Part shown: positions 1-64,000 of the stretch, piece after piece
How the letters are laid out: each line of letters opens with the position of its first letter
Numbering within the stretch: position 1 is the stretch's first letter
Assembly: GCF_023015615.1 (NCBI RefSeq)
Contig: NZ_JALKAJ010000002.1
Span: 1,130,501 to 1,194,500 of the forward strand
Source: Qipengyuania sp. S6317L1
GTDB taxonomy: Bacteria; Pseudomonadota; Alphaproteobacteria; Sphingomonadales; Sphingomonadaceae
DNA: 64,000 nucleotides
Reading direction: 5' to 3'
Notes under the pieces: generated by a model
Database searches by the model: none
Seen by the model: the letters and a program-made list of their open reading frames with translations, nothing else
What the model was told of the DNA's origin: nothing
Program-made: the position numbers and the translations under genes

Positions 1-1574
1 ACGGGTTTGTCCCAGCGGATGCGGTGGATGCGTGGAAAACGCATGGCGAGCCCTGACTTGTGGCGTTTTGACGAATGCACGCTGTCAAAGGCAACTTCGA
101 ACACCAAAGTGCGCTCAACCTCGCGCACAGGGCCAAAGCGGTTGAGCGTTGTCTGGCGCACCAGACGGTCGAGTTTCTTGAGCTCGGCATCGGTGAAGCC
201 GGAATAGGCCTTGCCCACCGGAAGAAGTTCCGCGCCCGCATCGGGATCGCCGTTCCAGCAGCCGAAAGTGTAGTCGGAATAGAAGCTCGACCGTTTGCCG
301 GACCCGCGCTGGGCATACATCAGCACACAGTCGATCAGCAGCGGATCGCGTTTCCATTTGTACCACAGGCCCACCTTGCGGCCCGCGATATAGGGCGCAT
401 CGCGGCGTTTGAGCATAAGGCCCTCGATCGCGTCCTCGCGCGCGCCTTCGCGAATTTCGGCAAGGTGATCGAAATCGCGTGCCTCGACTATACGGGACAG
501 ATCGAAGTGTGAGGAGGGCAGCCGCCCCATCAATTGCTCAAGCGACCCGCGGCGATGTTCCCACGGGTTTTCGCGCAGGTCCTCGCCTTCAAGGATCAGC
601 GTATCATAAAGCCGCACGAAGGCAGGGGCCTCGGCGAGCATTTTCTTGGAGACGGTCTTGCGGCCCAGACGCTGTTGCAGAGCGTTGAAGCTTGCCGCGC
701 CGCCCTCTTCACCGCCTTGCACGGCGCCGCGCACCATCAACTCACCGTCGAGCACCGCATCCATCGGCAATTTATCGAGCATTTCGGGAAAGCTTGCCGA
801 GATATCGTCGCCCGAGCGCGAATAGAGCCGGGTTTCGGCAACACCGCTTTCATTGGTAACCCGCACCAATTGCACGCGAATACCGTCCCATTTCCATTCG
901 GCCGCATAGTCCTTGAGGTCGACCCCCTTTTCGACTTGGGCGTCCTCAAGCGGGTGGGCGAGCATGAAGGGGCGAAACATCGGCCTGTTCGACACATCGG
1001 GCGGATCGGCGCCCTCGGCTGCCCATTGGAAAAGCTCGGTATAAGGCGGCTCCAATGCGTGCCAATACTCCTCCACATCTTCGACATTGACGTCAAAGGC
1101 CTGAGCAAAAGCGGTCTTGGCAAGCCTTGCAGAAACACCAACGCGCATGCCGCCAGTTGCCAGCTTGATAAGGGCAAAGCGTCCGTTGGCATCGAGCCGA
1201 TCGAGGAGTTTGGGCAATTCCTTGGGCGCGGTGTTGCGGTTGAGGCCGGACAAGAGCTGCACCACCTCGTCAACGCTCGGCGGGTTCTCGTCCGGTTCGC
1301 CGTTTTGAGGCCACAGAAGGCTTGCCGTTTCTGCGGTGTCTCCAACGAAATCGCGCGAAAGGCTCCACAAGACCGGATCGACGCGGTCCTTCATCAGATT
1401 GCGAACGGTTGAGGATTTGACGCCTGGAAAATCCAGTTCTCCCGTCAGCGCACCCAAGGCCCAACCCCGGTCCGGATCGGGCGTGTCGCGCAAGTAATCC
1501 GCGATCATCGCCAGCTTGCGATTGCGGCTGGTGGTGTAGACGAGCGTGTCGAGAAGGGTGGAGAAGGCCTTCAT
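1..1574 (-). CDS. ATP-dependent DNA ligase (repair type), C-terminus cut by window edge
   Basis: The frame stays open for 524 codons from an ATG at 1574 to the left edge. The adenylation motif WKWDGIR puts the nucleophilic lysine at about residue 228, and later ligase motifs (GLMLKRRDAPYIAGR, LWYKWKR) are intact. The family seals DNA nicks with ATP and is usually about 530 residues, so only a short tail is missing. Its ATG overlaps the stop of the upstream exonuclease (ATGA), which indicates coupled translation. In many proteobacteria this ligase and exonuclease sit with an Lhr-type helicase and a phosphoesterase; those would lie outside the window. The repair role comes from family knowledge. 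Confidence 0.93.
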   Translation of the reverse strand, partial: MKAFSTLLDTLVYTTSRNRKLAMIADYLRDTPDPDRGWALGALTGELDFPGVKSSTVRNLMKDRVDPVLWSLSRDFVGDTAETASLLWPQNGEPDENPPSVDEVVQLLSGLNRNTAPKELPKLLDRLDANGRFALIKLATGGMRVGVSARLAKTAFAQAFDVNVEDVEEYWHALEPPYTELFQWAAEGADPPDVSNRPMFRPFMLAHPLEDAQVEKGVDLKDYAAEWKWDGIRVQLVRVTNESGVAETRLYSRSGDDISASFPEMLDKLPMDAVLDGELMVRGAVQGGEEGGAASFNALQQRLGRKTVSKKMLAEAPAFVRLYDTLILEGEDLRENPWEHRRGSLEQLMGRLPSSHFDLSRIVEARDFDHLAEIREGAREDAIEGLMLKRRDAPYIAGRKVGLWYKWKRDPLLIDCVLMYAQRGSGKRSSFYSDYTFGCWNGDPDAGAELLPVGKAYSGFTDAELKKLDRLVRQTTLNRFGPVREVERTLVFEVAFDSVHSSKRHKSGLAMRFPRIHRIRWDKP

Positions 1575-2605
1575 CCCTCATCCTCCTCTTCGCGCCCCAC
1601 CATCGCCAGCGCCCGCGCGCGGCGTTGGTTAAGCTCGCACCACCTCAGAAGCGCTTCCTCGCGCCCGTGGGTGATCCACGTCTCTATCGGGTTTACCTGC
1701 CTGATTGTGTCGGTCAGCTCGTTCCAGTCGGCATGGTCCGAGATAATCAGCGGCAATTCGACCCCGCGCTGGCGCGCTCGCCCGCGCACCCGCATCCACC
1801 CGCTCGCCATGGCGGTGACGGGATTGGGGAGGCGCCGCGACCAACGATCGTTAAGCGCAGAAGGCGGCGCAATGACGATGGAACCGGCCATGTCGTCCTT
1901 GCTGTGATCGCTCACCAGCTTGAGTTCGCCAAGGTCAACGCCGTGTTCTTCGTAAAGGCGGCACATTTTCTCCATCGCGCCGTGGAGATAGATCGGGTCT
2001 GTGTGCCCCGCGGCGCGCAGCTCGGCGATCACTCGCTGCGCCTTGCCCAGAGCATAGGCTCCCACCAGAACGCTGCCTTCGGGATTTCCTTCGAGCGCCG
2101 AGAGGAGCTTTCCCATCTCCTCGCCAATCGGGGGGTGGGTGAAGAGCGGCAGGCCGAAGGTCGCCTCGGTGATGAAGATATCGCACGGGGTGACCTCGAA
2201 CGGGGCGCAGGTCGGGTCGGCGCGGCGTTTATAGTCGCCCGTGATCACCACCCGCTCGCCCGCGTGCTCAAGCAAAATCTGCGACGAGCCCAGCACGTGC
2301 CCTGCCGGAATATATGTCGCATCGACCCCGCCGGGGAGCCGGATTGTTTCGCCATATTCGACCGGCATTGCCTTGTGCGGGATTTCGCCAGCATCGTCGG
2401 CTGCCCCGGTGCGATAGCGCAGTTCCATGATGGCGAGCGTTTCGGGGGTTGCGAAAGTTTCGCCGTGCCCGCCGCGTGCGTGATCGGCATGGCCGTGGGT
2501 GACAAGCGCCTTATCGACCGCGCGCGCAGGGTCGATAAAAGCGCCCGCAGGCACGACTTCGACACCCCAGGGGTGCGGCTTGATCCAGGAAAAGGGCGCG
2601 CTCAT
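1571..2605 (-). CDS. Ligase-associated DNA exonuclease (metallo-beta-lactamase fold)
   Basis: 344 residues. The metal-binding motif HGHADH (residues about 37-42) is near the N-terminus, and later GDYKRR and DHADW elements fit the beta-CASP/metallo-beta-lactamase nuclease family (SNM1/CPSF-like) that accompanies bacterial repair ligases. It probably trims DNA ends before sealing. The stop overlaps the start of the ligase by four bases, so this is the first visible gene of a two-gene unit. About 240 bases of apparently non-coding DNA lie upstream before the terminator of a small ORF on the same strand. Confidence 0.92.
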   Translation of the reverse strand: MSAPFSWIKPHPWGVEVVPAGAFIDPARAVDKALVTHGHADHARGGHGETFATPETLAIMELRYRTGAADDAGEIPHKAMPVEYGETIRLPGGVDATYIPAGHVLGSSQILLEHAGERVVITGDYKRRADPTCAPFEVTPCDIFITEATFGLPLFTHPPIGEEMGKLLSALEGNPEGSVLVGAYALGKAQRVIAELRAAGHTDPIYLHGAMEKMCRLYEEHGVDLGELKLVSDHSKDDMAGSIVIAPPSALNDRWSRRLPNPVTAMASGWMRVRGRARQRGVELPLIISDHADWNELTDTIRQVNPIETWITHGREEALLRWCELNQRRARALAMVGREEEDEG

Positions 2606-2808
2606 GGTAGGTTATACCAGCGAGCGCGCTCCAAGGTTCCGCTTATTCCGCGTATTACATGGTTGGTGCGAGCAGCCTTCTGCCTTGTGGATACTTGGAT
2701 TGAAAAAGTGTGGAAAGTGATCTTGACCCACGAAATTTTTTGAGTCCGCGGCATTGAACAAAAGGCGATCTTGTGCGATTCGTGTCCATACAGGATACAG
2801 GGACCGCC

Positions 2809-2829
2809 AAAAAAGTGGCCGTGTGACCA
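2809..2829 (-). terminator. Intrinsic terminator behind the 36-residue ORF
   Basis: Read on the minus strand, TGGTC-ACAC-GGCCA forms a five-pair stem (one G-U) followed by C and six T. It begins 14 bases after the stop of the small ORF at 2843-2953, so the two look like one short transcription unit. The stem is short, hence the moderate confidence. Confidence 0.5.
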
Positions 2830-2842
2830 GTCTAATGCTTAG

Positions 2843-2953
2843 TTAAAAGTTGAACGATAGCTGACGGGGCCAGCGGCGGGTGTGCTTCACAACATCTTCC
2901 CACCGACCGAACCGAAAGCGACGATACGCACTTACGTGCACACGACGTTCCAT
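2843..2953 (-). CDS. Candidate small basic protein, 36 residues
   Basis: ATG at 2953, stop TAA at 2845-2843. An AAGGA Shine-Dalgarno lies eight bases before the ATG. The product begins MERRVHVSAYRRFRFGRWED, is rich in arginine, and shows alternating aromatic/arginine positions; it has no membrane segment or signal. A probable terminator follows directly. The preceding peptidase gene has its own terminator at 3055-3078, so this ORF should be a separate unit, although I see no clear promoter. I do not recognise the family. Positive charge suggests nucleic-acid or ribosome contact, which is speculation. Confidence 0.5.
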   Translation of the reverse strand: MERRVHVSAYRRFRFGRWEDVVKHTRRWPRQLSFNF

Positions 2954-2977
2954 AGGCCGTTCCTTTCATTCTGAAAG

Positions 2978-3020
2978 CCGGCAAAGTGCCGACACCTCCG
3001 AGGGGCCTCGCGCCCCTCGG
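2978..3020 (-). other. Structured leader: two adjacent hairpins upstream of the small ORF
   Basis: A perfect nine-pair stem CCGAGGGGC/GCCCCTCGG with a five-base loop occupies 2998-3020. A second stem, CGGCA-CTT-TGCCG on the minus strand, lies closer to the small ORF. Neither is followed by a T run, so they look like leader structure rather than terminators. No known RNA family is recognised. Confidence 0.4.
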
Positions 3021-3054
3021 CCCGCATCAAGAGGCCACGAGGTTGGAGGTTCAG

Positions 3055-3078
3055 AAAAAAGGGGTCACACGACCACCT
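3055..3078 (-). terminator. Intrinsic terminator of the S9 peptidase gene
   Basis: Minus-strand reading gives AGG(T)GGTC-GTGT-GACCCCT, a seven-pair stem with one bulged T, running into a T tract. It starts about 60 bases after the peptidase stop codon. Confidence 0.65.
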
Positions 3079-3139
3079 TGCAACGAAGCATATTTGGTAG
3101 ACCTATGAAACTCGGCCTACCGTGTTATCCCAAAAGAAT

Positions 3140-5233
3140 TTAGTCCCGTGCCTCTTTATCGGTCCGATACTTGTCGAACCATGCAATCACGCTGTTGGTG
3201 CGCGCGGCCTGTTGGCTGGGGCTTTGCGAAAGGTTGTTGTGGCTTGAATCGGGGGTGACGACGAGCGCGGTGTCTACGCCCACCAGCTTCAGCGCGCCGT
3301 AGAATTGCTCGGCTTCGCTGCGCGGGGTGCGGTAATCCTCTGCGCCAACCAGAACCAGTGTCGGGGTCTTCACATTGGCCATGTTCGAAAGCGGCCCGCG
3401 CTCCCAATATTCCATCGGCTTTTCCCACGGAAGGCCGCCCATCCAATAGCGCGGGATGAGGGTGGGAAGATCGGACATCAGACCCTGGCTCACCCAGTTG
3501 ATGACGGGTTTGTGCGCGGCGGCCGCTTTGAACCGGTCGGTTTTGCCGACCAGATAGGCGGTGAGGATACCTCCGCCCGAACCGCCGGTTACAAACAGGT
3601 TTTCAGGATCGGCAAAGCCTTGTGCAACCGCCGCATCGACAACCTTCATCAGCTCGGGGAAATTGCTGATCGGATAATTGTCCTCGATCCGGTCGGCAAA
3701 TTCCTCGCCATAGCCGGTCGAACCGCCGGGATTGGAGAAGATGACGGCATAGCCCGCCGCGCCATAGAGCTGGTAATCGGCCGAGAATTCAGGGCCATAG
3801 GCCGCATACGGCCCGCCGTGCATTTCAAGGATCGCAGGGACCCTGTCACCCGCTTCATATCCCGGCGGCAGCATGATCCATGCAGGGATCACTGTGCCAT
3901 CCTCCATGGTGACTTGCAGCTCGCGGGTTTCGCCCATTTCCTTGCCAGAAAGGCTGGTCGTATTGAGCGAAGTGAGTGTGCGGACACCGCGGCGGGTTTC
4001 GACGCCCACATCGGGCGGGGCAACGGCGCTTTGCGTTGTAAAGGCGAGCGCGCCATTGTCCGACACCGACCATTCGCCGCCGGTATAAGGAAGCGCGTAA
4101 TAGGTGCTGCCAAGCCGGGCATCGAGAGGCGAGGGCGCGCTTGCATTGAGGCCGACGCGCGCAACGCGGTGCTCTCCATCATCCTCGTAGCTGACGAAAA
4201 GGCCCGCATCGGTCCACTCAATACCGTCAAAGCCGCGGTCGAACCCCGGCACAAGCTGGCGCGAGCCAGAACCGTCGGCGTTCATCACATAAAGGTTGGT
4301 CTGATCAAATGCGTTGCCCGCATCATCGCGGCCCAAATAGGCGATTTTAGAGCCATCAGGCGAAACCTGCGGCGCGCCATCCGGTCCGTCGCGGGTGGTG
4401 AGCGCGGAGATATCGCCGCTTTCGAGGTCGAGCGCGTAGATTTCGCTGCCGTAGATCTCAAGTTCCCAATCTTCCTTGCGATTGGCAGAGAAATAAAGCG
4501 TTGAGCCATCGGGCGACCATTCAACCGAACCGCCGTTGGAATATTCGCCAAAGGTGAGCTGGCGCGGGGCTCCGCCGGTTGCGCTGACCACGAAAAGCTG
4601 CGCTGTGCCCGGCTTCACATATGAGCCGCCGTCGCGGCGATAAACCAAGCGGTCGATCACTTGCAGCGGCTTGCCCCATTGCGCACCTTCGGGTTTTGCA
4701 GGAGGTGAGCCAAGCGTCAGCCCTTTGCCCGGAACGCGCGCGGTATAGGCAATCCGGGTGCCATCGGGCGACCATTGGATCCCGCCGGGACCTTCTGCCA
4801 GGGCGGTGATGTTGGCGCTCTCGCCGCTGTCCATCCAGCGCACATGGAGTTCCGGCCCGCCGCCGCTTTCGGTCGAGACATAGGCAAGGCGATCCCCGTC
4901 AGGCGACCAGCGCGGAGAGACATGGGTGCCTTCGCCCGTCACCAGCGGCATTTCCTCGCCGCTGCTCACATCGATCAGCCAGATCGAGGAAACCGCGCGG
5001 TCGGTCATGATGTCATTGGTGCGCCGTACGTAGGCAATCGCGCTCCCGTCGGGACTGATCTGCGGGTCGGCGGCGACCGAGAGGCCGAAAATGTCGTTGG
5101 CCGTAAAGTGTTTGTCGGGGCCAGTGGCCGTCTCGCTGCTGGCCGCTTCGTGATCGTCCGCAGCAAGTGGTGCAGCAAGAGCGAACGCACTCACCAGGCA
5201 CAGGGATCTAAGGGCGAATTTGGGTGCAAACAT
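3140..5233 (-). CDS. Secreted S9-family peptidase (acylaminoacyl/dipeptidyl peptidase type)
   Basis: 697 residues. A signal peptide (about residues 1-25, ending ALAAPLAA) is followed by a beta-propeller built of repeats of the type SPDGSxIAY or WSPDGxxL, then an alpha/beta-hydrolase domain. The catalytic triad is visible: Ser552 in GGSGGG, Asp633 in GAEDYRTP and His665 in DSSHNN. It should cleave short peptides in the periplasm. The ATG at 5233 is chosen because it starts the signal peptide and has GGAG six bases upstream; that GGAG lies in a long palindrome (separate entry). The gene follows clpA on the same strand with 70 bases between them. Confidence 0.93.
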   Translation of the reverse strand: MFAPKFALRSLCLVSAFALAAPLAADDHEAASSETATGPDKHFTANDIFGLSVAADPQISPDGSAIAYVRRTNDIMTDRAVSSIWLIDVSSGEEMPLVTGEGTHVSPRWSPDGDRLAYVSTESGGGPELHVRWMDSGESANITALAEGPGGIQWSPDGTRIAYTARVPGKGLTLGSPPAKPEGAQWGKPLQVIDRLVYRRDGGSYVKPGTAQLFVVSATGGAPRQLTFGEYSNGGSVEWSPDGSTLYFSANRKEDWELEIYGSEIYALDLESGDISALTTRDGPDGAPQVSPDGSKIAYLGRDDAGNAFDQTNLYVMNADGSGSRQLVPGFDRGFDGIEWTDAGLFVSYEDDGEHRVARVGLNASAPSPLDARLGSTYYALPYTGGEWSVSDNGALAFTTQSAVAPPDVGVETRRGVRTLTSLNTTSLSGKEMGETRELQVTMEDGTVIPAWIMLPPGYEAGDRVPAILEMHGGPYAAYGPEFSADYQLYGAAGYAVIFSNPGGSTGYGEEFADRIEDNYPISNFPELMKVVDAAVAQGFADPENLFVTGGSGGGILTAYLVGKTDRFKAAAAHKPVINWVSQGLMSDLPTLIPRYWMGGLPWEKPMEYWERGPLSNMANVKTPTLVLVGAEDYRTPRSEAEQFYGALKLVGVDTALVVTPDSSHNNLSQSPSQQAARTNSVIAWFDKYRTDKEARD

Positions 5234-5234
5234 A

Positions 5235-5266
5235 ATCGGCTCCAGAATTGGAATTCTGGAGCCGAT
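5235..5266 (-). promoter_or_regulatory. 32-base palindrome covering the Shine-Dalgarno of the S9 peptidase
   Basis: Two perfect 15-base arms (ATCGGCTCCAGAATT and its complement) are separated by two bases, one base upstream of the ATG. In the mRNA the 3' arm contains the GGAG Shine-Dalgarno, so the hairpin would hide the ribosome site. It could act as a translational switch, a protein operator, or a terminator for clpA (38 bases upstream), but the tail TTATGTTT is poor for termination. Confidence 0.75.
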
Positions 5267-5303
5267 ACATGCCGATATTGGGACGCTTGTCTAGCGCCGC
5301 AGA

Positions 5304-7736
5304 CTAGCTTTCCTTGTCTGAACCCGATTCTTCGGGCCTGGAATCATCCTTTTGGGAATCATCCTTTAGGGGCTCGTCCTTCTTGGGCGTGCTCTTGGAA
5401 GGCGGCGTTTTCTTTGCCGCCGGTTTGCGGCGCGTCTTGGCCTTTGGCTTTGCCTTGGGTGCAGCCGGCGTAAGTTCGAAGGCGGGCTTTCCATCCTTCA
5501 TTGTCACCGACACCTCGCCGCCATCGGCAAGCTTGCCAAACAGAAGCTCTTCGGCGAGCGGCTGCTTGATCTTGTCCTGAATGAGGCGGCCCATCGGACG
5601 CGCACCATAGAGCTTGTCATAGCCCTTGTCGGCCAGCCACTCACGCGCATCGCTGTCGAACTGGATGTGCACGTTTTGCTCTGCAAGTTGCAGTTCAAGC
5701 TGGAGAATGAACTTGTCGACGACGCGCGCCACCGTGCTCTTGCCGAGATAGGCAAATGGCACGATTGCATCCAGACGGTTGCGGAATTCAGGCGTGAACA
5801 TCTTGTTCACGGCCTCCGTGCCGGCATCCGCTTTCGACACATCGCCAAAGCCGATGCCGCTTTTCGCCATATCGGACGCGCCCGCATTGGTGGTCATGAT
5901 GAGCACGACGTTGCGGAAATCGACCGTCTTGCCGTGGTGATCGGTGAGGCGGCCATTGTCCATGACCTGCAACAGGATGTTGAACAGGTCAGGGTGTGCC
6001 TTCTCGATCTCGTCGAGCAGCAGGACACAATGCGGGTTCTGATCCACCGCATCGGTGAGCAGGCCACCCTGATCATAGCCGACATAGCCCGGAGGCGCAC
6101 CGATCAGGCGGCTGACCGAGTGGCGCTCCATATATTCGGACATATCGAAACGCTTCAATTCGATACCCATGATCGAGGAAAGCTGACGCGCGACCTCGGT
6201 CTTACCGACACCCGTGGGGCCGGAGAACAGGAAGGAGCCGATGGGCTTGTCCGGATCGCGAAGACCAGCGCGCGACAGTTTCATCGCGGTGGCAAGGCGT
6301 GTGATTGCCTCGTCCTGACCGAACACAACGTGTTTCAGATCGCGGTCGAGATTTTCGAGCGCCTTCTTGTCGTCCTTGGAGACAGATTTTGGCGGGATAC
6401 GCGCCATGGTCGCGATGACCTGTTCGATCTCGCGCGCGGTGATCTTCTTCTTGCGGCGGCTGGGCGGGACCAGCATTTGCATCGCGCCCACTTCGTCGAT
6501 CACGTCGATCGCCTTATCGGGCAGCTTGCGGTCGTTGATGTAGCGTGCAGACAGTTCTACAGCGGTTTTGAGCGCATCGGGCGTGTATTTGACGCCGTGG
6601 TGATCTTCGAATGCGGTGCGCAGACCCTTGAGGATCTTCACAGTATCCTCAATCGTCGGCTCGTTCACGTCAATCTTCTGGAAACGGCGCAGCAGCGCGC
6701 GGTCTTTTTCGAAGTGGTTGCGGAATTCCTTGTAGGTGGTCGAACCGATGCAGCGGATCGTCCCGCCCGACAGCGCAGGCTTCAGCAGGTTCGAGGCATC
6801 CATCGCGCCGCCACTGGTCGCACCGGCACCAATGACGGTATGGATCTCGTCAATGAAAAGGACCGCGTGCGGCATGCCTTCAAGTTCGGAAACAACCTGT
6901 TTCAGGCGCTCTTCAAAATCGCCGCGATAGCGCGTGCCAGCAAGCAGCGCGCCCATATCGAGCGAGTAGATCACTGCCTCTTCGAGCACTTCGGGCACGT
7001 CGCCTTCGACGATTTTGCGCGCCAGACCTTCGGCAATGGCGGTTTTACCAACGCCGGGATCGCCGACATAAAGCGGGTTGTTTTTCGACCGGCGGCAAAG
7101 GATTTGAACCGTGCGATCCACCTCTGGACCGCGCCCGATCAGCGGATCGACCTTGCCGTCTTCGGCCTTCTTGTTGAGGTTGACGGTAAATTGGTCGAGC
7201 GCGGTTTCTTTCTTGTTGCCACCATCTTTGGCAGCCTCCGCATCGCTTGGCGCTGCGTCCTCGCCGCCGCTGGCGCTGCTTCCTTCGATCTGGCGACCGC
7301 CCTTGCCAATGCCGTGGCTGATGTAGCTCACCGCATCGAGACGGCTCATATCCTGTTGTTGAAGGAAATAGACCGCGTAGGAATCGCGCTCTGAAAAGAG
7401 GGCCACCAATACGTTTGCGCCAGTCACCGTGTCTTTCCCTGAGGATTGCACGTGCAGGATTGCGCGCTGGATCACCCGCTGGAAACCAGCCGTGGGTTGC
7501 GGATCAGCGTCGTCCTCAGTCTTGAGCGACTGGTATTCCTGATCGAGATACTGCTTCACCACCTCGCCAAGTTCGGCAAGGTCCACCCCGCATGCGCCCA
7601 TGACAGCTGCGCCATCTTCGTCGTCGATCAGCGCGAGGAGCAAGTGCTCCAGCGTCGCATATTCGTGACGACGTTCCGAGGCGTGGGCCAAAGCGTTGTG
7701 AAGCGTGCGTTCTAGGTTTTGAGCAAAACTAGGCAT
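5304..7736 (-). CDS. clpA: ClpA, ATPase subunit of the ClpAP protease
   Basis: 810 residues. An N-terminal Clp repeat domain (about 1-145) precedes a low-complexity linker and two AAA+ modules. Walker A motifs are GDPGVGKT (about residue 220) and GPTGVGKT (about 500), with Walker B VLFIDE and LLLDEIEKAH. ClpA unfolds proteins and feeds them to ClpP. The C-terminus carries an extra tail of about 55 residues made of Lys/Pro/Ala and then Asp/Ser/Glu, longer than in E. coli ClpA. The adaptor gene clpS, often next to clpA in alphaproteobacteria, is not beside it here. Confidence 0.96.
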   Translation of the reverse strand: MPSFAQNLERTLHNALAHASERRHEYATLEHLLLALIDDEDGAAVMGACGVDLAELGEVVKQYLDQEYQSLKTEDDADPQPTAGFQRVIQRAILHVQSSGKDTVTGANVLVALFSERDSYAVYFLQQQDMSRLDAVSYISHGIGKGGRQIEGSSASGGEDAAPSDAEAAKDGGNKKETALDQFTVNLNKKAEDGKVDPLIGRGPEVDRTVQILCRRSKNNPLYVGDPGVGKTAIAEGLARKIVEGDVPEVLEEAVIYSLDMGALLAGTRYRGDFEERLKQVVSELEGMPHAVLFIDEIHTVIGAGATSGGAMDASNLLKPALSGGTIRCIGSTTYKEFRNHFEKDRALLRRFQKIDVNEPTIEDTVKILKGLRTAFEDHHGVKYTPDALKTAVELSARYINDRKLPDKAIDVIDEVGAMQMLVPPSRRKKKITAREIEQVIATMARIPPKSVSKDDKKALENLDRDLKHVVFGQDEAITRLATAMKLSRAGLRDPDKPIGSFLFSGPTGVGKTEVARQLSSIMGIELKRFDMSEYMERHSVSRLIGAPPGYVGYDQGGLLTDAVDQNPHCVLLLDEIEKAHPDLFNILLQVMDNGRLTDHHGKTVDFRNVVLIMTTNAGASDMAKSGIGFGDVSKADAGTEAVNKMFTPEFRNRLDAIVPFAYLGKSTVARVVDKFILQLELQLAEQNVHIQFDSDAREWLADKGYDKLYGARPMGRLIQDKIKQPLAEELLFGKLADGGEVSVTMKDGKPAFELTPAAPKAKPKAKTRRKPAAKKTPPSKSTPKKDEPLKDDSQKDDSRPEESGSDKES

Positions 7737-7844
7737 GAATGGTCTCGATCAAGGGGGCAGGAAAGGGGGGCGGGAGGGGAGAGTTCATCAATATGGGGCG
7801 GCTTGTTGAAATTACGAATCCCGAAGCGATTTGGTTCCGCTGCA

Positions 7845-8048
7845 TCATGATCCGGAACCCTTAAAGAGTGCATCGGCCGCCGCACGGTGTTTTGCGGCGC
7901 GGTTGCTGTGTGATTCGACGCGCGCAATTTCGGCCTTGAGCAGCGCCACACGCTCTTCCAGCTCGTCCTGGCTGTAGGGTGAGAGATCTTCTCCGGCCAA
8001 TCGGCTGGCGGCATCGCCTTTTACGCGCGGCAGGTTGTCATCATCCAT
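7845..8048 (-). CDS. DUF1192 family small protein
   Basis: 67 residues from the ATG at 8048 (MDDDNLPRVKGDAASRLAGE...). GTG or ATG starts at 8063 and 8060 are also in frame. The segment DLSPYSQDELEERVALLKAE is the DUF1192 hallmark: a short helical protein with a leucine-rich, coiled-coil-like centre, widespread in alphaproteobacteria and of unknown function. It lies upstream of clpA on the same strand, 108 bases away. Confidence 0.8.
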   Translation of the reverse strand: MDDDNLPRVKGDAASRLAGEDLSPYSQDELEERVALLKAEIARVESHSNRAAKHRAAADALFKGSGS

Positions 8049-8202
8049 TGTCGACAACATCACCCCCAGACCCGCTTGCTGTCAATGAGTGAGAAGACTA
8101 TTTGCTCTTGCAAAAGATCAAGTGGCGCTTTTGTGCCATACAAAGAGGCCGGACGCTGTTAAGGGGGCGCGGGTCGATCAGCTTGGGGACTAGCGACAAA
8201 CA

Positions 8203-9210
8203 ATGTCTGAATTACCAGAAAACATGCAGGCTATCGGGTTTGAAACACCGGGTGGACCTGACGTTCTTCGCATCGAAGACGCACCTCTTCCTCAAATCGG
8301 CGCGAACGATGTCCTGATCAAAGTCGCCTATGCCGGGGTCAATCGCCCCGACTGCATCCAGCGCGCGGGCAATTACCCCGCACCTGCGGGCGCGTCCCCG
8401 ATCCTCGGGCTCGAAGTGTCGGGCGAAGTTGTTGCGGTGGGCGCTGATGTGCCGCCTGCAATGGTCGGCTCCTTCGTCGCTGCGCTGACGCCGGGCGGGG
8501 GTTATGCGCAATACTGCACCGCGCCCTGGCAACATTGTCTGCCCGTACCCGAAGGTATGGATATGAAGAAGGCGGCGGCGCTTCCCGAGACGCTTTTCAC
8601 CGTTTGGCACAATGTGTTCGAGCGCGGCATGGCCAAGGATGGCGAGACGCTGCTTGTCCACGGCGGCACGAGCGGGATCGGCACGATGGCAATCATGCTT
8701 GCCAAGGCGTTTGATATCAACGTTATCACGACCTGCGGTGACGAAGCCAAATGCGAGGCTGCGCGATCGCTCGGCGCGGATCTGGCGATCAATTACCGCG
8801 AGACGGATTTCGTCGAAGCGGTCAAGGATTACACCAACGGCAAGGGCGTCGACGTGGTGCTCGATATGGTGTCGGGCGATTATGTCCCGCGCAATTTGCA
8901 GTGCCTTGCCGAAGACGGCCGCCATGTCACCATCGCTGTTCTGGGCGGGGCCAAGGCGGACCTTTTCGTGCCTCTGGTGATGATGAAACGCCTGACGCTG
9001 ACAGGTTCGACCCTTCGCCCGCGCTCCGATGCGTTCAAGGCCGCGCTTGCCGATGAAATTGCGGTCAATGCCTGGCCCCTTTTCGCAAACGGCGATTTGT
9101 CGCCCGTCATGGACCAGACCTTCCCTCTGTCAGAGGCAGCAGCAGCCCATGCGCGGATGGAATCAAGCGCGCACATTGGGAAGATCATGCTAGAGGTTGC
9201 AGGTGGCTGA
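8203..9210 (+). CDS. NAD(P)H quinone oxidoreductase, PIG3/zeta-crystallin-like
   Basis: 335 residues of the medium-chain dehydrogenase/reductase superfamily. The GroES-like N-terminus (PGGPDVLRIEDAPLP, AGVNRPDCIQRAGNYP) lacks the catalytic-zinc ligands, and the nucleotide-binding motif GGTSGIGTMAIMLAK is at about 150. These enzymes reduce quinones with NADPH. The last eight bases overlap the GTG start of the following GST-like gene, so the two form an operon, possibly for electrophile or quinone detoxification. Confidence 0.9.
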   Translation: MSELPENMQAIGFETPGGPDVLRIEDAPLPQIGANDVLIKVAYAGVNRPDCIQRAGNYPAPAGASPILGLEVSGEVVAVGADVPPAMVGSFVAALTPGGGYAQYCTAPWQHCLPVPEGMDMKKAAALPETLFTVWHNVFERGMAKDGETLLVHGGTSGIGTMAIMLAKAFDINVITTCGDEAKCEAARSLGADLAINYRETDFVEAVKDYTNGKGVDVVLDMVSGDYVPRNLQCLAEDGRHVTIAVLGGAKADLFVPLVMMKRLTLTGSTLRPRSDAFKAALADEIAVNAWPLFANGDLSPVMDQTFPLSEAAAAHARMESSAHIGKIMLEVAGG

Positions 9211-9844
9211 GCGCCTGACGCTTCACGAGGACCCGCGAAGCGGCAATTGTTATAAAATCAAGCTTACCGCCGCGCTTCTGGGCCAGCCGCTTCAGACGCG
9301 CCAATATGACATACTCAAGGGCGAAACCCGCACGCCGGACTTCCTGGGTGCGATCAATTCCAATGGCCGCATTCCGGTTTTGCAGATCGTTGGAGATGAG
9401 GCAGGAGGCAAAAGCGCGCGCTTTCTTCCGGAAAGCAATGCGGCCTGCTGGTATCTGGCCGCTGGCTCGCATCTCGTGCCAGGCGATCCGTTCGAGCAGG
9501 CCAACCTCCTTCGCTGGATGTTCTTTGAACAATATCAGCACGAGCCCAATATCGCGACGCTGCGCTTCTGGCTGCGGTTCGTTGGCGAGCGCAACCTGTC
9601 GGACGAACAGCGCATGCTGATGCCGGGCAAGCGTGCCGCGGGGGAAGCGGCCTTTGCGCTCATGGATCAAGAGCTTGCCGACAAGCCCTATCTTTGTGGG
9701 CATAGCCTGACGCTCGCCGATATTGCACTGTTCGCCTACACCCATGTCGCGCATGAGGCAGGGTTCGAGATGGGCGACTTTGCGCATTTGCGTGAGTGGA
9801 TTGATCGGATTGAGCAGACCCCGGGGTTTACCCCCATGTCTTGA
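9203..9844 (+). CDS. Glutathione S-transferase-like protein
   Basis: 213 residues from a GTG at 9203, chosen because AGAGG lies six bases upstream; a TTG at 9197 is the alternative. An N-terminal thioredoxin-like domain (SGNCYKIKLTAALLG, NGRIPVLQ, ESNAACWYLA) precedes the all-helical C-terminal domain (LTLADIALFAYTHVA). Substrate unknown. The gene overlaps the quinone oxidoreductase by eight bases. Confidence 0.87.
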   Translation: MAERLTLHEDPRSGNCYKIKLTAALLGQPLQTRQYDILKGETRTPDFLGAINSNGRIPVLQIVGDEAGGKSARFLPESNAACWYLAAGSHLVPGDPFEQANLLRWMFFEQYQHEPNIATLRFWLRFVGERNLSDEQRMLMPGKRAAGEAAFALMDQELADKPYLCGHSLTLADIALFAYTHVAHEAGFEMGDFAHLREWIDRIEQTPGFTPMS

Positions 9845-9972
9845 GGGCAGTTGGCAACATAAGCGTCACATCCGCCCTCAGATTTCTCCGAACCGTCACG
9901 CCAATGTGAATCAGTCGTAACAATCGGCGTCCATGACAAAGGCCAGTCACAAAGGAATGCGTGAGGCCTTTC

Positions 9973-10875
9973 ATGAGCGATTTTTCGTCGTCCAACCTGC
10001 CAGCTGGTCTGGCCAATGTCGCCAATTTCCCGGTCACAGAGCCCAGGACGCCCGAGCCACCAAGCGAGGCCGGGCGCACCAAATATCGCACCATCTGGAT
10101 CAGCGATATTCACCTGGGCACAAAGGGCTGCAATGCCGAGATGCTGATCGATTTCCTCGATTCAACCGATTCGCAGACGATGTATCTGGTAGGTGACATC
10201 ATCGACGGCTGGCGGTTGAAGAAGAAGTTTTATTGGCCCTCTGCACACAATGACATTGTCTGGCGTCTGCTCAAGCGCGCCAAGCGCGGCACGCGCATCG
10301 TGTATATCCCGGGCAATCACGACGAAATGTTCCGCCAGTTTACCGGCCTCAATTTTGGCGGGATCGAAATCCGTCGCGCGGCTTTTCACGACACCGCCGA
10401 TGGCCGCCGCCTGATGGTGCTTCACGGGGACGAGTTCGATGCTGTCATGCTCTCACAACGCTGGCTCGCCTTCGTCGGCGACTGGGCATACCACGCAGCG
10501 ATGAGCCTCAACGTCGTCGTCAATGCGATGCGAAAGGCGTTGGGTAAGCCCTATTGGTCACTTTCGAAAGCCGCCAAGCACAAGGTCAAGAACGCGGTCG
10601 AGTTCATCGGCAAATATGAAGAGATCGTCGCCAAAGCGGCGGGCGAGCGCGGCGTTGACGGTGTTGTGTGCGGCCACATCCATACAGCCGAGGCCCGCGA
10701 ATTCGAATTTGACGGCAAGCCGGTTGAATATTGGAACGATGGTGACTGGGTCGAAGGCTGCAACGCCTTGGTCGAACACCACGACGGACGCATGGAAATC
10801 CTCAACTGGGCCGAAGTTATGGCCGCGCGCGAGGCCAGAGAGCCCGCCGAATCTGCCGAGCTTCAAGCGGCATGA
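9973..10875 (+). CDS. Metallophosphatase of the UDP-2,3-diacylglucosamine diphosphatase-like family
   Basis: 300 residues from the ATG at 9973 (GAGG six bases upstream). Calcineurin-type metal motifs appear in order: SDIHLG, GDIIDGW, GNHDE, HGDEFD and GHIHTAE. The family resembles LpxH, which cleaves UDP-diacylglucosamine in lipid A synthesis. Many alphaproteobacteria use the unrelated LpxI for that step, so the true substrate may be another nucleotide-linked lipid. The stop overlaps the next start (ATGA), which ties it to the glycosyltransferase that follows. Confidence 0.85.
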   Translation: MSDFSSSNLPAGLANVANFPVTEPRTPEPPSEAGRTKYRTIWISDIHLGTKGCNAEMLIDFLDSTDSQTMYLVGDIIDGWRLKKKFYWPSAHNDIVWRLLKRAKRGTRIVYIPGNHDEMFRQFTGLNFGGIEIRRAAFHDTADGRRLMVLHGDEFDAVMLSQRWLAFVGDWAYHAAMSLNVVVNAMRKALGKPYWSLSKAAKHKVKNAVEFIGKYEEIVAKAAGERGVDGVVCGHIHTAEAREFEFDGKPVEYWNDGDWVEGCNALVEHHDGRMEILNWAEVMAAREAREPAESAELQAA

Positions 10876-11942
10876 ATGCGCCCATCCCCATCGAGGCACA
10901 CGAGGCCAGTGTCTTCGCGCCTGTGACCGCGCGTTCGATCGTCATTGTAACCGATGCCTGGCACCCGCAAGTCAACGGCGTCGTGCGCACTTTGTCCAAG
11001 ACTTGCGAGGTCCTGCGCGAATGGGGTCATCAGGTTTCAGTCATATCGCCCGATCAATATCGCAATTTCCCTGCGCCTTCTTATCCCGAGATCCGCCTTG
11101 CTCTTACACCGCCGGGAGCCGTGGGAAGGCGGCTTAAAGAGCTTTCGCCCGATGCCGTGCATATCGCGACCGAGGGCCCGCTTGGGTTTGCCGCGCGGCG
11201 GTATTGCGTCAATCAGGGCGTGCCATTCACAACCGCCTATCACACGCAGTTTCCCGATTATCTCGCGCGGCGCACGCACCTGCCGGCAAGCCTGTTCTGG
11301 CCCTATATCCGCTGGTTCCACCGGCCTTCGCAAAACATCATGGTGGCAACGCCGACAATCCGGGCCCAGCTGCGCGCACACGGTTTGACGCAGCTTGTCC
11401 ATTGGAGTCGCGGGGTGGATCTTTCGTGTTTTTCTCCCAAGGCGCCGCGCCCCAGTGAGTACGACGGACTGGAGGGTCCCATTCTCCTCTATGTCGGACG
11501 TGTGGCGGTGGAGAAGAACATCGAGGCCTTCCTCACTTGCGACTATCCCGGCACCAAGGTGGTCGTTGGCGATGGTCCGGCCAGAGCGAACCTCGAATCG
11601 CGTTTCCCAGAGGCAAAATTCATGGGCAAGCGCATGGGTGAGGAGCTGGCGGGCTTCTATGCTCATGCCGATGTCTTTGTTTTCCCGAGCAAAACCGACA
11701 CTTTCGGCCTTGTGATGATCGAGGCGCTTGCGTGCGGGACCCCGGTTGCAGCTTACCCTGTCCCGGGCCCTCTCGACATTATCGAAGAGAGCGTGGGCGC
11801 GCTCAGCGATAACCTTGCCCGCGCGATTGATGCGGCGCGTTATTGCGACCGCTCGGACTGTGCCCGCTTCGGCGCAAAATACTCATGGGAAGCGGCAAGC
11901 GAACAGTTCCTGAGCGGTCTGGCAACGTTCAACCCGAGCTGA
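10872..11942 (+). CDS. GT4-family glycosyltransferase
   Basis: 356 residues with two Rossmann-like halves. N-terminal DAWHPQVNGVVRTL is the usual acceptor-side motif, and the donor-binding motif is KTDTFGLVMIEALACGTPVA. Closest in style to alpha-mannosyl or glucosyl transferases that make glycolipids (MgtA/SQD2/PimB type). Translation is coupled to the metallophosphatase upstream. A terminator-like hairpin follows about 80 bases downstream. Sugar and acceptor cannot be read from sequence. Confidence 0.88.
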   Translation: MNAPIPIEAHEASVFAPVTARSIVIVTDAWHPQVNGVVRTLSKTCEVLREWGHQVSVISPDQYRNFPAPSYPEIRLALTPPGAVGRRLKELSPDAVHIATEGPLGFAARRYCVNQGVPFTTAYHTQFPDYLARRTHLPASLFWPYIRWFHRPSQNIMVATPTIRAQLRAHGLTQLVHWSRGVDLSCFSPKAPRPSEYDGLEGPILLYVGRVAVEKNIEAFLTCDYPGTKVVVGDGPARANLESRFPEAKFMGKRMGEELAGFYAHADVFVFPSKTDTFGLVMIEALACGTPVAAYPVPGPLDIIEESVGALSDNLARAIDAARYCDRSDCARFGAKYSWEAASEQFLSGLATFNPS

Positions 11943-12019
11943 ATCGCACCTGATTCCCCTTGGGACGCAAGCAATTCCTTGCCCCGCAGCCTGCAATAGC
12001 CTATCTAGCGATGCACAAC

Positions 12020-12050
12020 GGCCGCTCCGCAAGGGGCGGCCCTTATTATT
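12020..12050 (+). terminator. GNRA-capped hairpin between the glycosyltransferase and trcR
   Basis: GGCCGCTCC and GGGGCGGCC pair over nine positions (one G-U) around a GCAA tetraloop, followed by a mixed T-rich tract (CTTATTATTTCT). Probably ends the upstream operon; it may also lie in the trcR leader. Confidence 0.6.
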
Positions 12051-12071
12051 TCTGATGGAGATTTTCCCCAA

Positions 12072-12911
12072 ATGGCACAAAAGGAACAGCCAAAGCCGCT
12101 GATGCCGCATGCCACGGCCACCTGGTTGGTCGATCACACCGGGCTCGCGTTTGAGCAGATCGCTGAATTTTGCGGCCTGCACATCCTCGAAGTGCAAGCC
12201 ATGGCCGATGATCTGGCCGGCAGCAAATACACCGGCCGCGATCCGGTGCACGCGGGCGAGCTCACCCTGGAAGAGATCAAGAAGGGTGAAGAAGACTCCG
12301 AATACGCGCTCAAAATGCACAAGGCGCCTGTCGAAGTCACCCGCACCAAGGGCCCGCGCTACACTCCTGTGTCCAAGCGTCAGGACAAGCCCGACGGCAT
12401 CGCATGGATCCTGCGCAACCACCCGGAAATTTCCGATGCACAGATCGGCAAACTCATCGGTACGACGCGCAACACCATCGGTGCCATTCGTGAGCGTTCG
12501 CACTGGAACATCCAGAACATCCAGCCAAAGGACCCGGTGACCCTGGGCCTGTGTTCGCAGCGCGAACTTGACGCGGTCGTGGCGAAAGCCGCCAAGCGCG
12601 CCGGCACCACCGAAGAAGAAGCGCCGGTTTCCGAAGAAGCGGCGCTCGACACCCGCTCCGACAAGGACAAACTGATCGAAGAGCTGCGCGCCGAGCGCGA
12701 TGCCAATGTGAAGGCAGCTGCCGAGGCGGCGCAAGAGGCCGAAGCCGAAGCATGGCTGGCGGCCAAGCGCGAAGCAGAAGAGAACGGCGTTGCGGTCGAA
12801 CCCAACGAAGCGTTTGCCGCTGCAACGTCTGCGCCAAGCGAATTGGAAGGCGTCGTGCCGGATGAAGAAGCTGAAGCCGAAGAGGCTGAGGACAGCGACA
12901 AGCAAGACTGA
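12072..12911 (+). CDS. trcR: TrcR, cell-cycle transcriptional regulator (DUF1013)
   Basis: 279 residues. The conserved part (about 1-185) includes TWLVDHTGLAFEQIAEFCGL and a helix-turn-helix-like stretch DAQIGKLIGTTRNTIGAIRE. The last 90 residues are an acidic, Ala/Glu-rich, probably coiled-coil tail that varies among homologues. TrcR is an alphaproteobacterial transcription regulator linked with cell-cycle control. It appears monocistronic, between two hairpins. Confidence 0.9.
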   Translation: MAQKEQPKPLMPHATATWLVDHTGLAFEQIAEFCGLHILEVQAMADDLAGSKYTGRDPVHAGELTLEEIKKGEEDSEYALKMHKAPVEVTRTKGPRYTPVSKRQDKPDGIAWILRNHPEISDAQIGKLIGTTRNTIGAIRERSHWNIQNIQPKDPVTLGLCSQRELDAVVAKAAKRAGTTEEEAPVSEEAALDTRSDKDKLIEELRAERDANVKAAAEAAQEAEAEAWLAAKREAEENGVAVEPNEAFAAATSAPSELEGVVPDEEAEAEEAEDSDKQD

Positions 12912-12930
12912 GCTTGCCTGAAACCATTTG

Positions 12931-12968
12931 AAAGGGCGGCCCGCTAGGATTAGCGCGGCCGCCCTTTT
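12931..12968 (+). terminator. Strong intrinsic terminator of trcR
   Basis: GGGCGGCC and GGCCGCCC close an inner CGCTA/TAGCG stem, followed by TTTT. On the minus strand the stem is followed by CTTT. Confidence 0.85.
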
Positions 12969-13044
12969 CATTTATGCCTCTGCCGACACCCCGCGAAGGG
13001 TGATATCCCTTGCGCTTGCCTGCACGATCTTTAAGGCTGCTGAC

Positions 13045-14706
13045 ATGAATGTTAATAGCGCCAATTATCACCATCCGACCCCTTGGGATACGACGTTCGA
13101 GCCGGTGACGCTGGCCACGATGTTGGAACGCACGGTGACCCATGATCCGGATGCGCCGTTCCTGCACTTCATGGGCCGCACCTTTTCCTATGGCGCGATC
13201 CATTCCGAGGCGATGAAATTTGCCAGCGGGCTGATCGAAATGGGGGTCAAGCCGGGTGAGCGTGTTGGCCTGTTCCTCCCCAATGTGCCCATCTATGCGA
13301 GCGCCTATTACGGCGCGATGATGGCAGGCGCGGTGGTGGTGAATTTCTCGCCGCTCTATTCTGTCGAAGAGCTGAGCTGGCAAGTCGCTGACAGCGGCAC
13401 GCGCGTTCTGGTGAGCGTCGATGTGCCCGAGCTTTACGATACGGCATCGCAAGTGCTCGCTTCGTCCGAACTTGAGACGCTGGTCGTCGGCTCGCTTGGC
13501 TCGATGCTTCCGCTTGGCAAATCCGTTGCCTTCAACCTCTTCAAGCGCAGCCAGATCGCCAAGGTGACATGGGGCGAGAATATCGTGCGCTGGTCGGACG
13601 TGCTGAGCGATGCGGGTGTCGACTTGCCTGCGATCACGCCGGATACGCTCGCGCTTCTTCAATACACGGGCGGCACCACCGGACGGCCCAAGGGCGCGAT
13701 GCTCGGCCATAGCCAGCTCGCGCAGAACGCGCAGCAGGTTGCCGCGATCAATCCGTGGGAAAACCCGCGCGCAGAAATTTTCATGGGCGCGTTGCCCTTC
13801 TTCCACGTCTTCGCCAACACTTCGCTGCTGAACCACGCGATGGTGAGCGGCGGGTCGATTGCGATGGTCCCGCGCTTTGAGGCGAAACAGGTGCTCGAAA
13901 CGATTGAAAAACTGGGCTGCACCGGCTTTCCGGGCGTGCCCACCATGTTTCAGGCGCTGCTTGACCATCCCGACCTCGCCAAAACCGACCTATCCAGTCT
14001 CAAAGTCTGCATCTCGGGCGGCGCGCCTATGCCGGCACAGGTCCATGACCGTTTTGAAGAGGCGACCGGCGTGCGCCTTGTCGAGGGATACGGCCTCACC
14101 GAAAGCTCAGGGGTGGTCTCCGCCAACCCTTACGCCGGCACCCGCAAGAAGGGCACCATCGGACAGCCGGTGGCGGGCACCGAGATCATCTTCCTCGACA
14201 AGGAAGACCCCACCAAGCTTGCCCCCGAAGGCGAGCCGGGTGAGCTTGCCTTCCACGGGCCGCAGATGATGCGTGGCTATTGGCAGCGCCCCGAAACCGA
14301 CGCCGATGTCTTTGTGACACGCGACGGCAAGCGTTACCTTCGCACAGGCGACGTTGCGATCGAGGACGAGGACGGCTTTCTCTCCATCGTCGACCGCATC
14401 AAGGACATGATCTCAGTCGCCGGCTTCAAGGTGTTCCCCAGCGTTGTCGAGGATTCGATCCGCAAGCATGAGGCGGTCAAAGAGGTGCTCGTGATCGGGG
14501 TGCCTGACGATTACAAGGGCGAAGTCCCGCGCGCTTTCGTGGTGCTCGAAGAGGGGGCCGATGCAAGCGGGGACGAGATCAAGAACTGGCTCAACGACCA
14601 CATCGGCAAGCACGAGCGCGTCGATCAGGTGGTGATCCGCGAGGACCTGCCCAAGACGATCATCGGCAAACTTGACCGTAAGGCCCTTCGCGCAGAAGTG
14701 CTTTAG
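13045..14706 (+). CDS. Long-chain fatty-acid/AMP-dependent acyl-CoA ligase
   Basis: 553 residues from the ATG at 13045 (AAGG eight bases upstream). An in-frame extension reaching into the trcR terminator is judged not translated. ANL-superfamily motifs are present: the P-loop YTGGTTGRPKGAM, GYGLTESSG, the hinge GDVAIEDEDGFLSIVDRIKD and the catalytic Lys in TIIGKLDRKAL. It activates a fatty acid to its CoA thioester via an acyl-adenylate, and is FadD-like in length and motifs. Chain length cannot be read. Confidence 0.92.
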   Translation: MNVNSANYHHPTPWDTTFEPVTLATMLERTVTHDPDAPFLHFMGRTFSYGAIHSEAMKFASGLIEMGVKPGERVGLFLPNVPIYASAYYGAMMAGAVVVNFSPLYSVEELSWQVADSGTRVLVSVDVPELYDTASQVLASSELETLVVGSLGSMLPLGKSVAFNLFKRSQIAKVTWGENIVRWSDVLSDAGVDLPAITPDTLALLQYTGGTTGRPKGAMLGHSQLAQNAQQVAAINPWENPRAEIFMGALPFFHVFANTSLLNHAMVSGGSIAMVPRFEAKQVLETIEKLGCTGFPGVPTMFQALLDHPDLAKTDLSSLKVCISGGAPMPAQVHDRFEEATGVRLVEGYGLTESSGVVSANPYAGTRKKGTIGQPVAGTEIIFLDKEDPTKLAPEGEPGELAFHGPQMMRGYWQRPETDADVFVTRDGKRYLRTGDVAIEDEDGFLSIVDRIKDMISVAGFKVFPSVVEDSIRKHEAVKEVLVIGVPDDYKGEVPRAFVVLEEGADASGDEIKNWLNDHIGKHERVDQVVIREDLPKTIIGKLDRKALRAEVL

Positions 14707-14736
14707 CGCGCGCCGAACACCTATGGTTCAAGGCAC

Positions 14737-14776
14737 AAAAAACGCCGCCTTCCATAGAGGAAAGCGGCGTTTTTTG
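14737..14776. terminator. Bidirectional terminator between the acyl-CoA ligase and bactofilin genes
   Basis: ACGCCGC(C)TTTCC pairs with GGAAAGCGGCGT over 12 positions with one bulge and is flanked by A and T runs on both sides, so it works for both converging genes. Confidence 0.88.
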
Positions 14777-14793
14777 CGTGATCTGTCAAAGCT

Positions 14794-15282
14794 CTAGTTG
14801 GCGAGCAGTCCGCCAGCATCGCCATTTCCGGCGGTGACCCGTTCGACCGGTTTTGCGTCGGGTGTCGGTTTTGCCGCGGGCTTGCTTGCATTGGGAGCAA
14901 AACGGCCATCAACCTGCGCGCCTTGTTCGATGGTCAGCGCATCGTAATGCACATCCCCTTCGACGCGGGCGGTCTTGAGGATCACCAATTCCTTTGCGGT
15001 GATCGAACCGGTGACTTTGCCCGACATGCGCGCGCTGTCCGCGACAACTGCGCCCTTGATGACCGAGCTTTCGCCTTGCACGATCGATGCGCATTTGATG
15101 TCGCCTTCGATCGCGCCATCGACATGCAGATCAGCCGACGCCGAAATATCGCCTTTGATCGTGACGTCGGAACCGATCACGGAGAAGGTTGAACTGGAAG
15201 CTGCCATACCGCGTCCTCTTGGCTTAGTGTCGGTGGTTGGCGGCAGCGATGGCGCTTGATCCGCGGATTTCTTTGAGAACAT
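14794..15282 (-). CDS. Bactofilin, polymer-forming cytoskeletal protein
   Basis: 162 residues. The central beta-helix repeats (VIGSDVTIKGDISASADLHV, DGAIEGDIKCASIVQ, ITAKELVILKTARVEGDVHY) define the family; short disordered tails flank them. The start MFSKKSADQ at 15282 matches the usual bactofilin N-terminus and overlaps the M23 gene by 59 bases. A second ATG at 15207 with AGAGGA six bases upstream would give a 137-residue form lacking the N-terminal tail. Bactofilins scaffold localized wall synthesis, and pairing with an M23 peptidase is a known arrangement. Confidence 0.9.
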   Translation of the reverse strand: MFSKKSADQAPSLPPTTDTKPRGRGMAASSSTFSVIGSDVTIKGDISASADLHVDGAIEGDIKCASIVQGESSVIKGAVVADSARMSGKVTGSITAKELVILKTARVEGDVHYDALTIEQGAQVDGRFAPNASKPAAKPTPDAKPVERVTAGNGDAGGLLAN

Positions 15283-16402
15283 CGGGGGCTGTCTCCAGGA
15301 AGGGGCGCGGGTTGACCGCGCGCCCGTTAATACGAACTTCGAAATGCAGGTGGGGGCCGGTTGAACGGCCAGAACTGCCAAGGCCGCCCAGGGTTGCCCC
15401 TGCATTGACCGCTTCTCCAACATCGACGCTGATCCGCGCAAGGTGCGCATAACGTGTCATGATGCCGCCCGGATGGGTGACTTCCACGGTGCGACCATAG
15501 CCCCCTTTCCAGCCGGCAAAGGTCACCTGACCGCCTGCCGCTGCGTAGATGTCGGAATCATAGGGGCCTTTGAAGTCGATGCCATTGTGCATCGCGCCGC
15601 TCTGATTGAACGGGTCGCGGCGATAGCCAAAGCCCGATGTCACGCGCGTGACAGCTGCGGGGACAACCCGCGGCACGCCTTCAAGCGCCAGTTCGAGCGC
15701 CGACATGCGCGCAAGGCTCAGACCGAGGCGCTCAAAGCGCGGGTCGAGCGAGCCGTCGGCCGCAGATGAGAGAACTTCAAGCGGGCCACCCATGGCCACT
15801 TGCGCTTCGGCGCGGGCCGCTTTTTCCATTGCGAGCGGGTCGAGGTTGAGCTTGCGCAGCGCCTCTTCAGCCTTTTTCGCGCGCCAATCGGCAAAACGGG
15901 TCATGTTCTCGACATAAGCAAGCTGGCGCGCTTCGATGAGCGCAAGCCCGGCTGCTTGCGGAAAAAAGGTGCTGACCTGCTCGATTGTCTCGGCGGTTTC
16001 CTGCGAGCTGTCGGTTACGTTGGAATCGACCGTTTTGATATCGTCGGGCAACATCTGGGACATCGCCTCAAGCGCTTCCTGTCGCGCCTCGAGGTCGGCG
16101 ACAACATTGTCGATGTCTCCGCCATAGGCATCAAGACGTTGCTGTGCACTCGCGACTTGCGCCTTTTCATGCTGGAAAGATGCAAGCGTCGCTTCGGCGG
16201 AATATTTGTTCCACGCCATAACGCCCATCGAACCTGCCCAACCGACAGCAACGACAAGTGCGCCAGCAGCCGCAGCCTTCTGAAGCCGCGCTGACACTTT
16301 GATGAAGCGGACCTGTCCCTGCGATCGCATAAAAAATTCACGATCCGGGAACCAATCTTGCAGCCGCTTGTTAAACGTACGCTTAGGAGTGTTTTTTTCC
16401 AA
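15224..16402 (-). CDS. M23 peptidoglycan endopeptidase paired with bactofilin
   Basis: 392 residues: cytoplasmic N-terminus, one transmembrane helix (about 42-64), a coiled-coil periplasmic stretch, then an LytM domain with the zinc ligands intact (HNGIDF, YAHL, HLHFEV). It should cut peptide cross-links in the periplasm, positioned by the bactofilin encoded downstream. The bactofilin start lies inside its last codons. About 400 bases of upstream DNA would hold its promoter. Confidence 0.92.
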   Translation of the reverse strand: MEKNTPKRTFNKRLQDWFPDREFFMRSQGQVRFIKVSARLQKAAAAGALVVAVGWAGSMGVMAWNKYSAEATLASFQHEKAQVASAQQRLDAYGGDIDNVVADLEARQEALEAMSQMLPDDIKTVDSNVTDSSQETAETIEQVSTFFPQAAGLALIEARQLAYVENMTRFADWRAKKAEEALRKLNLDPLAMEKAARAEAQVAMGGPLEVLSSAADGSLDPRFERLGLSLARMSALELALEGVPRVVPAAVTRVTSGFGYRRDPFNQSGAMHNGIDFKGPYDSDIYAAAGGQVTFAGWKGGYGRTVEVTHPGGIMTRYAHLARISVDVGEAVNAGATLGGLGSSGRSTGPHLHFEVRINGRAVNPRPFLETAPDVLKEIRGSSAIAAANHRH

Positions 16403-16800
16403 AAGCCTGACCCGTCTGGTTTTTCTTTGTTATCCGGCGACGCTAGCGTTGAACGGGCAAAGAAGCGAATCCTGTAACCTCGTGAAAAGTTGAATCGAAA
16501 GCTCCGTGCGATGAAGCGTTCATCTACGGGTAATCCCGTATGTCGCTGTGCGTAACATAGTGCCAATTGCCCTCGTGCGGCGAGCGGGGAACGTCCTGCA
16601 CGAAAGTAAGATTCGCCGGGCGATTCGCGCTTGGTTTGCCGGCCGGAACAGGCTGGGCGCGGGTCGGGGGATCATCGCTGACACAGCGGCAAGCTGCTGC
16701 TACTGTCGAGCGGATGAACGCATTTTCTTCCATTCCCTCATCCGACGCGCGCGCCGGGGTAGGCGAGTCTCAAATTAATGCTCTGACAAGGCGGCGATAA
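16403..16800. other. Intergenic stretch between divergent M23 and nadD genes
   Basis: No convincing gene. It holds a perfect ten-base palindrome ACGCTAGCGT and an inverted repeat ACGGG-TAAT-CCCGT. Several short open frames of under 80 codons exist on both strands but lack ribosome sites and family resemblance. One minus-strand frame (16524-16733) has a fairly natural composition but only a badly spaced GAGG. Promoters for both neighbours should lie here. Confidence 0.5.
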
Positions 16801-17457
16801 ATGTTCACCGGACTTCTTGGCGGCAGCTTCAACCCCGCGCATGGCGGGCATCGCCGCATCACGCGCTTTACCATTGATGCGCTCGGGCTGGATGAGGCGT
16901 GGTGGTTGGTGTCACCGGGCAATCCTTTGAAGCCCAGGGCCGGCATGGCACCTCTTGCAGCGCGCCTTCGTTCGGCCCGGGTACAGGCAAAACGCGCGCC
17001 CATCATACCCACCACGATCGAGAGTGAGCTTGGCACGCGCTACACTGTGGATACGCTGCGCGCGCTTCAAAACCGCTATAAAAAGCGGCAATTTGTGTGG
17101 CTTATGGGATCTGACAATCTCGCGCAGTTCCACCTTTGGAAGGATTGGCGCACCATCGCGAGGTTGATGCCGATTGCAGTCATCGCGAGGCCGGGTTATA
17201 CGACAGAGGCTATGACGAGCCCCGCCATGGCCTGGCTCAGGCGCTATCAGGTGCCTCAACCAGTTTTCCGAGAACAAGGGCGAAAACGCTTGGGGAGAGC
17301 GCCGGCACTGGTGTTTTTGCGTTTCGATCCGGACTATCGCAGCGCCACGGCGATCCGCCGGGGCAACGCCGATTGGGCGGATACATTTGCTGCCTCATCC
17401 AATGCGGCGCTGCGCGACAGGCTCACCTATCAAAATATCGGGGAAACCACTGCATGA
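16801..17457 (+). CDS. nadD: Nicotinate-nucleotide adenylyltransferase
   Basis: 218 residues. The nucleotidyltransferase signature GLLGGSFNPAHGGH at the N-terminus, LMGSDNLAQFHLW and the SATAIR motif near the C-terminus are diagnostic. NadD makes deamido-NAD from nicotinate mononucleotide and ATP. A stop codon directly precedes the ATG in frame, so no longer start is possible. It heads a run nadD-rsfS-rlmH-EnvC-like-CtpA, an order common in proteobacteria. Confidence 0.95.
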   Translation: MFTGLLGGSFNPAHGGHRRITRFTIDALGLDEAWWLVSPGNPLKPRAGMAPLAARLRSARVQAKRAPIIPTTIESELGTRYTVDTLRALQNRYKKRQFVWLMGSDNLAQFHLWKDWRTIARLMPIAVIARPGYTTEAMTSPAMAWLRRYQVPQPVFREQGRKRLGRAPALVFLRFDPDYRSATAIRRGNADWADTFAASSNAALRDRLTYQNIGETTA

Positions 17458-17551
17458 GGGTACGCTTTGGCCCCCTCGCAGAGCTCCTCACTTGCCATTC
17501 GCGCAAAGCCACCCCACATTTCACCTCTATTAAGGAGAATTACCGTAGCCT

Positions 17552-17980
17552 ATGACACAGGTACATACTGCCCCGCGCAATGGGGACACATCAACCGGAA
17601 ATCCGGTGGTATCTGGCATGAATAAAAGCGATCTTGCAGACGAACTCTATGCCCTCATCATGGCCCAGTTGGACGATGATCAGGCGCAGGAAATCGTTTC
17701 CATTCCGCTCGATGGCAAAAGCTCGGTTGCCGATCACATGGTGGTCGCAAGCGGTCGTTCGTCGCGGCAAGTGGCTGCGATTGCGCAGAAATTGGCTGAG
17801 AAGGTCAAGCAAGCTGGCTTTGGTCCCGTGCGGATTGAAGGCCTTCCGCAGGCTGACTGGGTGCTGGTCGATTGCGGTGACGTGGTCGTGCACCTGTTCC
17901 GTCCTGAAGTGCGCAGCTTTTACAACCTTGAGCGCATGTGGTCGTTCGAGGGCGGCGAGCCACGCCAGGGCCGGGCGTAG
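17552..17980 (+). CDS. rsfS: Ribosome silencing factor RsfS (Iojap/RsfA family)
   Basis: 142 residues. The core GKSSVADHMVVASGRSSRQV ... ADWVLVDCGDVVVHLFRPEVRSFYNLERMW is typical. RsfS binds uL14 of the 50S subunit and blocks subunit joining in starvation. The first 22 residues precede the usual start region (an internal ATG at 17618 gives MNKSDLADELY). AAGGAG lies 13 bases before the first ATG, a rather long spacing, so the start is uncertain. Confidence 0.93.
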   Translation: MTQVHTAPRNGDTSTGNPVVSGMNKSDLADELYALIMAQLDDDQAQEIVSIPLDGKSSVADHMVVASGRSSRQVAAIAQKLAEKVKQAGFGPVRIEGLPQADWVLVDCGDVVVHLFRPEVRSFYNLERMWSFEGGEPRQGRA

Positions 17981-17994
17981 CGTTTTAGTTCGCG

Positions 17995-18123
17995 CACCCG
18001 CATCTGCGGGCGCGTCCTTGCTAGATGTCTTGCGCTGCGCTGCGGACCCGCTGCGGGCGCCCAGTCGGGCTTGCGGCCTCTGGCGAGGCCGTGCTCCTGC
18101 GACTTTGCCGAAAGGTTGTTACC
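17995..18123. repeat. GC-rich spacer with three consecutive hairpins, possible dispersed repeat
   Basis: CCCGCA-TC-TGCGGG, CCCGC-T-GCGGG and CGGCCTC-TGGC-GAGGCCG follow each other between rsfS and rlmH. The composition and stacking look like an intergenic repeat family. No second full copy was found in this window, so the repeat label is inference. Confidence 0.4.
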
Positions 18124-18546
18124 TTGCTTCTCCACGTCATAGCTCGCGGTAAAATCGCTCGCTCGCCGGAGGCGCAGCTTGTTGCGCGTTACGAGAAGCG
18201 GCTAACCTGGCCGGTGAAACTCACCGAACTGCCTGAAACCGGGGGGAAAGTGCCTCTCCCCCAAAGCCCGCATAAAACCGTCCTTCTGGACGAGCGCGGC
18301 AAGGCACTGGCCTCTGAAAAGCTTGCAGCAACGCTGGAAAACTGGCGCGACACCGGAACGCGCGAGGTGCGTTTTGTGCTGGGGGCGGCCGATGGCCATT
18401 CGGAAGAGGAACGCGCCGAAGCCGACCTTCTTTACGCCTTTGGCCCCGCCACCTGGCCGCATCTGATGGCGCGCGCGATGCTCATGGAGCAACTCTACCG
18501 CGCGACAAGTATCCTTGCAGGCCATCCCTATCATCGGGCAGGATAG
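18124..18546 (+). CDS. rlmH: 23S rRNA pseudouridine-1915 N3-methyltransferase
   Basis: 140 residues from a TTG at 18124. This start gives the standard N-terminus MLLHVIARGKIARSPE and has AAAGG eight bases upstream; the frame extends further but into the hairpin-rich spacer. The SPOUT features FVLGAADGHSEE and the C-terminal RAMLMEQLYRATSILAGHPYH are intact. It methylates the pseudouridine at position 1915 in helix 69. Downstream, the EnvC-like gene begins after five bases. Confidence 0.95.
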   Translation: MLLHVIARGKIARSPEAQLVARYEKRLTWPVKLTELPETGGKVPLPQSPHKTVLLDERGKALASEKLAATLENWRDTGTREVRFVLGAADGHSEEERAEADLLYAFGPATWPHLMARAMLMEQLYRATSILAGHPYHRAG

Positions 18547-18551
18547 CCCCT

Positions 18552-19781
18552 GTGAGAAAGACGCTTTCCCTTCTTGCCGTCTCGGGAGCCACCGCAGGCG
18601 CTGTGCTGTTCGCGGTGCCGCAAGGGCTGGCACAGCGCGATGTGCAATTGCTCGAGCCCGAAGAAGCGCAGGCCGAACTCACCCGGGCCACCCGCGAAAG
18701 CCAGCGCGCCGAGGCCCGCGCCGAACGGTTTGCAGCCCAGTCCGAGGCGGCAAGCGAGGCAGCCGAAAAAACCGCGCGAGAGGCGGCGGCATTGGCGGCA
18801 CAGATTCAGGCGGCTGAAGCCAACATCGCCGCTGCCAGAGCGCGCTACTCGCTGCTTCAGAATGACCGCGAAAAACTGGACAAGCGCCTTGCCGATCGGC
18901 GCGAGCCTCTGGTGCGATTGACCGGGGCCCTGCAAACGACGGCGCGTCGGCCCCTGACGCTATCGGCGCTGCAGCCGGGATCGCTCAAAGACCTTGTCTA
19001 TGTGCGCGCGGTCCTTGCCTCGGCGGTCCCTGAAATCCGCACGCGAACGGCTGCACTGCGCGGCGAATTGGAGAAAGGCCGGCAGCTTGAACGCCGCGCT
19101 GCTCGCGCCTTGGAAAATCTGCGCGGCTCGGAACAGGAATTGCAATCGCGCCGTACCCGGCTCGCCGCGCTTGAGGCCGGGCAGCGTCTCGCCTCGCGTG
19201 AGGCGCGCAGCAATGCGGTGCGTGAAAGCGAACGGGCGCTGGCTCTGGCCGAGGAAGCGCGTGATCTCGACGGGCTGGTCGAAACGCTTGGCGAAGCGGC
19301 GAAATTGCGTGCCCAGCTTGCGGCGCTCCCGGGGCCCATTGCGCGGCCCGCTGATCTGTCGGCGCAGGTGGTGGACACCGGCCCCACACCGGCAGCATCG
19401 CCCACCAACTCTGCCCGCCCTCCCGGTTTCCAGCTTCCCGTTCAGGGTAGAACTGTCACCGGCTTTGGCGAACTTCGCGACAGCGGCCTTCGCTCCAAGG
19501 GGCTCACCTTGTCACCGGCCCCCAACGCTCAGGTTGTAGCGCCGAGCGCGGGGCGCATTGCTTTTGCAGGGCCGTATCGGGGCTTTGGGCGAATCATCAT
19601 TATCGAGCATCCCGGCGGCTGGACGAGCCTTGTCACCGGTCTTGCGCGCACAGAGGTTGAAGTGGGCGATCAGGTCATAGGCGGCGCGCCCTTGGGCGTT
19701 GCCAGCGGCGGCGATGAACCCATTGCGCTTGAACTGAGGCGCGATGGAGAGCCGGTTAACCCGCTCAATTACCTTGGGTAA
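18552..19781 (+). CDS. EnvC-like murein hydrolase activator (degenerate M23)
   Basis: 409 residues from a GTG. A signal peptide (about 1-27, ending AVPQGLAQ) is followed by about 230 residues of coiled coil and a LytM fold (about 300-409). The zinc ligands are lost: RSKGLTLSP stands where HxGxD is expected and ALELR where HxH is expected. That is the signature of EnvC/NlpD activators, which switch on amidases at the division site rather than cutting peptidoglycan themselves. Confidence 0.9.
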   Translation: MRKTLSLLAVSGATAGAVLFAVPQGLAQRDVQLLEPEEAQAELTRATRESQRAEARAERFAAQSEAASEAAEKTAREAAALAAQIQAAEANIAAARARYSLLQNDREKLDKRLADRREPLVRLTGALQTTARRPLTLSALQPGSLKDLVYVRAVLASAVPEIRTRTAALRGELEKGRQLERRAARALENLRGSEQELQSRRTRLAALEAGQRLASREARSNAVRESERALALAEEARDLDGLVETLGEAAKLRAQLAALPGPIARPADLSAQVVDTGPTPAASPTNSARPPGFQLPVQGRTVTGFGELRDSGLRSKGLTLSPAPNAQVVAPSAGRIAFAGPYRGFGRIIIIEHPGGWTSLVTGLARTEVEVGDQVIGGAPLGVASGGDEPIALELRRDGEPVNPLNYLG

Positions 19782-19812
19782 TCGCGCCCCAGCGTTAACA
19801 ATGTGAAGGTGG

Positions 19813-19856
19813 TGATGCCCCGCACAGGGACGGCAAAAGAGCGCCCGGGGCTATCA
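19813..19856 (+). other. Hairpin between the EnvC-like and ctpA genes
   Basis: TGATGCCCCG pairs with CGGGGCTATCA (one bulged T) across a 23-base loop. No T run follows, so it is not a clear terminator; it may stabilise a processed end or lie in the ctpA leader. Confidence 0.35.
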
Positions 19857-19919
19857 TCTGGCGTTCACCTCCCTAGTTCTATACACACAAAGGCACATAA
19901 CAGGAGCCAAATGTAGGTC

Positions 19920-21308
19920 ATGAAATTCGCATCACTCCTTCGTAGCGCTGCGCTTGTCACAGCGGTCGCGCTTATCCCTGCCACCACCGCCACCATGGCA
20001 CAGGTTGATGGAAGGGCAGGGCCTGAGCTTGCGAAAATCTTCGCCATTATGCAGCGGGTTCAGGCCAATTACGTCGAGCCGGTCGAGGACGAAGTGCTTG
20101 TGCGCGGCGCGATTGACGGGATGATGAGTGCGCTCGATCCGCACAGCGCCTATCTCGATGGCGGCGACCTTGAACGCCTCAATCAGCTTATCGACGGCAA
20201 CTATTCAGGGCTCGGCTTGTCCGTCATCCAGGAAGACGGCGCGGTTAAGGTCATCTCGCCTTTCAAGGGCAGCCCGGCTGACAAGATGGGCATCAAGGCA
20301 GGCGACTTTATCACCCACCTTGAAGGCGAGCTGATCGTGGGCGGCGAATTGGACGATGCGGTTGCGCGGATGCGCGGGCCTGCGGGCACATCGATCAACC
20401 TTACCATCTTCCGTCCGGGACGTGATGAACCACTCGAACTTTCGGTCACGCGCGGTGTGATCGAGCTGGAGCCGGTTACCCATGAGCTTATGCCGGGTAA
20501 TATCGGCCACATTTCGATCAACGAATTTTCCGCCGACGTTGGCAGGGATGTGTACGACGCGTGGGCCGCGCTACAGACCGAGGCAACCGGTCGCATGGCT
20601 GGGCTTGTGCTTGACCTTCGCTCCAACCCCGGTGGCAGCCTTGACGAGGCCGTGGCGCTCACGGATCTGTTCCTTGAAAAGGGTGAGATCGTTTCGCAGC
20701 GCGGTCGGTCATGGGGCGAAACCTTCGATTTTCAGGCCGATGACCTCGATTATTACCTGCGCCGCCGGATGACCCGTTCGCAGGCACAGATCTTCATGGG
20801 CGAAATTGCCGGCGATGTGCCAATGATCGTCCTGATCGACGCAGGCTCTGCCTCGGCTTCCGAGATTGTCGCTGGCGCCTTGCAAGATCATGGCCGCGCT
20901 CTCGTCATGGGGCAGCGAAGCTTTGGCAAAGGCTCGGTCCAGTCGCTTTTGCCGCTGGGTCCGGATTCGGCGCTGAAGCTGACCACGGCGCGCTATTACA
21001 CGCCCAAGGGCAAATCGGTTCAGGAAGGCGGGATTGCCCCCGATATCCGCGTGCCGCAAATCTCCGATCCCGACTTTGCGCTTCGTGAAAAATACCGCAC
21101 GCGCGAAAGCGATCTTCGCGGGCACCTTCGCAATGAAATTGGTTTGAAAGACGAGGAAATGGTCGAGGATTCGATCGCTGATCCGCGCTTCCAACTGACC
21201 TCTGAAGAGCTTGAGGAAAAGGGTATCGAGGATTTCCAATTGCACTACGCACTGGAAACCTTGCGCCGCACCACGGCAAGCTCGGTTGCGCTAAACTCTC
21301 GCGGTTGA
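19920..21308 (+). CDS. ctpA: Carboxy-terminal processing peptidase (S41, CtpA)
   Basis: 462 residues: signal peptide (about 1-29), PDZ domain (about 90-175, with GLGLSVIQEDGAVKVISPF) and S41 protease core. The catalytic Ser lies in the GSASASEI segment and the Lys in FGKGSVQS. It degrades or trims periplasmic proteins, including peptidoglycan hydrolases, by cutting from the C-terminus. Its place after the EnvC-like gene is conserved in proteobacteria and suggests joint control of wall remodelling. Confidence 0.94.
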   Translation: MKFASLLRSAALVTAVALIPATTATMAQVDGRAGPELAKIFAIMQRVQANYVEPVEDEVLVRGAIDGMMSALDPHSAYLDGGDLERLNQLIDGNYSGLGLSVIQEDGAVKVISPFKGSPADKMGIKAGDFITHLEGELIVGGELDDAVARMRGPAGTSINLTIFRPGRDEPLELSVTRGVIELEPVTHELMPGNIGHISINEFSADVGRDVYDAWAALQTEATGRMAGLVLDLRSNPGGSLDEAVALTDLFLEKGEIVSQRGRSWGETFDFQADDLDYYLRRRMTRSQAQIFMGEIAGDVPMIVLIDAGSASASEIVAGALQDHGRALVMGQRSFGKGSVQSLLPLGPDSALKLTTARYYTPKGKSVQEGGIAPDIRVPQISDPDFALREKYRTRESDLRGHLRNEIGLKDEEMVEDSIADPRFQLTSEELEEKGIEDFQLHYALETLRRTTASSVALNSRG

Positions 21309-21352
21309 CTTTAAGGGTGGGCAATGTGCCCGAGGCTCCCTAAATCAACGCC

Positions 21353-21805
21353 ATGGATGGTCTTTCAAAAGCGCGTCTGCTTGCCCTGTTGATCCCGGCC
21401 GGATTGCTGGGTGGTGCTTACATTTCGCAATATGGCTTTGGCCTGTATCCATGCGAGATGTGCTGGTGGCAGCGTTATCCGCATTTTGCCGCGATTCCCC
21501 TCGCGCTGGCATCCTATGCTGTTAGGCCCGCGCGCGTCTGGGTGGCGCTTGCGGGCCTTGCAATCATCACATCGGGGCTTATCGGCGGGTTTCATGCCGG
21601 AGTCGAATATGGCTGGTGGGAGGGCATCACCGGATGCTCGAAACTTCCGGGCGAGATAGACGTAATGGATGTAAGCGCCGCGCCGCTGGTGCGGTGTGAT
21701 GTGGCGCCGTGGGACCTGTTTGGGATCTCGCTTGCCGGTTGGAATTTCCTGATTTCCTGCCTCGGCGGTGCGGCTGTTGTGGCGCTCGCTGCGTATAAGA
21801 AGTAG
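21353..21805 (+). CDS. dsbB: Disulfide bond formation protein B
   Basis: 150 residues with four hydrophobic segments. The first periplasmic loop has the redox pair in YPCEMCWWQRY; the second loop carries two more cysteines (GCSKLP and VRCDVAP). DsbB reoxidises DsbA with ubiquinone. No DsbA is encoded in the window. The coq7 gene follows after 34 bases, so a quinone maker and a quinone user are neighbours. Confidence 0.92.
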   Translation: MDGLSKARLLALLIPAGLLGGAYISQYGFGLYPCEMCWWQRYPHFAAIPLALASYAVRPARVWVALAGLAIITSGLIGGFHAGVEYGWWEGITGCSKLPGEIDVMDVSAAPLVRCDVAPWDLFGISLAGWNFLISCLGGAAVVALAAYKK

Positions 21806-21839
21806 AACGCGAATAAGATTTTTCGATAAAGGCCCTCCC

Positions 21840-22361
21840 ATGGAACGTGATGAACTGCACCGTATGATCCGCGTCGATCAGGCTGGCGAATTTGGCGCAA
21901 CGCGCATTTACGAAGGCCAGCTTGCCGTCATGGGTGAGCGCGGACCCCATTCCGCCGAAATCCGCCACATGGCCGAGCAGGAAAAGGTCCATCGCGAAAA
22001 ATTCGATGCGCTCCTCGCAGAGCGCGGCGTTCGCCCGACCGCCCTGCAACCCTTCTGGTCGATGGCAGGCTATGCGCTTGGCGCAGGCACGGCGCTGCTT
22101 GGCCCGGAGGCAGCGATGGCGTGCACCGCGGCGGTCGAGGAAGAGATCGACAAACACTATTCAGAGCAATTGGACCGGCTGGCAGAAACTGAGAGCGAGC
22201 CCGAGCTTGCCGATATGATCGAGCAATTCCGCGAGGAAGAGCGCGAACACCGCGATGCGGCATTGGAGCATGGCGCGGAGAATGCGCCAGCCTATCCGCT
22301 TTTGTCAGGCGCGATCCGCCTGGGCTGCAAAATCGCGATTAAGGTCAGCGAGCGGGTGTGA
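21840..22361 (+). CDS. coq7: Demethoxyubiquinone hydroxylase (Coq7/UbiF-type di-iron)
   Basis: 173 residues from the ATG at 21840 (AAAGG seven bases upstream). Di-iron ligands are visible in DQAGEFGATRIYEGQ, HMAEQEKVHRE, AAVEEEIDKHY and FREEEREHRD. It hydroxylates demethoxyubiquinone in ubiquinone synthesis at the inner membrane face. Short, without the N-terminal extension of eukaryotic enzymes. Confidence 0.94.
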   Translation: MERDELHRMIRVDQAGEFGATRIYEGQLAVMGERGPHSAEIRHMAEQEKVHREKFDALLAERGVRPTALQPFWSMAGYALGAGTALLGPEAAMACTAAVEEEIDKHYSEQLDRLAETESEPELADMIEQFREEEREHRDAALEHGAENAPAYPLLSGAIRLGCKIAIKVSERV

Positions 22362-22436
22362 TATACCGCTTCAGTCGCCATTCAGCGGCTGCACTCTATT
22401 GCACAAGCAACATCCGCTCCTGAATTAGGAACCACC

Positions 22437-23009
22437 ATGTCAAAGCTATCCCGTCTAGCCCTCATTGCTCCCTTTGCCGCTCTCACCGCTGTTCCAGCTG
22501 CCGCGCAAGATCAGGCGGGCGACCGGGTCAACATGGTCATTGCTTACAGCGAGGACGAATGCCCCGAGCAGACGGCCGATAACGAGATTGTGGTGTGTCA
22601 GATCGTGGTCGAAGCCGACCGATATCGCATCCCCTCAACCCTGCGTCAGAGCGTGACCGCAGGCAATCAGACGCAGGCCCAGCAGTTTGAGAAAGTGCGC
22701 TATATCGGTGAATTCGGCGCCTTTTCCTGCAGCCCGGCGGGCGCAGGTGGTTTCACCGGATGCACACAGCAGTTCATTGATGCCGCCTATGCCGAGAAGG
22801 ACGCGGCCGAAGGCATCCGTTTTGCCCAACTGATCGAGCAGGCGCGTCAGGATCGTTTGTCGACCATCGACGGCGACGCGGCGGCCGAACAGGAGCGCGT
22901 CGAGCAGATCGAGCGCGAATATCTGGACCGCCTGGAACGTGAACGCGACGCTCCCCTTCCCGGAGAAGAGAGCGGCACAGATACGCTGCCCGATCCCGAC
23001 GGCCAGTAA
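22437..23009 (+). CDS. Secreted protein of unknown function
   Basis: 190 residues. A clear signal peptide (MSKLSRLALIAPFAALTAVP, cleavage after AAAQ) precedes a region with four cysteines (DECPEQ, VVCQIVV, FSCSPAG, FTGCTQQ) that could form two disulfides. The second half is acidic and probably helical, ending in a Pro/Asp-rich tail. I do not recognise the family. It ends one base before the converging epimerase gene. A periplasmic location is inferred. Confidence 0.8.
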   Translation: MSKLSRLALIAPFAALTAVPAAAQDQAGDRVNMVIAYSEDECPEQTADNEIVVCQIVVEADRYRIPSTLRQSVTAGNQTQAQQFEKVRYIGEFGAFSCSPAGAGGFTGCTQQFIDAAYAEKDAAEGIRFAQLIEQARQDRLSTIDGDAAAEQERVEQIEREYLDRLERERDAPLPGEESGTDTLPDPDGQ

Positions 23010-24023
23010 TCAGACCTGGTAATAGTCGCGATACCACGCGACGAACGCCTTGATCCCGTCGCGAACACTTGTTTGCGGGGTGTATCCGGTAAGCTCTTTC
23101 AATAGCGTTGCATCCGCCCATGTGGCGGGCACATCACCTTTTTGCATCGGCATCAGGTTACGCACCGCCTCGCGCCCGCATTCTGCCTCAATCGCATCCA
23201 CGAAATCCGTGAGCTTCACTGTCTCGCTGTTCCCGATATTGACCACGCGATAGGGCGCGGCTGGGGAAAGCGAATCCCATTCGGGAATATCCTCGGGCGT
23301 CGCCGGGCGCGCGGGCGCAGCGTCAATCAACAGGCGGATCGCGCGCACCAGGTCGGTGACATAGGTGAAGTCGCGGTGCATCTCGCCATGGTTGTAGATG
23401 TCGATCGGCTCGCCGTTCAAAATGCCGCGCGTGAACTTGAACAGCGCCATATCGGGCCGCCCCCACCGGCCATAGACCGTGAAGAAACGGAACATGGTCG
23501 TCGGCAGGTTCCACAGGTGGGCGTAGGAATGTCCCATCGCCTCATTCGCCTTTTTCGTGGCGGCATAGAGGGTAAGCTGGTGGTCGCTCTTCTGCTGCTC
23601 GTGGAACGGCATATCGGTGTTCGCGCCATAGGCTGAACTCGTCGATGCCATCAGCAGGTGATCGACTTCCAACTCGCGCGCGCACTCCATCACGTTGAAC
23701 GTGCCGACAAGGTTTGCATCGACATAGGCGCGCGGGTTTTCGAGGGAGTAGCGCACACCGGCCTGCCCAGCGAGGTGGACGATCACATCGGGCTTGGCAT
23801 CCAGGGCCAGCGAATGGAGCGTGTCGAAATCCTCCAGCATGCCGACTTTGCACGAGAAATTCGCATTCTGGAGCAGCATCTGATGCCGCCGCTCTTTCAA
23901 TGCGACCTCGTAATAGTCGGTCATGCCGTCATAGCCGACCACCTTGAACCCCTCATCCAACAGGAGCTGCGAGAGGTGGTAGCCGATAAATCCGGCCGAA
24001 CCTGTGATGAGGACGGTGCGCAT
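23010..24023 (-). CDS. Nucleotide-sugar epimerase, UDP-glucuronate 4-epimerase type
   Basis: 337 residues of the extended SDR family. GSAGFIGYHLSQLLL binds NAD, and the catalytic pair sits in YAATKKANE with the upstream STSSAYG. The phrases VYGRWGRPDMALFKFT and IYNHGEMHRDFTYV are characteristic of UDP-glucuronate 4-epimerases, which make UDP-galacturonate for LPS or glycosphingolipids. Sphingomonads use galacturonate or glucuronate on sphingolipids, so that is a plausible fate. fabI lies 15 bases upstream on the same strand. Confidence 0.88.
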   Translation of the reverse strand: MRTVLITGSAGFIGYHLSQLLLDEGFKVVGYDGMTDYYEVALKERRHQMLLQNANFSCKVGMLEDFDTLHSLALDAKPDVIVHLAGQAGVRYSLENPRAYVDANLVGTFNVMECARELEVDHLLMASTSSAYGANTDMPFHEQQKSDHQLTLYAATKKANEAMGHSYAHLWNLPTTMFRFFTVYGRWGRPDMALFKFTRGILNGEPIDIYNHGEMHRDFTYVTDLVRAIRLLIDAAPARPATPEDIPEWDSLSPAAPYRVVNIGNSETVKLTDFVDAIEAECGREAVRNLMPMQKGDVPATWADATLLKELTGYTPQTSVRDGIKAFVAWYRDYYQV

Positions 24024-24038
24024 TGGCTTGAACTGAGA

Positions 24039-24845
24039 CTAGCTGACCGAAATGTCGGGTGCGTCCACCTGCTTCATGCCCACGGTGTGATAGCCGCTGT
24101 CGACGTGGTGCACTTCGCCGGTCACCCCGCTCGACAGATTGGAGAGAAGGTAAAGTCCCGAACCACCGACATCTTCCAGAGTGGTTGTGCGCCGAAGCGG
24201 CGAGTTCAGCTCGTTCCATTTGAGGATATAGCGAAAATCGCCAATGCCGGAGGCCGCGAGCGTTTTCACCGGCCCCGCGCTGATCGCATTGACGCGGATG
24301 TTGCGCGGACCCAGATCGTTGGCGAGATATTTGACGCTGGTTTCCAGAGCCGCTTTTGCCACGCCCATCACGTTGTAATGCGGCATATATTTCTCGGCAC
24401 CGTAATAGGTCAGCGTCAGGATCGAGCCGCCTTCTTCGGGCATCAGTTCCGCTGCCCGCTTGGTCACGGCGACCAGAGAATAGGCGGAAATGTTCATCGT
24501 CTTGAGGAAGTTATCGAGGCTGGTGTCGACATAATGGCCGCGCAGCTCGTTCTTGTCGGAAAAGCCGATTGCGTGAACGACAAAATCAAGGCTGCCCCAC
24601 CGCTCCTTGATCGCGGCAAAGCCTGCATCGAGCGATGCCATTTCCGACACATCGCATTCAAAGGTGAAATCACTGCCCAGCTTTTCGGCTAGGGGCTTCA
24701 CGCGTTTGGCCAGCGCCTCGCCCTGATAGGAGAACGCAAGCTCGGCGCCATGCTCTGCCAGCATCGTTGCAATGCCCCAGGCGAGCGACTTGTCATTGGC
24801 AAGGCCCATAATAAGGCCGCGTTTGCCTTCCATGAGTTTGGTCAT
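24039..24845 (-). CDS. fabI: Enoyl-ACP reductase FabI
   Basis: 268 residues. The FabI-type cofactor motif GLANDKSLAWGIA and the catalytic pattern YYGAEKYMPHYNVMGVAKAAL (Tyr and Lys spaced as in FabI) are intact. It reduces enoyl-ACP in fatty acid elongation with NADH. Between a YihY/BrkB gene upstream (five bases) and the epimerase downstream, it looks like the middle of a three-gene unit. Confidence 0.95.
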   Translation of the reverse strand: MTKLMEGKRGLIMGLANDKSLAWGIATMLAEHGAELAFSYQGEALAKRVKPLAEKLGSDFTFECDVSEMASLDAGFAAIKERWGSLDFVVHAIGFSDKNELRGHYVDTSLDNFLKTMNISAYSLVAVTKRAAELMPEEGGSILTLTYYGAEKYMPHYNVMGVAKAALETSVKYLANDLGPRNIRVNAISAGPVKTLAASGIGDFRYILKWNELNSPLRRTTTLEDVGGSGLYLLSNLSSGVTGEVHHVDSGYHTVGMKQVDAPDISVS

Positions 24846-24850
24846 GTGCG

Positions 24851-25903
24851 TTATTCCTCTTCGCTTTGTGCAAGGCTTTGCGGATGATTTTCCGGCTCGG
24901 CCAGCGCTGCGTTCAATTCTGCCCCGATAACGAGCCCAAGCCCTACTAGCCAGAAAAAGAACAGCGCGATGATGATACCCGCCATGCTGCCATAAATCAG
25001 GTCATAGGTGAATGCGCTGCGCAAGACCGGGGGCATGGCGGTGGTGACGCCGATCCACCAAACGGCGGTGAACAGGGGGCCGGGCCATTTGGGGAAGGGA
25101 GCGCGGCGATAGCGCGGGGGCGTGAGCGAATAGAACAAAAGATAAAGCGCAACCGTGAGCCCGATTGCGGGCAGGATACGCGAGATCTGCAAGTCGCCCA
25201 CAAGGGCCGATAACTGCGGAAGCGAGCTCAATATCACCTGTTGGATGGTCCCGATCATCACGCTTGCAAACAGCGAGACCATGAGCAGCATCACCGATCC
25301 GATGATAAAGGCAGCTGACAAAAGGCGCGCTTTCCAAAACGCCAGAAGCGGCCGCGTCCCGTAGGCGCGCCGCAAGATGTCGCGGATGGTTTCGATCAGG
25401 TTCGAGGCGGTCCACAGCGCGACCGCCACACCCAGCCACAAGACCCACCCTTGCGGCACATCGACGATCTCCTGTGCAACCGGTGCAATCAGGCCGCTGA
25501 CCGTCGGCGGTGTTGCTATGAGCACAGCTTCGACCAGAGCCAGGGCCTGATCGCGCCCACCGAAAAGCTGGAACAAGGCAGCGCCGATGATGAAGAAGGG
25601 AAAAATCGCCAGCATCGAGAGATAGGCGAGGTTTCCTGCATGGATAAAGCCGTCCTGCCATGTCCCCACGGCCGTGCGGCGCAGCGTTTCGAACACGCGG
25701 GTGCCGGGACCAGTGTGATGCGCGATGCGGGCAAACGCACTGCTCTGGCGCTCGCCCGCAGTCCTCTTGCTTTCAGCAAGAGCAGCGAAACGAACCGGGT
25801 TTGCCTCGGCTCTCAACCGGCGCGCCTCTGGTGAAAGCGAGCGAAGCTCCGCGCCCCATGGCTGGGTATCGTGTGATCTTTGAGGGGGCGCTGAGTGGTT
25901 CAA
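24851..25903 (-). CDS. YihY/BrkB-family inner-membrane protein
   Basis: 350 residues. About 95 cytoplasmic residues precede six hydrophobic segments (LAYLSMLAIFPFFIIGAALF, WVLWLGVAVALWTASNLIE and others). The pattern SNLIETIRDILRRAYG is typical. Family function is debated: once annotated as RNase BN, it is now regarded as a membrane protein of unknown role. The C-terminus ends in a short acidic tail. Confidence 0.88.
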   Translation of the reverse strand: MNHSAPPQRSHDTQPWGAELRSLSPEARRLRAEANPVRFAALAESKRTAGERQSSAFARIAHHTGPGTRVFETLRRTAVGTWQDGFIHAGNLAYLSMLAIFPFFIIGAALFQLFGGRDQALALVEAVLIATPPTVSGLIAPVAQEIVDVPQGWVLWLGVAVALWTASNLIETIRDILRRAYGTRPLLAFWKARLLSAAFIIGSVMLLMVSLFASVMIGTIQQVILSSLPQLSALVGDLQISRILPAIGLTVALYLLFYSLTPPRYRRAPFPKWPGPLFTAVWWIGVTTAMPPVLRSAFTYDLIYGSMAGIIIALFFFWLVGLGLVIGAELNAALAEPENHPQSLAQSEEE

Positions 25904-25930
25904 AGCCAGCCTTTTTCCCGTCCCTTGCGT

Positions 25931-26938
25931 TTAAAGCCCGAACTTGGCGCGCGGTTTGGCTGGATCTTTCCAGTCGCCAAGTTTGTCGGCAAGTGCGTCG
26001 AGATCTTCAGGCATCTGGATTTCCAGAGTGACCATTTGATCGCCACGCGCCGGCTTGTCGCCGCTCGCGCCTTTCTTGGTCCAGCCCTTGCCGCTCAAAC
26101 GCATCACCGTGCCGCCATTGGCGCCCGGTTTCAGCGTCAGCATCACCGGACCATCGACCGTCGGGCATTTGACTTTGCCCCCGTTCACCGCCTCATCCAG
26201 CGTGATCGGCAAATCCATTCGGATATTGTCTCCGTCCCGGCGGAAGAAGGGGTGGGGCGCGACTTCGACCATAACGATCCCGTCGCCATTGCCGCCGGGC
26301 CCCTTGTGACCCTTACCCTTGAGCCGCATCTGCGTGCCGTCTTCGACCCCGGCGGGCAGTTTCAGGCTGATCGCCTTGCCATCGGCGAGCGTTATGCGCT
26401 GGTCCTTGCCAGACGCTGCATCGACGAAGGGGACCGCGAGGCGGTATTGAATATCGGCGCCCTTGCGTGGGGGAGGGGGAGGCGCGCCGCGCCCGCCAAA
26501 ACCGCCGCCGCCAAACCCGCCTCTGGGTGGCTCGCTGGCACGTTTGCGCCCGCCGCCAAAAAGCCCTTCGAACAGGTCGCCAAGGTCCATATCTTCATTG
26601 CCAAAGCCTTGAAACTCGGCATCGCGAAAGCCGCCACCACGTGATGCCCCCGCGCCATAGCCGCGCCCGCCAGCGCCCGGGCCACCTGCTCCCATACCGG
26701 CAAACGGGTTTGCAGGATTGCCATCGGCGTCAATCTCGCCCCGGTCGAACTGCGCGCGCTTGTTCTTGTCGGACAAAAGGTCATACGCCTTGGTCGCGTC
26801 CGAGAACTTCTCGGCGGCGTTGGGATTGTCCTTGTTCTTGTCAGGGTGCAGCTCTTTGGCGAGCTTGCGATAGGCGCTCTTGATCTCCTTTTCAGAAGCC
26901 GTTCGAGCAATGCCAAGGGTTTTATACGGATCACGCAT
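25931..26938 (-). CDS. DnaJ-like co-chaperone without zinc finger (CbpA type)
   Basis: 335 residues: a J domain (1-70) with the HPD triad in KELHPDKN, a Gly/Phe/Arg-rich linker (about 75-160, many GG and RG pairs), then the two-part C-terminal substrate-binding domain. The CxxCxGxG zinc repeats of true DnaJ are absent. It should stimulate DnaK ATPase. The yihY gene follows 27 bases downstream on the same strand. Confidence 0.9.
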
Positions 26939-27195
26939 GGTGTCTTAGCTAGGTGAGACGGTTGGGAGGTGCAAGCACAAGAAGCGCATTGCGGCGCGCG
27001 TTTATGCGTTCGGGCTGCGCGGGGAACATCTTTCTTACCTTGCGGGTTCAACCTATTCGGATGCACATGACCACGCCGGGCCGCCTCGAATTGCACAGAT
27101 TGATGTCTCTCAATGCGGCCAAAGCTTTTCGCGCCTTGGACGGTGTCTCAAGTGTCTCAAACCGCGTGCCAAGCCAATGATAAGGAACTGAACTG

Positions 27196-27861
27196 ATGGT
27201 TGCCAACTCCAACACGCTTAACAACGCGCAATTGGCCGATAGCGTCATTCCTTCAGGGGCTGATCCTTACGTATTGTTCGATGATTGGTTTGCCGAGGCG
27301 AAAGAGGCAGAGGTCAACGACCCCAATGCAATGGCCCTGGCAACCGCGACCCCTGATGCGATGCCTTCGGTGCGCATGGTGCTTTTGAAGGGTCATGGTT
27401 CTACCGAAGGGGGCACGGGCGGCTTTACCTTCTTTACCAATGCCGACAGTCGCAAGGGCGGCGAAATCCGCTCCAATATGCAGGCAAGCTTGCTGTTTCA
27501 TTGGAAGAGCTTGCGCCGGCAAATCCGGATTGAGGGACCATTGCAGGAGGTGACACCGCAGCAGGCCGATGAATATTTCCACTCGCGCCCCTTCAAGAGC
27601 CAGGTCGGCTCGGCTGCGAGTGACCAGTCGCGGCCAATGGAGAAGCGGCAGGATTACCTTGATCGGGTGACGCAGATCTGGGGCAAGTATGAGCAGGACG
27701 GCAAAGTGCCGCGCCCGCCGCATTGGACCGGTTTTACCCTGCGCCCCGAGCGGATCGAGTTCTGGATCGACCGCGAAAACCGCCTCCACGACCGGCGGCT
27801 GTTTACCCTGTCGGGTGCGGGCGATGCGCTCAAATGGACCGATACGCTGCTTTATCCGTAA
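27196..27861 (+). CDS. pdxH: Pyridoxamine/pyridoxine 5'-phosphate oxidase
   Basis: 221 residues. FMN-binding and substrate motifs include PSVRMVLLKGHG, FFTNADSRKGGEI, LLFHWKSLRRQIRIEG and the C-terminal RLHDRRLFT. PdxH forms pyridoxal 5'-phosphate with oxygen. The ATG at 27196 has AAGGAA some ten bases upstream. About 250 bases without a gene separate it from the divergent co-chaperone gene. Confidence 0.95.
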   Translation: MVANSNTLNNAQLADSVIPSGADPYVLFDDWFAEAKEAEVNDPNAMALATATPDAMPSVRMVLLKGHGSTEGGTGGFTFFTNADSRKGGEIRSNMQASLLFHWKSLRRQIRIEGPLQEVTPQQADEYFHSRPFKSQVGSAASDQSRPMEKRQDYLDRVTQIWGKYEQDGKVPRPPHWTGFTLRPERIEFWIDRENRLHDRRLFTLSGAGDALKWTDTLLYP

Positions 27862-27868
27862 TCTGTTC

Positions 27869-27925
27869 CCTTCGCCCTTCGCCCCGGAGCCTAACGGGAC
27901 ACTATCCGGGTGGAAGGGCGGAAGG
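27869..27925. other. Nested hairpins between the converging pdxH and serine-hydrolase genes
   Basis: CCTTCGCCCTTC pairs with GAAGGGCGGAAGG (one bulge) as an outer stem and CCCGGA with TCCGGG inside. No T run follows on either strand. Position suggests transcription end or mRNA stabilisation. Confidence 0.4.
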
Positions 27926-27960
27926 CGTGGGAGGCAAGGCCGCGAGCTTTAGCGAGCCGC

Positions 27961-29088
27961 TCAGGGATACAGCGCCAGCACATCGGCCGCTTCTTGCAGC
28001 ATGCGGGGACGCTCTTCGCTGGTCGAATGGCCCAGCCGCACCAGCGTCACTTTCTGATCGGGTGAGACAAGCACATATTGCCCCATGTGCCCGATCAGCG
28101 AGAACAGGTTTTGCGGCGCTCTGTCAGGGAAAAGCGGGTGCGGCCACTCAAGGTCGGGATTGGGCCGATTGAGCCAGATCTGATAGCCGTAATGGGCGCT
28201 CGCCGGACTTGGGGTGAGCATTTTCTCGACCCAGCCGCTGGGCACCAATTGCTCGCCTGATGGCGCCTTGCCACCGGCGCGCAAAAACTCGCCGAACTTC
28301 GCATAATCACGAGCCGAAGCGTGCATCAGGCTGCCCCCGATAAGCGTGCCCGAGGCGTCAAATTCAGGAACCATCGAGGCCATGCCAAGCGGCGCGAACA
28401 GGCGCTCTTGAAGATAACTCGCCACCGCGCGGCGGCGCGTGTCGGGGTCCTTGCTGTCGGTCAAAGCATTGGCGGCAATATCGGCAAGGATGACCGTGGT
28501 GTTGGACGAATATTCAAACTTTTCGCCCGGCTCTGCCTCAAGCGGCTGTTCCTTGGCCCATTTGGCCATATCGTCGCGCCCGTCGAGGAAGAGCATACGC
28601 ACCTCGGCGCTTTCATAAGGCGGATTGCCCGCTTCTGTATGACGAAGCCCGCTGCGCATCTGGAGAAGCTGTTCAAGCGTGATGTCAGCGCGTGGATCGC
28701 CGCTTCGCTGCCAATCGGGGATGGGTGCGGGGCTGTCTTCGTCGAGGAGGCCATCGGCAACCAGCATTCCAATGAGAACGGCGGTGACGGTCTTCGCCAT
28801 CGACCAGCTGATATGGCGGGTGTCGGCATCATACCCTGCCGCGTATCGCTCGGCCGCGACTTCGCCATCGACCATGAGGAACACGGCGCGCGTTTCGCCG
28901 AGCCCCTCTTTGGTGAAAAGCTCGTCGATCTGGCGCGCAAGCTGATCCTTCGGAGCGCCCGCGTTTTCGCTCACGGCATCGAGCGCCTCCTGAGTGAGCG
29001 GGGGCGGGGGTTCGGGCGCCCCGTCCGAGCACGCAATGAGGGCTGGAAGGAAAGCGGCAGCAAGGATAGAGGAACAAAAAACACGCAT
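27961..29088 (-). CDS. Serine hydrolase lipoprotein, beta-lactamase/class C fold
   Basis: 375 residues from the ATG at 29088. The signal ends in a lipobox (ALIAC, Cys20). The catalytic Ser96-Met-Ala-Lys99 is in SWSMAKT, the second motif is YSSN and the third is probably IGHMGQ. Such proteins are esterases, DD-peptidases or 6-aminohexanoate-dimer hydrolase relatives; substrate unknown. Divergent from the small Cys-containing membrane protein at 29127, with 38 bases between starts. Confidence 0.88.
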   Translation of the reverse strand: MRVFCSSILAAAFLPALIACSDGAPEPPPPLTQEALDAVSENAGAPKDQLARQIDELFTKEGLGETRAVFLMVDGEVAAERYAAGYDADTRHISWSMAKTVTAVLIGMLVADGLLDEDSPAPIPDWQRSGDPRADITLEQLLQMRSGLRHTEAGNPPYESAEVRMLFLDGRDDMAKWAKEQPLEAEPGEKFEYSSNTTVILADIAANALTDSKDPDTRRRAVASYLQERLFAPLGMASMVPEFDASGTLIGGSLMHASARDYAKFGEFLRAGGKAPSGEQLVPSGWVEKMLTPSPASAHYGYQIWLNRPNPDLEWPHPLFPDRAPQNLFSLIGHMGQYVLVSPDQKVTLVRLGHSTSEERPRMLQEAADVLALYP

Positions 29089-29126
29089 CATGCGGCCCTC
29101 AATCGGACAAGGACAAAAGCAAAGCA

Positions 29127-29480
29127 ATGGCAAATACGGGTGGACGCGAAAAGGGTTCGGGGACCAAGCGGATCGCTCTGGTTGCGGTGCTCATCGTTGC
29201 GGCTCTGATCGCAGGCGTGCTTTGGTTCAACCGCGCTCCAATCGCCGGCTATTCGGGCGTTGCCACCAGCTATGCCGCGCGTGTTGCGTGCTCCTGCCGC
29301 TTTGTCGCCGGGCGCGATCTGGACGATTGCAGCAAGGACAAGCTTGGCGGGATGGAGATGGTCACGCTTAGCGAGGATGTGGAGGCTCAAAGCGTCACCG
29401 CGAGCATCCCCTTCGTCGACAGCGTCACCGCCACAAAGCGCGAAGGCTATGGCTGCGTTCTGGAAAAGTGGGAGGGTTAG
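29127..29480 (+). CDS. Small single-pass membrane protein, unknown function
   Basis: 117 residues. A basic N-terminus, one transmembrane helix (IALVAVLIVAALIAGVLWF, about 16-34), then an extracytoplasmic domain with four cysteines (VACSCRF, DDCSKD, YGCVLEK). I do not recognise a named family. Placement back-to-back with the serine-hydrolase lipoprotein suggests shared regulation or a joint envelope function, but this is inference. Confidence 0.75.
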   Translation: MANTGGREKGSGTKRIALVAVLIVAALIAGVLWFNRAPIAGYSGVATSYAARVACSCRFVAGRDLDDCSKDKLGGMEMVTLSEDVEAQSVTASIPFVDSVTATKREGYGCVLEKWEG

Positions 29481-29492
29481 GCCGCAAGCCCT

Positions 29493-30665
29493 TTAAGAGG
29501 AAACGGCTTGGGTCGAATCGATCCAGCCGCCGCCAATGACCCGGTCATCGGCATAGATTACGGCCGCTTGTCCCGGAGCCACACCGAATTCGGGCGTGGC
29601 AAAGCGGATGCGGGTGGTCGCCATATCGCCCAGCGGCCCTTCGAGCGTGATCGGCACAGGCTTCGCAAGGCTGCGCACCTTGGCGGTCAGCTGCGCGCCT
29701 TCAGGGATTGAGCCGATGCAATTGGTCTCGATCACCTCGGCGCTTTCAACCGCCAGCATACGTTTGGGGCCGACGCGAACCTCGCGTGTCTCGGCATCAA
29801 GCCTGATGACATAAAGCGGCTCGGGCTGCCCGCCGATATCGAGGCCCTTGCGCTGTCCCACGGTGTAGTGAACGATACCCTTGTGCTCGCCCAAAGTCTC
29901 ACCGGTGGCAGCATGGACGATCTCGCCCGGCACGCCGCCTTCGGGGCGCAGCTTGGTCACGATCTTGGCGTAATTGCCGTCGGGGACAAAGCAGATGTCC
30001 TGGCTGTCAGGCTTCATCGCATTGCGAAGCTCGGCTGCCTCGGCAAGCTCGCGCACCTTTGTCTTGGGCAGGCCTCCAAGCGGAAAGCGGATGTAATCCA
30101 GTTGATCCTGCGTTGTCGCATAAAGGAAGTATGATTGATCGCGCGTCGGATCGTTGGCGCGGTAAAGGTGTGGTCCGCCTTCCGCTTCCACCCGGCGCAC
30201 ATAGTGCCCGGTGGCGAGGCAATCCGCTCCAAGCTCGCGCGCCATGCGGAACAGGTCGGTGAACTTTGGACCCATATTGCAACGGATGCACGGCACAGGG
30301 GTGCGCCCTGCAAGATATTCGTCGGCGAACTGGTCGACGACCTCTTCCTTGAAGGCGCTTTCATGGTCGAACACGTAATGCGCAATGCCAAGCCGGTCGC
30401 AAACCGCGCGCGCATCGGCAATGTCATCGCCCGCGCAGCACGCACCTTTGCGACCCGTGGCAGCGCCATAGTCATAAAGCTGGAGCGTGATGCCGATAAC
30501 CTCTGCACCTGTGTCAGCGGCAAGCGCAGCGACCACGGACGAATCGACTCCGCCGCTCATCGCGACAACGATTCGACACTCGGCCGCAGGGCGCGGAAGA
30601 TCGAACAAAGCCGCTGTATCCAGCCCGAAAATAGGGCTGATGGTCGAGGTGAGGGTGCTATTCAT
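29493..30665 (-). CDS. mnmA: tRNA 2-thiouridylase MnmA
   Basis: 390 residues from the ATG at 30665. The PP-loop [15 protein letters not shown] binds ATP. Catalytic cysteines are in PCIRCN and [10 protein letters not shown], and [10 protein letters not shown] binds tRNA. The enzyme thiolates U34 of tRNA Lys, Glu and Gln. The 200 bases upstream hold no gene and would carry its promoter and that of the divergent ORF at 30866. Confidence 0.95.
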
Positions 30666-30865
30666 GGGGTGTGCGCCATATAAGTAGCCCCGGGCCAATT
30701 GACCAGTGTAAGGTGGAGCAGTCTTTCAAACCACTGATTCCATGCAGATTTTCGGGACCTTAACTTGTGTGTTCACCCGGTTGCTAAGGATTTGGGCACT
30801 ATTCCTAAGCGTTGGTAAAGCCCGGTTTTACTACATTTTGACGGTCGCGCTCTAAACCTTGGCGA

Positions 30866-31327
30866 ATGTTCGAAAAGGCCGACCCATCTGCATTTGCCAA
30901 GGCGCATCATGACGCTTCTTCCGAAGTGGATGATGTGGACCTGCATGTGTGCGCTGACGATGTTGTGGGCGACGTTGCCCAAGCCCAACCCTTGCGCTCG
31001 ATCGAATGGAGCGAACTTGCCGCGAAATTCAACGCCGCGCGCGATTTAAGGGTGCTTTTGCGCAAGGATACAAATGCCAAGCTCGGCATTGGTTCCGGCG
31101 CAGGTGTTGCCGATGGCGACGTCGACTTTGCCACGGCTGCTGCGAGCTTTTTTCGAGCAAATGAAGAAGACGAACGGGCCGTTAACCAAAAGGGTTTAGA
31201 GCACCGAAAAACATCATCTGGCATGTATCCAGATGTAACAGGCGACCCGAGTGAAAAATTCCCCGAGCAGAGCCAGCCCCTACAGGCTCATGCAAACCGG
31301 GCGAAGCGAGAGACAAGTAATGATTGA
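30866..31327 (+). CDS. Conserved-looking unknown protein coupled to sciP
   Basis: 153 residues, soluble, with no signal or membrane segment. The centre LRSIEWSELAAKFNAARDLR looks like an amphipathic helical region, followed by a small Gly/Ala segment and a charged, probably disordered C-terminus. The last eight bases overlap the sciP start, so both are likely translated together. I do not recognise a named domain. The context suggests a helper of, or partner in, SciP-linked cell-cycle or motility control; this is inference. Confidence 0.7.
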   Translation: MFEKADPSAFAKAHHDASSEVDDVDLHVCADDVVGDVAQAQPLRSIEWSELAAKFNAARDLRVLLRKDTNAKLGIGSGAGVADGDVDFATAAASFFRANEEDERAVNQKGLEHRKTSSGMYPDVTGDPSEKFPEQSQPLQAHANRAKRETSND

Positions 31328-31619
31328 GAACCAGGATATCCGTCCAGCACAAGTGATTGGCCCACTCGGCGAGCCGTTGACCTTGGACGATCTGCCTTCG
31401 CCGTCCACCAAACGGTGGGTTGTGCGTCGCAAGGCAGAAGTCGTTGCCGCTGTGAATGGCGGCCTGCTGACAATCGACGAAGTGCTCGAACGCTATTCTC
31501 TCACTCTGGAAGAATTCGCTTCATGGCAGCGCGCGGTAGATCGTTCTGGCATGCAGGGCCTTCGCGTGACGCGCATTCAGCATTACCGCGACCTCTATGA
31601 GCGCCAGTTGAAATACTAA
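31320..31619 (+). CDS. sciP: SciP, CtrA inhibitor (DUF1153)
   Basis: 99 residues from the ATG at 31320. The core TKRWVVRRKAEVVAAVNGGL, LTIDEVLERYSLTLEEFASW is the DUF1153 helix-turn-helix. In Caulobacter SciP binds DNA and CtrA and blocks CtrA-driven transcription in G1. Its start overlaps the preceding unknown gene. No flagellar genes are adjacent in this window. Confidence 0.93.
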   Translation: MIENQDIRPAQVIGPLGEPLTLDDLPSPSTKRWVVRRKAEVVAAVNGGLLTIDEVLERYSLTLEEFASWQRAVDRSGMQGLRVTRIQHYRDLYERQLKY

Positions 31620-31773
31620 GGCCTGCCCGCTCGCACGGACACCGTCTTTCGGCACATTCGCGCGACCAAAGACCGATATTCCCCTCCCCCTCAAACTGCG
31701 CTAACCAGCGCGCGACCTTTTGTTTGGAACCTATTTTCAGACCGAAGGTATATCGGGTGGAAGGAGAATAATA

Positions 31774-32043
31774 ATGGGTTGGATTATTGCACTTATCGTT
31801 GGCGGTGTTGCTGGCTGGTTGGCCAGCATGGTGATGAACCGGGATGCCTCAATGGGTATTTTCTGGAATATCGTCGTGGGCTGTATCGGTTCGGTCATCG
31901 GCAACATGATTGTCGGGCCGCTGCTCGGTATCACCGGAAGCGTTCAGGAGTTCTCGATTATCGGGCTTGTCGTAGCGGTTGTCGGCGCTGTCGTACTGCT
32001 TGGCATTTTGAACCTGATCCAGCGCGGACGCGTTCAGGGCTAA
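31774..32043 (+). CDS. GlsB/YeaQ/YmgE-family stress membrane protein
   Basis: 89 residues, three glycine-rich hydrophobic helices (WIIALIVGGVAGWLASMVM, IFWNIVVGCIGSVIGNMIV, FSIIGLVVAVVGAVVLLGIL). AAGGAG seven bases before the ATG predicts strong translation. Family members are induced by general stress. Single gene with its own terminator. Confidence 0.9.
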   Translation: MGWIIALIVGGVAGWLASMVMNRDASMGIFWNIVVGCIGSVIGNMIVGPLLGITGSVQEFSIIGLVVAVVGAVVLLGILNLIQRGRVQG

Positions 32044-32095
32044 ACCCCGAAAGAGGGCGGCAAGTTACGAACGCTTGCCACTACAGAGATTTAAA

Positions 32096-32128
32096 GGCGA
32101 CGCAGGAGCAGATCCGGCGTCGCCTTTT
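32096..32128 (+). terminator. Intrinsic terminator of the GlsB/YeaQ gene
   Basis: A perfect eight-pair stem GGCGACGC/GCGTCGCC with a 13-base loop is followed by TTTT. Confidence 0.88.
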
Positions 32129-32239
32129 GCTTGGGCAAAGCGGTGTTGCGCAAAAGCGTCGTGCGAACGTCCCTCGTCTAGGCTCAAAGTCACCCGTCGA
32201 GGGGCGCATTGCCCTTTGCGGGCCTTTGATTATCAGGGA

Positions 32240-32268
32240 TTGCGAAAGGTGACTTATCCCTGTAATAC
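32240..32268 (+). promoter_or_regulatory. Promoter of the RND efflux operon with a possible operator
   Basis: TTGCGA and TAATAC are separated by exactly 17 bases, a good sigma-70-like match. Between them lies GGTGACTT. Its perfect inverse AAGTCACC occurs at 32187-32194, and GGTCACC at 32311-32317, so three half-sites surround the start region. They could bind a repressor; none is encoded next door. Confidence 0.6.
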
Positions 32269-32297
32269 ACTGTGCGTTTACTGCGGGAGGTGTTTCA

Positions 32298-32339
32298 ATG
32301 GGGGGCACCAGGTCACCGCTTAGAAGGCAAATGGCATGA
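32298..32339 (+). CDS. Leader mini-ORF (13 codons) overlapping the efflux adaptor start
   Basis: GGGAGG seven bases before the ATG is a better ribosome site than that of most genes here. The peptide MGGTRSPLRRQMA ends in TGA, which overlaps the adaptor ATG (ATGA). The predicted transcript starts about 25 bases upstream. Such an arrangement couples adaptor translation to that of the leader. Confidence 0.55.
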   Translation: MGGTRSPLRRQMA

Positions 32340-33529
32340 ATTACTCGACCACCATCACAGCCGAAGCGCAGGATGATATCCCTGCTGACGCGCTGGAAAG
32401 GTATCAGGAAAAACAAGGCTCCAGCGCCATGCGCAAGCTGCTTATCGCAGGTGGCATTCTGCTGGCTTTGCTCTTGGCACTGGGTGCTTATTTCGCGCTT
32501 GCAGGTGGTGAACCGGTAGGCGCAGGCGATGACAACGGGCAGGCACCGGTCGTCACGGTCATTGCTCCGGGTAAAACCACGGTAAGCGGCAGTATCGTTG
32601 CGCCCGGCACAATCGCCGCGCGTCGTCCGATGCCCGTGGGCGTGGTGGGCGAGGGCGGACAGGTCGTGTCGGTTCGCGTCGATGCAGGCGACTGGGTGCG
32701 TCAGGGCGAGGTGCTCGCCGTGATCGACCGCTCGGTCCAAACACAGCAAGCCGCCGCTCAGGAAGCGCAGGTCGCCGTTGCCCAAGCCGATGCCGAACTG
32801 GCGCAATCCAATCTCGACCGCGCGCTGCAATTGGTGGAGCGCGGATTTATCTCCAAGGCAGAGATCGACCGTCTCACCGCAACGCGCGATTCCGCCGTTG
32901 CCCGAATCAAGGTTGCCCGCGCCCAACTCGCAGAGCTTCGCGCACGCAACGCCCGTCTGAACATCGTTGCACCAGCTTCAGGCTATGTTCTCGAACGCGC
33001 CGTTGAACCGGGTCAGACCGTTGGCGGTGGCTCTGGCGCCTTGTTCACAATCGCACGCGGCGGCGAATTTGAAATGCTCGCCGACCTCAGCGAGCCGCAG
33101 CTTGCCAGCCTTTCGGTGGGCGTCTCTGCAAGCGTTGTGCCGGCAGGTTCGGAAAAATCCTTCAGCGGCCAGGTGTGGCAGATTTCTCCCATCGTGGACG
33201 AGCGCACCCGGCAAGGGGCCGCGCGCATCGCGCTGTCATATCAGCCTGAACTTCGCCCCGGCGGTTTTGCAACGGCCACCATCGACAGCGGGTCGATCAC
33301 GGCAACCGTTCTTCCTGAAAGCGCGGTTCTTGCCGATGGCGAGGGCAGCTATGTCTATGTCGTCAACGACGATAACAAAGCGACGCGCGTGGCGGTCAAG
33401 ACCGGCATCGTCACTCCTGATGGCATCGCCATTACCGAAGGGCTGACCGGCGATGAAGCCATTGTGCTGCGCGCAGGCGGCTTCCTCAATCCCGGCGAAA
33501 CCGTGAGCCCGAGGCGTGAAGACAACTGA
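32336..33529 (+). CDS. RND efflux periplasmic adaptor (membrane fusion protein)
   Basis: 397 residues. A cytoplasmic N-terminus (about 1-32) and one transmembrane helix (LLIAGGILLALLLALGAYFAL) precede a barrel-sandwich/lipoyl region (GDWVRQGEVLAVID ... NIVAPASGYVLERAVEPGQTV) and a helical hairpin rich in Ala/Gln. It links an inner-membrane RND pump to an outer-membrane channel. The pump gene follows after 111 bases; no TolC-like gene is adjacent, so an unlinked channel must serve. Confidence 0.93.
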   Translation: MNYSTTITAEAQDDIPADALERYQEKQGSSAMRKLLIAGGILLALLLALGAYFALAGGEPVGAGDDNGQAPVVTVIAPGKTTVSGSIVAPGTIAARRPMPVGVVGEGGQVVSVRVDAGDWVRQGEVLAVIDRSVQTQQAAAQEAQVAVAQADAELAQSNLDRALQLVERGFISKAEIDRLTATRDSAVARIKVARAQLAELRARNARLNIVAPASGYVLERAVEPGQTVGGGSGALFTIARGGEFEMLADLSEPQLASLSVGVSASVVPAGSEKSFSGQVWQISPIVDERTRQGAARIALSYQPELRPGGFATATIDSGSITATVLPESAVLADGEGSYVYVVNDDNKATRVAVKTGIVTPDGIAITEGLTGDEAIVLRAGGFLNPGETVSPRREDN

Positions 33530-33640
33530 TCGGCATCTGGCGGGCGATGCGAGCCGAGGCCCGGCTCGCACCGCGTCGCACGCGCCGAAAGGCCGAACAA
33601 CACGATGCCTGGCAATTAGGCAGAGGCAGATAGGAAACCC

Positions 33641-36600
33641 ATGAACTTCCGCAATCTTTCAGCTTGGTCGATCCGGAACCCGGTTATTCCGCTGGTTCTG
33701 TTCACCGCCCTGTTGTTTGCCGGATTGGTGAGCTTCCGGGCGATGGATATCACCAACAACCCGGACATCGAGTTCCCTGCGGTCAATGTGACGATCTCGC
33801 AGCCTGGTGCTGCACCAAGCGAGATCGAGAACCAGATCACCCAGCAGGTCGAAAGCGCTGTGCGCTCGATCAACGGGGTGAAACAGATTTCATCGACCGC
33901 CAGCGAAGGTTCATCGCGCACCTTTGTCGAATTTGAACTTGGCATCGATCCCAACGTGGTGGTCTCCGAGGTCAAGAACGCGGTCGACCGCGTCCGCGGA
34001 AGCCTGCCCGACGGGATTCAGGAACCGCGCGTCAACAAGGTCGAGGCGGCTGGCGGCTTCCTTGGCATTTACGCGGTGCAAGCCGATGACATGACCATCG
34101 AACAGCTCTCCTGGTTTATTGATGACACCGTGGCCAAACGGCTTCTGGATATTCCCGGCATGGCCGAGGCTGGCCGTTTTGGCGGGGTAGATCGCGCGAT
34201 TGAGGTGATCCTTGATCCTGTAAAAATGCAGGCCTTCGGCGTCACCGCATCACAGATTAACAATGCCCTTCGTTCAACCAATGTCGATGCGGCTGGCGGC
34301 CTTGCCGAGGTCGGCGGCACGCGCCAGTCCTTGCGGGTGCTGGGTAATAACGACACCGCCTATGAGCTTTCCCAGCGCCAGATCCAACTGGGCGGGGGCC
34401 GCACCATCCGCCTTGCCGATGTGGCAACGGTGCGTGACGGCTACACCGAGCGGCAATCGATCAGCGAAGTCGGCGACAAGGAGGTCGTCAATTTCTACAT
34501 GAGCCGTGCCAAAGGCGCCTCGGACGTGACAGTGTTCGAAGAAGCGCAGGCCATGATCGAGGAGATCCAGGCCGAGAACCCCGACCTGAAATTCATCCAG
34601 CTGTTCAACACCGTTAAATACACCAAGAGCCAGTATAACAGCTCGATGCAGGCCCTCATCGAGGGCGCGGTGCTTGCTGTGATCGTGGTGTTCTTCTTCC
34701 TGCGCGATTGGCGCGCCACCTTCATCAGCGCGGTTGCGATCCCGCTGTCCGCGATCCCGACCTTCTTTTTCATGGACCTCCTCGGGTTCAACCTGAACTT
34801 CCTGTCTCTATTGGCATTGGGCCTTGTGGCGGGGGTTCTGGTCGATGACGCCATTGTGGAGATCGAGAATATCGTGCGCCATATGCGCATGGGCAAAACC
34901 GCCTATCAGGCGAGTATTGATGCCGCCGACGAGATCGGTCTGCCGGTGGTTGCGACCAGCTTCTGTATCGTTGCGGTGTTCCTGCCTGTGGGCCTGATGC
35001 CGGGCATTTCGGGCCAGTTTTTCCAGAACTTTGCCATCACCGTCGTGATTGCGGTGCTGATGAGTCTGGCTGTGGCGCGGATGGTGACGCCATTGATGGC
35101 GGCTTATTTCCTCTCTGCCAAAGGCCATGCCGAACACGGCGAAGGCAAGCTCATGGACCGTTATCTGCGCGTCCTTGAATGGACCCTCGACACCAGCACC
35201 ATGCACAAATTGCGCGAAGGGATCGAGCGCCCCCGCTCGCAGGCCCTCTATGTCGTCGGTCTGCTTCTTGCCTCCGTCTTCCTCCTCGCTGTTCCCGCAA
35301 TTGTCGTATTCCAGCTCTGGGGTCTGGTCGGTGAGGTCGTGCTGCACGATAACGTCGCAAGCCTCGTGTCGGATGACCAGTTCGGCTTCCTTTACAAGCT
35401 GGTCTCGAAAACCTTCGAATTAGCGCAACTTCTGGCGGTCGTCCTTGTGGCCGGGGTTGCGACATGGCTCGCGCTCAAACTGCTTGAGTTTTTTGCCCGC
35501 TCGGCGTCACGCTTCGGTCAATTCATGCGCTACATGACCGCGCGTTTCCACGATCACCGGGTGTGGATGCTTTCCATCGGCTGGATGTCGCTTTTGGTGA
35601 CGATTGTGCTGATCGGCACGGTTCCGGGGCAGTTCCAGCCCGATATTGACGATTCCAACGCGGAAATCGCGATCGAGATGGTGCCGGGCACCACCCTCGA
35701 GGGGACCAAGCGCGTCGTCGATCAGGTCAACGACATCCTCATGCAGGAGCAGGAGGTTCTGCGCACGCTTGAGCGTATCCGTGTGGGTGAGGCGACGATC
35801 TACGTTACCTTGAAAGAGGACCGTGAACGCACCTCGATTGCATTCCAGCGTGAGATGGCGCCTGTCCTGAACAAAGTGGCCGATGCCCGCGTTCGCTTTG
35901 TCGCGGAGAACTTCGGCGGGGCGGGCTCTGGCCGCGATTTCACCGTGATGCTCGCAGGCTCCGACCCCGAGCTTCTGAACGAAACCGCGACCCAGGTGAT
36001 CGAGGAGATGAAAACCCTCGACACGATCATCGCCCCGCGCATCGGAGCGGATTTGCGCCGCCCCGAGATCATCATCACGCCCAATGAAAAGCTCGCGGCC
36101 GAGCTTGGCGTCTCAACGCTTTCGTTGAGCCAGGCAATCCGTATCGCCACCTTGGGCGAGATCGAACAGAACGCTGCCAAGTTCTCGCTTTCGGACCGCC
36201 AGATCCCGATCATGGTCAAGCTGGGCGATGATGCGCGCGGCAATCTGACCACGATTGAGAACCTGCCGGTGCAGACCGTCGATGGCGGCACAGTCCCGCT
36301 TTCGCGCGTGGCAACAATCGAGTTTGGCTCCGGCCCGACAACGATCCAGCGGTACAACCAGAACCGGCGCGTGTTCATCGGCGCCGACCTTGCAAGCGGC
36401 GTCTTGCGGGGCAATGCGCAAGAGCAGATTGAAGCTCTGCCGACCCTGCAAAACCTGCCCCAGGGCGTGATCCGCGATGCCGTGGGTCAGGACGAAATCC
36501 AGCAGGAACTGATGGGCAGCCTTTCGGTGGCCATCATCTCCGGCGTGATGCTGGTGTTTGCCTGCCTCGTCCTTCTCTACAAGCGCTTGATGAGCCCGCT

Positions 36601-37120
36601 GGTCAATATGACCTCGCTTGCGCTCGCACCCCTGGGCGGGATCATGCTGATCTGGCTGGTCGGACTGCCCCAGTCCATGCCGGTCTATATCGGCATGCTG
36701 CTGCTGCTTGGCATTGTATCCAAGAACTCGATCCTCCTCATCGACTTTGCGATTGAGGAAATGGAGAAGGGCACCGAAAAGCTGAGCGCGATTATCGATG
36801 CAGGTCACAAGCGTGCACAGCCAATCGTCATGACCACGGTGGCGATGACCGCAGGCATGGTGCCGGTCTCCGTCTCGCTTACCGGCGATGGTGCCTGGCG
36901 TCAGCCGATGGGCATTGTCGTGATTGGGGGGCTGATCCTGTCGACGCTGCTCACGCTGCTGATCGTGCCTGCAGGCTTCAGCCTTGCTGATGGCGTCGAG
37001 AAGCGCGTCGGCCCGTGGCTGCGCAAGACCTTGCTCACTTACAAGCCGGGCGATGACACAAAGCCTGTCACCGCGCCTTCGGGCTCTGGCAATGGACCAG
37101 CTGGTGAACCTGCCGAATAA
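33641..37120 (+). CDS. RND multidrug efflux pump subunit (HAE1/AcrB-like), enlarged
   Basis: 1159 residues against the usual 1030-1050. Standard parts are visible: the first helix [20 protein letters not shown], two porter domains, [20 protein letters not shown] and the proton-relay helix with [18 protein letters not shown] (two Asp). Between the sixth and seventh main helices (about 490-640) an insertion of roughly 110 residues carries two additional hydrophobic segments. The C-terminus ends in a short Gly/Pro-rich tail. Exports lipophilic compounds with proton drive; substrate unknown. Confidence 0.93.
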
Positions 37121-37160
37121 GGCATCGCCAAGGCGCAACGCGGCGATTAGAGGGTAGCTG

Positions 37161-38465
37161 ATGGCAAGCAGCGCACAATCACCCTCATATGCCTTTGGCG
37201 GAGAGCCGCTGACCCCCGACCGCGCCCGGCGTATGCGCTGGACCGCGACCGGCCTGTTGTTTGCGATGGCGGTGATCTTCTTCACCACCCACGGCCTCGT
37301 GCCGGCGCATCCGGCCTGGGGTTATGTCAACGCCTTTGCCGAAGCGGCCATGGTGGGCGGGCTTGCCGACTGGTTCGCTGTCACCGCGCTGTTTCGCCAC
37401 CCTCTAGGGCTTCCCATACCCCACACCGCTATCGTCCCGTCCAACAAGGACCGGATTGCCGATACGATGGGGCAATTCCTGCGCGAGAATTTCCTGACTC
37501 CGGCAGTCGTCGCGCGCCGGATGCGAAATATGAATATCGCGCGGGCTGTTGGCGACTTCCTCGTCGCCGATCCCAAGGAAGAGCAAGAAGGTGACGACGG
37601 CGATCAACGCTCGCGCGTCATGGGCGGCGCTGCCGAAATGCTCGCCGAAATCCTCGAATCGCTCGATCCGGACCGTCTGGGCAATCAAGTGCGCGCAGGG
37701 CTCGGCAACCAGCTTACCAAGATCGACGTTTCGCCGCTCGCTGGCCGAATGCTCGAAAACACCATGGTCGACGGGCGCCACCTGCCTCTCATCAATGGCT
37801 TTATCCGCTGGGCAGGGCTGACGCTTGAAGACAATGAAGAAACGATACGCCAGATCATTCACGAGCGGGTGAACGGCGTCTTGCGCTGGGCGGGCCTTGA
37901 TAAGACCATCTCGTCCAACGTGCTCGACGGCCTTTACAAATTGCTCGCCGAAGTGCTGGTCGACCCCGAGCACCCGCTACGCGGCAAGGTGGAAGAAGGC
38001 CTTCGCGAGCTTGCGATTGATCTGCAAAACAACCCCGAGACAAGAGCCCGCGTTGAGGAGATGAAGCGCGAGATACTTGAAAACCCTGCCGTTGCCGAAT
38101 GGTGGATGGGGGTGTGGGAGCGTATCCGGATGTCGCTGATCCGGCGCGCGCGCGATCCCAATAGCGAACTGGGCTCTGATCTGCGCACAGGGCTTGCCGA
38201 TCTTGGCGAAGCGCTCAAGAAAGACGAGCGTTTGCAGACCCAGATCAACCGGTTCGCAAGGCGCACCGCCTCCGGAATTGCAACACGCTATGGCAGTGAG
38301 ATTGTGACGCTGGTTTCTGAAACGGTGAAACGCTGGGATGCGACCACGATCACGGGCCGGATCGAAACCGCGGTTGGCCGCGATTTGCAGTTCATCAGGA
38401 TTAACGGGACGCTTGTTGGCGGGCTCGTCGGCATGACGCTGCACTTCATTGTGAGCTTTCTCTAG
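37161..38465 (+). CDS. DUF445 membrane-anchored protein
   Basis: 434 residues. TM helix near residue 30 (GLLFAMAVIFFTTHGLVPAH), then the DUF445 block AAMVGGLADWFAVTALFRHPLGLPIP and ...IVPSNKDRIADTMGQFL, a long helical middle and a final hydrophobic helix (LVGGLVGMTLHFIVSFL). The family is found widely in bacteria with unknown function. Starts 40 bases after the pump gene, so probably the last gene of the efflux operon. Its stop overlaps that of the opposing 51-codon ORF in a CTAG palindrome. Confidence 0.9.
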   Translation: MASSAQSPSYAFGGEPLTPDRARRMRWTATGLLFAMAVIFFTTHGLVPAHPAWGYVNAFAEAAMVGGLADWFAVTALFRHPLGLPIPHTAIVPSNKDRIADTMGQFLRENFLTPAVVARRMRNMNIARAVGDFLVADPKEEQEGDDGDQRSRVMGGAAEMLAEILESLDPDRLGNQVRAGLGNQLTKIDVSPLAGRMLENTMVDGRHLPLINGFIRWAGLTLEDNEETIRQIIHERVNGVLRWAGLDKTISSNVLDGLYKLLAEVLVDPEHPLRGKVEEGLRELAIDLQNNPETRARVEEMKREILENPAVAEWWMGVWERIRMSLIRRARDPNSELGSDLRTGLADLGEALKKDERLQTQINRFARRTASGIATRYGSEIVTLVSETVKRWDATTITGRIETAVGRDLQFIRINGTLVGGLVGMTLHFIVSFL

Positions 38466-38617
38466 CGGCTAATGGCCGGCTCCTGTGCGCGCGTTTCCTT
38501 GGTAAAATGGGCGGCAAGTGAGCGTTTCAGGCCCTGCCATGGCAAATCGCGCGCCCCCGCTAATCGCGCAAGAGCCCGCACCAGCCAATCTTCAACAACG
38601 GCGTGACGATTGAACAT
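38462..38617 (-). CDS. Candidate small protein of 51 residues behind the etf terminator
   Basis: ATG at 38617, stop TAG at 38464-38462. GGAGG sits seven bases before the ATG, inside the right arm of the etf terminator hairpin. The product begins MFNRHAVVEDWLVRALARLA, helical and basic, ending in EPAISR. It has natural amino-acid composition and high GC at third codon positions. No family recognised. If real, it is expressed by read-through from etfBA. Confidence 0.5.
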   Translation of the reverse strand: MFNRHAVVEDWLVRALARLAGARDLPWQGLKRSLAAHFTKETRAQEPAISR

Positions 38618-38654
38618 AAAAAAACCTCCGCCGCGCAAGGTAGCGGGCGGAGGT
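38618..38654 (-). terminator. Terminator of etfBA that also holds a ribosome site
   Basis: ACCTCCGCC and GGCGGAGGT form a nine-pair stem on the minus strand, followed by seven T and then directly ATG of the small ORF. The stem starts about 30 bases behind the etfA stop. Confidence 0.85.
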
Positions 38655-38686
38655 CTTTAGAAAAGTTTGATTGTGTATTGAGCTGC

Positions 38687-39619
38687 TTAAAGCGCGCTGG
38701 TCATTTCCGGCACGGCGTTAAACAGGTCAGCAACAAGACCGATGTCTGCCACCTGGAAGATCGGTGCGTCTTCGTCCTTGTTGATGGCGATGATGACCTT
38801 GGAGTCCTTCATGCCGGCAAGGTGTTGAATAGCGCCCGAAATGCCGATGGCGATGTAAACTTCCGGTGCCACGATCTTGCCGGTTTGGCCGACCTGGTAA
38901 TCGTTTGGCACATAGCCCGCATCCACGGCGGCACGCGATGCGCCGATCGCTGCGCCGAGCTTGTCGGCAAGCGGGTTGATGATCTGCTCGAAGGTTTCGC
39001 CGTCTTTAAGAGCGCGGCCACCCGAAACGATGACCTTCGCAGAGGTCAGTTCAGGACGGTCGCCGCCGTCTGCCACTTCGCGGCTGACAAAGCTTGAGAT
39101 GCCGGCATCGCCTGCACCGCTCACGTCTTCGATTGCAGCCGAGCCGCCTTCGGCAGCGGCCTTTTCAAAGGCGGTGCCACGAACGGTGATGACGAGCTTT
39201 TCGTCGGAGCTTTCGACTGTCGCGATGGCGTTGCCTGCGTAAATCGGACGGGTGAAGGTCTTGGGGCCTTCGACCGAAAGAATGTCCGAGATTTGCATGA
39301 CGTCGAGCATTGCAGCGACGCGCGGTGCAATGTTCTTGCCCGATGTGGTCGCAGGCGCGAGCAGCGCGTCGTAGTCAGCCATGATGCCAGCCACGAGAGG
39401 TGCGACATTTTCAGCCAGACCTTCGCCATAGGCTGCATCGTCGGCCTTGAGCACTTTTGAAACGCCAGCGATTTTCGCTGCCGCTTCTGCTGCGCCGCCG
39501 CAATCAGCGCCAGCCACGAGAGCCGTCACATCGCCGAGCTTGGCAGCAGCAGTCACCACTGCGAGCGTTGCATCGTTAACCGATGCGTTGTCGTGTTCGA
39601 CCAGAACCAGAGTGTTCAT
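38687..39619 (-). CDS. etfA: Electron transfer flavoprotein alpha subunit
   Basis: 310 residues. N-terminal alpha/beta part, then the FAD-binding C-terminal domain with [31 protein letters not shown] and [13 protein letters not shown]. With EtfB it carries electrons from acyl-CoA and related dehydrogenases to ETF-ubiquinone oxidoreductase. 33 bases behind etfB. Confidence 0.96.
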
Positions 39620-39652
39620 ATCTGTTGTCCTTTTCCTTGTGCGCCGGGCCGC

Positions 39653-40399
39653 TTACGCGATCCCCAGCTCCTTGATCTTCGCAACGAGAGCGTCGACGTC
39701 CTCGACCTTTTCACCAGCCTGGCGAACCGGAGGTTCGGCAACGTTGGTGGTGGTGAGGCGCGCTGTGATATCAACGCCAAAGTCCGCAGGGGTTTTGGTG
39801 TCGAGTGGTTTTTTCTTCGCTTTCATGATGTTTGGAAGCGAAGCATAGCGCGGCTCGTTCAGGCGAAGGTCGGTGGTGACAATCGCTGGCATGGTGAGCT
39901 TGACCGTTTCAAGCCCGCCGTCGATTTCGCGTTTCACGACAACTGCGTCGCCGTCGATTTCAACCGTATTGGCAAAGGTGCCTTGCGGGCGGTTCATAAG
40001 AGCGGCGAGCATCTGGCCGGTCTGGTTGCTGTCGTCCGAAATCGACTGCTTGCCCAGAACGACGAGGCCGGGCTGTTCTTCGTCAGCAATCGCCTTGAGG
40101 ATCTTGGCAACGGCGAGAGGCTCAACCTCTTCGTCGGTTTCAACGAGGATCGCGCGATCTGCACCCATAGCAAGCGCGGTGCGCAGCGTTTCCTGAGCCT
40201 TGGCTGGGCCAACCGAAACCGCGACGATTTCTTCTGCCTTGCCGGCTTCCTTGATGCGGATCGCTTCTTCGACAGCGATTTCGTCAAAGGGGTTCATGCT
40301 CATTTTGACGTTGGCAAGATCGACGCCTGTGCCGTCGGCTTTGACCCGTGGCTTGACGTTGTAATCAATCACCCGCTTGACGGGGACGAGGATTTTCAT
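39653..40399 (-). CDS. etfB: Electron transfer flavoprotein beta subunit
   Basis: 248 residues with the AMP-site pattern [20 protein letters not shown] and N-terminus [18 protein letters not shown]. Forms the EtfAB heterodimer. First gene of the etfBA unit, preceded by AAAGG seven bases from the ATG and, 80-100 bases upstream, by a striking palindrome. Confidence 0.96.
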
Positions 40400-40478
40400 G
40401 GCTCTACCTTTCCCATTGGCGCGGACCCGATATGGGAATCGGGACCCCGCGTGAAACTTGTGCGTGCGACCTAGCTTG

Positions 40479-40496
40479 CGTTTACGTAAACGTCAA
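40479..40496 (-). promoter_or_regulatory. Palindromic operator upstream of etfBA, LiuR-like
   Basis: CGTTTACGTAAACG is a perfect 14-base palindrome, extended to TTTACGTAAACGTCAA. On the minus strand the end TTGACG could serve as a -35 box, with a weak TAGGTC 17 bases on. MerR-family LiuR regulators of fatty-acid and branched-chain amino-acid degradation are known to bind similar sequences between -35 and -10; assignment is from memory of that motif. Confidence 0.5.
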
Positions 40497-40761
40497 CCTT
40501 GGAGCACCCTTGGAGAAAGCCCCGCTTGTGAGGCGATTCTCCGGCTTGCCTTGCCAAGTTCGATGGCGCTCGTCCATCATCTTTAGTGCAAGGGAGGTTA
40601 GTCGCGGCTCAATTGCTCTTTGGCATGTGGCGCGTGCTCCATTCGCAGGCGTGCCGCGCTGTTTCGTCCTTCGCGTTGCGAGGGTGTCATGGTAACCCGC
40701 TGTGTATGGTAGCAAGACACGGTGATGAAAGCGCAACGCGAGCAAAGCGGACCCCCCTCTT
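40497..40761. other. Intergenic stretch between etfB and the ExoD gene
   Basis: No credible gene. One hairpin, GGAGAA/TTCTCC with an inner GCC/GGC (40512-40542), is visible. A 14-codon frame beginning ATGAAAGCGC overlaps the proposed TTG start of the ExoD gene but has no good ribosome site. Confidence 0.5.
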
Positions 40762-41364
40762 TTGACTAATGAATCCCAATCTTCGCAAGCCAACTCAGCA
40801 AAAGTCGTAGTCGACAAGCTGGGCGAGCTTAACGCTGAAGACGGCGATGTGAGCATCGACAAGGTGGTCGAGACATTCGGGGCGCGCGGGTATGGGCCCA
40901 TGCTCCTGGTGCCCGCGCTGTTGGGGGCATCGCCCCTGGGCGGAATTCCCAGCGTTCCAAGCCTTCTGGCCTTGGTGATCGCTCTCATCGCTGGCCAGAT
41001 CGTGATCGGGCGAACCCATTTCTGGTTGCCGGGCTTTCTGGGCCGAAGGTCGGTGTCAGAAGAAAAGCTTCAGAATGCGCGCGATGCGCTGTCCAAGCCC
41101 GCCAAACTCATGGACAAGCTGTTCCACGGTCGGCTCGAATGGGCGACCCGCGATCCGATGCCGCGCATCGCTGCTGCGATTGTGATGGTGCTGTGCGTGG
41201 TGATCGTGCCGCTGGAGCTGGTGCCGCTCGCCGCGCTGTTGCCGTTCTCGGCGATTGCCGCTTTTGGTCTTGCGCTGACGGTCCGCGATGGCGCGCTTAT
41301 GTTGCTCGCCATCGCGATATCCATCGTCAGCCTTTATACCGCAGCCAATACGCTGCTGGCATAG
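40762..41364 (+). CDS. ExoD-family exopolysaccharide-related membrane protein
   Basis: 200 residues. The ExoD pattern YGPMLLVPALLGASPLGGIPSVP, GQIVIGRTHFWLPGFLGRR and two C-terminal hydrophobic segments are clear. ExoD affects exopolysaccharide production and alkaline tolerance in rhizobia. A TGA lies in frame at 40726 and no ATG or GTG exists before the conserved part, so a TTG start is proposed; there is no clear Shine-Dalgarno. Confidence 0.82.
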   Translation: MTNESQSSQANSAKVVVDKLGELNAEDGDVSIDKVVETFGARGYGPMLLVPALLGASPLGGIPSVPSLLALVIALIAGQIVIGRTHFWLPGFLGRRSVSEEKLQNARDALSKPAKLMDKLFHGRLEWATRDPMPRIAAAIVMVLCVVIVPLELVPLAALLPFSAIAAFGLALTVRDGALMLLAIAISIVSLYTAANTLLA

Positions 41365-41382
41365 AATTGTCTCGGGGCTGGT

Positions 41383-42597
41383 TTAGGCCGCCTTTTTCAC
41401 CTCAGCGACGATTTTCTTGGCGGCATCGCCAAGGTCATCGGCAGGCACAATTGCGAGCCCTGAGTTTGCAAGGATTTCCTTGCCTGCTTCAACATTGGTG
41501 CCTTCGAGGCGAACCACCAGCGGAACCTGAAGGTTCACGTCTTTCGCAGCCTGCACAACACCGTTGGCGATAATGTCGCACTTCATGATGCCGCCGAAGA
41601 TATTGACGAGAATGCCTTCAACCGCAGGGTCCTTGAGGATGATCTTGAACGCGGCTGTGACCTTCTCGGTCGTCGCGCCGCCGCCCACGTCAAGGAAGTT
41701 GGCAGGAAACGCGCCGTTCAGCTTGATGATGTCCATCGTCGCCATCGCAAGGCCTGCGCCGTTCACCATACAGCCGATGTTCCCATCGAGCTTGATGTAG
41801 GCAAGATCATATTCCGACGCTTCGACCTCGGCTGGATCTTCCTCGGTCTCATCGCGCATCTCTTCGATCGCGGGATGGCGATAGAGCGCATTGCCGTCGA
41901 AGCTCATCTTGGTGTCGAGCACGAGAAGCGAAGCGTTGCCGTCGGCGTCAGGCTTAGTCTCAACCAGCGGGTTGATTTCCAGCATGTCGCAATCGCTCGC
42001 GGTGAAGGCGGCGTACAGCTGCTTTGCGAGTTTCTGGCATTGCTTATTGAGGTCACCCGACAAGCCGAGCGCGAACGCGACCGAGCGCGCGTGGTGCGCC
42101 ATGAACCCTTGTGCCGGGTCGATGGTGATCGTGGTGATCTTTTCAGGCGTTTCATGGGCGACGTCTTCGATGTCCATGCCGCCTTCGGTCGAGGCAACCA
42201 TGGCAACGCGGCCGGTTGCACGGTCAACGAGCATGGCGAGGTAATATTCGCTTTCGATATCGACGCCGTCGGTGATGTAAAGGCGGTTCACCTGCTTGCC
42301 CGCGTCACCCGTCTGGATCGTTACCAGGGTGTTGCCGAGCATTTCCTTGGCGTGGCTTTCGACCTCATCCAGAGAGAACGCGAGGCGCACGCCGCCTTTT
42401 GCATCTTCGGGTAGCTCTTTGAATTTGCCTTTTCCGCGGCCACCGGCATGGATTTGCGCTTTCACAACATAAAGCGGCCCGGGCAGTTTCTTTGCCCCTT
42501 CGACGGCCTCTTCGACGGTCAGAGCCGGATAGCCATCAGGAATCGCGATACCGTGTTCTTTTAGCAGTTCCTTGGCCTGATATTCGTGGACATTCAT
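41383..42597 (-). CDS. sucC: Succinyl-CoA synthetase beta subunit
   Basis: 404 residues. ATP-grasp N-terminal part ([20 protein letters not shown]) and the C-terminal domain ([30 protein letters not shown]) are intact. With SucD it makes succinyl-CoA/ATP in the TCA cycle. sucD is not in the window on this side; upstream of the ATG lies a divergent phosphatase gene. Confidence 0.96.
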
Positions 42598-42724
42598 AGG
42601 AGGATGATCCCTTCGGTGTTGATCCCGTGGTTAAAGCTGTTCGTGAGGGGCCTAAGCATGGTTTGGCCCACTTGAAAAGTACTCAAAGTGTGAGCAGGAG
42701 GGTCAAACGCAAGAAAGCCGCTCC

Positions 42725-43510
42725 ATGATCGATCAAAACCAGTTTCAAGAGATTGTCCGCGAGGCAGGGCGCATGGCGTATGCGCGCTGGCCGGGTGCGG
42801 GACATGATCTCGATTCGTGGGAGAAACAGCCCGGCGATCCGGTGAGCGAGGCCGATCTTGCGGTCGATAAATTCCTGCGCCGCGAACTCACCCGCTTGCT
42901 GCCATCGGCGGCGTGGCTTTCCGAAGAATCCACCGATGATCCCGTCCGGCTCGGCCAGGACCTTATCTGGCTGGTCGATCCGATCGACGGGACGCGTGAT
43001 TTTGTCGCGGGGCGAACGGGCTGGGCGATTTCTGTTGCGCTCGTGAGTGCGGGAAAACCGCTGATCGGGATGCTTTCAGCGCCAGCACGCGGCGAGGAAT
43101 GGTTTTCCTTTGCCGGGCGCGGGGCAACCCTCAACGGCGAGAAGCTGAGCGCGAGCACCCGCAGCGAATTTTCAGGCGCGCGTGTTCCGCTCGATCAATT
43201 GCCGAGCGCGGATTCCGATCTCGTCATCGTAGAGAAACCCAATTCGATCGCTCTGCGCATAGCGATGGTCGCCAATAATCAAGCTGATTTTGTCGCGACG
43301 CTGCGGTGGGGTTTTGAATGGGATATCGGAGCAGCGACCCTGATCGCACGCGAGGCGGGGGCGCGGGTGACCGATGCTTTTGGAAAACCGCTTGCCTATA
43401 ACAAGCGTGATCCACGTGATTTCGGAGTGTTGGTCAGCGCGCCTGCGATCCATGCAGATGCCGTCGCGCGCATCGCTGAAAGAGCGCAAGAGCTTCAGAA
43501 AAACAAATAA
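42725..43510 (+). CDS. Inositol monophosphatase-family phosphatase, CysQ-like
   Basis: 261 residues. Metal-site motifs LSEES, WLVDPIDGTRDF and EWDIGAATLIAREAGARVTD are complete. The best fit is 3'(2'),5'-bisphosphate nucleotidase (CysQ), which clears PAP from sulfate assimilation; histidinol phosphatase or inositol phosphatase activity cannot be excluded. A strong hairpin follows at once. Confidence 0.85.
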   Translation: MIDQNQFQEIVREAGRMAYARWPGAGHDLDSWEKQPGDPVSEADLAVDKFLRRELTRLLPSAAWLSEESTDDPVRLGQDLIWLVDPIDGTRDFVAGRTGWAISVALVSAGKPLIGMLSAPARGEEWFSFAGRGATLNGEKLSASTRSEFSGARVPLDQLPSADSDLVIVEKPNSIALRIAMVANNQADFVATLRWGFEWDIGAATLIAREAGARVTDAFGKPLAYNKRDPRDFGVLVSAPAIHADAVARIAERAQELQKNK

Positions 43511-43511
43511 A

Positions 43512-43551
43512 ATAGGGCGGCCCGCTGCGCCTAAATCGCGGGCCGCCCTAT
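43512..43551 (-). terminator. 14-pair hairpin between the CysQ-like and OmpA genes
   Basis: ATAGGGCGGCCCGC pairs perfectly with GCGGGCCGCCCTAT. On the minus strand it is followed by TTTTATTT, which suits termination of the OmpA gene; on the plus strand no T run follows. Confidence 0.82.
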
Positions 43552-43575
43552 AAATCGTTCAGTCAATATGTCCGA

Positions 43576-44271
43576 TTATTGAGCGCGCGCGGCGTTCACA
43601 TCGTCCTGACTGATCGGAATAATCTTGATCTCGACACGGCGGTTCAGCGGCTGATTGACATTGTCCGCAGTTTTCACGCGAAGGTAGTCATAGCTTTCGC
43701 CATAGCCGCGCGTCGCGACACGGCTGCGTGCAACGCCTCGGGCCGCAAGATAATTTGCAACCGCATCAGCGCGCTGTTCCGACAGACGCTGGTTCGTGGC
43801 ATCCGAGCCGGTTGTGTCGGTGAAGCCGTACACGTCGATCAGGCTGTTCGGATACTGGATAAGGCTTTCGGCAATCGAATTGAGCGAATCGTAAAAGCCC
43901 GGGTTGATGTTGGCAGAGCCGGTTGCGAAGGTCACGCCATCGGGCAGACGGACCAGGATTGCGTCCTGATCGCCGACTTCCTCGACATCAACGCCTGTGC
44001 CTTCGAGCGTTTCATCGAGTTCGCGAATCTGGTCGTCGAACTGCTTGCCGATAATCGCGCCAGCCGAGCCGCCGATCCCTGCGCCGATGATACGGGCGGT
44101 ATCGCCGCCGATCACTCCGCCAAGGATAGCGCCAAGAACGCCGCCGCCGACAGCGCCGATCCCGGTGCGCGAAACCTTTTGTTCGCCGGTGTTAGGGTCC
44201 GTGACACAGGCCGTTGTTCCAAGAAGTGCAACTGCCGCTGTGCCTGAGACCAAAGCTTTAGAAAATTTCAT
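43576..44271 (-). CDS. OmpA-family lipoprotein with glycine-zipper region
   Basis: 231 residues from the ATG at 44271. Signal with probable lipobox ending GTTAC (Cys22), a glycine-rich zipper (GAVGGGVLGAILGGVIGG), then an OmpA-like peptidoglycan-binding domain (VYGFTDTTGSD, NQRLSEQRADAV, NRRVEI). Anchors the outer membrane to the wall. Ends before a strong terminator. Confidence 0.92.
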   Translation of the reverse strand: MKFSKALVSGTAAVALLGTTACVTDPNTGEQKVSRTGIGAVGGGVLGAILGGVIGGDTARIIGAGIGGSAGAIIGKQFDDQIRELDETLEGTGVDVEEVGDQDAILVRLPDGVTFATGSANINPGFYDSLNSIAESLIQYPNSLIDVYGFTDTTGSDATNQRLSEQRADAVANYLAARGVARSRVATRGYGESYDYLRVKTADNVNQPLNRRVEIKIIPISQDDVNAARAQ

Positions 44272-44515
44272 ACCGTCCTCCATTTGTGACTGCGCGTGGC
44301 TTTGCTTACTCTCAAGCCCGGTCAGCGCCAATGTTCCGTTTCGTGTGTTTACAAGACACTATACAGTGCGGACCACACATCGTTCCCAATCACTTGCAAT
44401 AATCTGAACAATACCCGCTTGCCGGCCACTCACGAGGGCGTCTGACGGCCTTCCGGTGTGCCTGTGATCCATTTGCCCGCTAGCAAAGCGCATCAATTGT
44501 GCTAGCGAGCGTAGC

Positions 44516-45820
44516 GTGACACCGTTTCCCTGGACCGAACTTTTCATTATTTTTGGGCTGATTCTGCTCAATGGCGTCTTTGCCATGTCCGAGCTTGCAA
44601 TCGTGTCTGCCAAGACCAGCAAGCTGAAGGCGAAGGCCGAAAACGGGTCGATTTCCGCGCACACCGCGATCCGATTGGCGGCAGAGCCGGGTAAATTCCT
44701 CTCGACCGTGCAGATTGGCATCACCCTCATCGCTATCATCACCGGTGCATATTCGGGCGCGAGCCTGGAGACGCCGGTAGGCGAACGTCTGGCAGCGATT
44801 GGCGTACCGGAAGAGATGTCGGGCGAAGTCGCGTTCGTGACCGTGATCGCGCTCACCACCTATTTCAGCGTTGTCGTGGGCGAGCTAGTACCAAAGCAAC
44901 TGGCCCTGCGCGCAGCGGTCCCGATCGCAACGGTGATGGCGCGGCCCATGGCGATCCTTGCGCGCATCGCGGCCCCGCTCGTGTGGTTGCTCGACACCTC
45001 CTCTGCCGGAATTATCCGCCTGTTCGGTGTGCGGTCGAAAGGCGGGTCCTCGGTGACCGCCGAAGAATTGCAGATGATTTTTGCCGATGCGACCCGTTCG
45101 GGCGTGATCGAGCACGATCAGCACCAGATCCTGACCGGCGTTGTCAGGCTTGCCGAGCGCCCGGTGCGTGAGCTTATGACCCCTCGCACCGAGCTCGACT
45201 GGCTCGACGTGGATGCCGATACGATGCAGATCCACAAGACCATCCGCGAAAGTCCACATTCGCTCCTGCCTGTCGCGCAAGGGTCGCCCGACAGCATTCT
45301 TGGCGTTGTGAAAGTGCGCGATATTCTTGGCCGGATGGTCGCTGATCGCGGCTTTTCGGTGCGCGAGATGATGCACCGGGCGGAAGTCGTCCCCGATCAG
45401 CTCGACGCGATGGACGCTTTGCGGGTGTTGCAGTCGGCCGAAATCGCGATGGCGCTGGTCCACGATGAATACGGCCATTTTGAAGGGGTGGTGACGCCGG
45501 TTGACCTATTGACGGCAATCGCGGGTAACTTCCTGAGCGATCTGGATGCAGGTGACAGGCCCGATGTGGTCGAATGTTCGGATGGCTCCCTGCTCATCTC
45601 CGGTGCCCTGTCCGCCAATGGCCTCGCAGACCGGCTGGGACTTACCTATGGCGAAGACCGTGAATTCGGGACGGCTGCGGGCTATGCGCTTTATGTGCTC
45701 AAACGCTTGCCGGTCCCCGGCGACAAATTCACCGATCAGGGATGGGAATTTACCGTCACCGAAATGGACAATCGCCGGATCGACAAGATCCTGGTGCGGC
45801 GGATCGAAACGCCCGAATAA
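44516..45820 (+). CDS. CNNM/CBS-domain membrane protein (hemolysin/CorC family)
   Basis: 434 residues from a GTG. The DUF21 membrane region (about 1-150, including LILLNGVFAMSELAIVSAKT and VVVGELVPKQLALR) precedes two CBS domains (RPVRELMTPRTELDWLDVDA ... DEYGHFEGVVTPVDLLTAI) and a CorC_HlyC domain. Members act in magnesium or cobalt export or regulation; the older name hemolysin is misleading. The start has no strong ribosome site. Confidence 0.9.
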   Translation: MTPFPWTELFIIFGLILLNGVFAMSELAIVSAKTSKLKAKAENGSISAHTAIRLAAEPGKFLSTVQIGITLIAIITGAYSGASLETPVGERLAAIGVPEEMSGEVAFVTVIALTTYFSVVVGELVPKQLALRAAVPIATVMARPMAILARIAAPLVWLLDTSSAGIIRLFGVRSKGGSSVTAEELQMIFADATRSGVIEHDQHQILTGVVRLAERPVRELMTPRTELDWLDVDADTMQIHKTIRESPHSLLPVAQGSPDSILGVVKVRDILGRMVADRGFSVREMMHRAEVVPDQLDAMDALRVLQSAEIAMALVHDEYGHFEGVVTPVDLLTAIAGNFLSDLDAGDRPDVVECSDGSLLISGALSANGLADRLGLTYGEDREFGTAAGYALYVLKRLPVPGDKFTDQGWEFTVTEMDNRRIDKILVRRIETPE

Positions 45821-45901
45821 GCAGGCTGGAGCGGCGCTCGGCCTGAGAATTTTCGTCTTTGAACGTAACCAAATCCCATTGGCTTACGTAGATTCTTCCT
45901 G

Positions 45902-45937
45902 AGCGCCCCATTCATTCCGGCGTAAGCGTGGGGCGCT
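45902..45937 (+). other. Hairpin upstream of the msrA operon
   Basis: AGCGCCCCA pairs with TGGGGCGCT across an 18-base loop. Possible terminator for the CNNM gene, but only TTAT follows. Confidence 0.4.
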
Positions 45938-45979
45938 TATGCGAGCAATCCCCTAAGCGCCCACCCTGATGAGACGACG

Positions 45980-46171
45980 ATGAGCCTGTTCACCCCTGAC
46001 CTGTTCCGCAATTTCGCATTCGGCTTTGTCGCCGGAGGGCTGCTTGTTGGCGCGGCGAATTTCGACCAGTGGACCGGCGTGATCGAGGCGCCGGCCAAGG
46101 CTGCGGCTCCCCTCGAGGCGCCAATGGGCGATGACGCATTTGCGATTGCGCCAATGGAGGGTATCCGATGA
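45980..46171 (+). CDS. Small membrane-anchored protein coupled to msrA
   Basis: 63 residues. Short polar start, one hydrophobic helix (FAFGFVAGGLLVGAANF), then an Ala/Pro-rich acidic tail. It ends with ATG of msrA overlapping its stop (ATGA). No family known to me. Coupled translation suggests that it works with the exported MsrA, for example as a membrane tether; this is inference. Confidence 0.7.
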   Translation: MSLFTPDLFRNFAFGFVAGGLLVGAANFDQWTGVIEAPAKAAAPLEAPMGDDAFAIAPMEGIR

Positions 46172-46860
46172 AACGACTTGGTCTATGGGCAGGCGGCATC
46201 CTTGCAGCTGCCGCTGTATATGTCGCGGTGCTCAATACTCCCGCGCTCGCGCTCGAAGAGCCGGTAAACGCGCCCGCCGCCAAACGCATCGCGCGTGAAG
46301 GTGCCGGGCTCAAAACCACGATCTTTGCAGGCGGATGTTTCTGGGGCGTCGAAGGCGTTTTCAGCCACGTCAAAGGTGTGAAAAGCGCGGTTTCCGGCTT
46401 TCACGGCGGGTCGGCGGCCACGGCCAAATACAATCGCATTGTTCAGGGCGGGACCGCTCATGCCGAAGCGGTCAGGATCACCTATGACCCATATGTCGTT
46501 CGCTATGACGAGCTTTTGCGCATCTTCTTTTCAGTGGTGGCCGATCCGACGTTGAAAAACCGTCAGGGCCCCGATGTCGGCGCGCATTACCGCTCGGCTC
46601 TTGTGCCCACCAGTGAGGAGCAACGCGCAGTTGCCGAAGCCTATCTGGCGCAGATGGAAGCTTCCAACGTGTGGAGCCGGCCAATCGTGACCAAGATCGA
46701 AAACAAGCGCACATTCTATCGCGCAGAAGACGACCATCAGGACTTCATGGCGAAAAATCCGACACACGGTTACATCGTGCGCTGGGACAAGCCCAAGGTC
46801 GATGCGCTCAAGGTCATGTTCCCGCGCGATTTCAAGGCGAGCTTCCTTCGCGACAACTGA
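46168..46860 (+). CDS. msrA: Exported peptide-methionine (S)-S-oxide reductase
   Basis: 230 residues. A hydrophobic signal or anchor (LGLWAGGILAAAAVYVAVL) is followed after residue about 45 by the MsrA domain with the catalytic GGCFWG. That cysteine is the only one in the protein, so the usual resolving cysteines are absent. Repairs methionine S-sulfoxide in periplasmic proteins. Preceded by a coupled small membrane protein; an exported MsrB lies at 61.6-62.2 kb. Confidence 0.92.
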   Translation: MKRLGLWAGGILAAAAVYVAVLNTPALALEEPVNAPAAKRIAREGAGLKTTIFAGGCFWGVEGVFSHVKGVKSAVSGFHGGSAATAKYNRIVQGGTAHAEAVRITYDPYVVRYDELLRIFFSVVADPTLKNRQGPDVGAHYRSALVPTSEEQRAVAEAYLAQMEASNVWSRPIVTKIENKRTFYRAEDDHQDFMAKNPTHGYIVRWDKPKVDALKVMFPRDFKASFLRDN

Positions 46861-46909
46861 TGAGACGGAAAGGCCCGTATGGGTCTGGTCCTGAGCGTGC
46901 GAGCGCCCT

Positions 46910-47392
46910 ATGTTGTCAGCCATGAAAAGCGCGCACGATCATTCGCACTGTCATGCAACCGGCGAGGCCCTTGTCGCTCAAGCGCAAAAAGCGCTTGTCG
47001 AAGCGGGTGAACAATGGACCGATATGCGCAAGGATGTGTTCGTCGAGCTTGCGCGACACGAGAGGCCTGCCTCGGCCTATCTGATTGCTGACAATCTCGC
47101 CCAGGCGCGGGGCAAGCGGGTTGCCGCCAACAGCGTGTACCGCATCCTAGACCTGTTCGTTGCCACCAATCTCGCGATCAAGATCGAAAGCTCCAACGCC
47201 TATCTTGCCAATGCGCATCCGGGGGAAAGCCACGATTGCATCTATCTCGTGTGCGACGAGTGCGGCGAGGCAGCGCATGTTGATGACAAAACCATCAGCG
47301 AGAAACTGCGAACTCTCGCGGCGTCCAATGCGTTTCAGGCGCAGCGCCCGGTGCTCGAGATCCGCGGACTTTGCGGCCAGTGCGCGGCCTGA
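46910..47392 (+). CDS. Fur-family metal regulator, Zur-like
   Basis: 160 residues; an ATG at 46922 is an alternative start. His-rich N-terminus (HDHSHCH), winged helix (ERPASAYLIADNLAQARGKR ... VYRILDLFVATNLA), then dimer domain with the structural zinc cysteine pairs CDEC and CGQC. The presence of both pairs and the His-rich start favour Zur over Fur. 50 bases behind msrA. Confidence 0.85.
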   Translation: MLSAMKSAHDHSHCHATGEALVAQAQKALVEAGEQWTDMRKDVFVELARHERPASAYLIADNLAQARGKRVAANSVYRILDLFVATNLAIKIESSNAYLANAHPGESHDCIYLVCDECGEAAHVDDKTISEKLRTLAASNAFQAQRPVLEIRGLCGQCAA

Positions 47393-47505
47393 CGCTCAAA
47401 CGGGTTTAAGGCAGCCGAAATCGACATTTATTGGCGCGAGCAGGCCGGTTCAAACAGCAAAGCGTTTATCGACAGGCTGTGCCTTTGCGTGTAGTGCGTA
47501 AACCC

Positions 47506-49428
47506 ATGAGTCAAACGCTGAATACCCCATTGCTCGACACGGTCCCGACGCCCGACGAGCTTCGCCAGCTCAAGCCTGAGCAATTGCGCCAACTTTCCGA
47601 TGAACTTCGCGCCGAAATGATCGACGCTGTCAGTGTTTCTGGCGGCCACCTGGGTTCCGGCCTTGGTGTGGTCGAGTTGACGGTTGCGATCCATTATGTC
47701 TTCAACACGCCTGATGACCGGCTGATCTGGGACGTGGGCCACCAATGCTATCCGCACAAGATCCTGACCGGGAGGCGCGACCGTATCCGCACCATCCGTC
47801 AGGGCGGCGGGCTTTCGGGTTTTACCAAGCGCGCAGAAAGCGAATACGACCCGTTCGGCGCGGCGCACTCGTCGACCTCGATTTCGGCGGCGCTCGGCTT
47901 TGCCATGGCGAACAAGCTCAATGACAAGCCGGGCCGCGGCATTGCCGTGATCGGCGACGGCGCGATGAGCGCCGGCATGGCCTATGAGGCGATGAATAAC
48001 GCTGCGCAGGCGGGCAACCGTCTCGTGGTGATTCTCAACGACAACGATATGTCGATCGCGCCTCCGGTGGGCGGTCTTTCGGCCTATCTTGCGCGCATGG
48101 TGTCATCGTCCGAATATCTCGGCCTTCGCAGCCTTGCTTCCAAAGCTGTGAAGAAAATGAGCCGCCGCATGCACGAGGGGCTTCGCAAGGCCGAAGAATA
48201 TTCGCGCGGCATGGTGACCGGCGGGACCTTGTTTGAAGAGCTAGGCTTTTATTACGTCGGCCCGATTGATGGCCATAACCTCGACCATCTCATTCCGGTG
48301 CTGGAGAATGTGCGCGACACATCCGAAGGCCCCGTGCTGATCCATGTCGTGACCGAGAAGGGCAAGGGCTACAAACCTGCCGAGGAAAGCGCCGACAAAT
48401 ACCACGGCGTGCCCAAGTTCAACGTCGTCACCGGCGAAAAACAGAAAGGCGCAGCGGGCCCGCCTGCGTACCAGAACGTCTTTGGCGACACGCTTGCCGA
48501 TCTCGCCGACACAGACAGCCGCATCTGCGCCATCACAGCCGCCATGCCGTCGGGCACAGGCGTTGACCGTTTCGCGCAGCGCCACCCTGATCGCAGTTTC
48601 GACGTTGGCATCGCCGAACAACACGGCGTGACTTTCGCAGCCGGCCTTGCAGCGCAGGGCATGCGCCCGTTTGCCGCGATCTATTCGACCTTCCTGCAAC
48701 GCGCCTATGACCAGGTGGTTCACGACGTTGCGATACAGAACCTGCCCGTTCGTTTCGCGATTGACCGGGCTGGCCTTGTCGGCGCGGACGGCTGCACGCA
48801 CGCTGGCTCGTTCGATGTCACCTATCTTGCAACGCTTCCCAACATGGTGGTGATGGCAGCGGCTGACGAGGCCGAACTTGCGCACATGACCTACACCGCG
48901 GCGGAATATGACGATGGCCCCATTGCCTTCCGCTATCCGCGCGGTTCCGGTGTTGGCGTGCCTATGCCCGACACGCTGGAAAAGCTGGAAATCGGCAAGG
49001 GCCGCATCGTTCGCGAAGGCAGCAAGGTGGCCATCCTTTCACTGGGTGCGCGGCTTGAGGAAGCCAAGAAAGCGGCGGACCAGCTGGAAGCCAAAGGTCT
49101 TTCGACCACGGTTGCCGATATGCGCTTTGCCAAGCCGCTAGACGAAGACCTGATCGCGCGTCTCGTGCGCGAGCATGACGTGGTCATCACCGTTGAGGAA
49201 GGCGCGATTGGCGGGCTTGGCGCCCATGTGCTGACCTATGCCTCGGACGAGGGTTTGACCGACAACGGCCTCAAGATCCGCACCATGCGCCTGCCCGATG
49301 TCTATCAGGACCACGATTCGCCCGATAAGCAATATGACGAGGCAGGATTGAACGCCCCGCATATCGTCGAGACGGCGCTCAAGGCTCTGAAGCACAACTC
49401 GACCAACGTCGAGGAAGCGAGCGCATAA
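47506..49428 (+). CDS. dxs: 1-deoxy-D-xylulose-5-phosphate synthase
   Basis: 640 residues from the ATG at 47506. The thiamine site [35 protein letters not shown] and the transketolase centre [18 protein letters not shown] are complete. First step of the non-mevalonate isoprenoid pathway, feeding carotenoids and ubiquinone. Some in-frame codons upstream lack conservation and are left out. Confidence 0.96.
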
Positions 49429-49458
49429 GCCTTGCCATAGGCCCGAGGAGGCGCCGGT

Positions 49459-50577
49459 TTAGCGCGTCCTCGGCTCCAAGCTGGGTACCGTGATGGCGAG
49501 GCGGCTTGCATCGGCGGGCATCGCCTCGCCTACCGTTTCATCTGCTTCGTTTCCGTCAACCCCGGTTTCATCGGCGGGATCGTCCAGCTCTTCATCATCG
49601 AACTCGATCTCACCGTCGAGAACTTCGCGAACAATGTTAGGTTTCGGCGGAACGGGATCACCCTTCAAGAGCGCAATGTCACGCTCCCGCGTCCACAAAT
49701 AGCTGTCGCGCCGCGCGGCATAAGGGTCGATGGTCGCATCGATCCGCTGAAGCTCTTCGTCGACCTCAAGGCGCGAATCAAGCGAGCTGACCACGAAGAA
49801 GGGGATGGTGTATTCCGGCGAGTTGAACGGCTTGCCCACGATCAACGGCAGCGGCAGCTGGTTAAAGCCGTTGCCGATCAGATCGCGCACCGTCGTTGCG
49901 CCTGTGACCGGCAGGTAGAGATAGGCCCCCGGCTCCACCCCGTAAAAGCCAAGCGTATTGGCAAATCCGTTGCGGCGATGGGGCAGGCCGATGTTCTTCT
50001 TGCCAGCGATATCAATCAGTCCGCCAAGGCCAACGGTTGAATTGATCGCAAACCGGCCAAGCGTCTCTGCCGCCTTGCCGACTTTGCCTTGAAGCAGGAA
50101 GTTGATGAAATTGGTCGGCTCGCTCAGATTGCGGACCACATTGCCAAGTCCGTCGCGCAAAGGATCGGGCAGGCCGTCGCGGTAGGCATAGGCTACAGGC
50201 TCCAGAAAAACCTCATCGAGGTTCTGCGTGATGCGATAGCTTGTCTCGTTGAATTCAACCGCCGGATCACGCTTGGACGGGCCGATCTCGCCTTCGACGA
50301 TGATGACATCCGTATCTTGTTCCGTTGCCCCGTCTTCGCCGGTGTCACCTGTGCCCGCTTGCGCGCCAGTTTGCTGGGGACCTTCGCCCTCGCTTTGTGC
50401 GGCAAGCGACCAGTCGAGCTCCAGAATGGTTGGCGACGGGCGTTGAAACGGGACCCCCTGCACCGAGAGACCTTCAACTTCGACAGCGCTCACCGCTGCC
50501 ACTTCGATTGCCGCATTGACGGGCGCAGGACCGATCAAAAGCGGGCTGGCCAACATCATCATGGAAGCGCTAGGCAA
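49459..50577 (-). CDS. mlaA: MlaA/VacJ-family outer-membrane phospholipid-removal protein
   Basis: 372 residues from a TTG at 50577 with AGGAGA about eight bases upstream; an ATG at 50562 is possible. A signal peptide (cleavage near PAPVNA) has no lipobox cysteine, unlike classical VacJ lipoproteins. About 60 residues of acidic linker precede the MlaA domain (EPTNFINFLLQGKVGKAAET, RFAINSTVGLGGLIDIA, NTLGFYGVEPGAYLYLPVTG). The C-terminal 50 residues are acidic. Removes misplaced phospholipids from the outer leaflet with the Mla system. Confidence 0.9.
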   Translation of the reverse strand: MPSASMMMLASPLLIGPAPVNAAIEVAAVSAVEVEGLSVQGVPFQRPSPTILELDWSLAAQSEGEGPQQTGAQAGTGDTGEDGATEQDTDVIIVEGEIGPSKRDPAVEFNETSYRITQNLDEVFLEPVAYAYRDGLPDPLRDGLGNVVRNLSEPTNFINFLLQGKVGKAAETLGRFAINSTVGLGGLIDIAGKKNIGLPHRRNGFANTLGFYGVEPGAYLYLPVTGATTVRDLIGNGFNQLPLPLIVGKPFNSPEYTIPFFVVSSLDSRLEVDEELQRIDATIDPYAARRDSYLWTRERDIALLKGDPVPPKPNIVREVLDGEIEFDDEELDDPADETGVDGNEADETVGEAMPADASRLAITVPSLEPRTR

Positions 50578-50697
50578 TGCGGGTTCTCCTGTTTAGGCAG
50601 TGCGAGTGGTATCGCGCGGTTTGAACATTCCGGCGTATACCATGAACTTGGTATGACTTGGCAACGCTACAAAAACTATAAAGGTCCAGCGAAAATT

Positions 50698-51495
50698 ATG
50701 TCCCTATTGCAGATCGAGCGCGATGGCGCTGTCACGACACTCACTATCGACCGGGCCGAGACCATGAACCCGCTGGGCGCGCCTGGCGACGGGGATGAGT
50801 TTGCGCGTGTCTGCTCTGAGATCAACGCCGATATGTCTGTGTCTTGCGTGGTTCTGACCGGTGCTGGCCGCGCGTTTTCGGCTGGCGGCGATGTGAAGGC
50901 GATGCGCGACAAGACGGGCACTTTCGGCGGCAGCACACCGGCGATTTCGGACGGCTATCGCAACAACATCCACATGATGCTGCGCGCCCTGTATTCGATC
51001 CGCGTGCCGGTGATCGCGGCGGTCAATGGTCCTGCGATCGGCCTTGGCTGCGATGTGGCGTGCCTCGCTGACATTCGGCTGGCGAGCGACAAGGCCAAGT
51101 TCGGCGTGACCTTCCTGAAGCTTGGCATCATTCCCGGCGATGGCGGCACATGGATCCTGCCGCGCGTCATCGGGATGAGCCGCGCTGCCGACCTGTTCTA
51201 CACCGGCGATGTGATCCATGCCGAAACCGCGAAGGAGTGGGGCCTGGTCAGCGATGTTGTAGAGCATGACAGCCTGCTCGATACAGCGATGGAAAAGGCG
51301 CAAAAGATCGCTGCCATGCCGCCACATTCGCTGCGGCAGTCGAAGATGCTGCTGCGTCAGGGCCAACAGGTGAATTATGACACCGCGCTCGAAATGGCCG
51401 CCAACACGCAAGCGATGATGCACACGACACAGGACCACGCAGAAGGGGTTGCCGCCCTGCTGGAAAAACGCGCCGCTCAATTCAAAGGGGAGTAG
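50698..51495 (+). CDS. Crotonase-family enoyl-CoA hydratase
   Basis: 265 residues from the ATG at 50698; an ATG at 50653 would add 15 residues. Oxyanion-hole motifs are AFSAGGDVKAM and NGPAIGLGCDVACLADIRLA, and the second acid falls in KLGIIPGDGGTWILPR. Beta-oxidation or related CoA chemistry; the exact substrate is open. It is followed after 13 bases by a small membrane protein of unknown role. Confidence 0.88.
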   Translation: MSLLQIERDGAVTTLTIDRAETMNPLGAPGDGDEFARVCSEINADMSVSCVVLTGAGRAFSAGGDVKAMRDKTGTFGGSTPAISDGYRNNIHMMLRALYSIRVPVIAAVNGPAIGLGCDVACLADIRLASDKAKFGVTFLKLGIIPGDGGTWILPRVIGMSRAADLFYTGDVIHAETAKEWGLVSDVVEHDSLLDTAMEKAQKIAAMPPHSLRQSKMLLRQGQQVNYDTALEMAANTQAMMHTTQDHAEGVAALLEKRAAQFKGE

Positions 51496-51508
51496 CCACA
51501 CATCGCCG

Positions 51509-52048
51509 ATGGTTGAACCAGACAGCACGCACACTTCGCCCGATGGCCGTATTGTCATTCAATACGCCTCGGAAGAGATGCGGATGTCGCTTTGGGTGAA
51601 CCGTCCTCACGTGATCGAGGCGGCAACCGGTCGCACGATCTTCACACCGCACTCCAGCCTTGTGAGCGGTGAGCATGAGTGGGGCGAGGATGGCCGGTTC
51701 TCGCTCCTCATGCGCGAATATCCTGACGGAAGCTTCTGCGTCCGGCTTCACTTTGATGTGGATGCAGGAACGGTGCGGGTCGATGAGGAGGAGGAGGTCC
51801 ACCCCATCGGCGCGGCACAGCGTTTGGCCGCTGCCCGGTTTCGACGCTACAAATTGTCCGCGCCGGCTGCGGTGTTCACGCCTGCGGCCGGATCACCGCC
51901 GCCTTTTTATCACCTTTGGGGAACATTCTGGGGCAGGGTCAACCTTGCCTTCATTGGCATACTGATCGCCATAATGATCGGGATGTATATGGACTGGCTT
52001 CCGCTCGATATGTGGGTTTCGCGGTGGCTGGATGATCTGGAAGGCTAG
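51509..52048 (+). CDS. Unknown protein with C-terminal membrane helix
   Basis: 179 residues from the ATG at 51509. The first 130 residues are soluble and beta-rich (RIVIQYASEEMRMSLWVNRP, FSLLMREYPDGSFCVRLHFD). One transmembrane helix (VNLAFIGILIAIMIGMYMDW) lies close to the end. No recognised domain. Its stop overlaps the end of nnrU on the other strand by four bases. Confidence 0.75.
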   Translation: MVEPDSTHTSPDGRIVIQYASEEMRMSLWVNRPHVIEAATGRTIFTPHSSLVSGEHEWGEDGRFSLLMREYPDGSFCVRLHFDVDAGTVRVDEEEEVHPIGAAQRLAAARFRRYKLSAPAAVFTPAAGSPPPFYHLWGTFWGRVNLAFIGILIAIMIGMYMDWLPLDMWVSRWLDDLEG

Positions 52049-52719
52049 AACCAGCGCCAGATCCCTGCCGGGATTCCGCCAAGGGGCACATGCGCCCATG
52101 TGAAGAACACGAAAAAGATTAGCCCCACCGCCCACGGCAGCGGCCCTGCTTTGGCAAAGCCCGAAAGGCGCGGCCAATAGCTTGTCTTTGCCTCCCACAC
52201 TTTCCACGCCTCGCCCATGAGAGCTTGCTTTTTGCGGTCCTGCAACCGCGCACCGACCAGCGCGAGGACGCCCATGGCGGTGGCGGTAATCGTGGTGCGA
52301 AGGCTCCAGTGGAGGACAATGTGCGAAAGCGCCCACAGCGCAAATCCCCACATCATCGGGTGGCGGGTGATGGTGAAAACCCCCTTGGGTTCGGCGCGCG
52401 CCTGCGCACCGGCCATGGGCGTGGGGAGCGCGGGATTGCCGATAAATGACCCTGCAAGAAGGATCATCGCGGGTAAGGTGATAACCGTCGCAATCGCCCA
52501 GCCGATCTCGCCCGTGCCCGGCAAATCGGCTTGTGGAGCGGCGATGAAGGCGAAATATATTCCGGCAAAGGTCGCAAGGCTCACCAGCGAATAGGCGATC
52601 TGGAACCCTGTTGGCCCAAGCGCGCTGACCATGGGTGCGCGAAGCGGGTGCGACATCACGAAATGCGTGCCGATAAAGGCGATATTGGCCGCGATCAGCA
52701 GGAGGAGCGCCGTATCCAT
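52045..52719 (-). CDS. NnrU-family membrane protein
   Basis: 224 residues from the ATG at 52719 with five or six hydrophobic segments. The motif TRHPMMWGFALWALSHIVLH is diagnostic and resembles isoprenylcysteine methyltransferase-like folds. NnrU proteins were first linked to nitric-oxide metabolism; no denitrification gene is near, so the role is open. Confidence 0.87.
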   Translation of the reverse strand: MDTALLLLIAANIAFIGTHFVMSHPLRAPMVSALGPTGFQIAYSLVSLATFAGIYFAFIAAPQADLPGTGEIGWAIATVITLPAMILLAGSFIGNPALPTPMAGAQARAEPKGVFTITRHPMMWGFALWALSHIVLHWSLRTTITATAMGVLALVGARLQDRKKQALMGEAWKVWEAKTSYWPRLSGFAKAGPLPWAVGLIFFVFFTWAHVPLGGIPAGIWRWF

Positions 52720-53045
52720 GCGGTCAAATGTAACATCGAGGAGAGGCAAAACCTAATCCTCCCCCTCGCGCAATCCCCGAAAGCCTGCCAATCATCGGCC
52801 CCAGTCCGTGTTGCAGGCGGGTATAAAGACCTACCAGCTCTCTCGTTCTGGGCACGCTGCCCGCGTTCCTGGCGGCTGCTGGGTGCTGTTGTCCCGTGAC
52901 GCGCCAAAAGGGGAAAGGCGCACGCTATCTCAGGCCATGCAGGGCAAAGGCCTTGCTGCCGGTCTATCGCGAGATGGCGATCTGGGGCGGTGAGCACCTG
53001 CTCGAGGTGAGCAAAGAGCGGACGAACTGGCCCGCCGACTGGGTC
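52720..53045. other. Gene-poor stretch, possible gene relic
   Basis: Between nnrU and the FKBP gene no complete gene is convincing. A plus-strand frame from a GTG at 52896 reads protein-like for about 45 residues (ALLPVYREMAIWGGEHLLEV) but then runs antisense into the FKBP gene, so it may be a decayed fragment. No promoter or repeat recognised. Confidence 0.4.
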
Positions 53046-53576
53046 TTAGCGACCTTCGATCCCGAGCAATTCAACCTTGAACAACAAAGTCGCGCCGCCC
53101 GGAATAGGTCCACGGCCGCGCGGGCCATAGGCAAGCGTTGCGGGCGCTGCGAGTTCAATCGTCTCGCCCACGCGCATCTGCGGGATGGCCATTTCCCACG
53201 CGGGGATCAGACCTTGCAGCGGGAATGAAGCAGGGCGGCCCCGCTCGTAAGAGCTGTCGAACCCTTCGCCGTCGATGAATGTGCCAGCATAATGCACCGT
53301 CACCGTATCGCTGGGTTCAGGGCTGTCGCCCGTGCCGCGATATTCGAGATACCGCCACTTGAGCCCGCCTTCCATCGTGTACCAGCCGTCAGCCGCCTGA
53401 AGCGATGAGAGATAGACCTGCTGCGCATTGTGATAGGCGCGTTCGGTCATTTCATCGCTGCTGGAAGGGCCTGTCACCTCGTCTGGTTGCGCAGTGTCCT
53501 GCGCCTGGGCGGTGCTGGCCAATCCCAGTGCACCAGCGATCATCGCAATGCGCGCCATATTACCCGCTTTGGTCAT
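53046..53576 (-). CDS. Exported FKBP-type peptidyl-prolyl isomerase
   Basis: 176 residues from the ATG at 53576 (GGAG five bases upstream). Signal peptide (ending ASTAQAQ), then a helical linker and an FKBP domain: VTVHYAGTFIDGEGFDSSYE, FPLQGLIPAWEMAIPQMRVG, ATLAYGPRGRGPIPGGATLL. Assists proline isomerisation in the periplasm. 61 bases behind the POT transporter gene on the same strand. Confidence 0.92.
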   Translation of the reverse strand: MTKAGNMARIAMIAGALGLASTAQAQDTAQPDEVTGPSSSDEMTERAYHNAQQVYLSSLQAADGWYTMEGGLKWRYLEYRGTGDSPEPSDTVTVHYAGTFIDGEGFDSSYERGRPASFPLQGLIPAWEMAIPQMRVGETIELAAPATLAYGPRGRGPIPGGATLLFKVELLGIEGR

Positions 53577-53637
53577 TTCCACTCCAAAGGTTGAAGGGGC
53601 GCGCTCACAAACGGTGCGCGCCCACAATCCTTTCGGC

Positions 53638-55293
53638 TCAAGCGTTTGTCGCCGTCACCACCGAAGCATCTTCCATCGTTTCGTCCTCAACGTCGTCGGC
53701 AAGCGTGTCGAGGTGCATGAGACGCTTGACCAGCGGGCTGACGATGCAAACCAAGATGCCAACGCCCGTCGCGACGAGGCCCATGGCCCAGTAGATCTCA
53801 AGCGCGGCATCACGGGTCATCTCGCCGCCTTCGCCCTGCCCCATCAGGGCGCCCATCGCGCCAGCGACAAAGTTGCCGCCCGCCGTGCCGAAGAAGAAGG
53901 CCGCCATCATAAGGCTCGCCATGTGTTTCATCGACAAGCGGTTGATGGCCGAGAGGCCAACAGGACTGAGGCACAGCTCGCCCGTGGTGGACAGCAAGTA
54001 GAAGATGAAGATGAACAGCACCGGTGTCAGCAGGACACCTGCGTCATTGGCATTGCTGAAGTTTTCAGCGCCCCAGACGGTGACGATGAAAGCGAGGCCC
54101 ATCTGCGCGATACCAAGGCCCATTTTCGCAGGGGTCGATGGCTCAATCCCCGAGCGCGCCATCCACTGCCACATGATTGCAAAGATCGGCCCGAGAAGGA
54201 CGATGTAAATCGCGTTCACCGATTGGAAGAAGGTGGTCGGAACCCCGCCGCGATCGACATAGCGATCGGTAAACAGGTTCATCGAACCACCCGCCTGTTC
54301 AAACAGACCCCAGAAAAGCGGCATGAGCAGGATGAAGAATATCATCGCATAAACCCGCTCACGCGCTTCCTTGTCGAGCTTGAAACTTTCGTAGAGGACA
54401 TAGCCCAGGAGCGCGATGCCGGAGATGAGCAGGATACCGCCGACGGCTTCCTGATACTGGATCAGCACCCAGATCAGCGCGACACCGGCAAAGCCAACGC
54501 CGTAAAGCAGCCATTCGAGGTTGAGCCCTGCGACCTTTTGTTTGAGTTTAGCGGGCACAGGCGGTTCGCCATTGCCGCGCAGGAGGTTCTTGCCAAGGAT
54601 GAAGACCACAAGGCCAAGCAGCATACCAAATCCGGCAAGCCCGAAGCCCAGTGCCCAGCTTACCGTCTCGCCAAGGTAGGCGGCGATAAGAACGCCGGTT
54701 GCAGCGCCAAGGTTAATCCCGACGTAGAAGATCGTGTAAGCCCCGTCGCGGCGCGTGTCGGTGCGGCTGTAAAGCTGACCCACGAGAACCGAGATATTTG
54801 CTTTCAAAAAGCCCGAGCCCACGATGATGAGTGCCAGAGCAAGCCAGAACACATTGAGCGTCGGATCATTGTCGAAGCCGGAACCATCGCCCTCGAACGC
54901 CATGAAGAAGTGGCCCAGCGTCAACAGGATTGCGCCAAAGGCAACCGCTTTGCGCTGACCCAGATATTTGTCCGCGAGCCAGCCGCCAAGAACGGGCGTA
55001 ATGTAAACGAGGCTGGTGTAAGCACCGTAGATCAGGTTCGCACTGCCGTCAGAATAGAGCCAGTGCTTGACCAGATACAGGATCAGAAGAGCACGCATCC
55101 CGTAGTAGGAGAAACGCTCCCACATCTCGGCAAAAAAGAGCATATACAGGCCCTTGGGGTGGCCCATGACCTCTTCTTGCGGCCGCGTCAGCGCAAATGC
55201 GCCCGCCACCAGAAACCCTGCCAGCGTGACTGACGCAATCAGTGCCGCCCAGTCGGCATAATTCCACAGTGCAATGTCCTTGAGCTCGCCCAT
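53638..55293 (-). CDS. POT/PTR2-family proton-coupled di/tripeptide transporter
   Basis: 551 residues from the ATG at 55293, about 12-14 hydrophobic segments. The family signature FFAEMWERFSYYGMRALLIL (ExxER) near the N-terminus and YVGINLGAATGVLIAAYLGE are clear. Takes up small peptides with protons. Could feed on products of the secreted S9 peptidase elsewhere in the window. Divergent from a GntR regulator, 236 bases between starts. Confidence 0.93.
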   Translation of the reverse strand: MGELKDIALWNYADWAALIASVTLAGFLVAGAFALTRPQEEVMGHPKGLYMLFFAEMWERFSYYGMRALLILYLVKHWLYSDGSANLIYGAYTSLVYITPVLGGWLADKYLGQRKAVAFGAILLTLGHFFMAFEGDGSGFDNDPTLNVFWLALALIIVGSGFLKANISVLVGQLYSRTDTRRDGAYTIFYVGINLGAATGVLIAAYLGETVSWALGFGLAGFGMLLGLVVFILGKNLLRGNGEPPVPAKLKQKVAGLNLEWLLYGVGFAGVALIWVLIQYQEAVGGILLISGIALLGYVLYESFKLDKEARERVYAMIFFILLMPLFWGLFEQAGGSMNLFTDRYVDRGGVPTTFFQSVNAIYIVLLGPIFAIMWQWMARSGIEPSTPAKMGLGIAQMGLAFIVTVWGAENFSNANDAGVLLTPVLFIFIFYLLSTTGELCLSPVGLSAINRLSMKHMASLMMAAFFFGTAGGNFVAGAMGALMGQGEGGEMTRDAALEIYWAMGLVATGVGILVCIVSPLVKRLMHLDTLADDVEDETMEDASVVTATNA

Positions 55294-55512
55294 GTGCTTA
55301 CCCGATCCCTCATAACTGTTTCGCCCGCTTCTTTTACGAGCCCCATTGACCGGGCACACTAACGCGCATTTGCCTTATGTGAAGCTTTTGTTTCGCGCGG
55401 GCCAAATAATGTTGCGCCCCGGCGGGCAGGCTCCTCCACGCCCGTTCTTAGCCCGAGCTTCGCTTGACGCGCATCGCTGTATTATGGCACTGCTACGCTT
55501 AAAGAGGCCCCT

Positions 55513-55533
55513 ATGACCGAAAACACATTATGA
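55513..55533 (+). CDS. Leader mini-ORF (six codons) before the GntR gene
   Basis: ATG-ACC-GAA-AAC-ACA-TTA-TGA encodes MTENTL. GAGG lies six bases before its ATG, while the GntR ATG itself has no ribosome site. The TGA overlaps the GntR ATG (ATGA), so ribosomes probably reinitiate there. Confidence 0.45.
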   Translation: MTENTL

Positions 55534-55868
55534 CCCAGGCCCGACCCGTCTATCTCAAACTGCGCGACCAGATCGCGGCGGCCATCATTCAGGGCGATTA
55601 TGCCGAGGGTGCGATGCTGCCTTCCGTGCGCGCGCTTGCAGCAGAAGAAGGCGCAAATCCGCTTACGGTGGCAAAAGCATATCAGCAGTTTCAAAATGAT
55701 GGCCTCGTCGAGGTTCAGCGCGGGGTTGGCATGTATGTCGTGAAAGGCGCTGCCGATGCCTTGCGCAAACGCGAACGCGAGCAGTTTTTGGCTGAAGAAT
55801 GGCCCGAGATACGCAAACGTATGAAGCGGCTGGGGATCGACCTTGCCGACCTCGTGGCGCAAAGCTGA
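55530..55868 (+). CDS. GntR-family regulator, YtrA-like (DNA-binding domain only)
   Basis: 112 residues: winged helix with LRDQIAAAIIQGDYAEGAML, PSVRALAAEEGANPLTVAKA, YQQFQNDGLVEVQRGVGMYV, followed by a short basic helix and no effector domain. YtrA types often control nearby transporters. It is divergent from the POT transporter gene, which may be its target; that is inference. Confidence 0.88.
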   Translation: MTQARPVYLKLRDQIAAAIIQGDYAEGAMLPSVRALAAEEGANPLTVAKAYQQFQNDGLVEVQRGVGMYVVKGAADALRKREREQFLAEEWPEIRKRMKRLGIDLADLVAQS

Positions 55869-56097
55869 GGTTTGATGTCCCGGTCGATGTCACGGTCACA
55901 GGGAATAAAGGTCCGTTCCGGTTTTTAAATTGCGCTTGCACGCGCGCTATCGTCCTTGCAGTTCCCGGCTGTTTCTGGCACTAAGACTTTAATTTCACGG
56001 TCATTCGGGTCGAGGCTGTGACACAACGGCGGCGGCTTTTGACGTTGCTTCAAATTGGTGCACTTCCAGGTGCGGCAATCAATGCTCGGAGGGCAAA

Positions 56098-56379
56098 ATG
56101 ATACGATCCGAACTGCTCAATGAACTCCACAAGGACAACCCTGATCTTCGCGCCGACGAGATTGAGCAGGTTGTTGACATCTTCTTTGACGAAATTACGC
56201 AGCGGCTGGCCGAAGGGGGCCGGGTTGAACTGCGCGGTTTTGGCGCGTTTTCCACCCGCGAACGCGAAGCGCGCGTGGGCCGCAACCCGCGCACCGGCGA
56301 ACAGGTTGAAGTGCCGGCAAAGCGCGTTCCCTATTTCAAGGCAGGTAAAGAGATCAAGGCGCGCCTCAACGAGGGGTGA
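56098..56379 (+). CDS. ihfB: Integration host factor beta subunit
   Basis: 93 residues of the HU/IHF fold: MIRSELLNELHKDNPDL, VDIFFDEITQRLAEGGRVEL and the arm GRNPRTGEQVEVPAKRVPYF. The sequence is beta- rather than alpha-like. Bends DNA as a heterodimer with IhfA. GGAGG lies five to nine bases before the ATG. Confidence 0.93.
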   Translation: MIRSELLNELHKDNPDLRADEIEQVVDIFFDEITQRLAEGGRVELRGFGAFSTREREARVGRNPRTGEQVEVPAKRVPYFKAGKEIKARLNEG

Positions 56380-56547
56380 ACCTCGCAATTGATGATTGAT
56401 CAAGGTGTCCCGGCACGGGTTCGGGGCGCGTTTCGCCGCAATTCTCATCGGCTGTGGCCATAGCCAGTCTTTTGAGGCTGCGTCTGCGCGGTTGCGCAAT
56501 CGCGATAACTCTGGATCCTTCCGCCAAAGCGCGGATCTAAAACGCCG

Positions 56548-56575
56548 TTGCTCTTGCCTCGTTGTCTGCTATCGC
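56548..56575 (+). promoter_or_regulatory. Possible tRNA-Leu promoter
   Basis: TTGCTC and TATCGC with a 16-base spacer, about 45 bases before the mature tRNA end. Weak match to sigma-70 boxes. Confidence 0.3.
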
Positions 56576-56619
56576 GCCGTGGTTGCGCGTGGTCATGAGG
56601 CCGTATCGCACAGCGCCAG

Positions 56620-56706
56620 GCGGGTGTGGCGGAATGGTAGACGCCGGGGACTTAAAATCCCCTGATCCTATAGATCGTGTGGGTTCGAGTCCCACCACCC
56701 GCACCA
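56620..56706 (+). tRNA. tRNA-Leu (anticodon UAA)
   Basis: The acceptor arms GCGGGTG and CACCCGC pair fully, with A as discriminator and an encoded CCA. The anticodon stem GGGGA/TCCCC holds the loop CTTAAAA, so the anticodon is UAA. A long variable arm (GATC-CTATA-GATC) marks it class II, and the T arm GTGGG-TTCGAGT-CCCAC is standard. Confidence 0.96.
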
Positions 56707-56886
56707 TCCCACCGCACGATATCTAGCCTGTATCCTTTCCCGCAGGTTTAGCGCCTCTACGCAGGATTGCGGCGGTGCGGCTTAGAGCAGCTCTAAGCCT
56801 GTCCCTTCTACCAATTCGCCAGAATGCGTTACTTCGCGCTGCTTGGGATCAAACCGATCCGGCGGCCTTCCCAACAGGCGAGCACT

Positions 56887-57567
56887 ATGAACGATGCAGG
56901 CATGAGCAATCAGGCACTTTCGAACAGCGCCAACACGCCCGCCGACCCATCATCGGCCGGGCAACAACCCCGCGCCCCGCGCCTCACCCTGCTGATCCGT
57001 GCTGCCAAGATCGTCACCTCCGATGGCGAATTTGTCTGCGTCATTCGCGATGTATCCGAAAGCGGAGTGAAGGTGCGCTTTTTCCATGAGGTGCCAGTCG
57101 ATGATCTGATCGAATTGCATATGGTCTCAGGGGCCCAATGCCAGATCCGCGAAGTTCGCAGAAGCGGGCGTGAGGTCGCCTATACCTTCGTCGGCGCAGT
57201 CGACGTTGAGCAATTCGCCAACACCAACTTGCCATTTCCCAAACGGGGCCTGCGCATTGCGCTTTCTTTTCCTGCGAGGGTGAGCGCGCGTGATCAAACC
57301 TATGATGCGACAGTGTATGACTTTTCGCAGCAGGGCGCGCGCGTATGTTGCGACGGGCGGTTTGCGATTGACCAGACGCTGAGCCTCAGGAGCGACTGGC
57401 CGGGCATCAGCTTCGGGCCCACATATGCCAATGTGCGCTGGAGGCGCGATGCGTCATATGGCCTGCTGTTTGAGGAGACGATGGAGCTTGCCGAATTTGC
57501 CCGGCTTGCAGCGCTGCTGCAATGCCCAGCCCTGCTGGGCCTTACGGACAGCACAGGCTGGGGCTAG
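56887..57567 (+). CDS. Protein with two tandem PilZ-like domains
   Basis: 226 residues from the ATG at 56887; an ATG at 56824 would add 21. After a 30-residue disordered start, a first PilZ-like unit carries RAAKIV and DVSESGVKVRF, and a second carries FPARVSAR and DFSQQGARVCC. The second has the Rxxx(x)R plus DxSxxG pattern for c-di-GMP; the first is partly degenerate. A cytosolic c-di-GMP sensor is the likely role. Its gene lies upstream of a glycan-modifying gene trio. Confidence 0.82.
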   Translation: MNDAGMSNQALSNSANTPADPSSAGQQPRAPRLTLLIRAAKIVTSDGEFVCVIRDVSESGVKVRFFHEVPVDDLIELHMVSGAQCQIREVRRSGREVAYTFVGAVDVEQFANTNLPFPKRGLRIALSFPARVSARDQTYDATVYDFSQQGARVCCDGRFAIDQTLSLRSDWPGISFGPTYANVRWRRDASYGLLFEETMELAEFARLAALLQCPALLGLTDSTGWG

Positions 57568-57730
57568 GTGCTGTCCTTGCGGCAACACCCCTTCAAAGCG
57601 GCAATTTTTACGCATTTCGCCGCATTTGTTTACGCCTCGCTAACCAATTTCCTTCACTCCCGGTTCTGAAACGGCCGCAACTGCATGAGGCCGATGGGGC
57701 TTTGCGCCCTTAATCAAACGGGGACCAGAC

Positions 57731-59359
57731 ATGGCGCAAGCGCGCGTTGAACAAACAGCGACTTCGGCGGGAACTCTCGATTGCGATGTGGCCATCATTG
57801 GCGCAGGGCCCGCTGGCCTGACCGCCGGCTACCTCCTGACCAAGCAGGGCAAATCGGTCGTTATCATCGAGAAAGATGAAACCTACGTGGGCGGGATCAG
57901 CCGCACGGTCGAGCACGAAGGCTATCGCTTTGACATCGGCGGGCACCGGTTTTTCTCCAAAAGCCAGGAAGTCGTCGATTTGTGGAACGAGATCCTGCCC
58001 GACGATTTCATCCAGCGCCCCCGGATGAGCCGCATCTATTATGAGGGCAAGTTCTACTCTTACCCCCTTCGCGCGTTCGAGGCGCTTTGGAACCTTGGCA
58101 TCCTGCGCTCGACCGTGTGCATGGCGAGCTATCTCAAATACAAGCTGTTCCCGATCAAAGATGTCAAAAGCTTCGAGGACTGGACCACGAACCAGTTCGG
58201 CAAGAAGCTCTATTCGATCTTCTTCAAGACCTATACCGAGAAGGTGTGGGGGATGCCGTGTGATGAGATGAGCGCGGATTGGGCGGCCCAGCGGATCAAG
58301 GGATTGTCGCTCTGGGGCGCGGTGATGGACGGGCTCAAGCGTTCGCTCGGCCTCAACAAAAAACCCAACGACGGCCAAGAGGTCAAAACGCTGCTCGAAA
58401 CCTTCCGCTATCCGCGGCTTGGCCCGGGCATGATGTGGGATGCAGCGCGCGATCACATTCTCAGCTCGGGCAAGGGCCGCGTCCTGATGGGCCATGCGCT
58501 TGATCGGGTGTCGGATGACGGCAATGGCTGGACCATGACCGCGAAGTCCGCTGGCAAAGACGGAGGCAGCACGGCGCAAATCCGCGCCAAGCACGTGATC
58601 AGCTCTGCACCCATGCGCGAACTTTCCAAGCGTATTCACCCGCTGCCGCAATCAACGCTCAAAGCCGACAAGCTGCGTTACCGCGACTTTTTGACCGTGG
58701 CACTGATGGTGAAGAGCGACGACCTTTTCCCCGACAACTGGATCTACATCCATGACGAGCGGGTGCAGGTCGGCCGCGTTCAGAACTTCCGTTCGTGGTC
58801 GCCGGAAATGATCCCGGACGAGAAGATGGCGTGTGTGGGTCTTGAATACTTCTGTTTCGAAGGCGACGGGCTGTGGTCCTCGTCTGACGAAGACCTCATT
58901 GCGCAAGCAACGCGCGAAATGGAAATTCTGGGACTGTGCGATCCGGCGAAAGTCGTCTCTGGCGCTGTGGTGCGTCAGGAAAAGGCCTATCCCGTCTATG
59001 ACGACGATTACGAAGCCAATGTCGATGCCATGCGCCGCGAACTGGAAGAAAAACACCCGAGCCTGCACCTTGTCGGGCGCAACGGGATGCACCGCTACAA
59101 CAATCAGGATCACGCGATGATGACCGCGATGCTGACGGTGGAGAACATTCTTGCAGGCAAGCGCGTTTACGACACCTGGTGTGTAAACGAGGACGCTGAA
59201 TATCACGAGGCGGGCGATGAAGGCGCCGAGAAGGCGCTTTCTACCGAGGAAACCAAGCCTCTTACCGAAGATCAGGTCGCAGCGCTCACTTCGATGCGCG
59301 CCGTGCCGGAGCGGATCGCTGACGACGATCAGAGCCACGAGGTTCGCAAAAGCGCGTGA
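57731..59359 (+). CDS. FAD-dependent oxidoreductase, UDP-galactopyranose-mutase/HemG-like
   Basis: 542 residues. The dinucleotide motif [20 protein letters not shown] is at about 19. [20 protein letters not shown] follows, and toward the end comes [20 protein letters not shown] with [19 protein letters not shown]. The fold is like that of UDP-galactopyranose mutase and amine oxidases, but the exact reaction is unknown. The last 60 residues are acidic. Its stop overlaps the GtrA start, so it belongs with the membrane sugar proteins that follow and probably changes a nucleotide- or lipid-linked sugar. Confidence 0.83.
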
Positions 59360-59811
59360 TGCGTTACCGCCGCCCCTCGATCTTCAAGATCACCGATATC
59401 CGCTTCGTGAGGTATCTCGCGGTGAGCGTCGGCGCGCTTGCCGTGGATTTTGGCAGCTTTCTGGCGCTTCTCGCGCTCGGGGTTCTGGCGACGCCTGCGG
59501 CTGCTGTCGGCTATTCGCTTGGCATCCTTGCGCATTGGTTCATGTCGAGCCGTGCGGTGTTTCAGGACCGTGTGGCAACGCGCGGCGGGGCGCGCTCGCG
59601 TCAAAAGGCACTCTTCGTCGTTTCGGCTCTGGTCGGCCTTGGACTGACCACGTTGATCGTTGGTGCAGGCCAATGGACCGGGGTTGACCCGCGCGCCGCA
59701 AAGCTGGCCGCGATCGCCATCAGTTTTGCCGTCACATGGATGATCCGCGCAAAAGTGGTGTTTCGCGAAGAACCCTCGTCAAGCGCATCATCCCCAAGCG
59801 TGACGGCATGA
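59356..59811 (+). CDS. GtrA-family membrane protein
   Basis: 151 residues, four hydrophobic helices; [20 protein letters not shown] and [16 protein letters not shown] are typical. GtrA proteins are thought to move or position polyprenyl-phosphate sugars. It overlaps the flavoprotein gene by four bases and lies four bases from the next gene. Confidence 0.88.
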
Positions 59812-59815
59812 CGCC

Positions 59816-61603
59816 ATGTTGGAAGAGCGCCGCAGATCCGCCTTTCCGCTGAGCTTCCTGCTCAAAGCCGGGCTCGTGTGGGCCTTTGTCAGCGCGCTCA
59901 TGATCGTCGCCAACTGGAGCGCGATCACAACCCTTCACATGGGCGATCCCGACGATGTGCTGCGCCTTATACAGGTGCGCGATCTGTTGGCGGGGCAAAG
60001 CTGGTTCGACGTGACGCAAACCCGTGTGGATGCGCCCGGCGGCGGCGTAGCGATGCATTGGTCGCGGATTGTCGATATTCCCTTGGCTCTCGTCATCCTT
60101 GCGCTCACCCCGGTTTTCGGAAGCGCCACAGCAGAAACAATCGCGCTTGTCGCGGTTCCGCTGGTTACGATGGGATGCGTGATGCTGCTCGCCTCGCGCA
60201 TCGCATGGCGGCTGTGGGGCGATGAAGAGGCGATCTTCACCGCGCTTGTCATTATTGTCTCCATCCCGGTCCTGTTCCAATTGTCGCCCCTGCGCATCGA
60301 CCATCACGGCTGGCAGCTGGTGTGTGCTCTTGTGGCGCTCAATGGTCTGCTCGCGCGGTCTTCTCGCTGCGGCGGGTGGATCATCGGCAGCGCTTTTGCC
60401 TTCTGGCTCGCGATCTCTATCGAGGGTCTGCCCTTGGCCGCGATCACCTTTGCCGTGCTGGCTCTGCGCTGGCTGCGCGACCCTTCGGCGCGGGCGTGGA
60501 TCGTTGGCGCAATACAGGGTCTTGCCGTCGTGAGCGCGGTGTTGTTCACCGCGACACGCGGGTTTGCCGACCTTGCCAACTATTGCGATGCGATCAGTCC
60601 AGTGCACCTTGCCATGTTCGCCTGGGGCGCGGCTAGCCTCACACTCCTGAGCGGCGCGCGGCGGCCAAGCCTTGGCATAATGCTCACCGGTTTTGCTGTT
60701 GCAGGGGGCGGGGCGGTCACGATCCTGGCTCTTCAAGCGCCCGCTTGCGTTACCGGCGGAGGGTTTGCGCAAGTTGATCCGCTGGTCGCCGAAACATGGC
60801 TCACTAATGTGAAAGAAGGGCGCCCATTGTGGGAGCAGGCGCTTGCCATCGCAGTCCAGTATCTTGCTGCGCCCCTGATCGGCATTTACGCCGCAACGCA
60901 GCTTGCGCGGCGGGCCCACGACGCAATGAAACGCTTCTGGAGCGATTATGCGCTGATCCTTGGCGGGGCCTTGCTGGTTTCGATTTTCGTCTCGCGCACG
61001 GGCGCGGTTGCCTGTGTTCTGGCCAGTCCTCTCATCGGCTGGCAGGTGCGCCGTTGGTTAAGAGCAATTCGGACGATGGATAATCCCCTGCCGCGAATGG
61101 CGGCGATGATCGGCGTGGCTTTTGCGCTTTTGCCAGCGATCCCCGCGCTCATCCTGACCAGCGCGATGCCGCTGCGCGCCTATGTCGGAGGGGCCGAGGA
61201 TGAACCTGTGCGCGTGGCCGATTGCCGGGTGCAGGACACGCGCGAAGCGCTCGCGAGCCTTCCCAGGGGCGAGATTTACGCGATGATGGATATCGCGCCC
61301 GAATTGCTTCTGGTGAGCGATCACACCGTGCTTGCCACCGGACACCACCGGGGGGATGCGGCGATGAAAGTGCTGATCGAAACCGCGCTTGGTTCGCCCG
61401 AAGAAGCGCGCAAGACGCTAACGACACGCGGCACCGCCTATGTCGCCATGTGTCCTGCCCTGAACGAGCCGCGCACCTATGCCCAGATGGCTCCGCAAGG
61501 GTTCGCCGCCCAATTGGCGCAAGGGCAGGAGCCGCCATGGTTGGAGCCAGTGCCCATGCCCGAAGAGGCCGGCCTAGAACTCTGGCGCGTCAAGCCGGAA
61601 TAA
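59816..61603 (+). CDS. Polytopic membrane protein, probable GT-C glycosyltransferase
   Basis: 595 residues with about 11 or more hydrophobic segments. The first loop has MGDPDDVLRLIQVRDLLAGQ and MHWSRIVDIPLA, an acidic pattern like that of GT-C enzymes that use polyprenyl-phosphate sugars. A soluble C-terminal part (about 460-595) with RVADCRVQD and MCPALNEPRTY follows. Sugar and acceptor are unknown. It is the end of the flavoprotein-GtrA-GT-C operon. Its final codons share a duplicated 15-base segment with the msrB end. Confidence 0.75.
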   Translation: MLEERRRSAFPLSFLLKAGLVWAFVSALMIVANWSAITTLHMGDPDDVLRLIQVRDLLAGQSWFDVTQTRVDAPGGGVAMHWSRIVDIPLALVILALTPVFGSATAETIALVAVPLVTMGCVMLLASRIAWRLWGDEEAIFTALVIIVSIPVLFQLSPLRIDHHGWQLVCALVALNGLLARSSRCGGWIIGSAFAFWLAISIEGLPLAAITFAVLALRWLRDPSARAWIVGAIQGLAVVSAVLFTATRGFADLANYCDAISPVHLAMFAWGAASLTLLSGARRPSLGIMLTGFAVAGGGAVTILALQAPACVTGGGFAQVDPLVAETWLTNVKEGRPLWEQALAIAVQYLAAPLIGIYAATQLARRAHDAMKRFWSDYALILGGALLVSIFVSRTGAVACVLASPLIGWQVRRWLRAIRTMDNPLPRMAAMIGVAFALLPAIPALILTSAMPLRAYVGGAEDEPVRVADCRVQDTREALASLPRGEIYAMMDIAPELLLVSDHTVLATGHHRGDAAMKVLIETALGSPEEARKTLTTRGTAYVAMCPALNEPRTYAQMAPQGFAAQLAQGQEPPWLEPVPMPEEAGLELWRVKPE

Positions 61604-61634
61604 AATCAGCCCGGCTCATGCCGGAATAAAATCA
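61594..61634. repeat. 15-base direct repeat at the converging gene ends
   Basis: GCCGGAATAAAATCA occurs twice, 26 bases apart. The first copy holds the stop of the GT-C gene; the second encodes, on the other strand, the final residues of MsrB. Looks like a small tandem duplication. Confidence 0.7.
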
Positions 61635-62155
61635 AGCGCGACGCCGTTAATGCAGTGGCGTTTGCCGGTTGGGCGGGGGCCATCGCCAAAGATATGTCCC
61701 AAATGCCCACCGCAATCCGCGCAGTGCACTTCGGTGCGAGGGATCCCGATTTTGTAATCGGTTGCCGTGCCGACGGCGCCGTTATCGATTGGCTGCCAGA
61801 AGCTTGGCCAGCCTGTGCCACTGTCGTATTTATGCGCGCTTGAATACAGCTTGTTGCCGCATCCGGCGCATACGAAAGTGCCGCGCCGTTTCTCTTTGTC
61901 CAAGGGCGAGGAATAGGCGCGCTCGGTCCCTTCATCGCGAAGGACATAATATTCCGAGCGCGTCAGCTGGCGGCGCCATTGCGCCTCTGTTTTGGTGACG
62001 CGAAAATTGCCCTTGGCGGTGCGCGCCTGAACATCGGAACCGCACGCGCCAAACAGCGGGAGAGCCGCGACAATGGCGCTGGCTCCGAGGGCGCTGGTCC
62101 CGAGGAATTTACGGCGGCCCAGGAAGGCCGGACGGTTTTGATCCATTGCTGGCAT
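61616..62155 (-). CDS. msrB: Tat-exported peptide-methionine (R)-S-oxide reductase
   Basis: 179 residues from the ATG at 62155 (GAGAGG seven bases upstream). Twin-arginine signal RRKFLG and a lipobox-like FGAC suggest an exported lipoprotein. The MsrB domain has zinc cysteines in CAGC and CADC and the catalytic cysteine in KRHCINGVALDF. The position that carries the recycling cysteine in two-cysteine enzymes is Thr (DSGTGWPSFW). It complements the exported MsrA at 46 kb. Confidence 0.92.
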   Translation of the reverse strand: MPAMDQNRPAFLGRRKFLGTSALGASAIVAALPLFGACGSDVQARTAKGNFRVTKTEAQWRRQLTRSEYYVLRDEGTERAYSSPLDKEKRRGTFVCAGCGNKLYSSAHKYDSGTGWPSFWQPIDNGAVGTATDYKIGIPRTEVHCADCGGHLGHIFGDGPRPTGKRHCINGVALDFIPA

Positions 62156-62240
62156 ATGTGTGCCTCTCAAAATCACTCGTTCTATATGGACGAGATACGT
62201 ATCGGAGGCCCGAAAGGTTACATGGTGCGCATGAACGGGA

Positions 62241-63578
62241 TCAAAATTCGGTGATTTCCACCTCAAGCTTGCGGAAGCCGTGGACGAAGTTTGCGCGCAC
62301 GCGCTCTACGTCGCCTGCGACATGCACGCGCATCCGGCGCTTGTGCATTTCTTCCAGAAGCACCCGCAATTGCAGTTCAGCGAGACGCGCACCGACACAG
62401 CGGTGGATGCCATAGCCAAAGGCGATGTGCCGCTTGGCGTTTTCACGGCGAAGGTCGAGCTGGTGCGGATTGGGGAAGATTTCTTCTTCGTGATTGGCCG
62501 CAAGATACCACAGGACGACTTTCTCGCCCTTCTTGATGGTTTTTCCGAACACCTCGGTGTCTTCGGTGCAGGTGCGGCGCATATGCGCAAGCGGGGTCTG
62601 CATCCGCAGCATTTCCTGAACCGCGTTGGGAATAACGCTGGGGTCTTGTTCAAAGATTTTGCGCTGATCGGGGAATTTGTCGAGCGCGTGAACAAATCCG
62701 CTCATCGAATTGCGGGTGGTATCATTGCCGCCAACGATCAGCAGGACGAGATTGCCCATGAATTCTTCAGGGCGCATCTGGTTCATCGCCTCTGAGTGGA
62801 TCATCATGCTGATAAGGTCGTTGCCCGGTTCTGTGTCCTGTGTCCGCTCAAGCCAGAGCGATTGGAAATAGGATGCCATTTCCTGAAGGATTTCCCAGCG
62901 CACCGTGTCGAGTTCGCGCACGGTCGCAAGCTCGGTATCGCCCGACCAGTCGGACCAGAAGGTGAGCAGGCGGCGGTCGTCCCACGGGAAGCCGAACAGG
63001 ATGGCGAGCATACCGGTGGTGAGTTCGATCGAGACCTTGTCGACCCAGTCGAAGACTTCGCCGCGCGGTAGCGAATCGAGAAGTTCGCCAGTGCGCTTGC
63101 GGATTTGCGGCTCCATCTCGGTCATGCCGGACGGGGTGAATTTGGGGGCAACCGTGCGGCGTTGGCCGGTGTGTTGCGGGCGGTCCATCGCGATAAACAT
63201 CGGCAGATCGCGCGTATCGGCGCCAGAGGCGGCCGCTTCGTCCTCGCTCAAGCGTTCGAGGATGGTGATCCCGCCATGTTCCCAACTTGAGGAGAAGGTT
63301 TCGGGCAGCGCCTCGATATGCTGGATCGCCTTGTGCCCGACGACCGACCAATAGGGGCCAAAGGGGCTATCATCGATATAATGCAACGGGCCGGCGGCCT
63401 GCATTTCGGCGACGATGGGCTGCCACTTGTCTTCGTAATAAATGTCAGACCGGCTCAAGTCCCATTTGTGAGGATGCTTCGGCTTATCTTCGGGGTGCTT
63501 TTCAAAATACTCCGTAAGCGCCTTGTAGGCGGTTGGCGAAGTGCGCACTTCGGGACGTTGGGGTGCTAAAGTAGCCAT
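62241..63578 (-). CDS. Cytochrome P450, CYP153-like
   Basis: 445 residues. I-helix GGNDTTRNSMSG, K-helix EMLRMQTPLAHMRRT and heme loop FGYGIHRCVGARLAE are complete. QTPLAHMRRT and the NDTTRN pattern are usual in CYP153 alkane or fatty-acid omega-hydroxylases, common in Erythrobacter; final family placement needs a tree. No ferredoxin or reductase gene is adjacent. AGGAGG eight bases before the ATG predicts good translation. Confidence 0.9.
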   Translation of the reverse strand: MATLAPQRPEVRTSPTAYKALTEYFEKHPEDKPKHPHKWDLSRSDIYYEDKWQPIVAEMQAAGPLHYIDDSPFGPYWSVVGHKAIQHIEALPETFSSSWEHGGITILERLSEDEAAASGADTRDLPMFIAMDRPQHTGQRRTVAPKFTPSGMTEMEPQIRKRTGELLDSLPRGEVFDWVDKVSIELTTGMLAILFGFPWDDRRLLTFWSDWSGDTELATVRELDTVRWEILQEMASYFQSLWLERTQDTEPGNDLISMMIHSEAMNQMRPEEFMGNLVLLIVGGNDTTRNSMSGFVHALDKFPDQRKIFEQDPSVIPNAVQEMLRMQTPLAHMRRTCTEDTEVFGKTIKKGEKVVLWYLAANHEEEIFPNPHQLDLRRENAKRHIAFGYGIHRCVGARLAELQLRVLLEEMHKRRMRVHVAGDVERVRANFVHGFRKLEVEITEF

Positions 63579-63700
63579 GTCTCTCTCCTCCTGGAGGTGC
63601 GACTCTTGCGATCACACTCTCCCCTCACTGCGTATCCTGCCTTAACTGACAGCAATGTCAATATGGGTTTTAATCCGCCACTGAAGTGGCCGACAAACCC

Positions 63701-64000
63701 CTATGCAGCTTGCGAGGCTTTCCGGCCGAAGGACCAGCGGCGCTTCTTCATGCCTGCACCGCCTGATTTCATCACGCGCTTGCGGAACAGCAGCGAGCCG
63801 CCCTTGACGAGGAGGATCACCCAGACCGCCTGCCAGGCTAGGGCTGCGACGTGGAGCCACACAGCCTCGTCGAGCGCCGCGCGCGCCAGCATCGCAAAGG
63901 GCGAGGACAGCGGAAAGGCGATGGCAGCCATTTCCAGCGCCGAGCCGGGTTGGGTGATGGTGTATGCAGCGACAAAGAACACCATAAGCTGCATCATGGT
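63701..64000 (-). CDS. ABC-2 type transporter permease, N-terminal part beyond window edge
   Basis: The frame is open to the right edge; about 100 C-terminal residues are visible. Two hydrophobic helices (MVFFVAAYTITQPG region and VAALAWQAVWVILLVKGGSL) surround ALEMAAIAFPLSSPFAMLAR, a pattern seen in NatB-like/ABC-2 permeases. The end is basic (MKKRRWSFGRKASQAA). Substrate unknown. Confidence 0.72.
   Translation of the reverse strand, partial: TMMQLMVFFVAAYTITQPGSALEMAAIAFPLSSPFAMLARAALDEAVWLHVAALAWQAVWVILLVKGGSLLFRKRVMKSGGAGMKKRRWSFGRKASQAA

Follow-up and report, generated by a model that had tools for sequence, protein, structure and literature searches.

We propose, with good confidence, that the RND efflux operon of the window (the whole stretch of 64,000 nucleotides from Qipengyuania sp. 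S6317L1 analysed here) is repressed by an orphan GntR regulator of the YtrA subfamily, through a predicted operator at 32249-32270 that lies on the promoter P2 of the mfp-RND-DUF445 genes. The form of this operator, the association of the same motif with ytrA across the order and the size of the protein together designate the orphan YtrA as its likely reader.

The pump operon and its neighbourhood

The source genome of the window comprises 3.14 Mb in 5 contigs. The operon described as an efflux operon by the first-pass annotation is indeed one, with an adaptor and an RND permease gene that are adjacent: the RND periplasmic adaptor (mfp) is encoded at 32336-33529 on the + strand (TIGR01730, 194.1 bits for a cut-off of 94.9; PF16576) and the RND inner-membrane permease at 33641-37120 on the same strand (PF00873, 706.9 bits; its NCBIfam matches are all below their own cut-offs). 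A gene encoding a DUF445 protein (37161-38465, + strand; PF04286) follows the permease after a gap of 40 nt and probably belongs to the operon. The ribosome site of the adaptor gene, AGAAGG at 32322-32327 (+ strand), stands 8 nt 5' of the ATG at 32336 and is kept in Erythrobacter longus (L122). Among the named records found, the nearest adaptor genes are those of Erythrobacter, namely the uncultured isolate 2-490-G (86%) and E. longus (82%).

No regulator gene lies directly beside the pump operon. Its upstream neighbour encodes a small transglycosylase-associated, GlsB-like protein (31774-32043, + strand; PF04226, 42.1 bits), and two genes 5' of the pump is found a DUF1153 protein (31323-31619; PF06627), which we take to be SciP-like. 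A hairpin with arms of 15 nt that are 93% complementary, followed by TTTTGC (32093-32127, + strand), is likely the transcript end of the upstream gene; it is not among the terminators called by the terminator scan.

An inverted repeat overlapping the promoter P2

The promoter-like element P2 (32240-32268, + strand) is formed by TTGCGA at 32240-32245 and TAATAC at 32263-32268, with a spacing of 17 nt. It had been presented as a good promoter, a description that does not hold by consensus, as the promoter scan does not report it, but that holds by conservation (35/35 same-genus loci). As also described, GGTGACTT is located between the two boxes, at 32248-32255. It belongs, as one arm, to an inverted repeat of 22 bp missed at that stage, GTGACTTA-N6-TAATACAC (32249-32270, no strand assigned), which covers the spacer and the -10 box of P2 and has the GTG-N16-CAC form. 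Within this predicted YtrA operator, GTG and TTA fall inside the spacer and CAC lies 3' of the -10 box, positions that a core promoter does not require. At up to three mismatches the repeat has 5 matches in the window for 8.3 expected, one of them exact; since the matches are fewer than expected, only the exact one counts. In the whole genome of the strain, the operator in its GTGNNTTAN6TAANNCAC form matches exactly at this one place only.

The conservation of the repeat was studied in two sets of loci. The genus set was obtained by searching 37 genomes and contains 35 loci, including that of the window, after removal of one genome with no adaptor (G008) and one with a partial adaptor (G033); G008 possesses ytrA and lacks both the adaptor gene and the palindrome. 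The named set contains 54 of the 60 loci found, five having been dropped for their identity of 24-28% (L177-L181) and one as too short (L174), and for partial matches the gene start was extrapolated. Combined, the two sets give 89 upstream regions, 84 of which are distinct over 150 nt, and at least 4 named loci are from genomes already in the genus set.

All 35 genus loci have the promoter TTG..GTGNSTTA-N6-TAAYACAC. Its spacing is fixed in 34 of the 35 under the strict rule, the distance being 14 nt from GTG to TAA and 23 nt from the start of the -35 box to that of the -10 box, and the element is found in 35/35 under a relaxed rule. GTG-N16-CAC precedes the adaptor in 71/89 upstream regions (66/84 distinct 150-nt regions). 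As a control over the 89 regions, the spacings N12, N13, N15 and N17-N20 occur in 0-2 each and N14 in 26, this last count being due in part to TAACACAC, which holds two CACs. At the genome level, GTGNSTTAN6TAAYACAC is present in 35 of 61 relatives, that is in 35/37 within the genus and in 0/24 outside it (2 matches for the backward control), so that no mfp-type palindrome was found in the 24 other genomes of the order; the looser GTGNNTTAN6TAANNCAC is present in 79/81 same-genus genomes (control, 4).

In the named set, 46/54 loci carry the palindrome with one mismatch or none. The eight loci with two or more are L143, L146, L154, L156, L158, L162, L164 and L173; in L146, L156 and L158 the best match has 5 mismatches, yet ytrA is kept. 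The Sphingomonas-type relatives L166-L171 have CAG as right arm. In L164 (Erythrobacteraceae bacterium CFH 75059), the operator before the adaptor is GTGTTCTA-N6-TAGAACAC, a symmetric change, as if both arms had drifted together. An operator model (R2) used 30 of the 45 distinct sites. In the genome-wide model search the mfp site ranks first, but only at an E-value of 0.1 (150 of 212 candidates scored).

Could this element be nothing else than a strongly conserved promoter, palindromic without any regulator? TAATACAC includes the -10 box, and in distant relatives the outer CAC is less well preserved than the -10. By contrast, the conservation of GTG and TTA in the spacer is, across the genus loci, close to that of the promoter boxes themselves, and near-perfect copies of the palindrome stand at other genes, and we consider this explanation very unlikely.

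The first-pass annotation had instead emphasised related copies of GGTGACTT on both sides of the promoter. The inverse copy does exist, as an exact AAGTCACC at 32187-32194, 61 bases upstream, but the inverse of GGTGACTT is not what is conserved there; the downstream copy is also present, as GGTCACC at 32312-32318, but GTCACC occurs within the 60 nt that precede the adaptor in 4/89 leaders, those of the window, L004, L122 and L142, the last two being the two closest named relatives. The triplet of half-sites 61 and 63 bases apart is not the conserved unit. We also rejected AAGTCACC and GGTGACTT as half-sites of a single factor: the variants GTGAGTTA and GTGCCTTA have no upstream match, and distant members have ATGTCGCT there.

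An orphan regulator of the YtrA subfamily

The candidate regulator is a GntR protein of 112 aa encoded at 55530-55868 on the + strand, 23 kb from the pump operon. It has an N-terminal GntR winged helix (PF00392, 54.5 bits for a cut-off of 27) and matches PDB 3tqn (113 aa) from end to end with an E-value of 7.2e-31; its best YtrA-like match in NCBIfam, PmtR, is nearly end to end and below cut-off (51.8 of 200 bits). PMC4494728 describes the C-terminal domain of the YtrA subfamily as reduced to about 50 aa in two helices, and here some 42 aa follow the winged helix, an agreement in length only. According to the same source, YtrA genes usually share an operon with ABC transporter genes (PMC4494728), a usual and not a strict feature of the subfamily; the next gene after this ytrA encodes an HU/IHF-type protein (56098-56379), and no ABC permease was found in the genome of the strain.

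At an E-value of 0.001, ytrA has a match in 58/61 relatives, although some of the order-level matches are only to other GntR proteins, and in 35/36 of the mfp-bearing genomes tested (36 of 60 loci). The presence or absence of ytrA is consequently uninformative as a discriminating test. The promoter of ytrA itself carries in the genus a decayed CTGTATTATGGCACTG-like site (1-3 mismatches in 29/30 loci), which may be just its -10; in the window, this promoter has no site within 3 mismatches.

ytrA-ABC loci in other families of the order

Orthologous ytrA genes from other families of the order (L098-L115) encode proteins with 44-52% identity to the regulator, and LPSVR, NP-T--KAY and RG-GM are conserved when 30 proteins of the genus are aligned with 19 of the order. 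In all 12 order-level loci whose genes were listed, ytrA is followed by an ABC ATPase-like gene, and in 11 of them a gene of permease size comes next, the remaining one (L111) showing an overlapping reverse ORF at this position. The ATPase of L102 belongs to PF00005 and is the only one confirmed by Pfam; the L102 permease has no Pfam family. Using this permease as query, we obtained matches in 8/8 order-level genomes and in none of 13 same-genus genomes tested.

The 800 nt before the order-level ytrA genes contain the palindrome with at most one mismatch in 13/19 loci (a twentieth, L116, was dropped as its upstream sequence is too short), for 0.03 expected from dinucleotide shuffles. GTGT-N14-ACAC is located upstream of orthologous ytrA in 18/18 loci, L116 and the paralogue L117 being left out, and the other spacings from N8 to N26 occur in 0-3 each. 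These counts are not all independent, some genomes being close relatives (L109 and L110 are of the same genus). Together with the contrast in the permease (8/8 in the order, 0/13 in the genus), the motif upstream of the order-level ytrA genes points to an operator-linked regulator that is without its ABC partner in this lineage, the predicted operator being conserved on the RND promoter.

Another dimeric regulator, of the TetR, MarR or GntR type, might read the palindrome, the resemblance to YtrA sites being a coincidence of form. Binding by the orphan YtrA is deduced from sequence, and of the three GntR proteins above the Pfam cut-off in the genome of the strain two are others. Against this, the same spacing and half-sites stand upstream of orthologous ytrA in 18/18 order-level loci, and the two remaining GntR proteins lie in frames (242 and 247 aa) longer than expected of a YtrA, the protein of 112 aa being the one in a short frame of YtrA size. 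A different reader is therefore improbable in our opinion, and the orphan YtrA is retained.

Other candidate sites of the operator type

Twenty chosen sites were examined among the matches listed. Near-perfect palindromes are found before a gene whose small hydrophobic product (73 aa in L049) falls in no Pfam family, in L045-L049, near 2515-2580, where the ATG abuts the site; this suggests a leaderless transcript under the same regulator. By eye, a MutY-like gene is located near the L045-L049 site. Palindromes were also found before YbjQ genes in L053 (PF01906) and L061 (by eye), beside TelA in L052 (PF05816) and before an adaptor-like gene of genome G094 in L056 (by eye). In the genome of the strain itself, a second and weaker candidate (E-value 1.13) precedes a DUF2807 gene (L183:1499-1520; G000:C3:1120258), approximately 10 kb before the window. 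For several other sites (e.g. L055, L057-L060 and L062) no clear common target emerges, and these may be due to chance.

A second conserved block and a possible upstream promoter

Upstream of P2, a second conserved block, CCTCGTCTAGGCTCAAAGTCACCCGTCGAGGGGCGCATTGC (32172-32212, + strand), has the consensus GTC-N10-GTC-N4-GTCGA-N7-RTTG and contains the upstream copy AAGTCACC. Its model was built on an alignment of 31 of the 35 genus rows, L026, L028, L032 and L036 being excluded as their left part differs, and the block is likely to be the site of a factor. Several known motifs were considered and rejected: those of ChvI, TTGC-N3-GCAA and, in S. meliloti, GCC-N8-GCC (PMC9731502), do not match by eye; and neither, by eye, does that of SpdR, CTGCGAC-N5-GTCGCAG (PMC4830024). 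An ECF-type reading, GGAAC-N16/17-CGTC, can be recognised by eye in several relatives but is absent from the window.

The block leads into a putative upstream promoter, P1, with the boxes TTGCCC-N16-TATCAG (32209-32236, + strand). Behind the TTGCNN of the block, TA occurs at 16-18 nt in 35/35 genus loci and in 31/31 block-bearing named loci, for 0-2 in four other three-base bins; this conserved spacing supports P1, with a predicted start near 32243, and P1 is a probable promoter in addition to P2.

These elements raise the possibility of tandem promoters, in which a second factor at 32172-32212 would activate P1 and YtrA would repress P2 and might also block the transcripts from P1. The chances of such an arrangement appear to us evenly balanced. 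The constant TA spacing and the presence of GTCGA-N7-RTTG in 35/35 genus loci speak for it, whereas the P1 boxes are weak, the block in that form is present in 31/54 named loci and missing from 23/54, and a search of the genome with the block model gives a sole strong match (E-value 5.6e-12, the next at 0.2; 150 of 2946 candidates scored). Tandem promoters would add to repression by the orphan YtrA and do not replace it.

The leader ORF and hairpins

A mini-ORF of 13 codons, MGGTRSPLRRQMA (32298-32339, + strand), with a GGAGG ribosome site at 32286-32290, is present in the window as first described, and the pump had been suggested to be controlled, like drug-resistance genes, by ribosome stalling on this leader peptide and by alternative hairpins. 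The overlap of its stop with the adaptor start at 32336 is real but carries no information, because the adaptor gene begins with ATGA. L005, L009, L027 and L030 likewise have ATG ORFs of at least 13 codons terminated by this ATGA; they lack a Shine-Dalgarno and their peptides are unrelated, which shows that the overlap is automatic.

The leader peptide itself is not conserved: with the Shine-Dalgarno scored by a set pattern, none of the 34 other genus leaders has, behind such a site, an ATG ORF that reaches 10 codons, and in 7/35 there is little or no room for it, the -10 box starting only 20-38 nt before the ATG. Examined by eye, E. longus possesses an ATG that aligns with the window's, from which a 12-codon ORF can be read, with no strong ribosome site and a mostly frame-shifted peptide; in L142, whose adaptor is nearer in identity than that of E. 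longus, this ATG is missing, and the one located a few bases 5' of it opens a frame not closed by ATGA. Mutually exclusive hairpins find little support either. Of the 89 regions, 55 were usable for the test of the arms, and full pairing is possible in 3 of their 23 distinct arm combinations, with no compensating change at the C-to-G site and no covariation seen among these 55 regions. The folds are only slightly better than those of shuffled sequences (z -1.64 and -1.73), an equal or better fold being obtained for 9 and 10 of 200 shuffles.

Neither a conserved leader ORF with its ribosome site nor conserved alternative hairpins, the marks of a drug-inducible attenuator, were thus found, and stalling at this leader is not supported. 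In its favour are the mini-ORF with GGAGG and ATGA overlap in the window, the 12-codon ORF of E. longus and the GTCACC kept before the adaptor in the two closest relatives; against the absence of the leader ORF in the genus and the failure of the arms to pair, we regard this mode of control as extremely unlikely, and MGGTRSPLRRQMA as probably a chance ORF.

A proposed switch and its relation to known systems

According to our model, the mfp-RND-DUF445 operon would be transcribed from P2 and probably also from P1. A dimer of the orphan YtrA (55530-55868) would bind the 22-bp inverted repeat and, in covering the spacer and -10 box of P2, would keep RNA polymerase off, the predicted effect being repression rather than activation. 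The regulator would be released, and the pump made, on an inducing signal; by analogy with the YtrA of Bacillus subtilis, this is probably stress to the envelope or cell wall. In other families of the order the same regulator heads a ytrA-ABC operon preceded by a site of this type; here the ABC permease was not found in the genomes tested, and the site stands before the RND operon, with further copies in single genomes near DUF2807, YbjQ, TelA or small membrane-protein genes. Against this model can be set the distance of 23 kb, the decayed site of ytrA, the genome G008, the eight mismatched loci among 54, the CAG arms, the E-value of 0.1 and the lack of an mfp-type palindrome in the 24 order genomes outside the genus.

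We tentatively suggest, as a scenario to which we give somewhat less than an even chance, that YtrA has been retained in the Erythrobacter lineage, after the loss of its ABC operon, for its operator on the RND pump and a few other envelope genes, forming with a second factor at 32172-32212 a two-input, two-promoter envelope-stress switch. A widespread orphan YtrA with its conserved site on an RND operon would in itself offer a clear example of a repressor that has switched targets, present-day relatives displaying the arrangement before and after. For an RND pump with no adjacent regulator gene, it would supply the name of a regulator, its exact site and a regulon open to testing. As judged from literature listings, our search returned no work on YtrA at an RND pump in sphingomonads.

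In attenuation of the erm type, a short ORF with a ribosome site precedes the resistance gene; a short ORF is likewise found here, but it is not conserved and the alternative hairpins are unsupported. Some RND pumps are under local TetR repressors of the AcrR/MtrR type, with the operator over the pump promoter. The predicted repressor operator on the pump promoter is a shared trait, but the regulator family is different, and here no regulator gene is directly beside the pump.

The YtrA of B. subtilis is, as predicted here, a repressor of the short GntR type with a long inverted repeat, AGTGTA-N13-TACACT. This repeat, for which a 13-bp gap is given in PMC4730234, is one base longer than the one described here. 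PMC8060467 describes the ytr operon (ytrGABCDEF) as repressed by YtrA and induced by cell-wall antibiotics; the B. subtilis regulator controls its own ABC operon, unlike the one studied here, and PMC4494728 states that most YtrA regulons consist of a single operon of ABC transporter genes. The order-level ytrA loci L098-L115 share with our system a related regulator (44-52% identity), with GTGT-N14-ACAC upstream of ytrA; they differ in the ABC genes that follow ytrA (12 listed), whereas no permease was found in the 13 genomes tested from the genus of the window. The closest parallel in operator form is the YtrA-like regulator of Xanthomonas citri, whose operator (Zhou et al. 2017, as quoted in PMC6746942) is GGTG-N16-CACC. 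The sequence at 32249-32270 has the form of a YtrA-type operator, a long palindrome with GT and AC far from the centre in the form GTG-N16-CAC, and as in X. citri this form goes with a GntR protein of the YtrA subfamily; here an orphan regulator would be paired with a conserved site on an RND operon.
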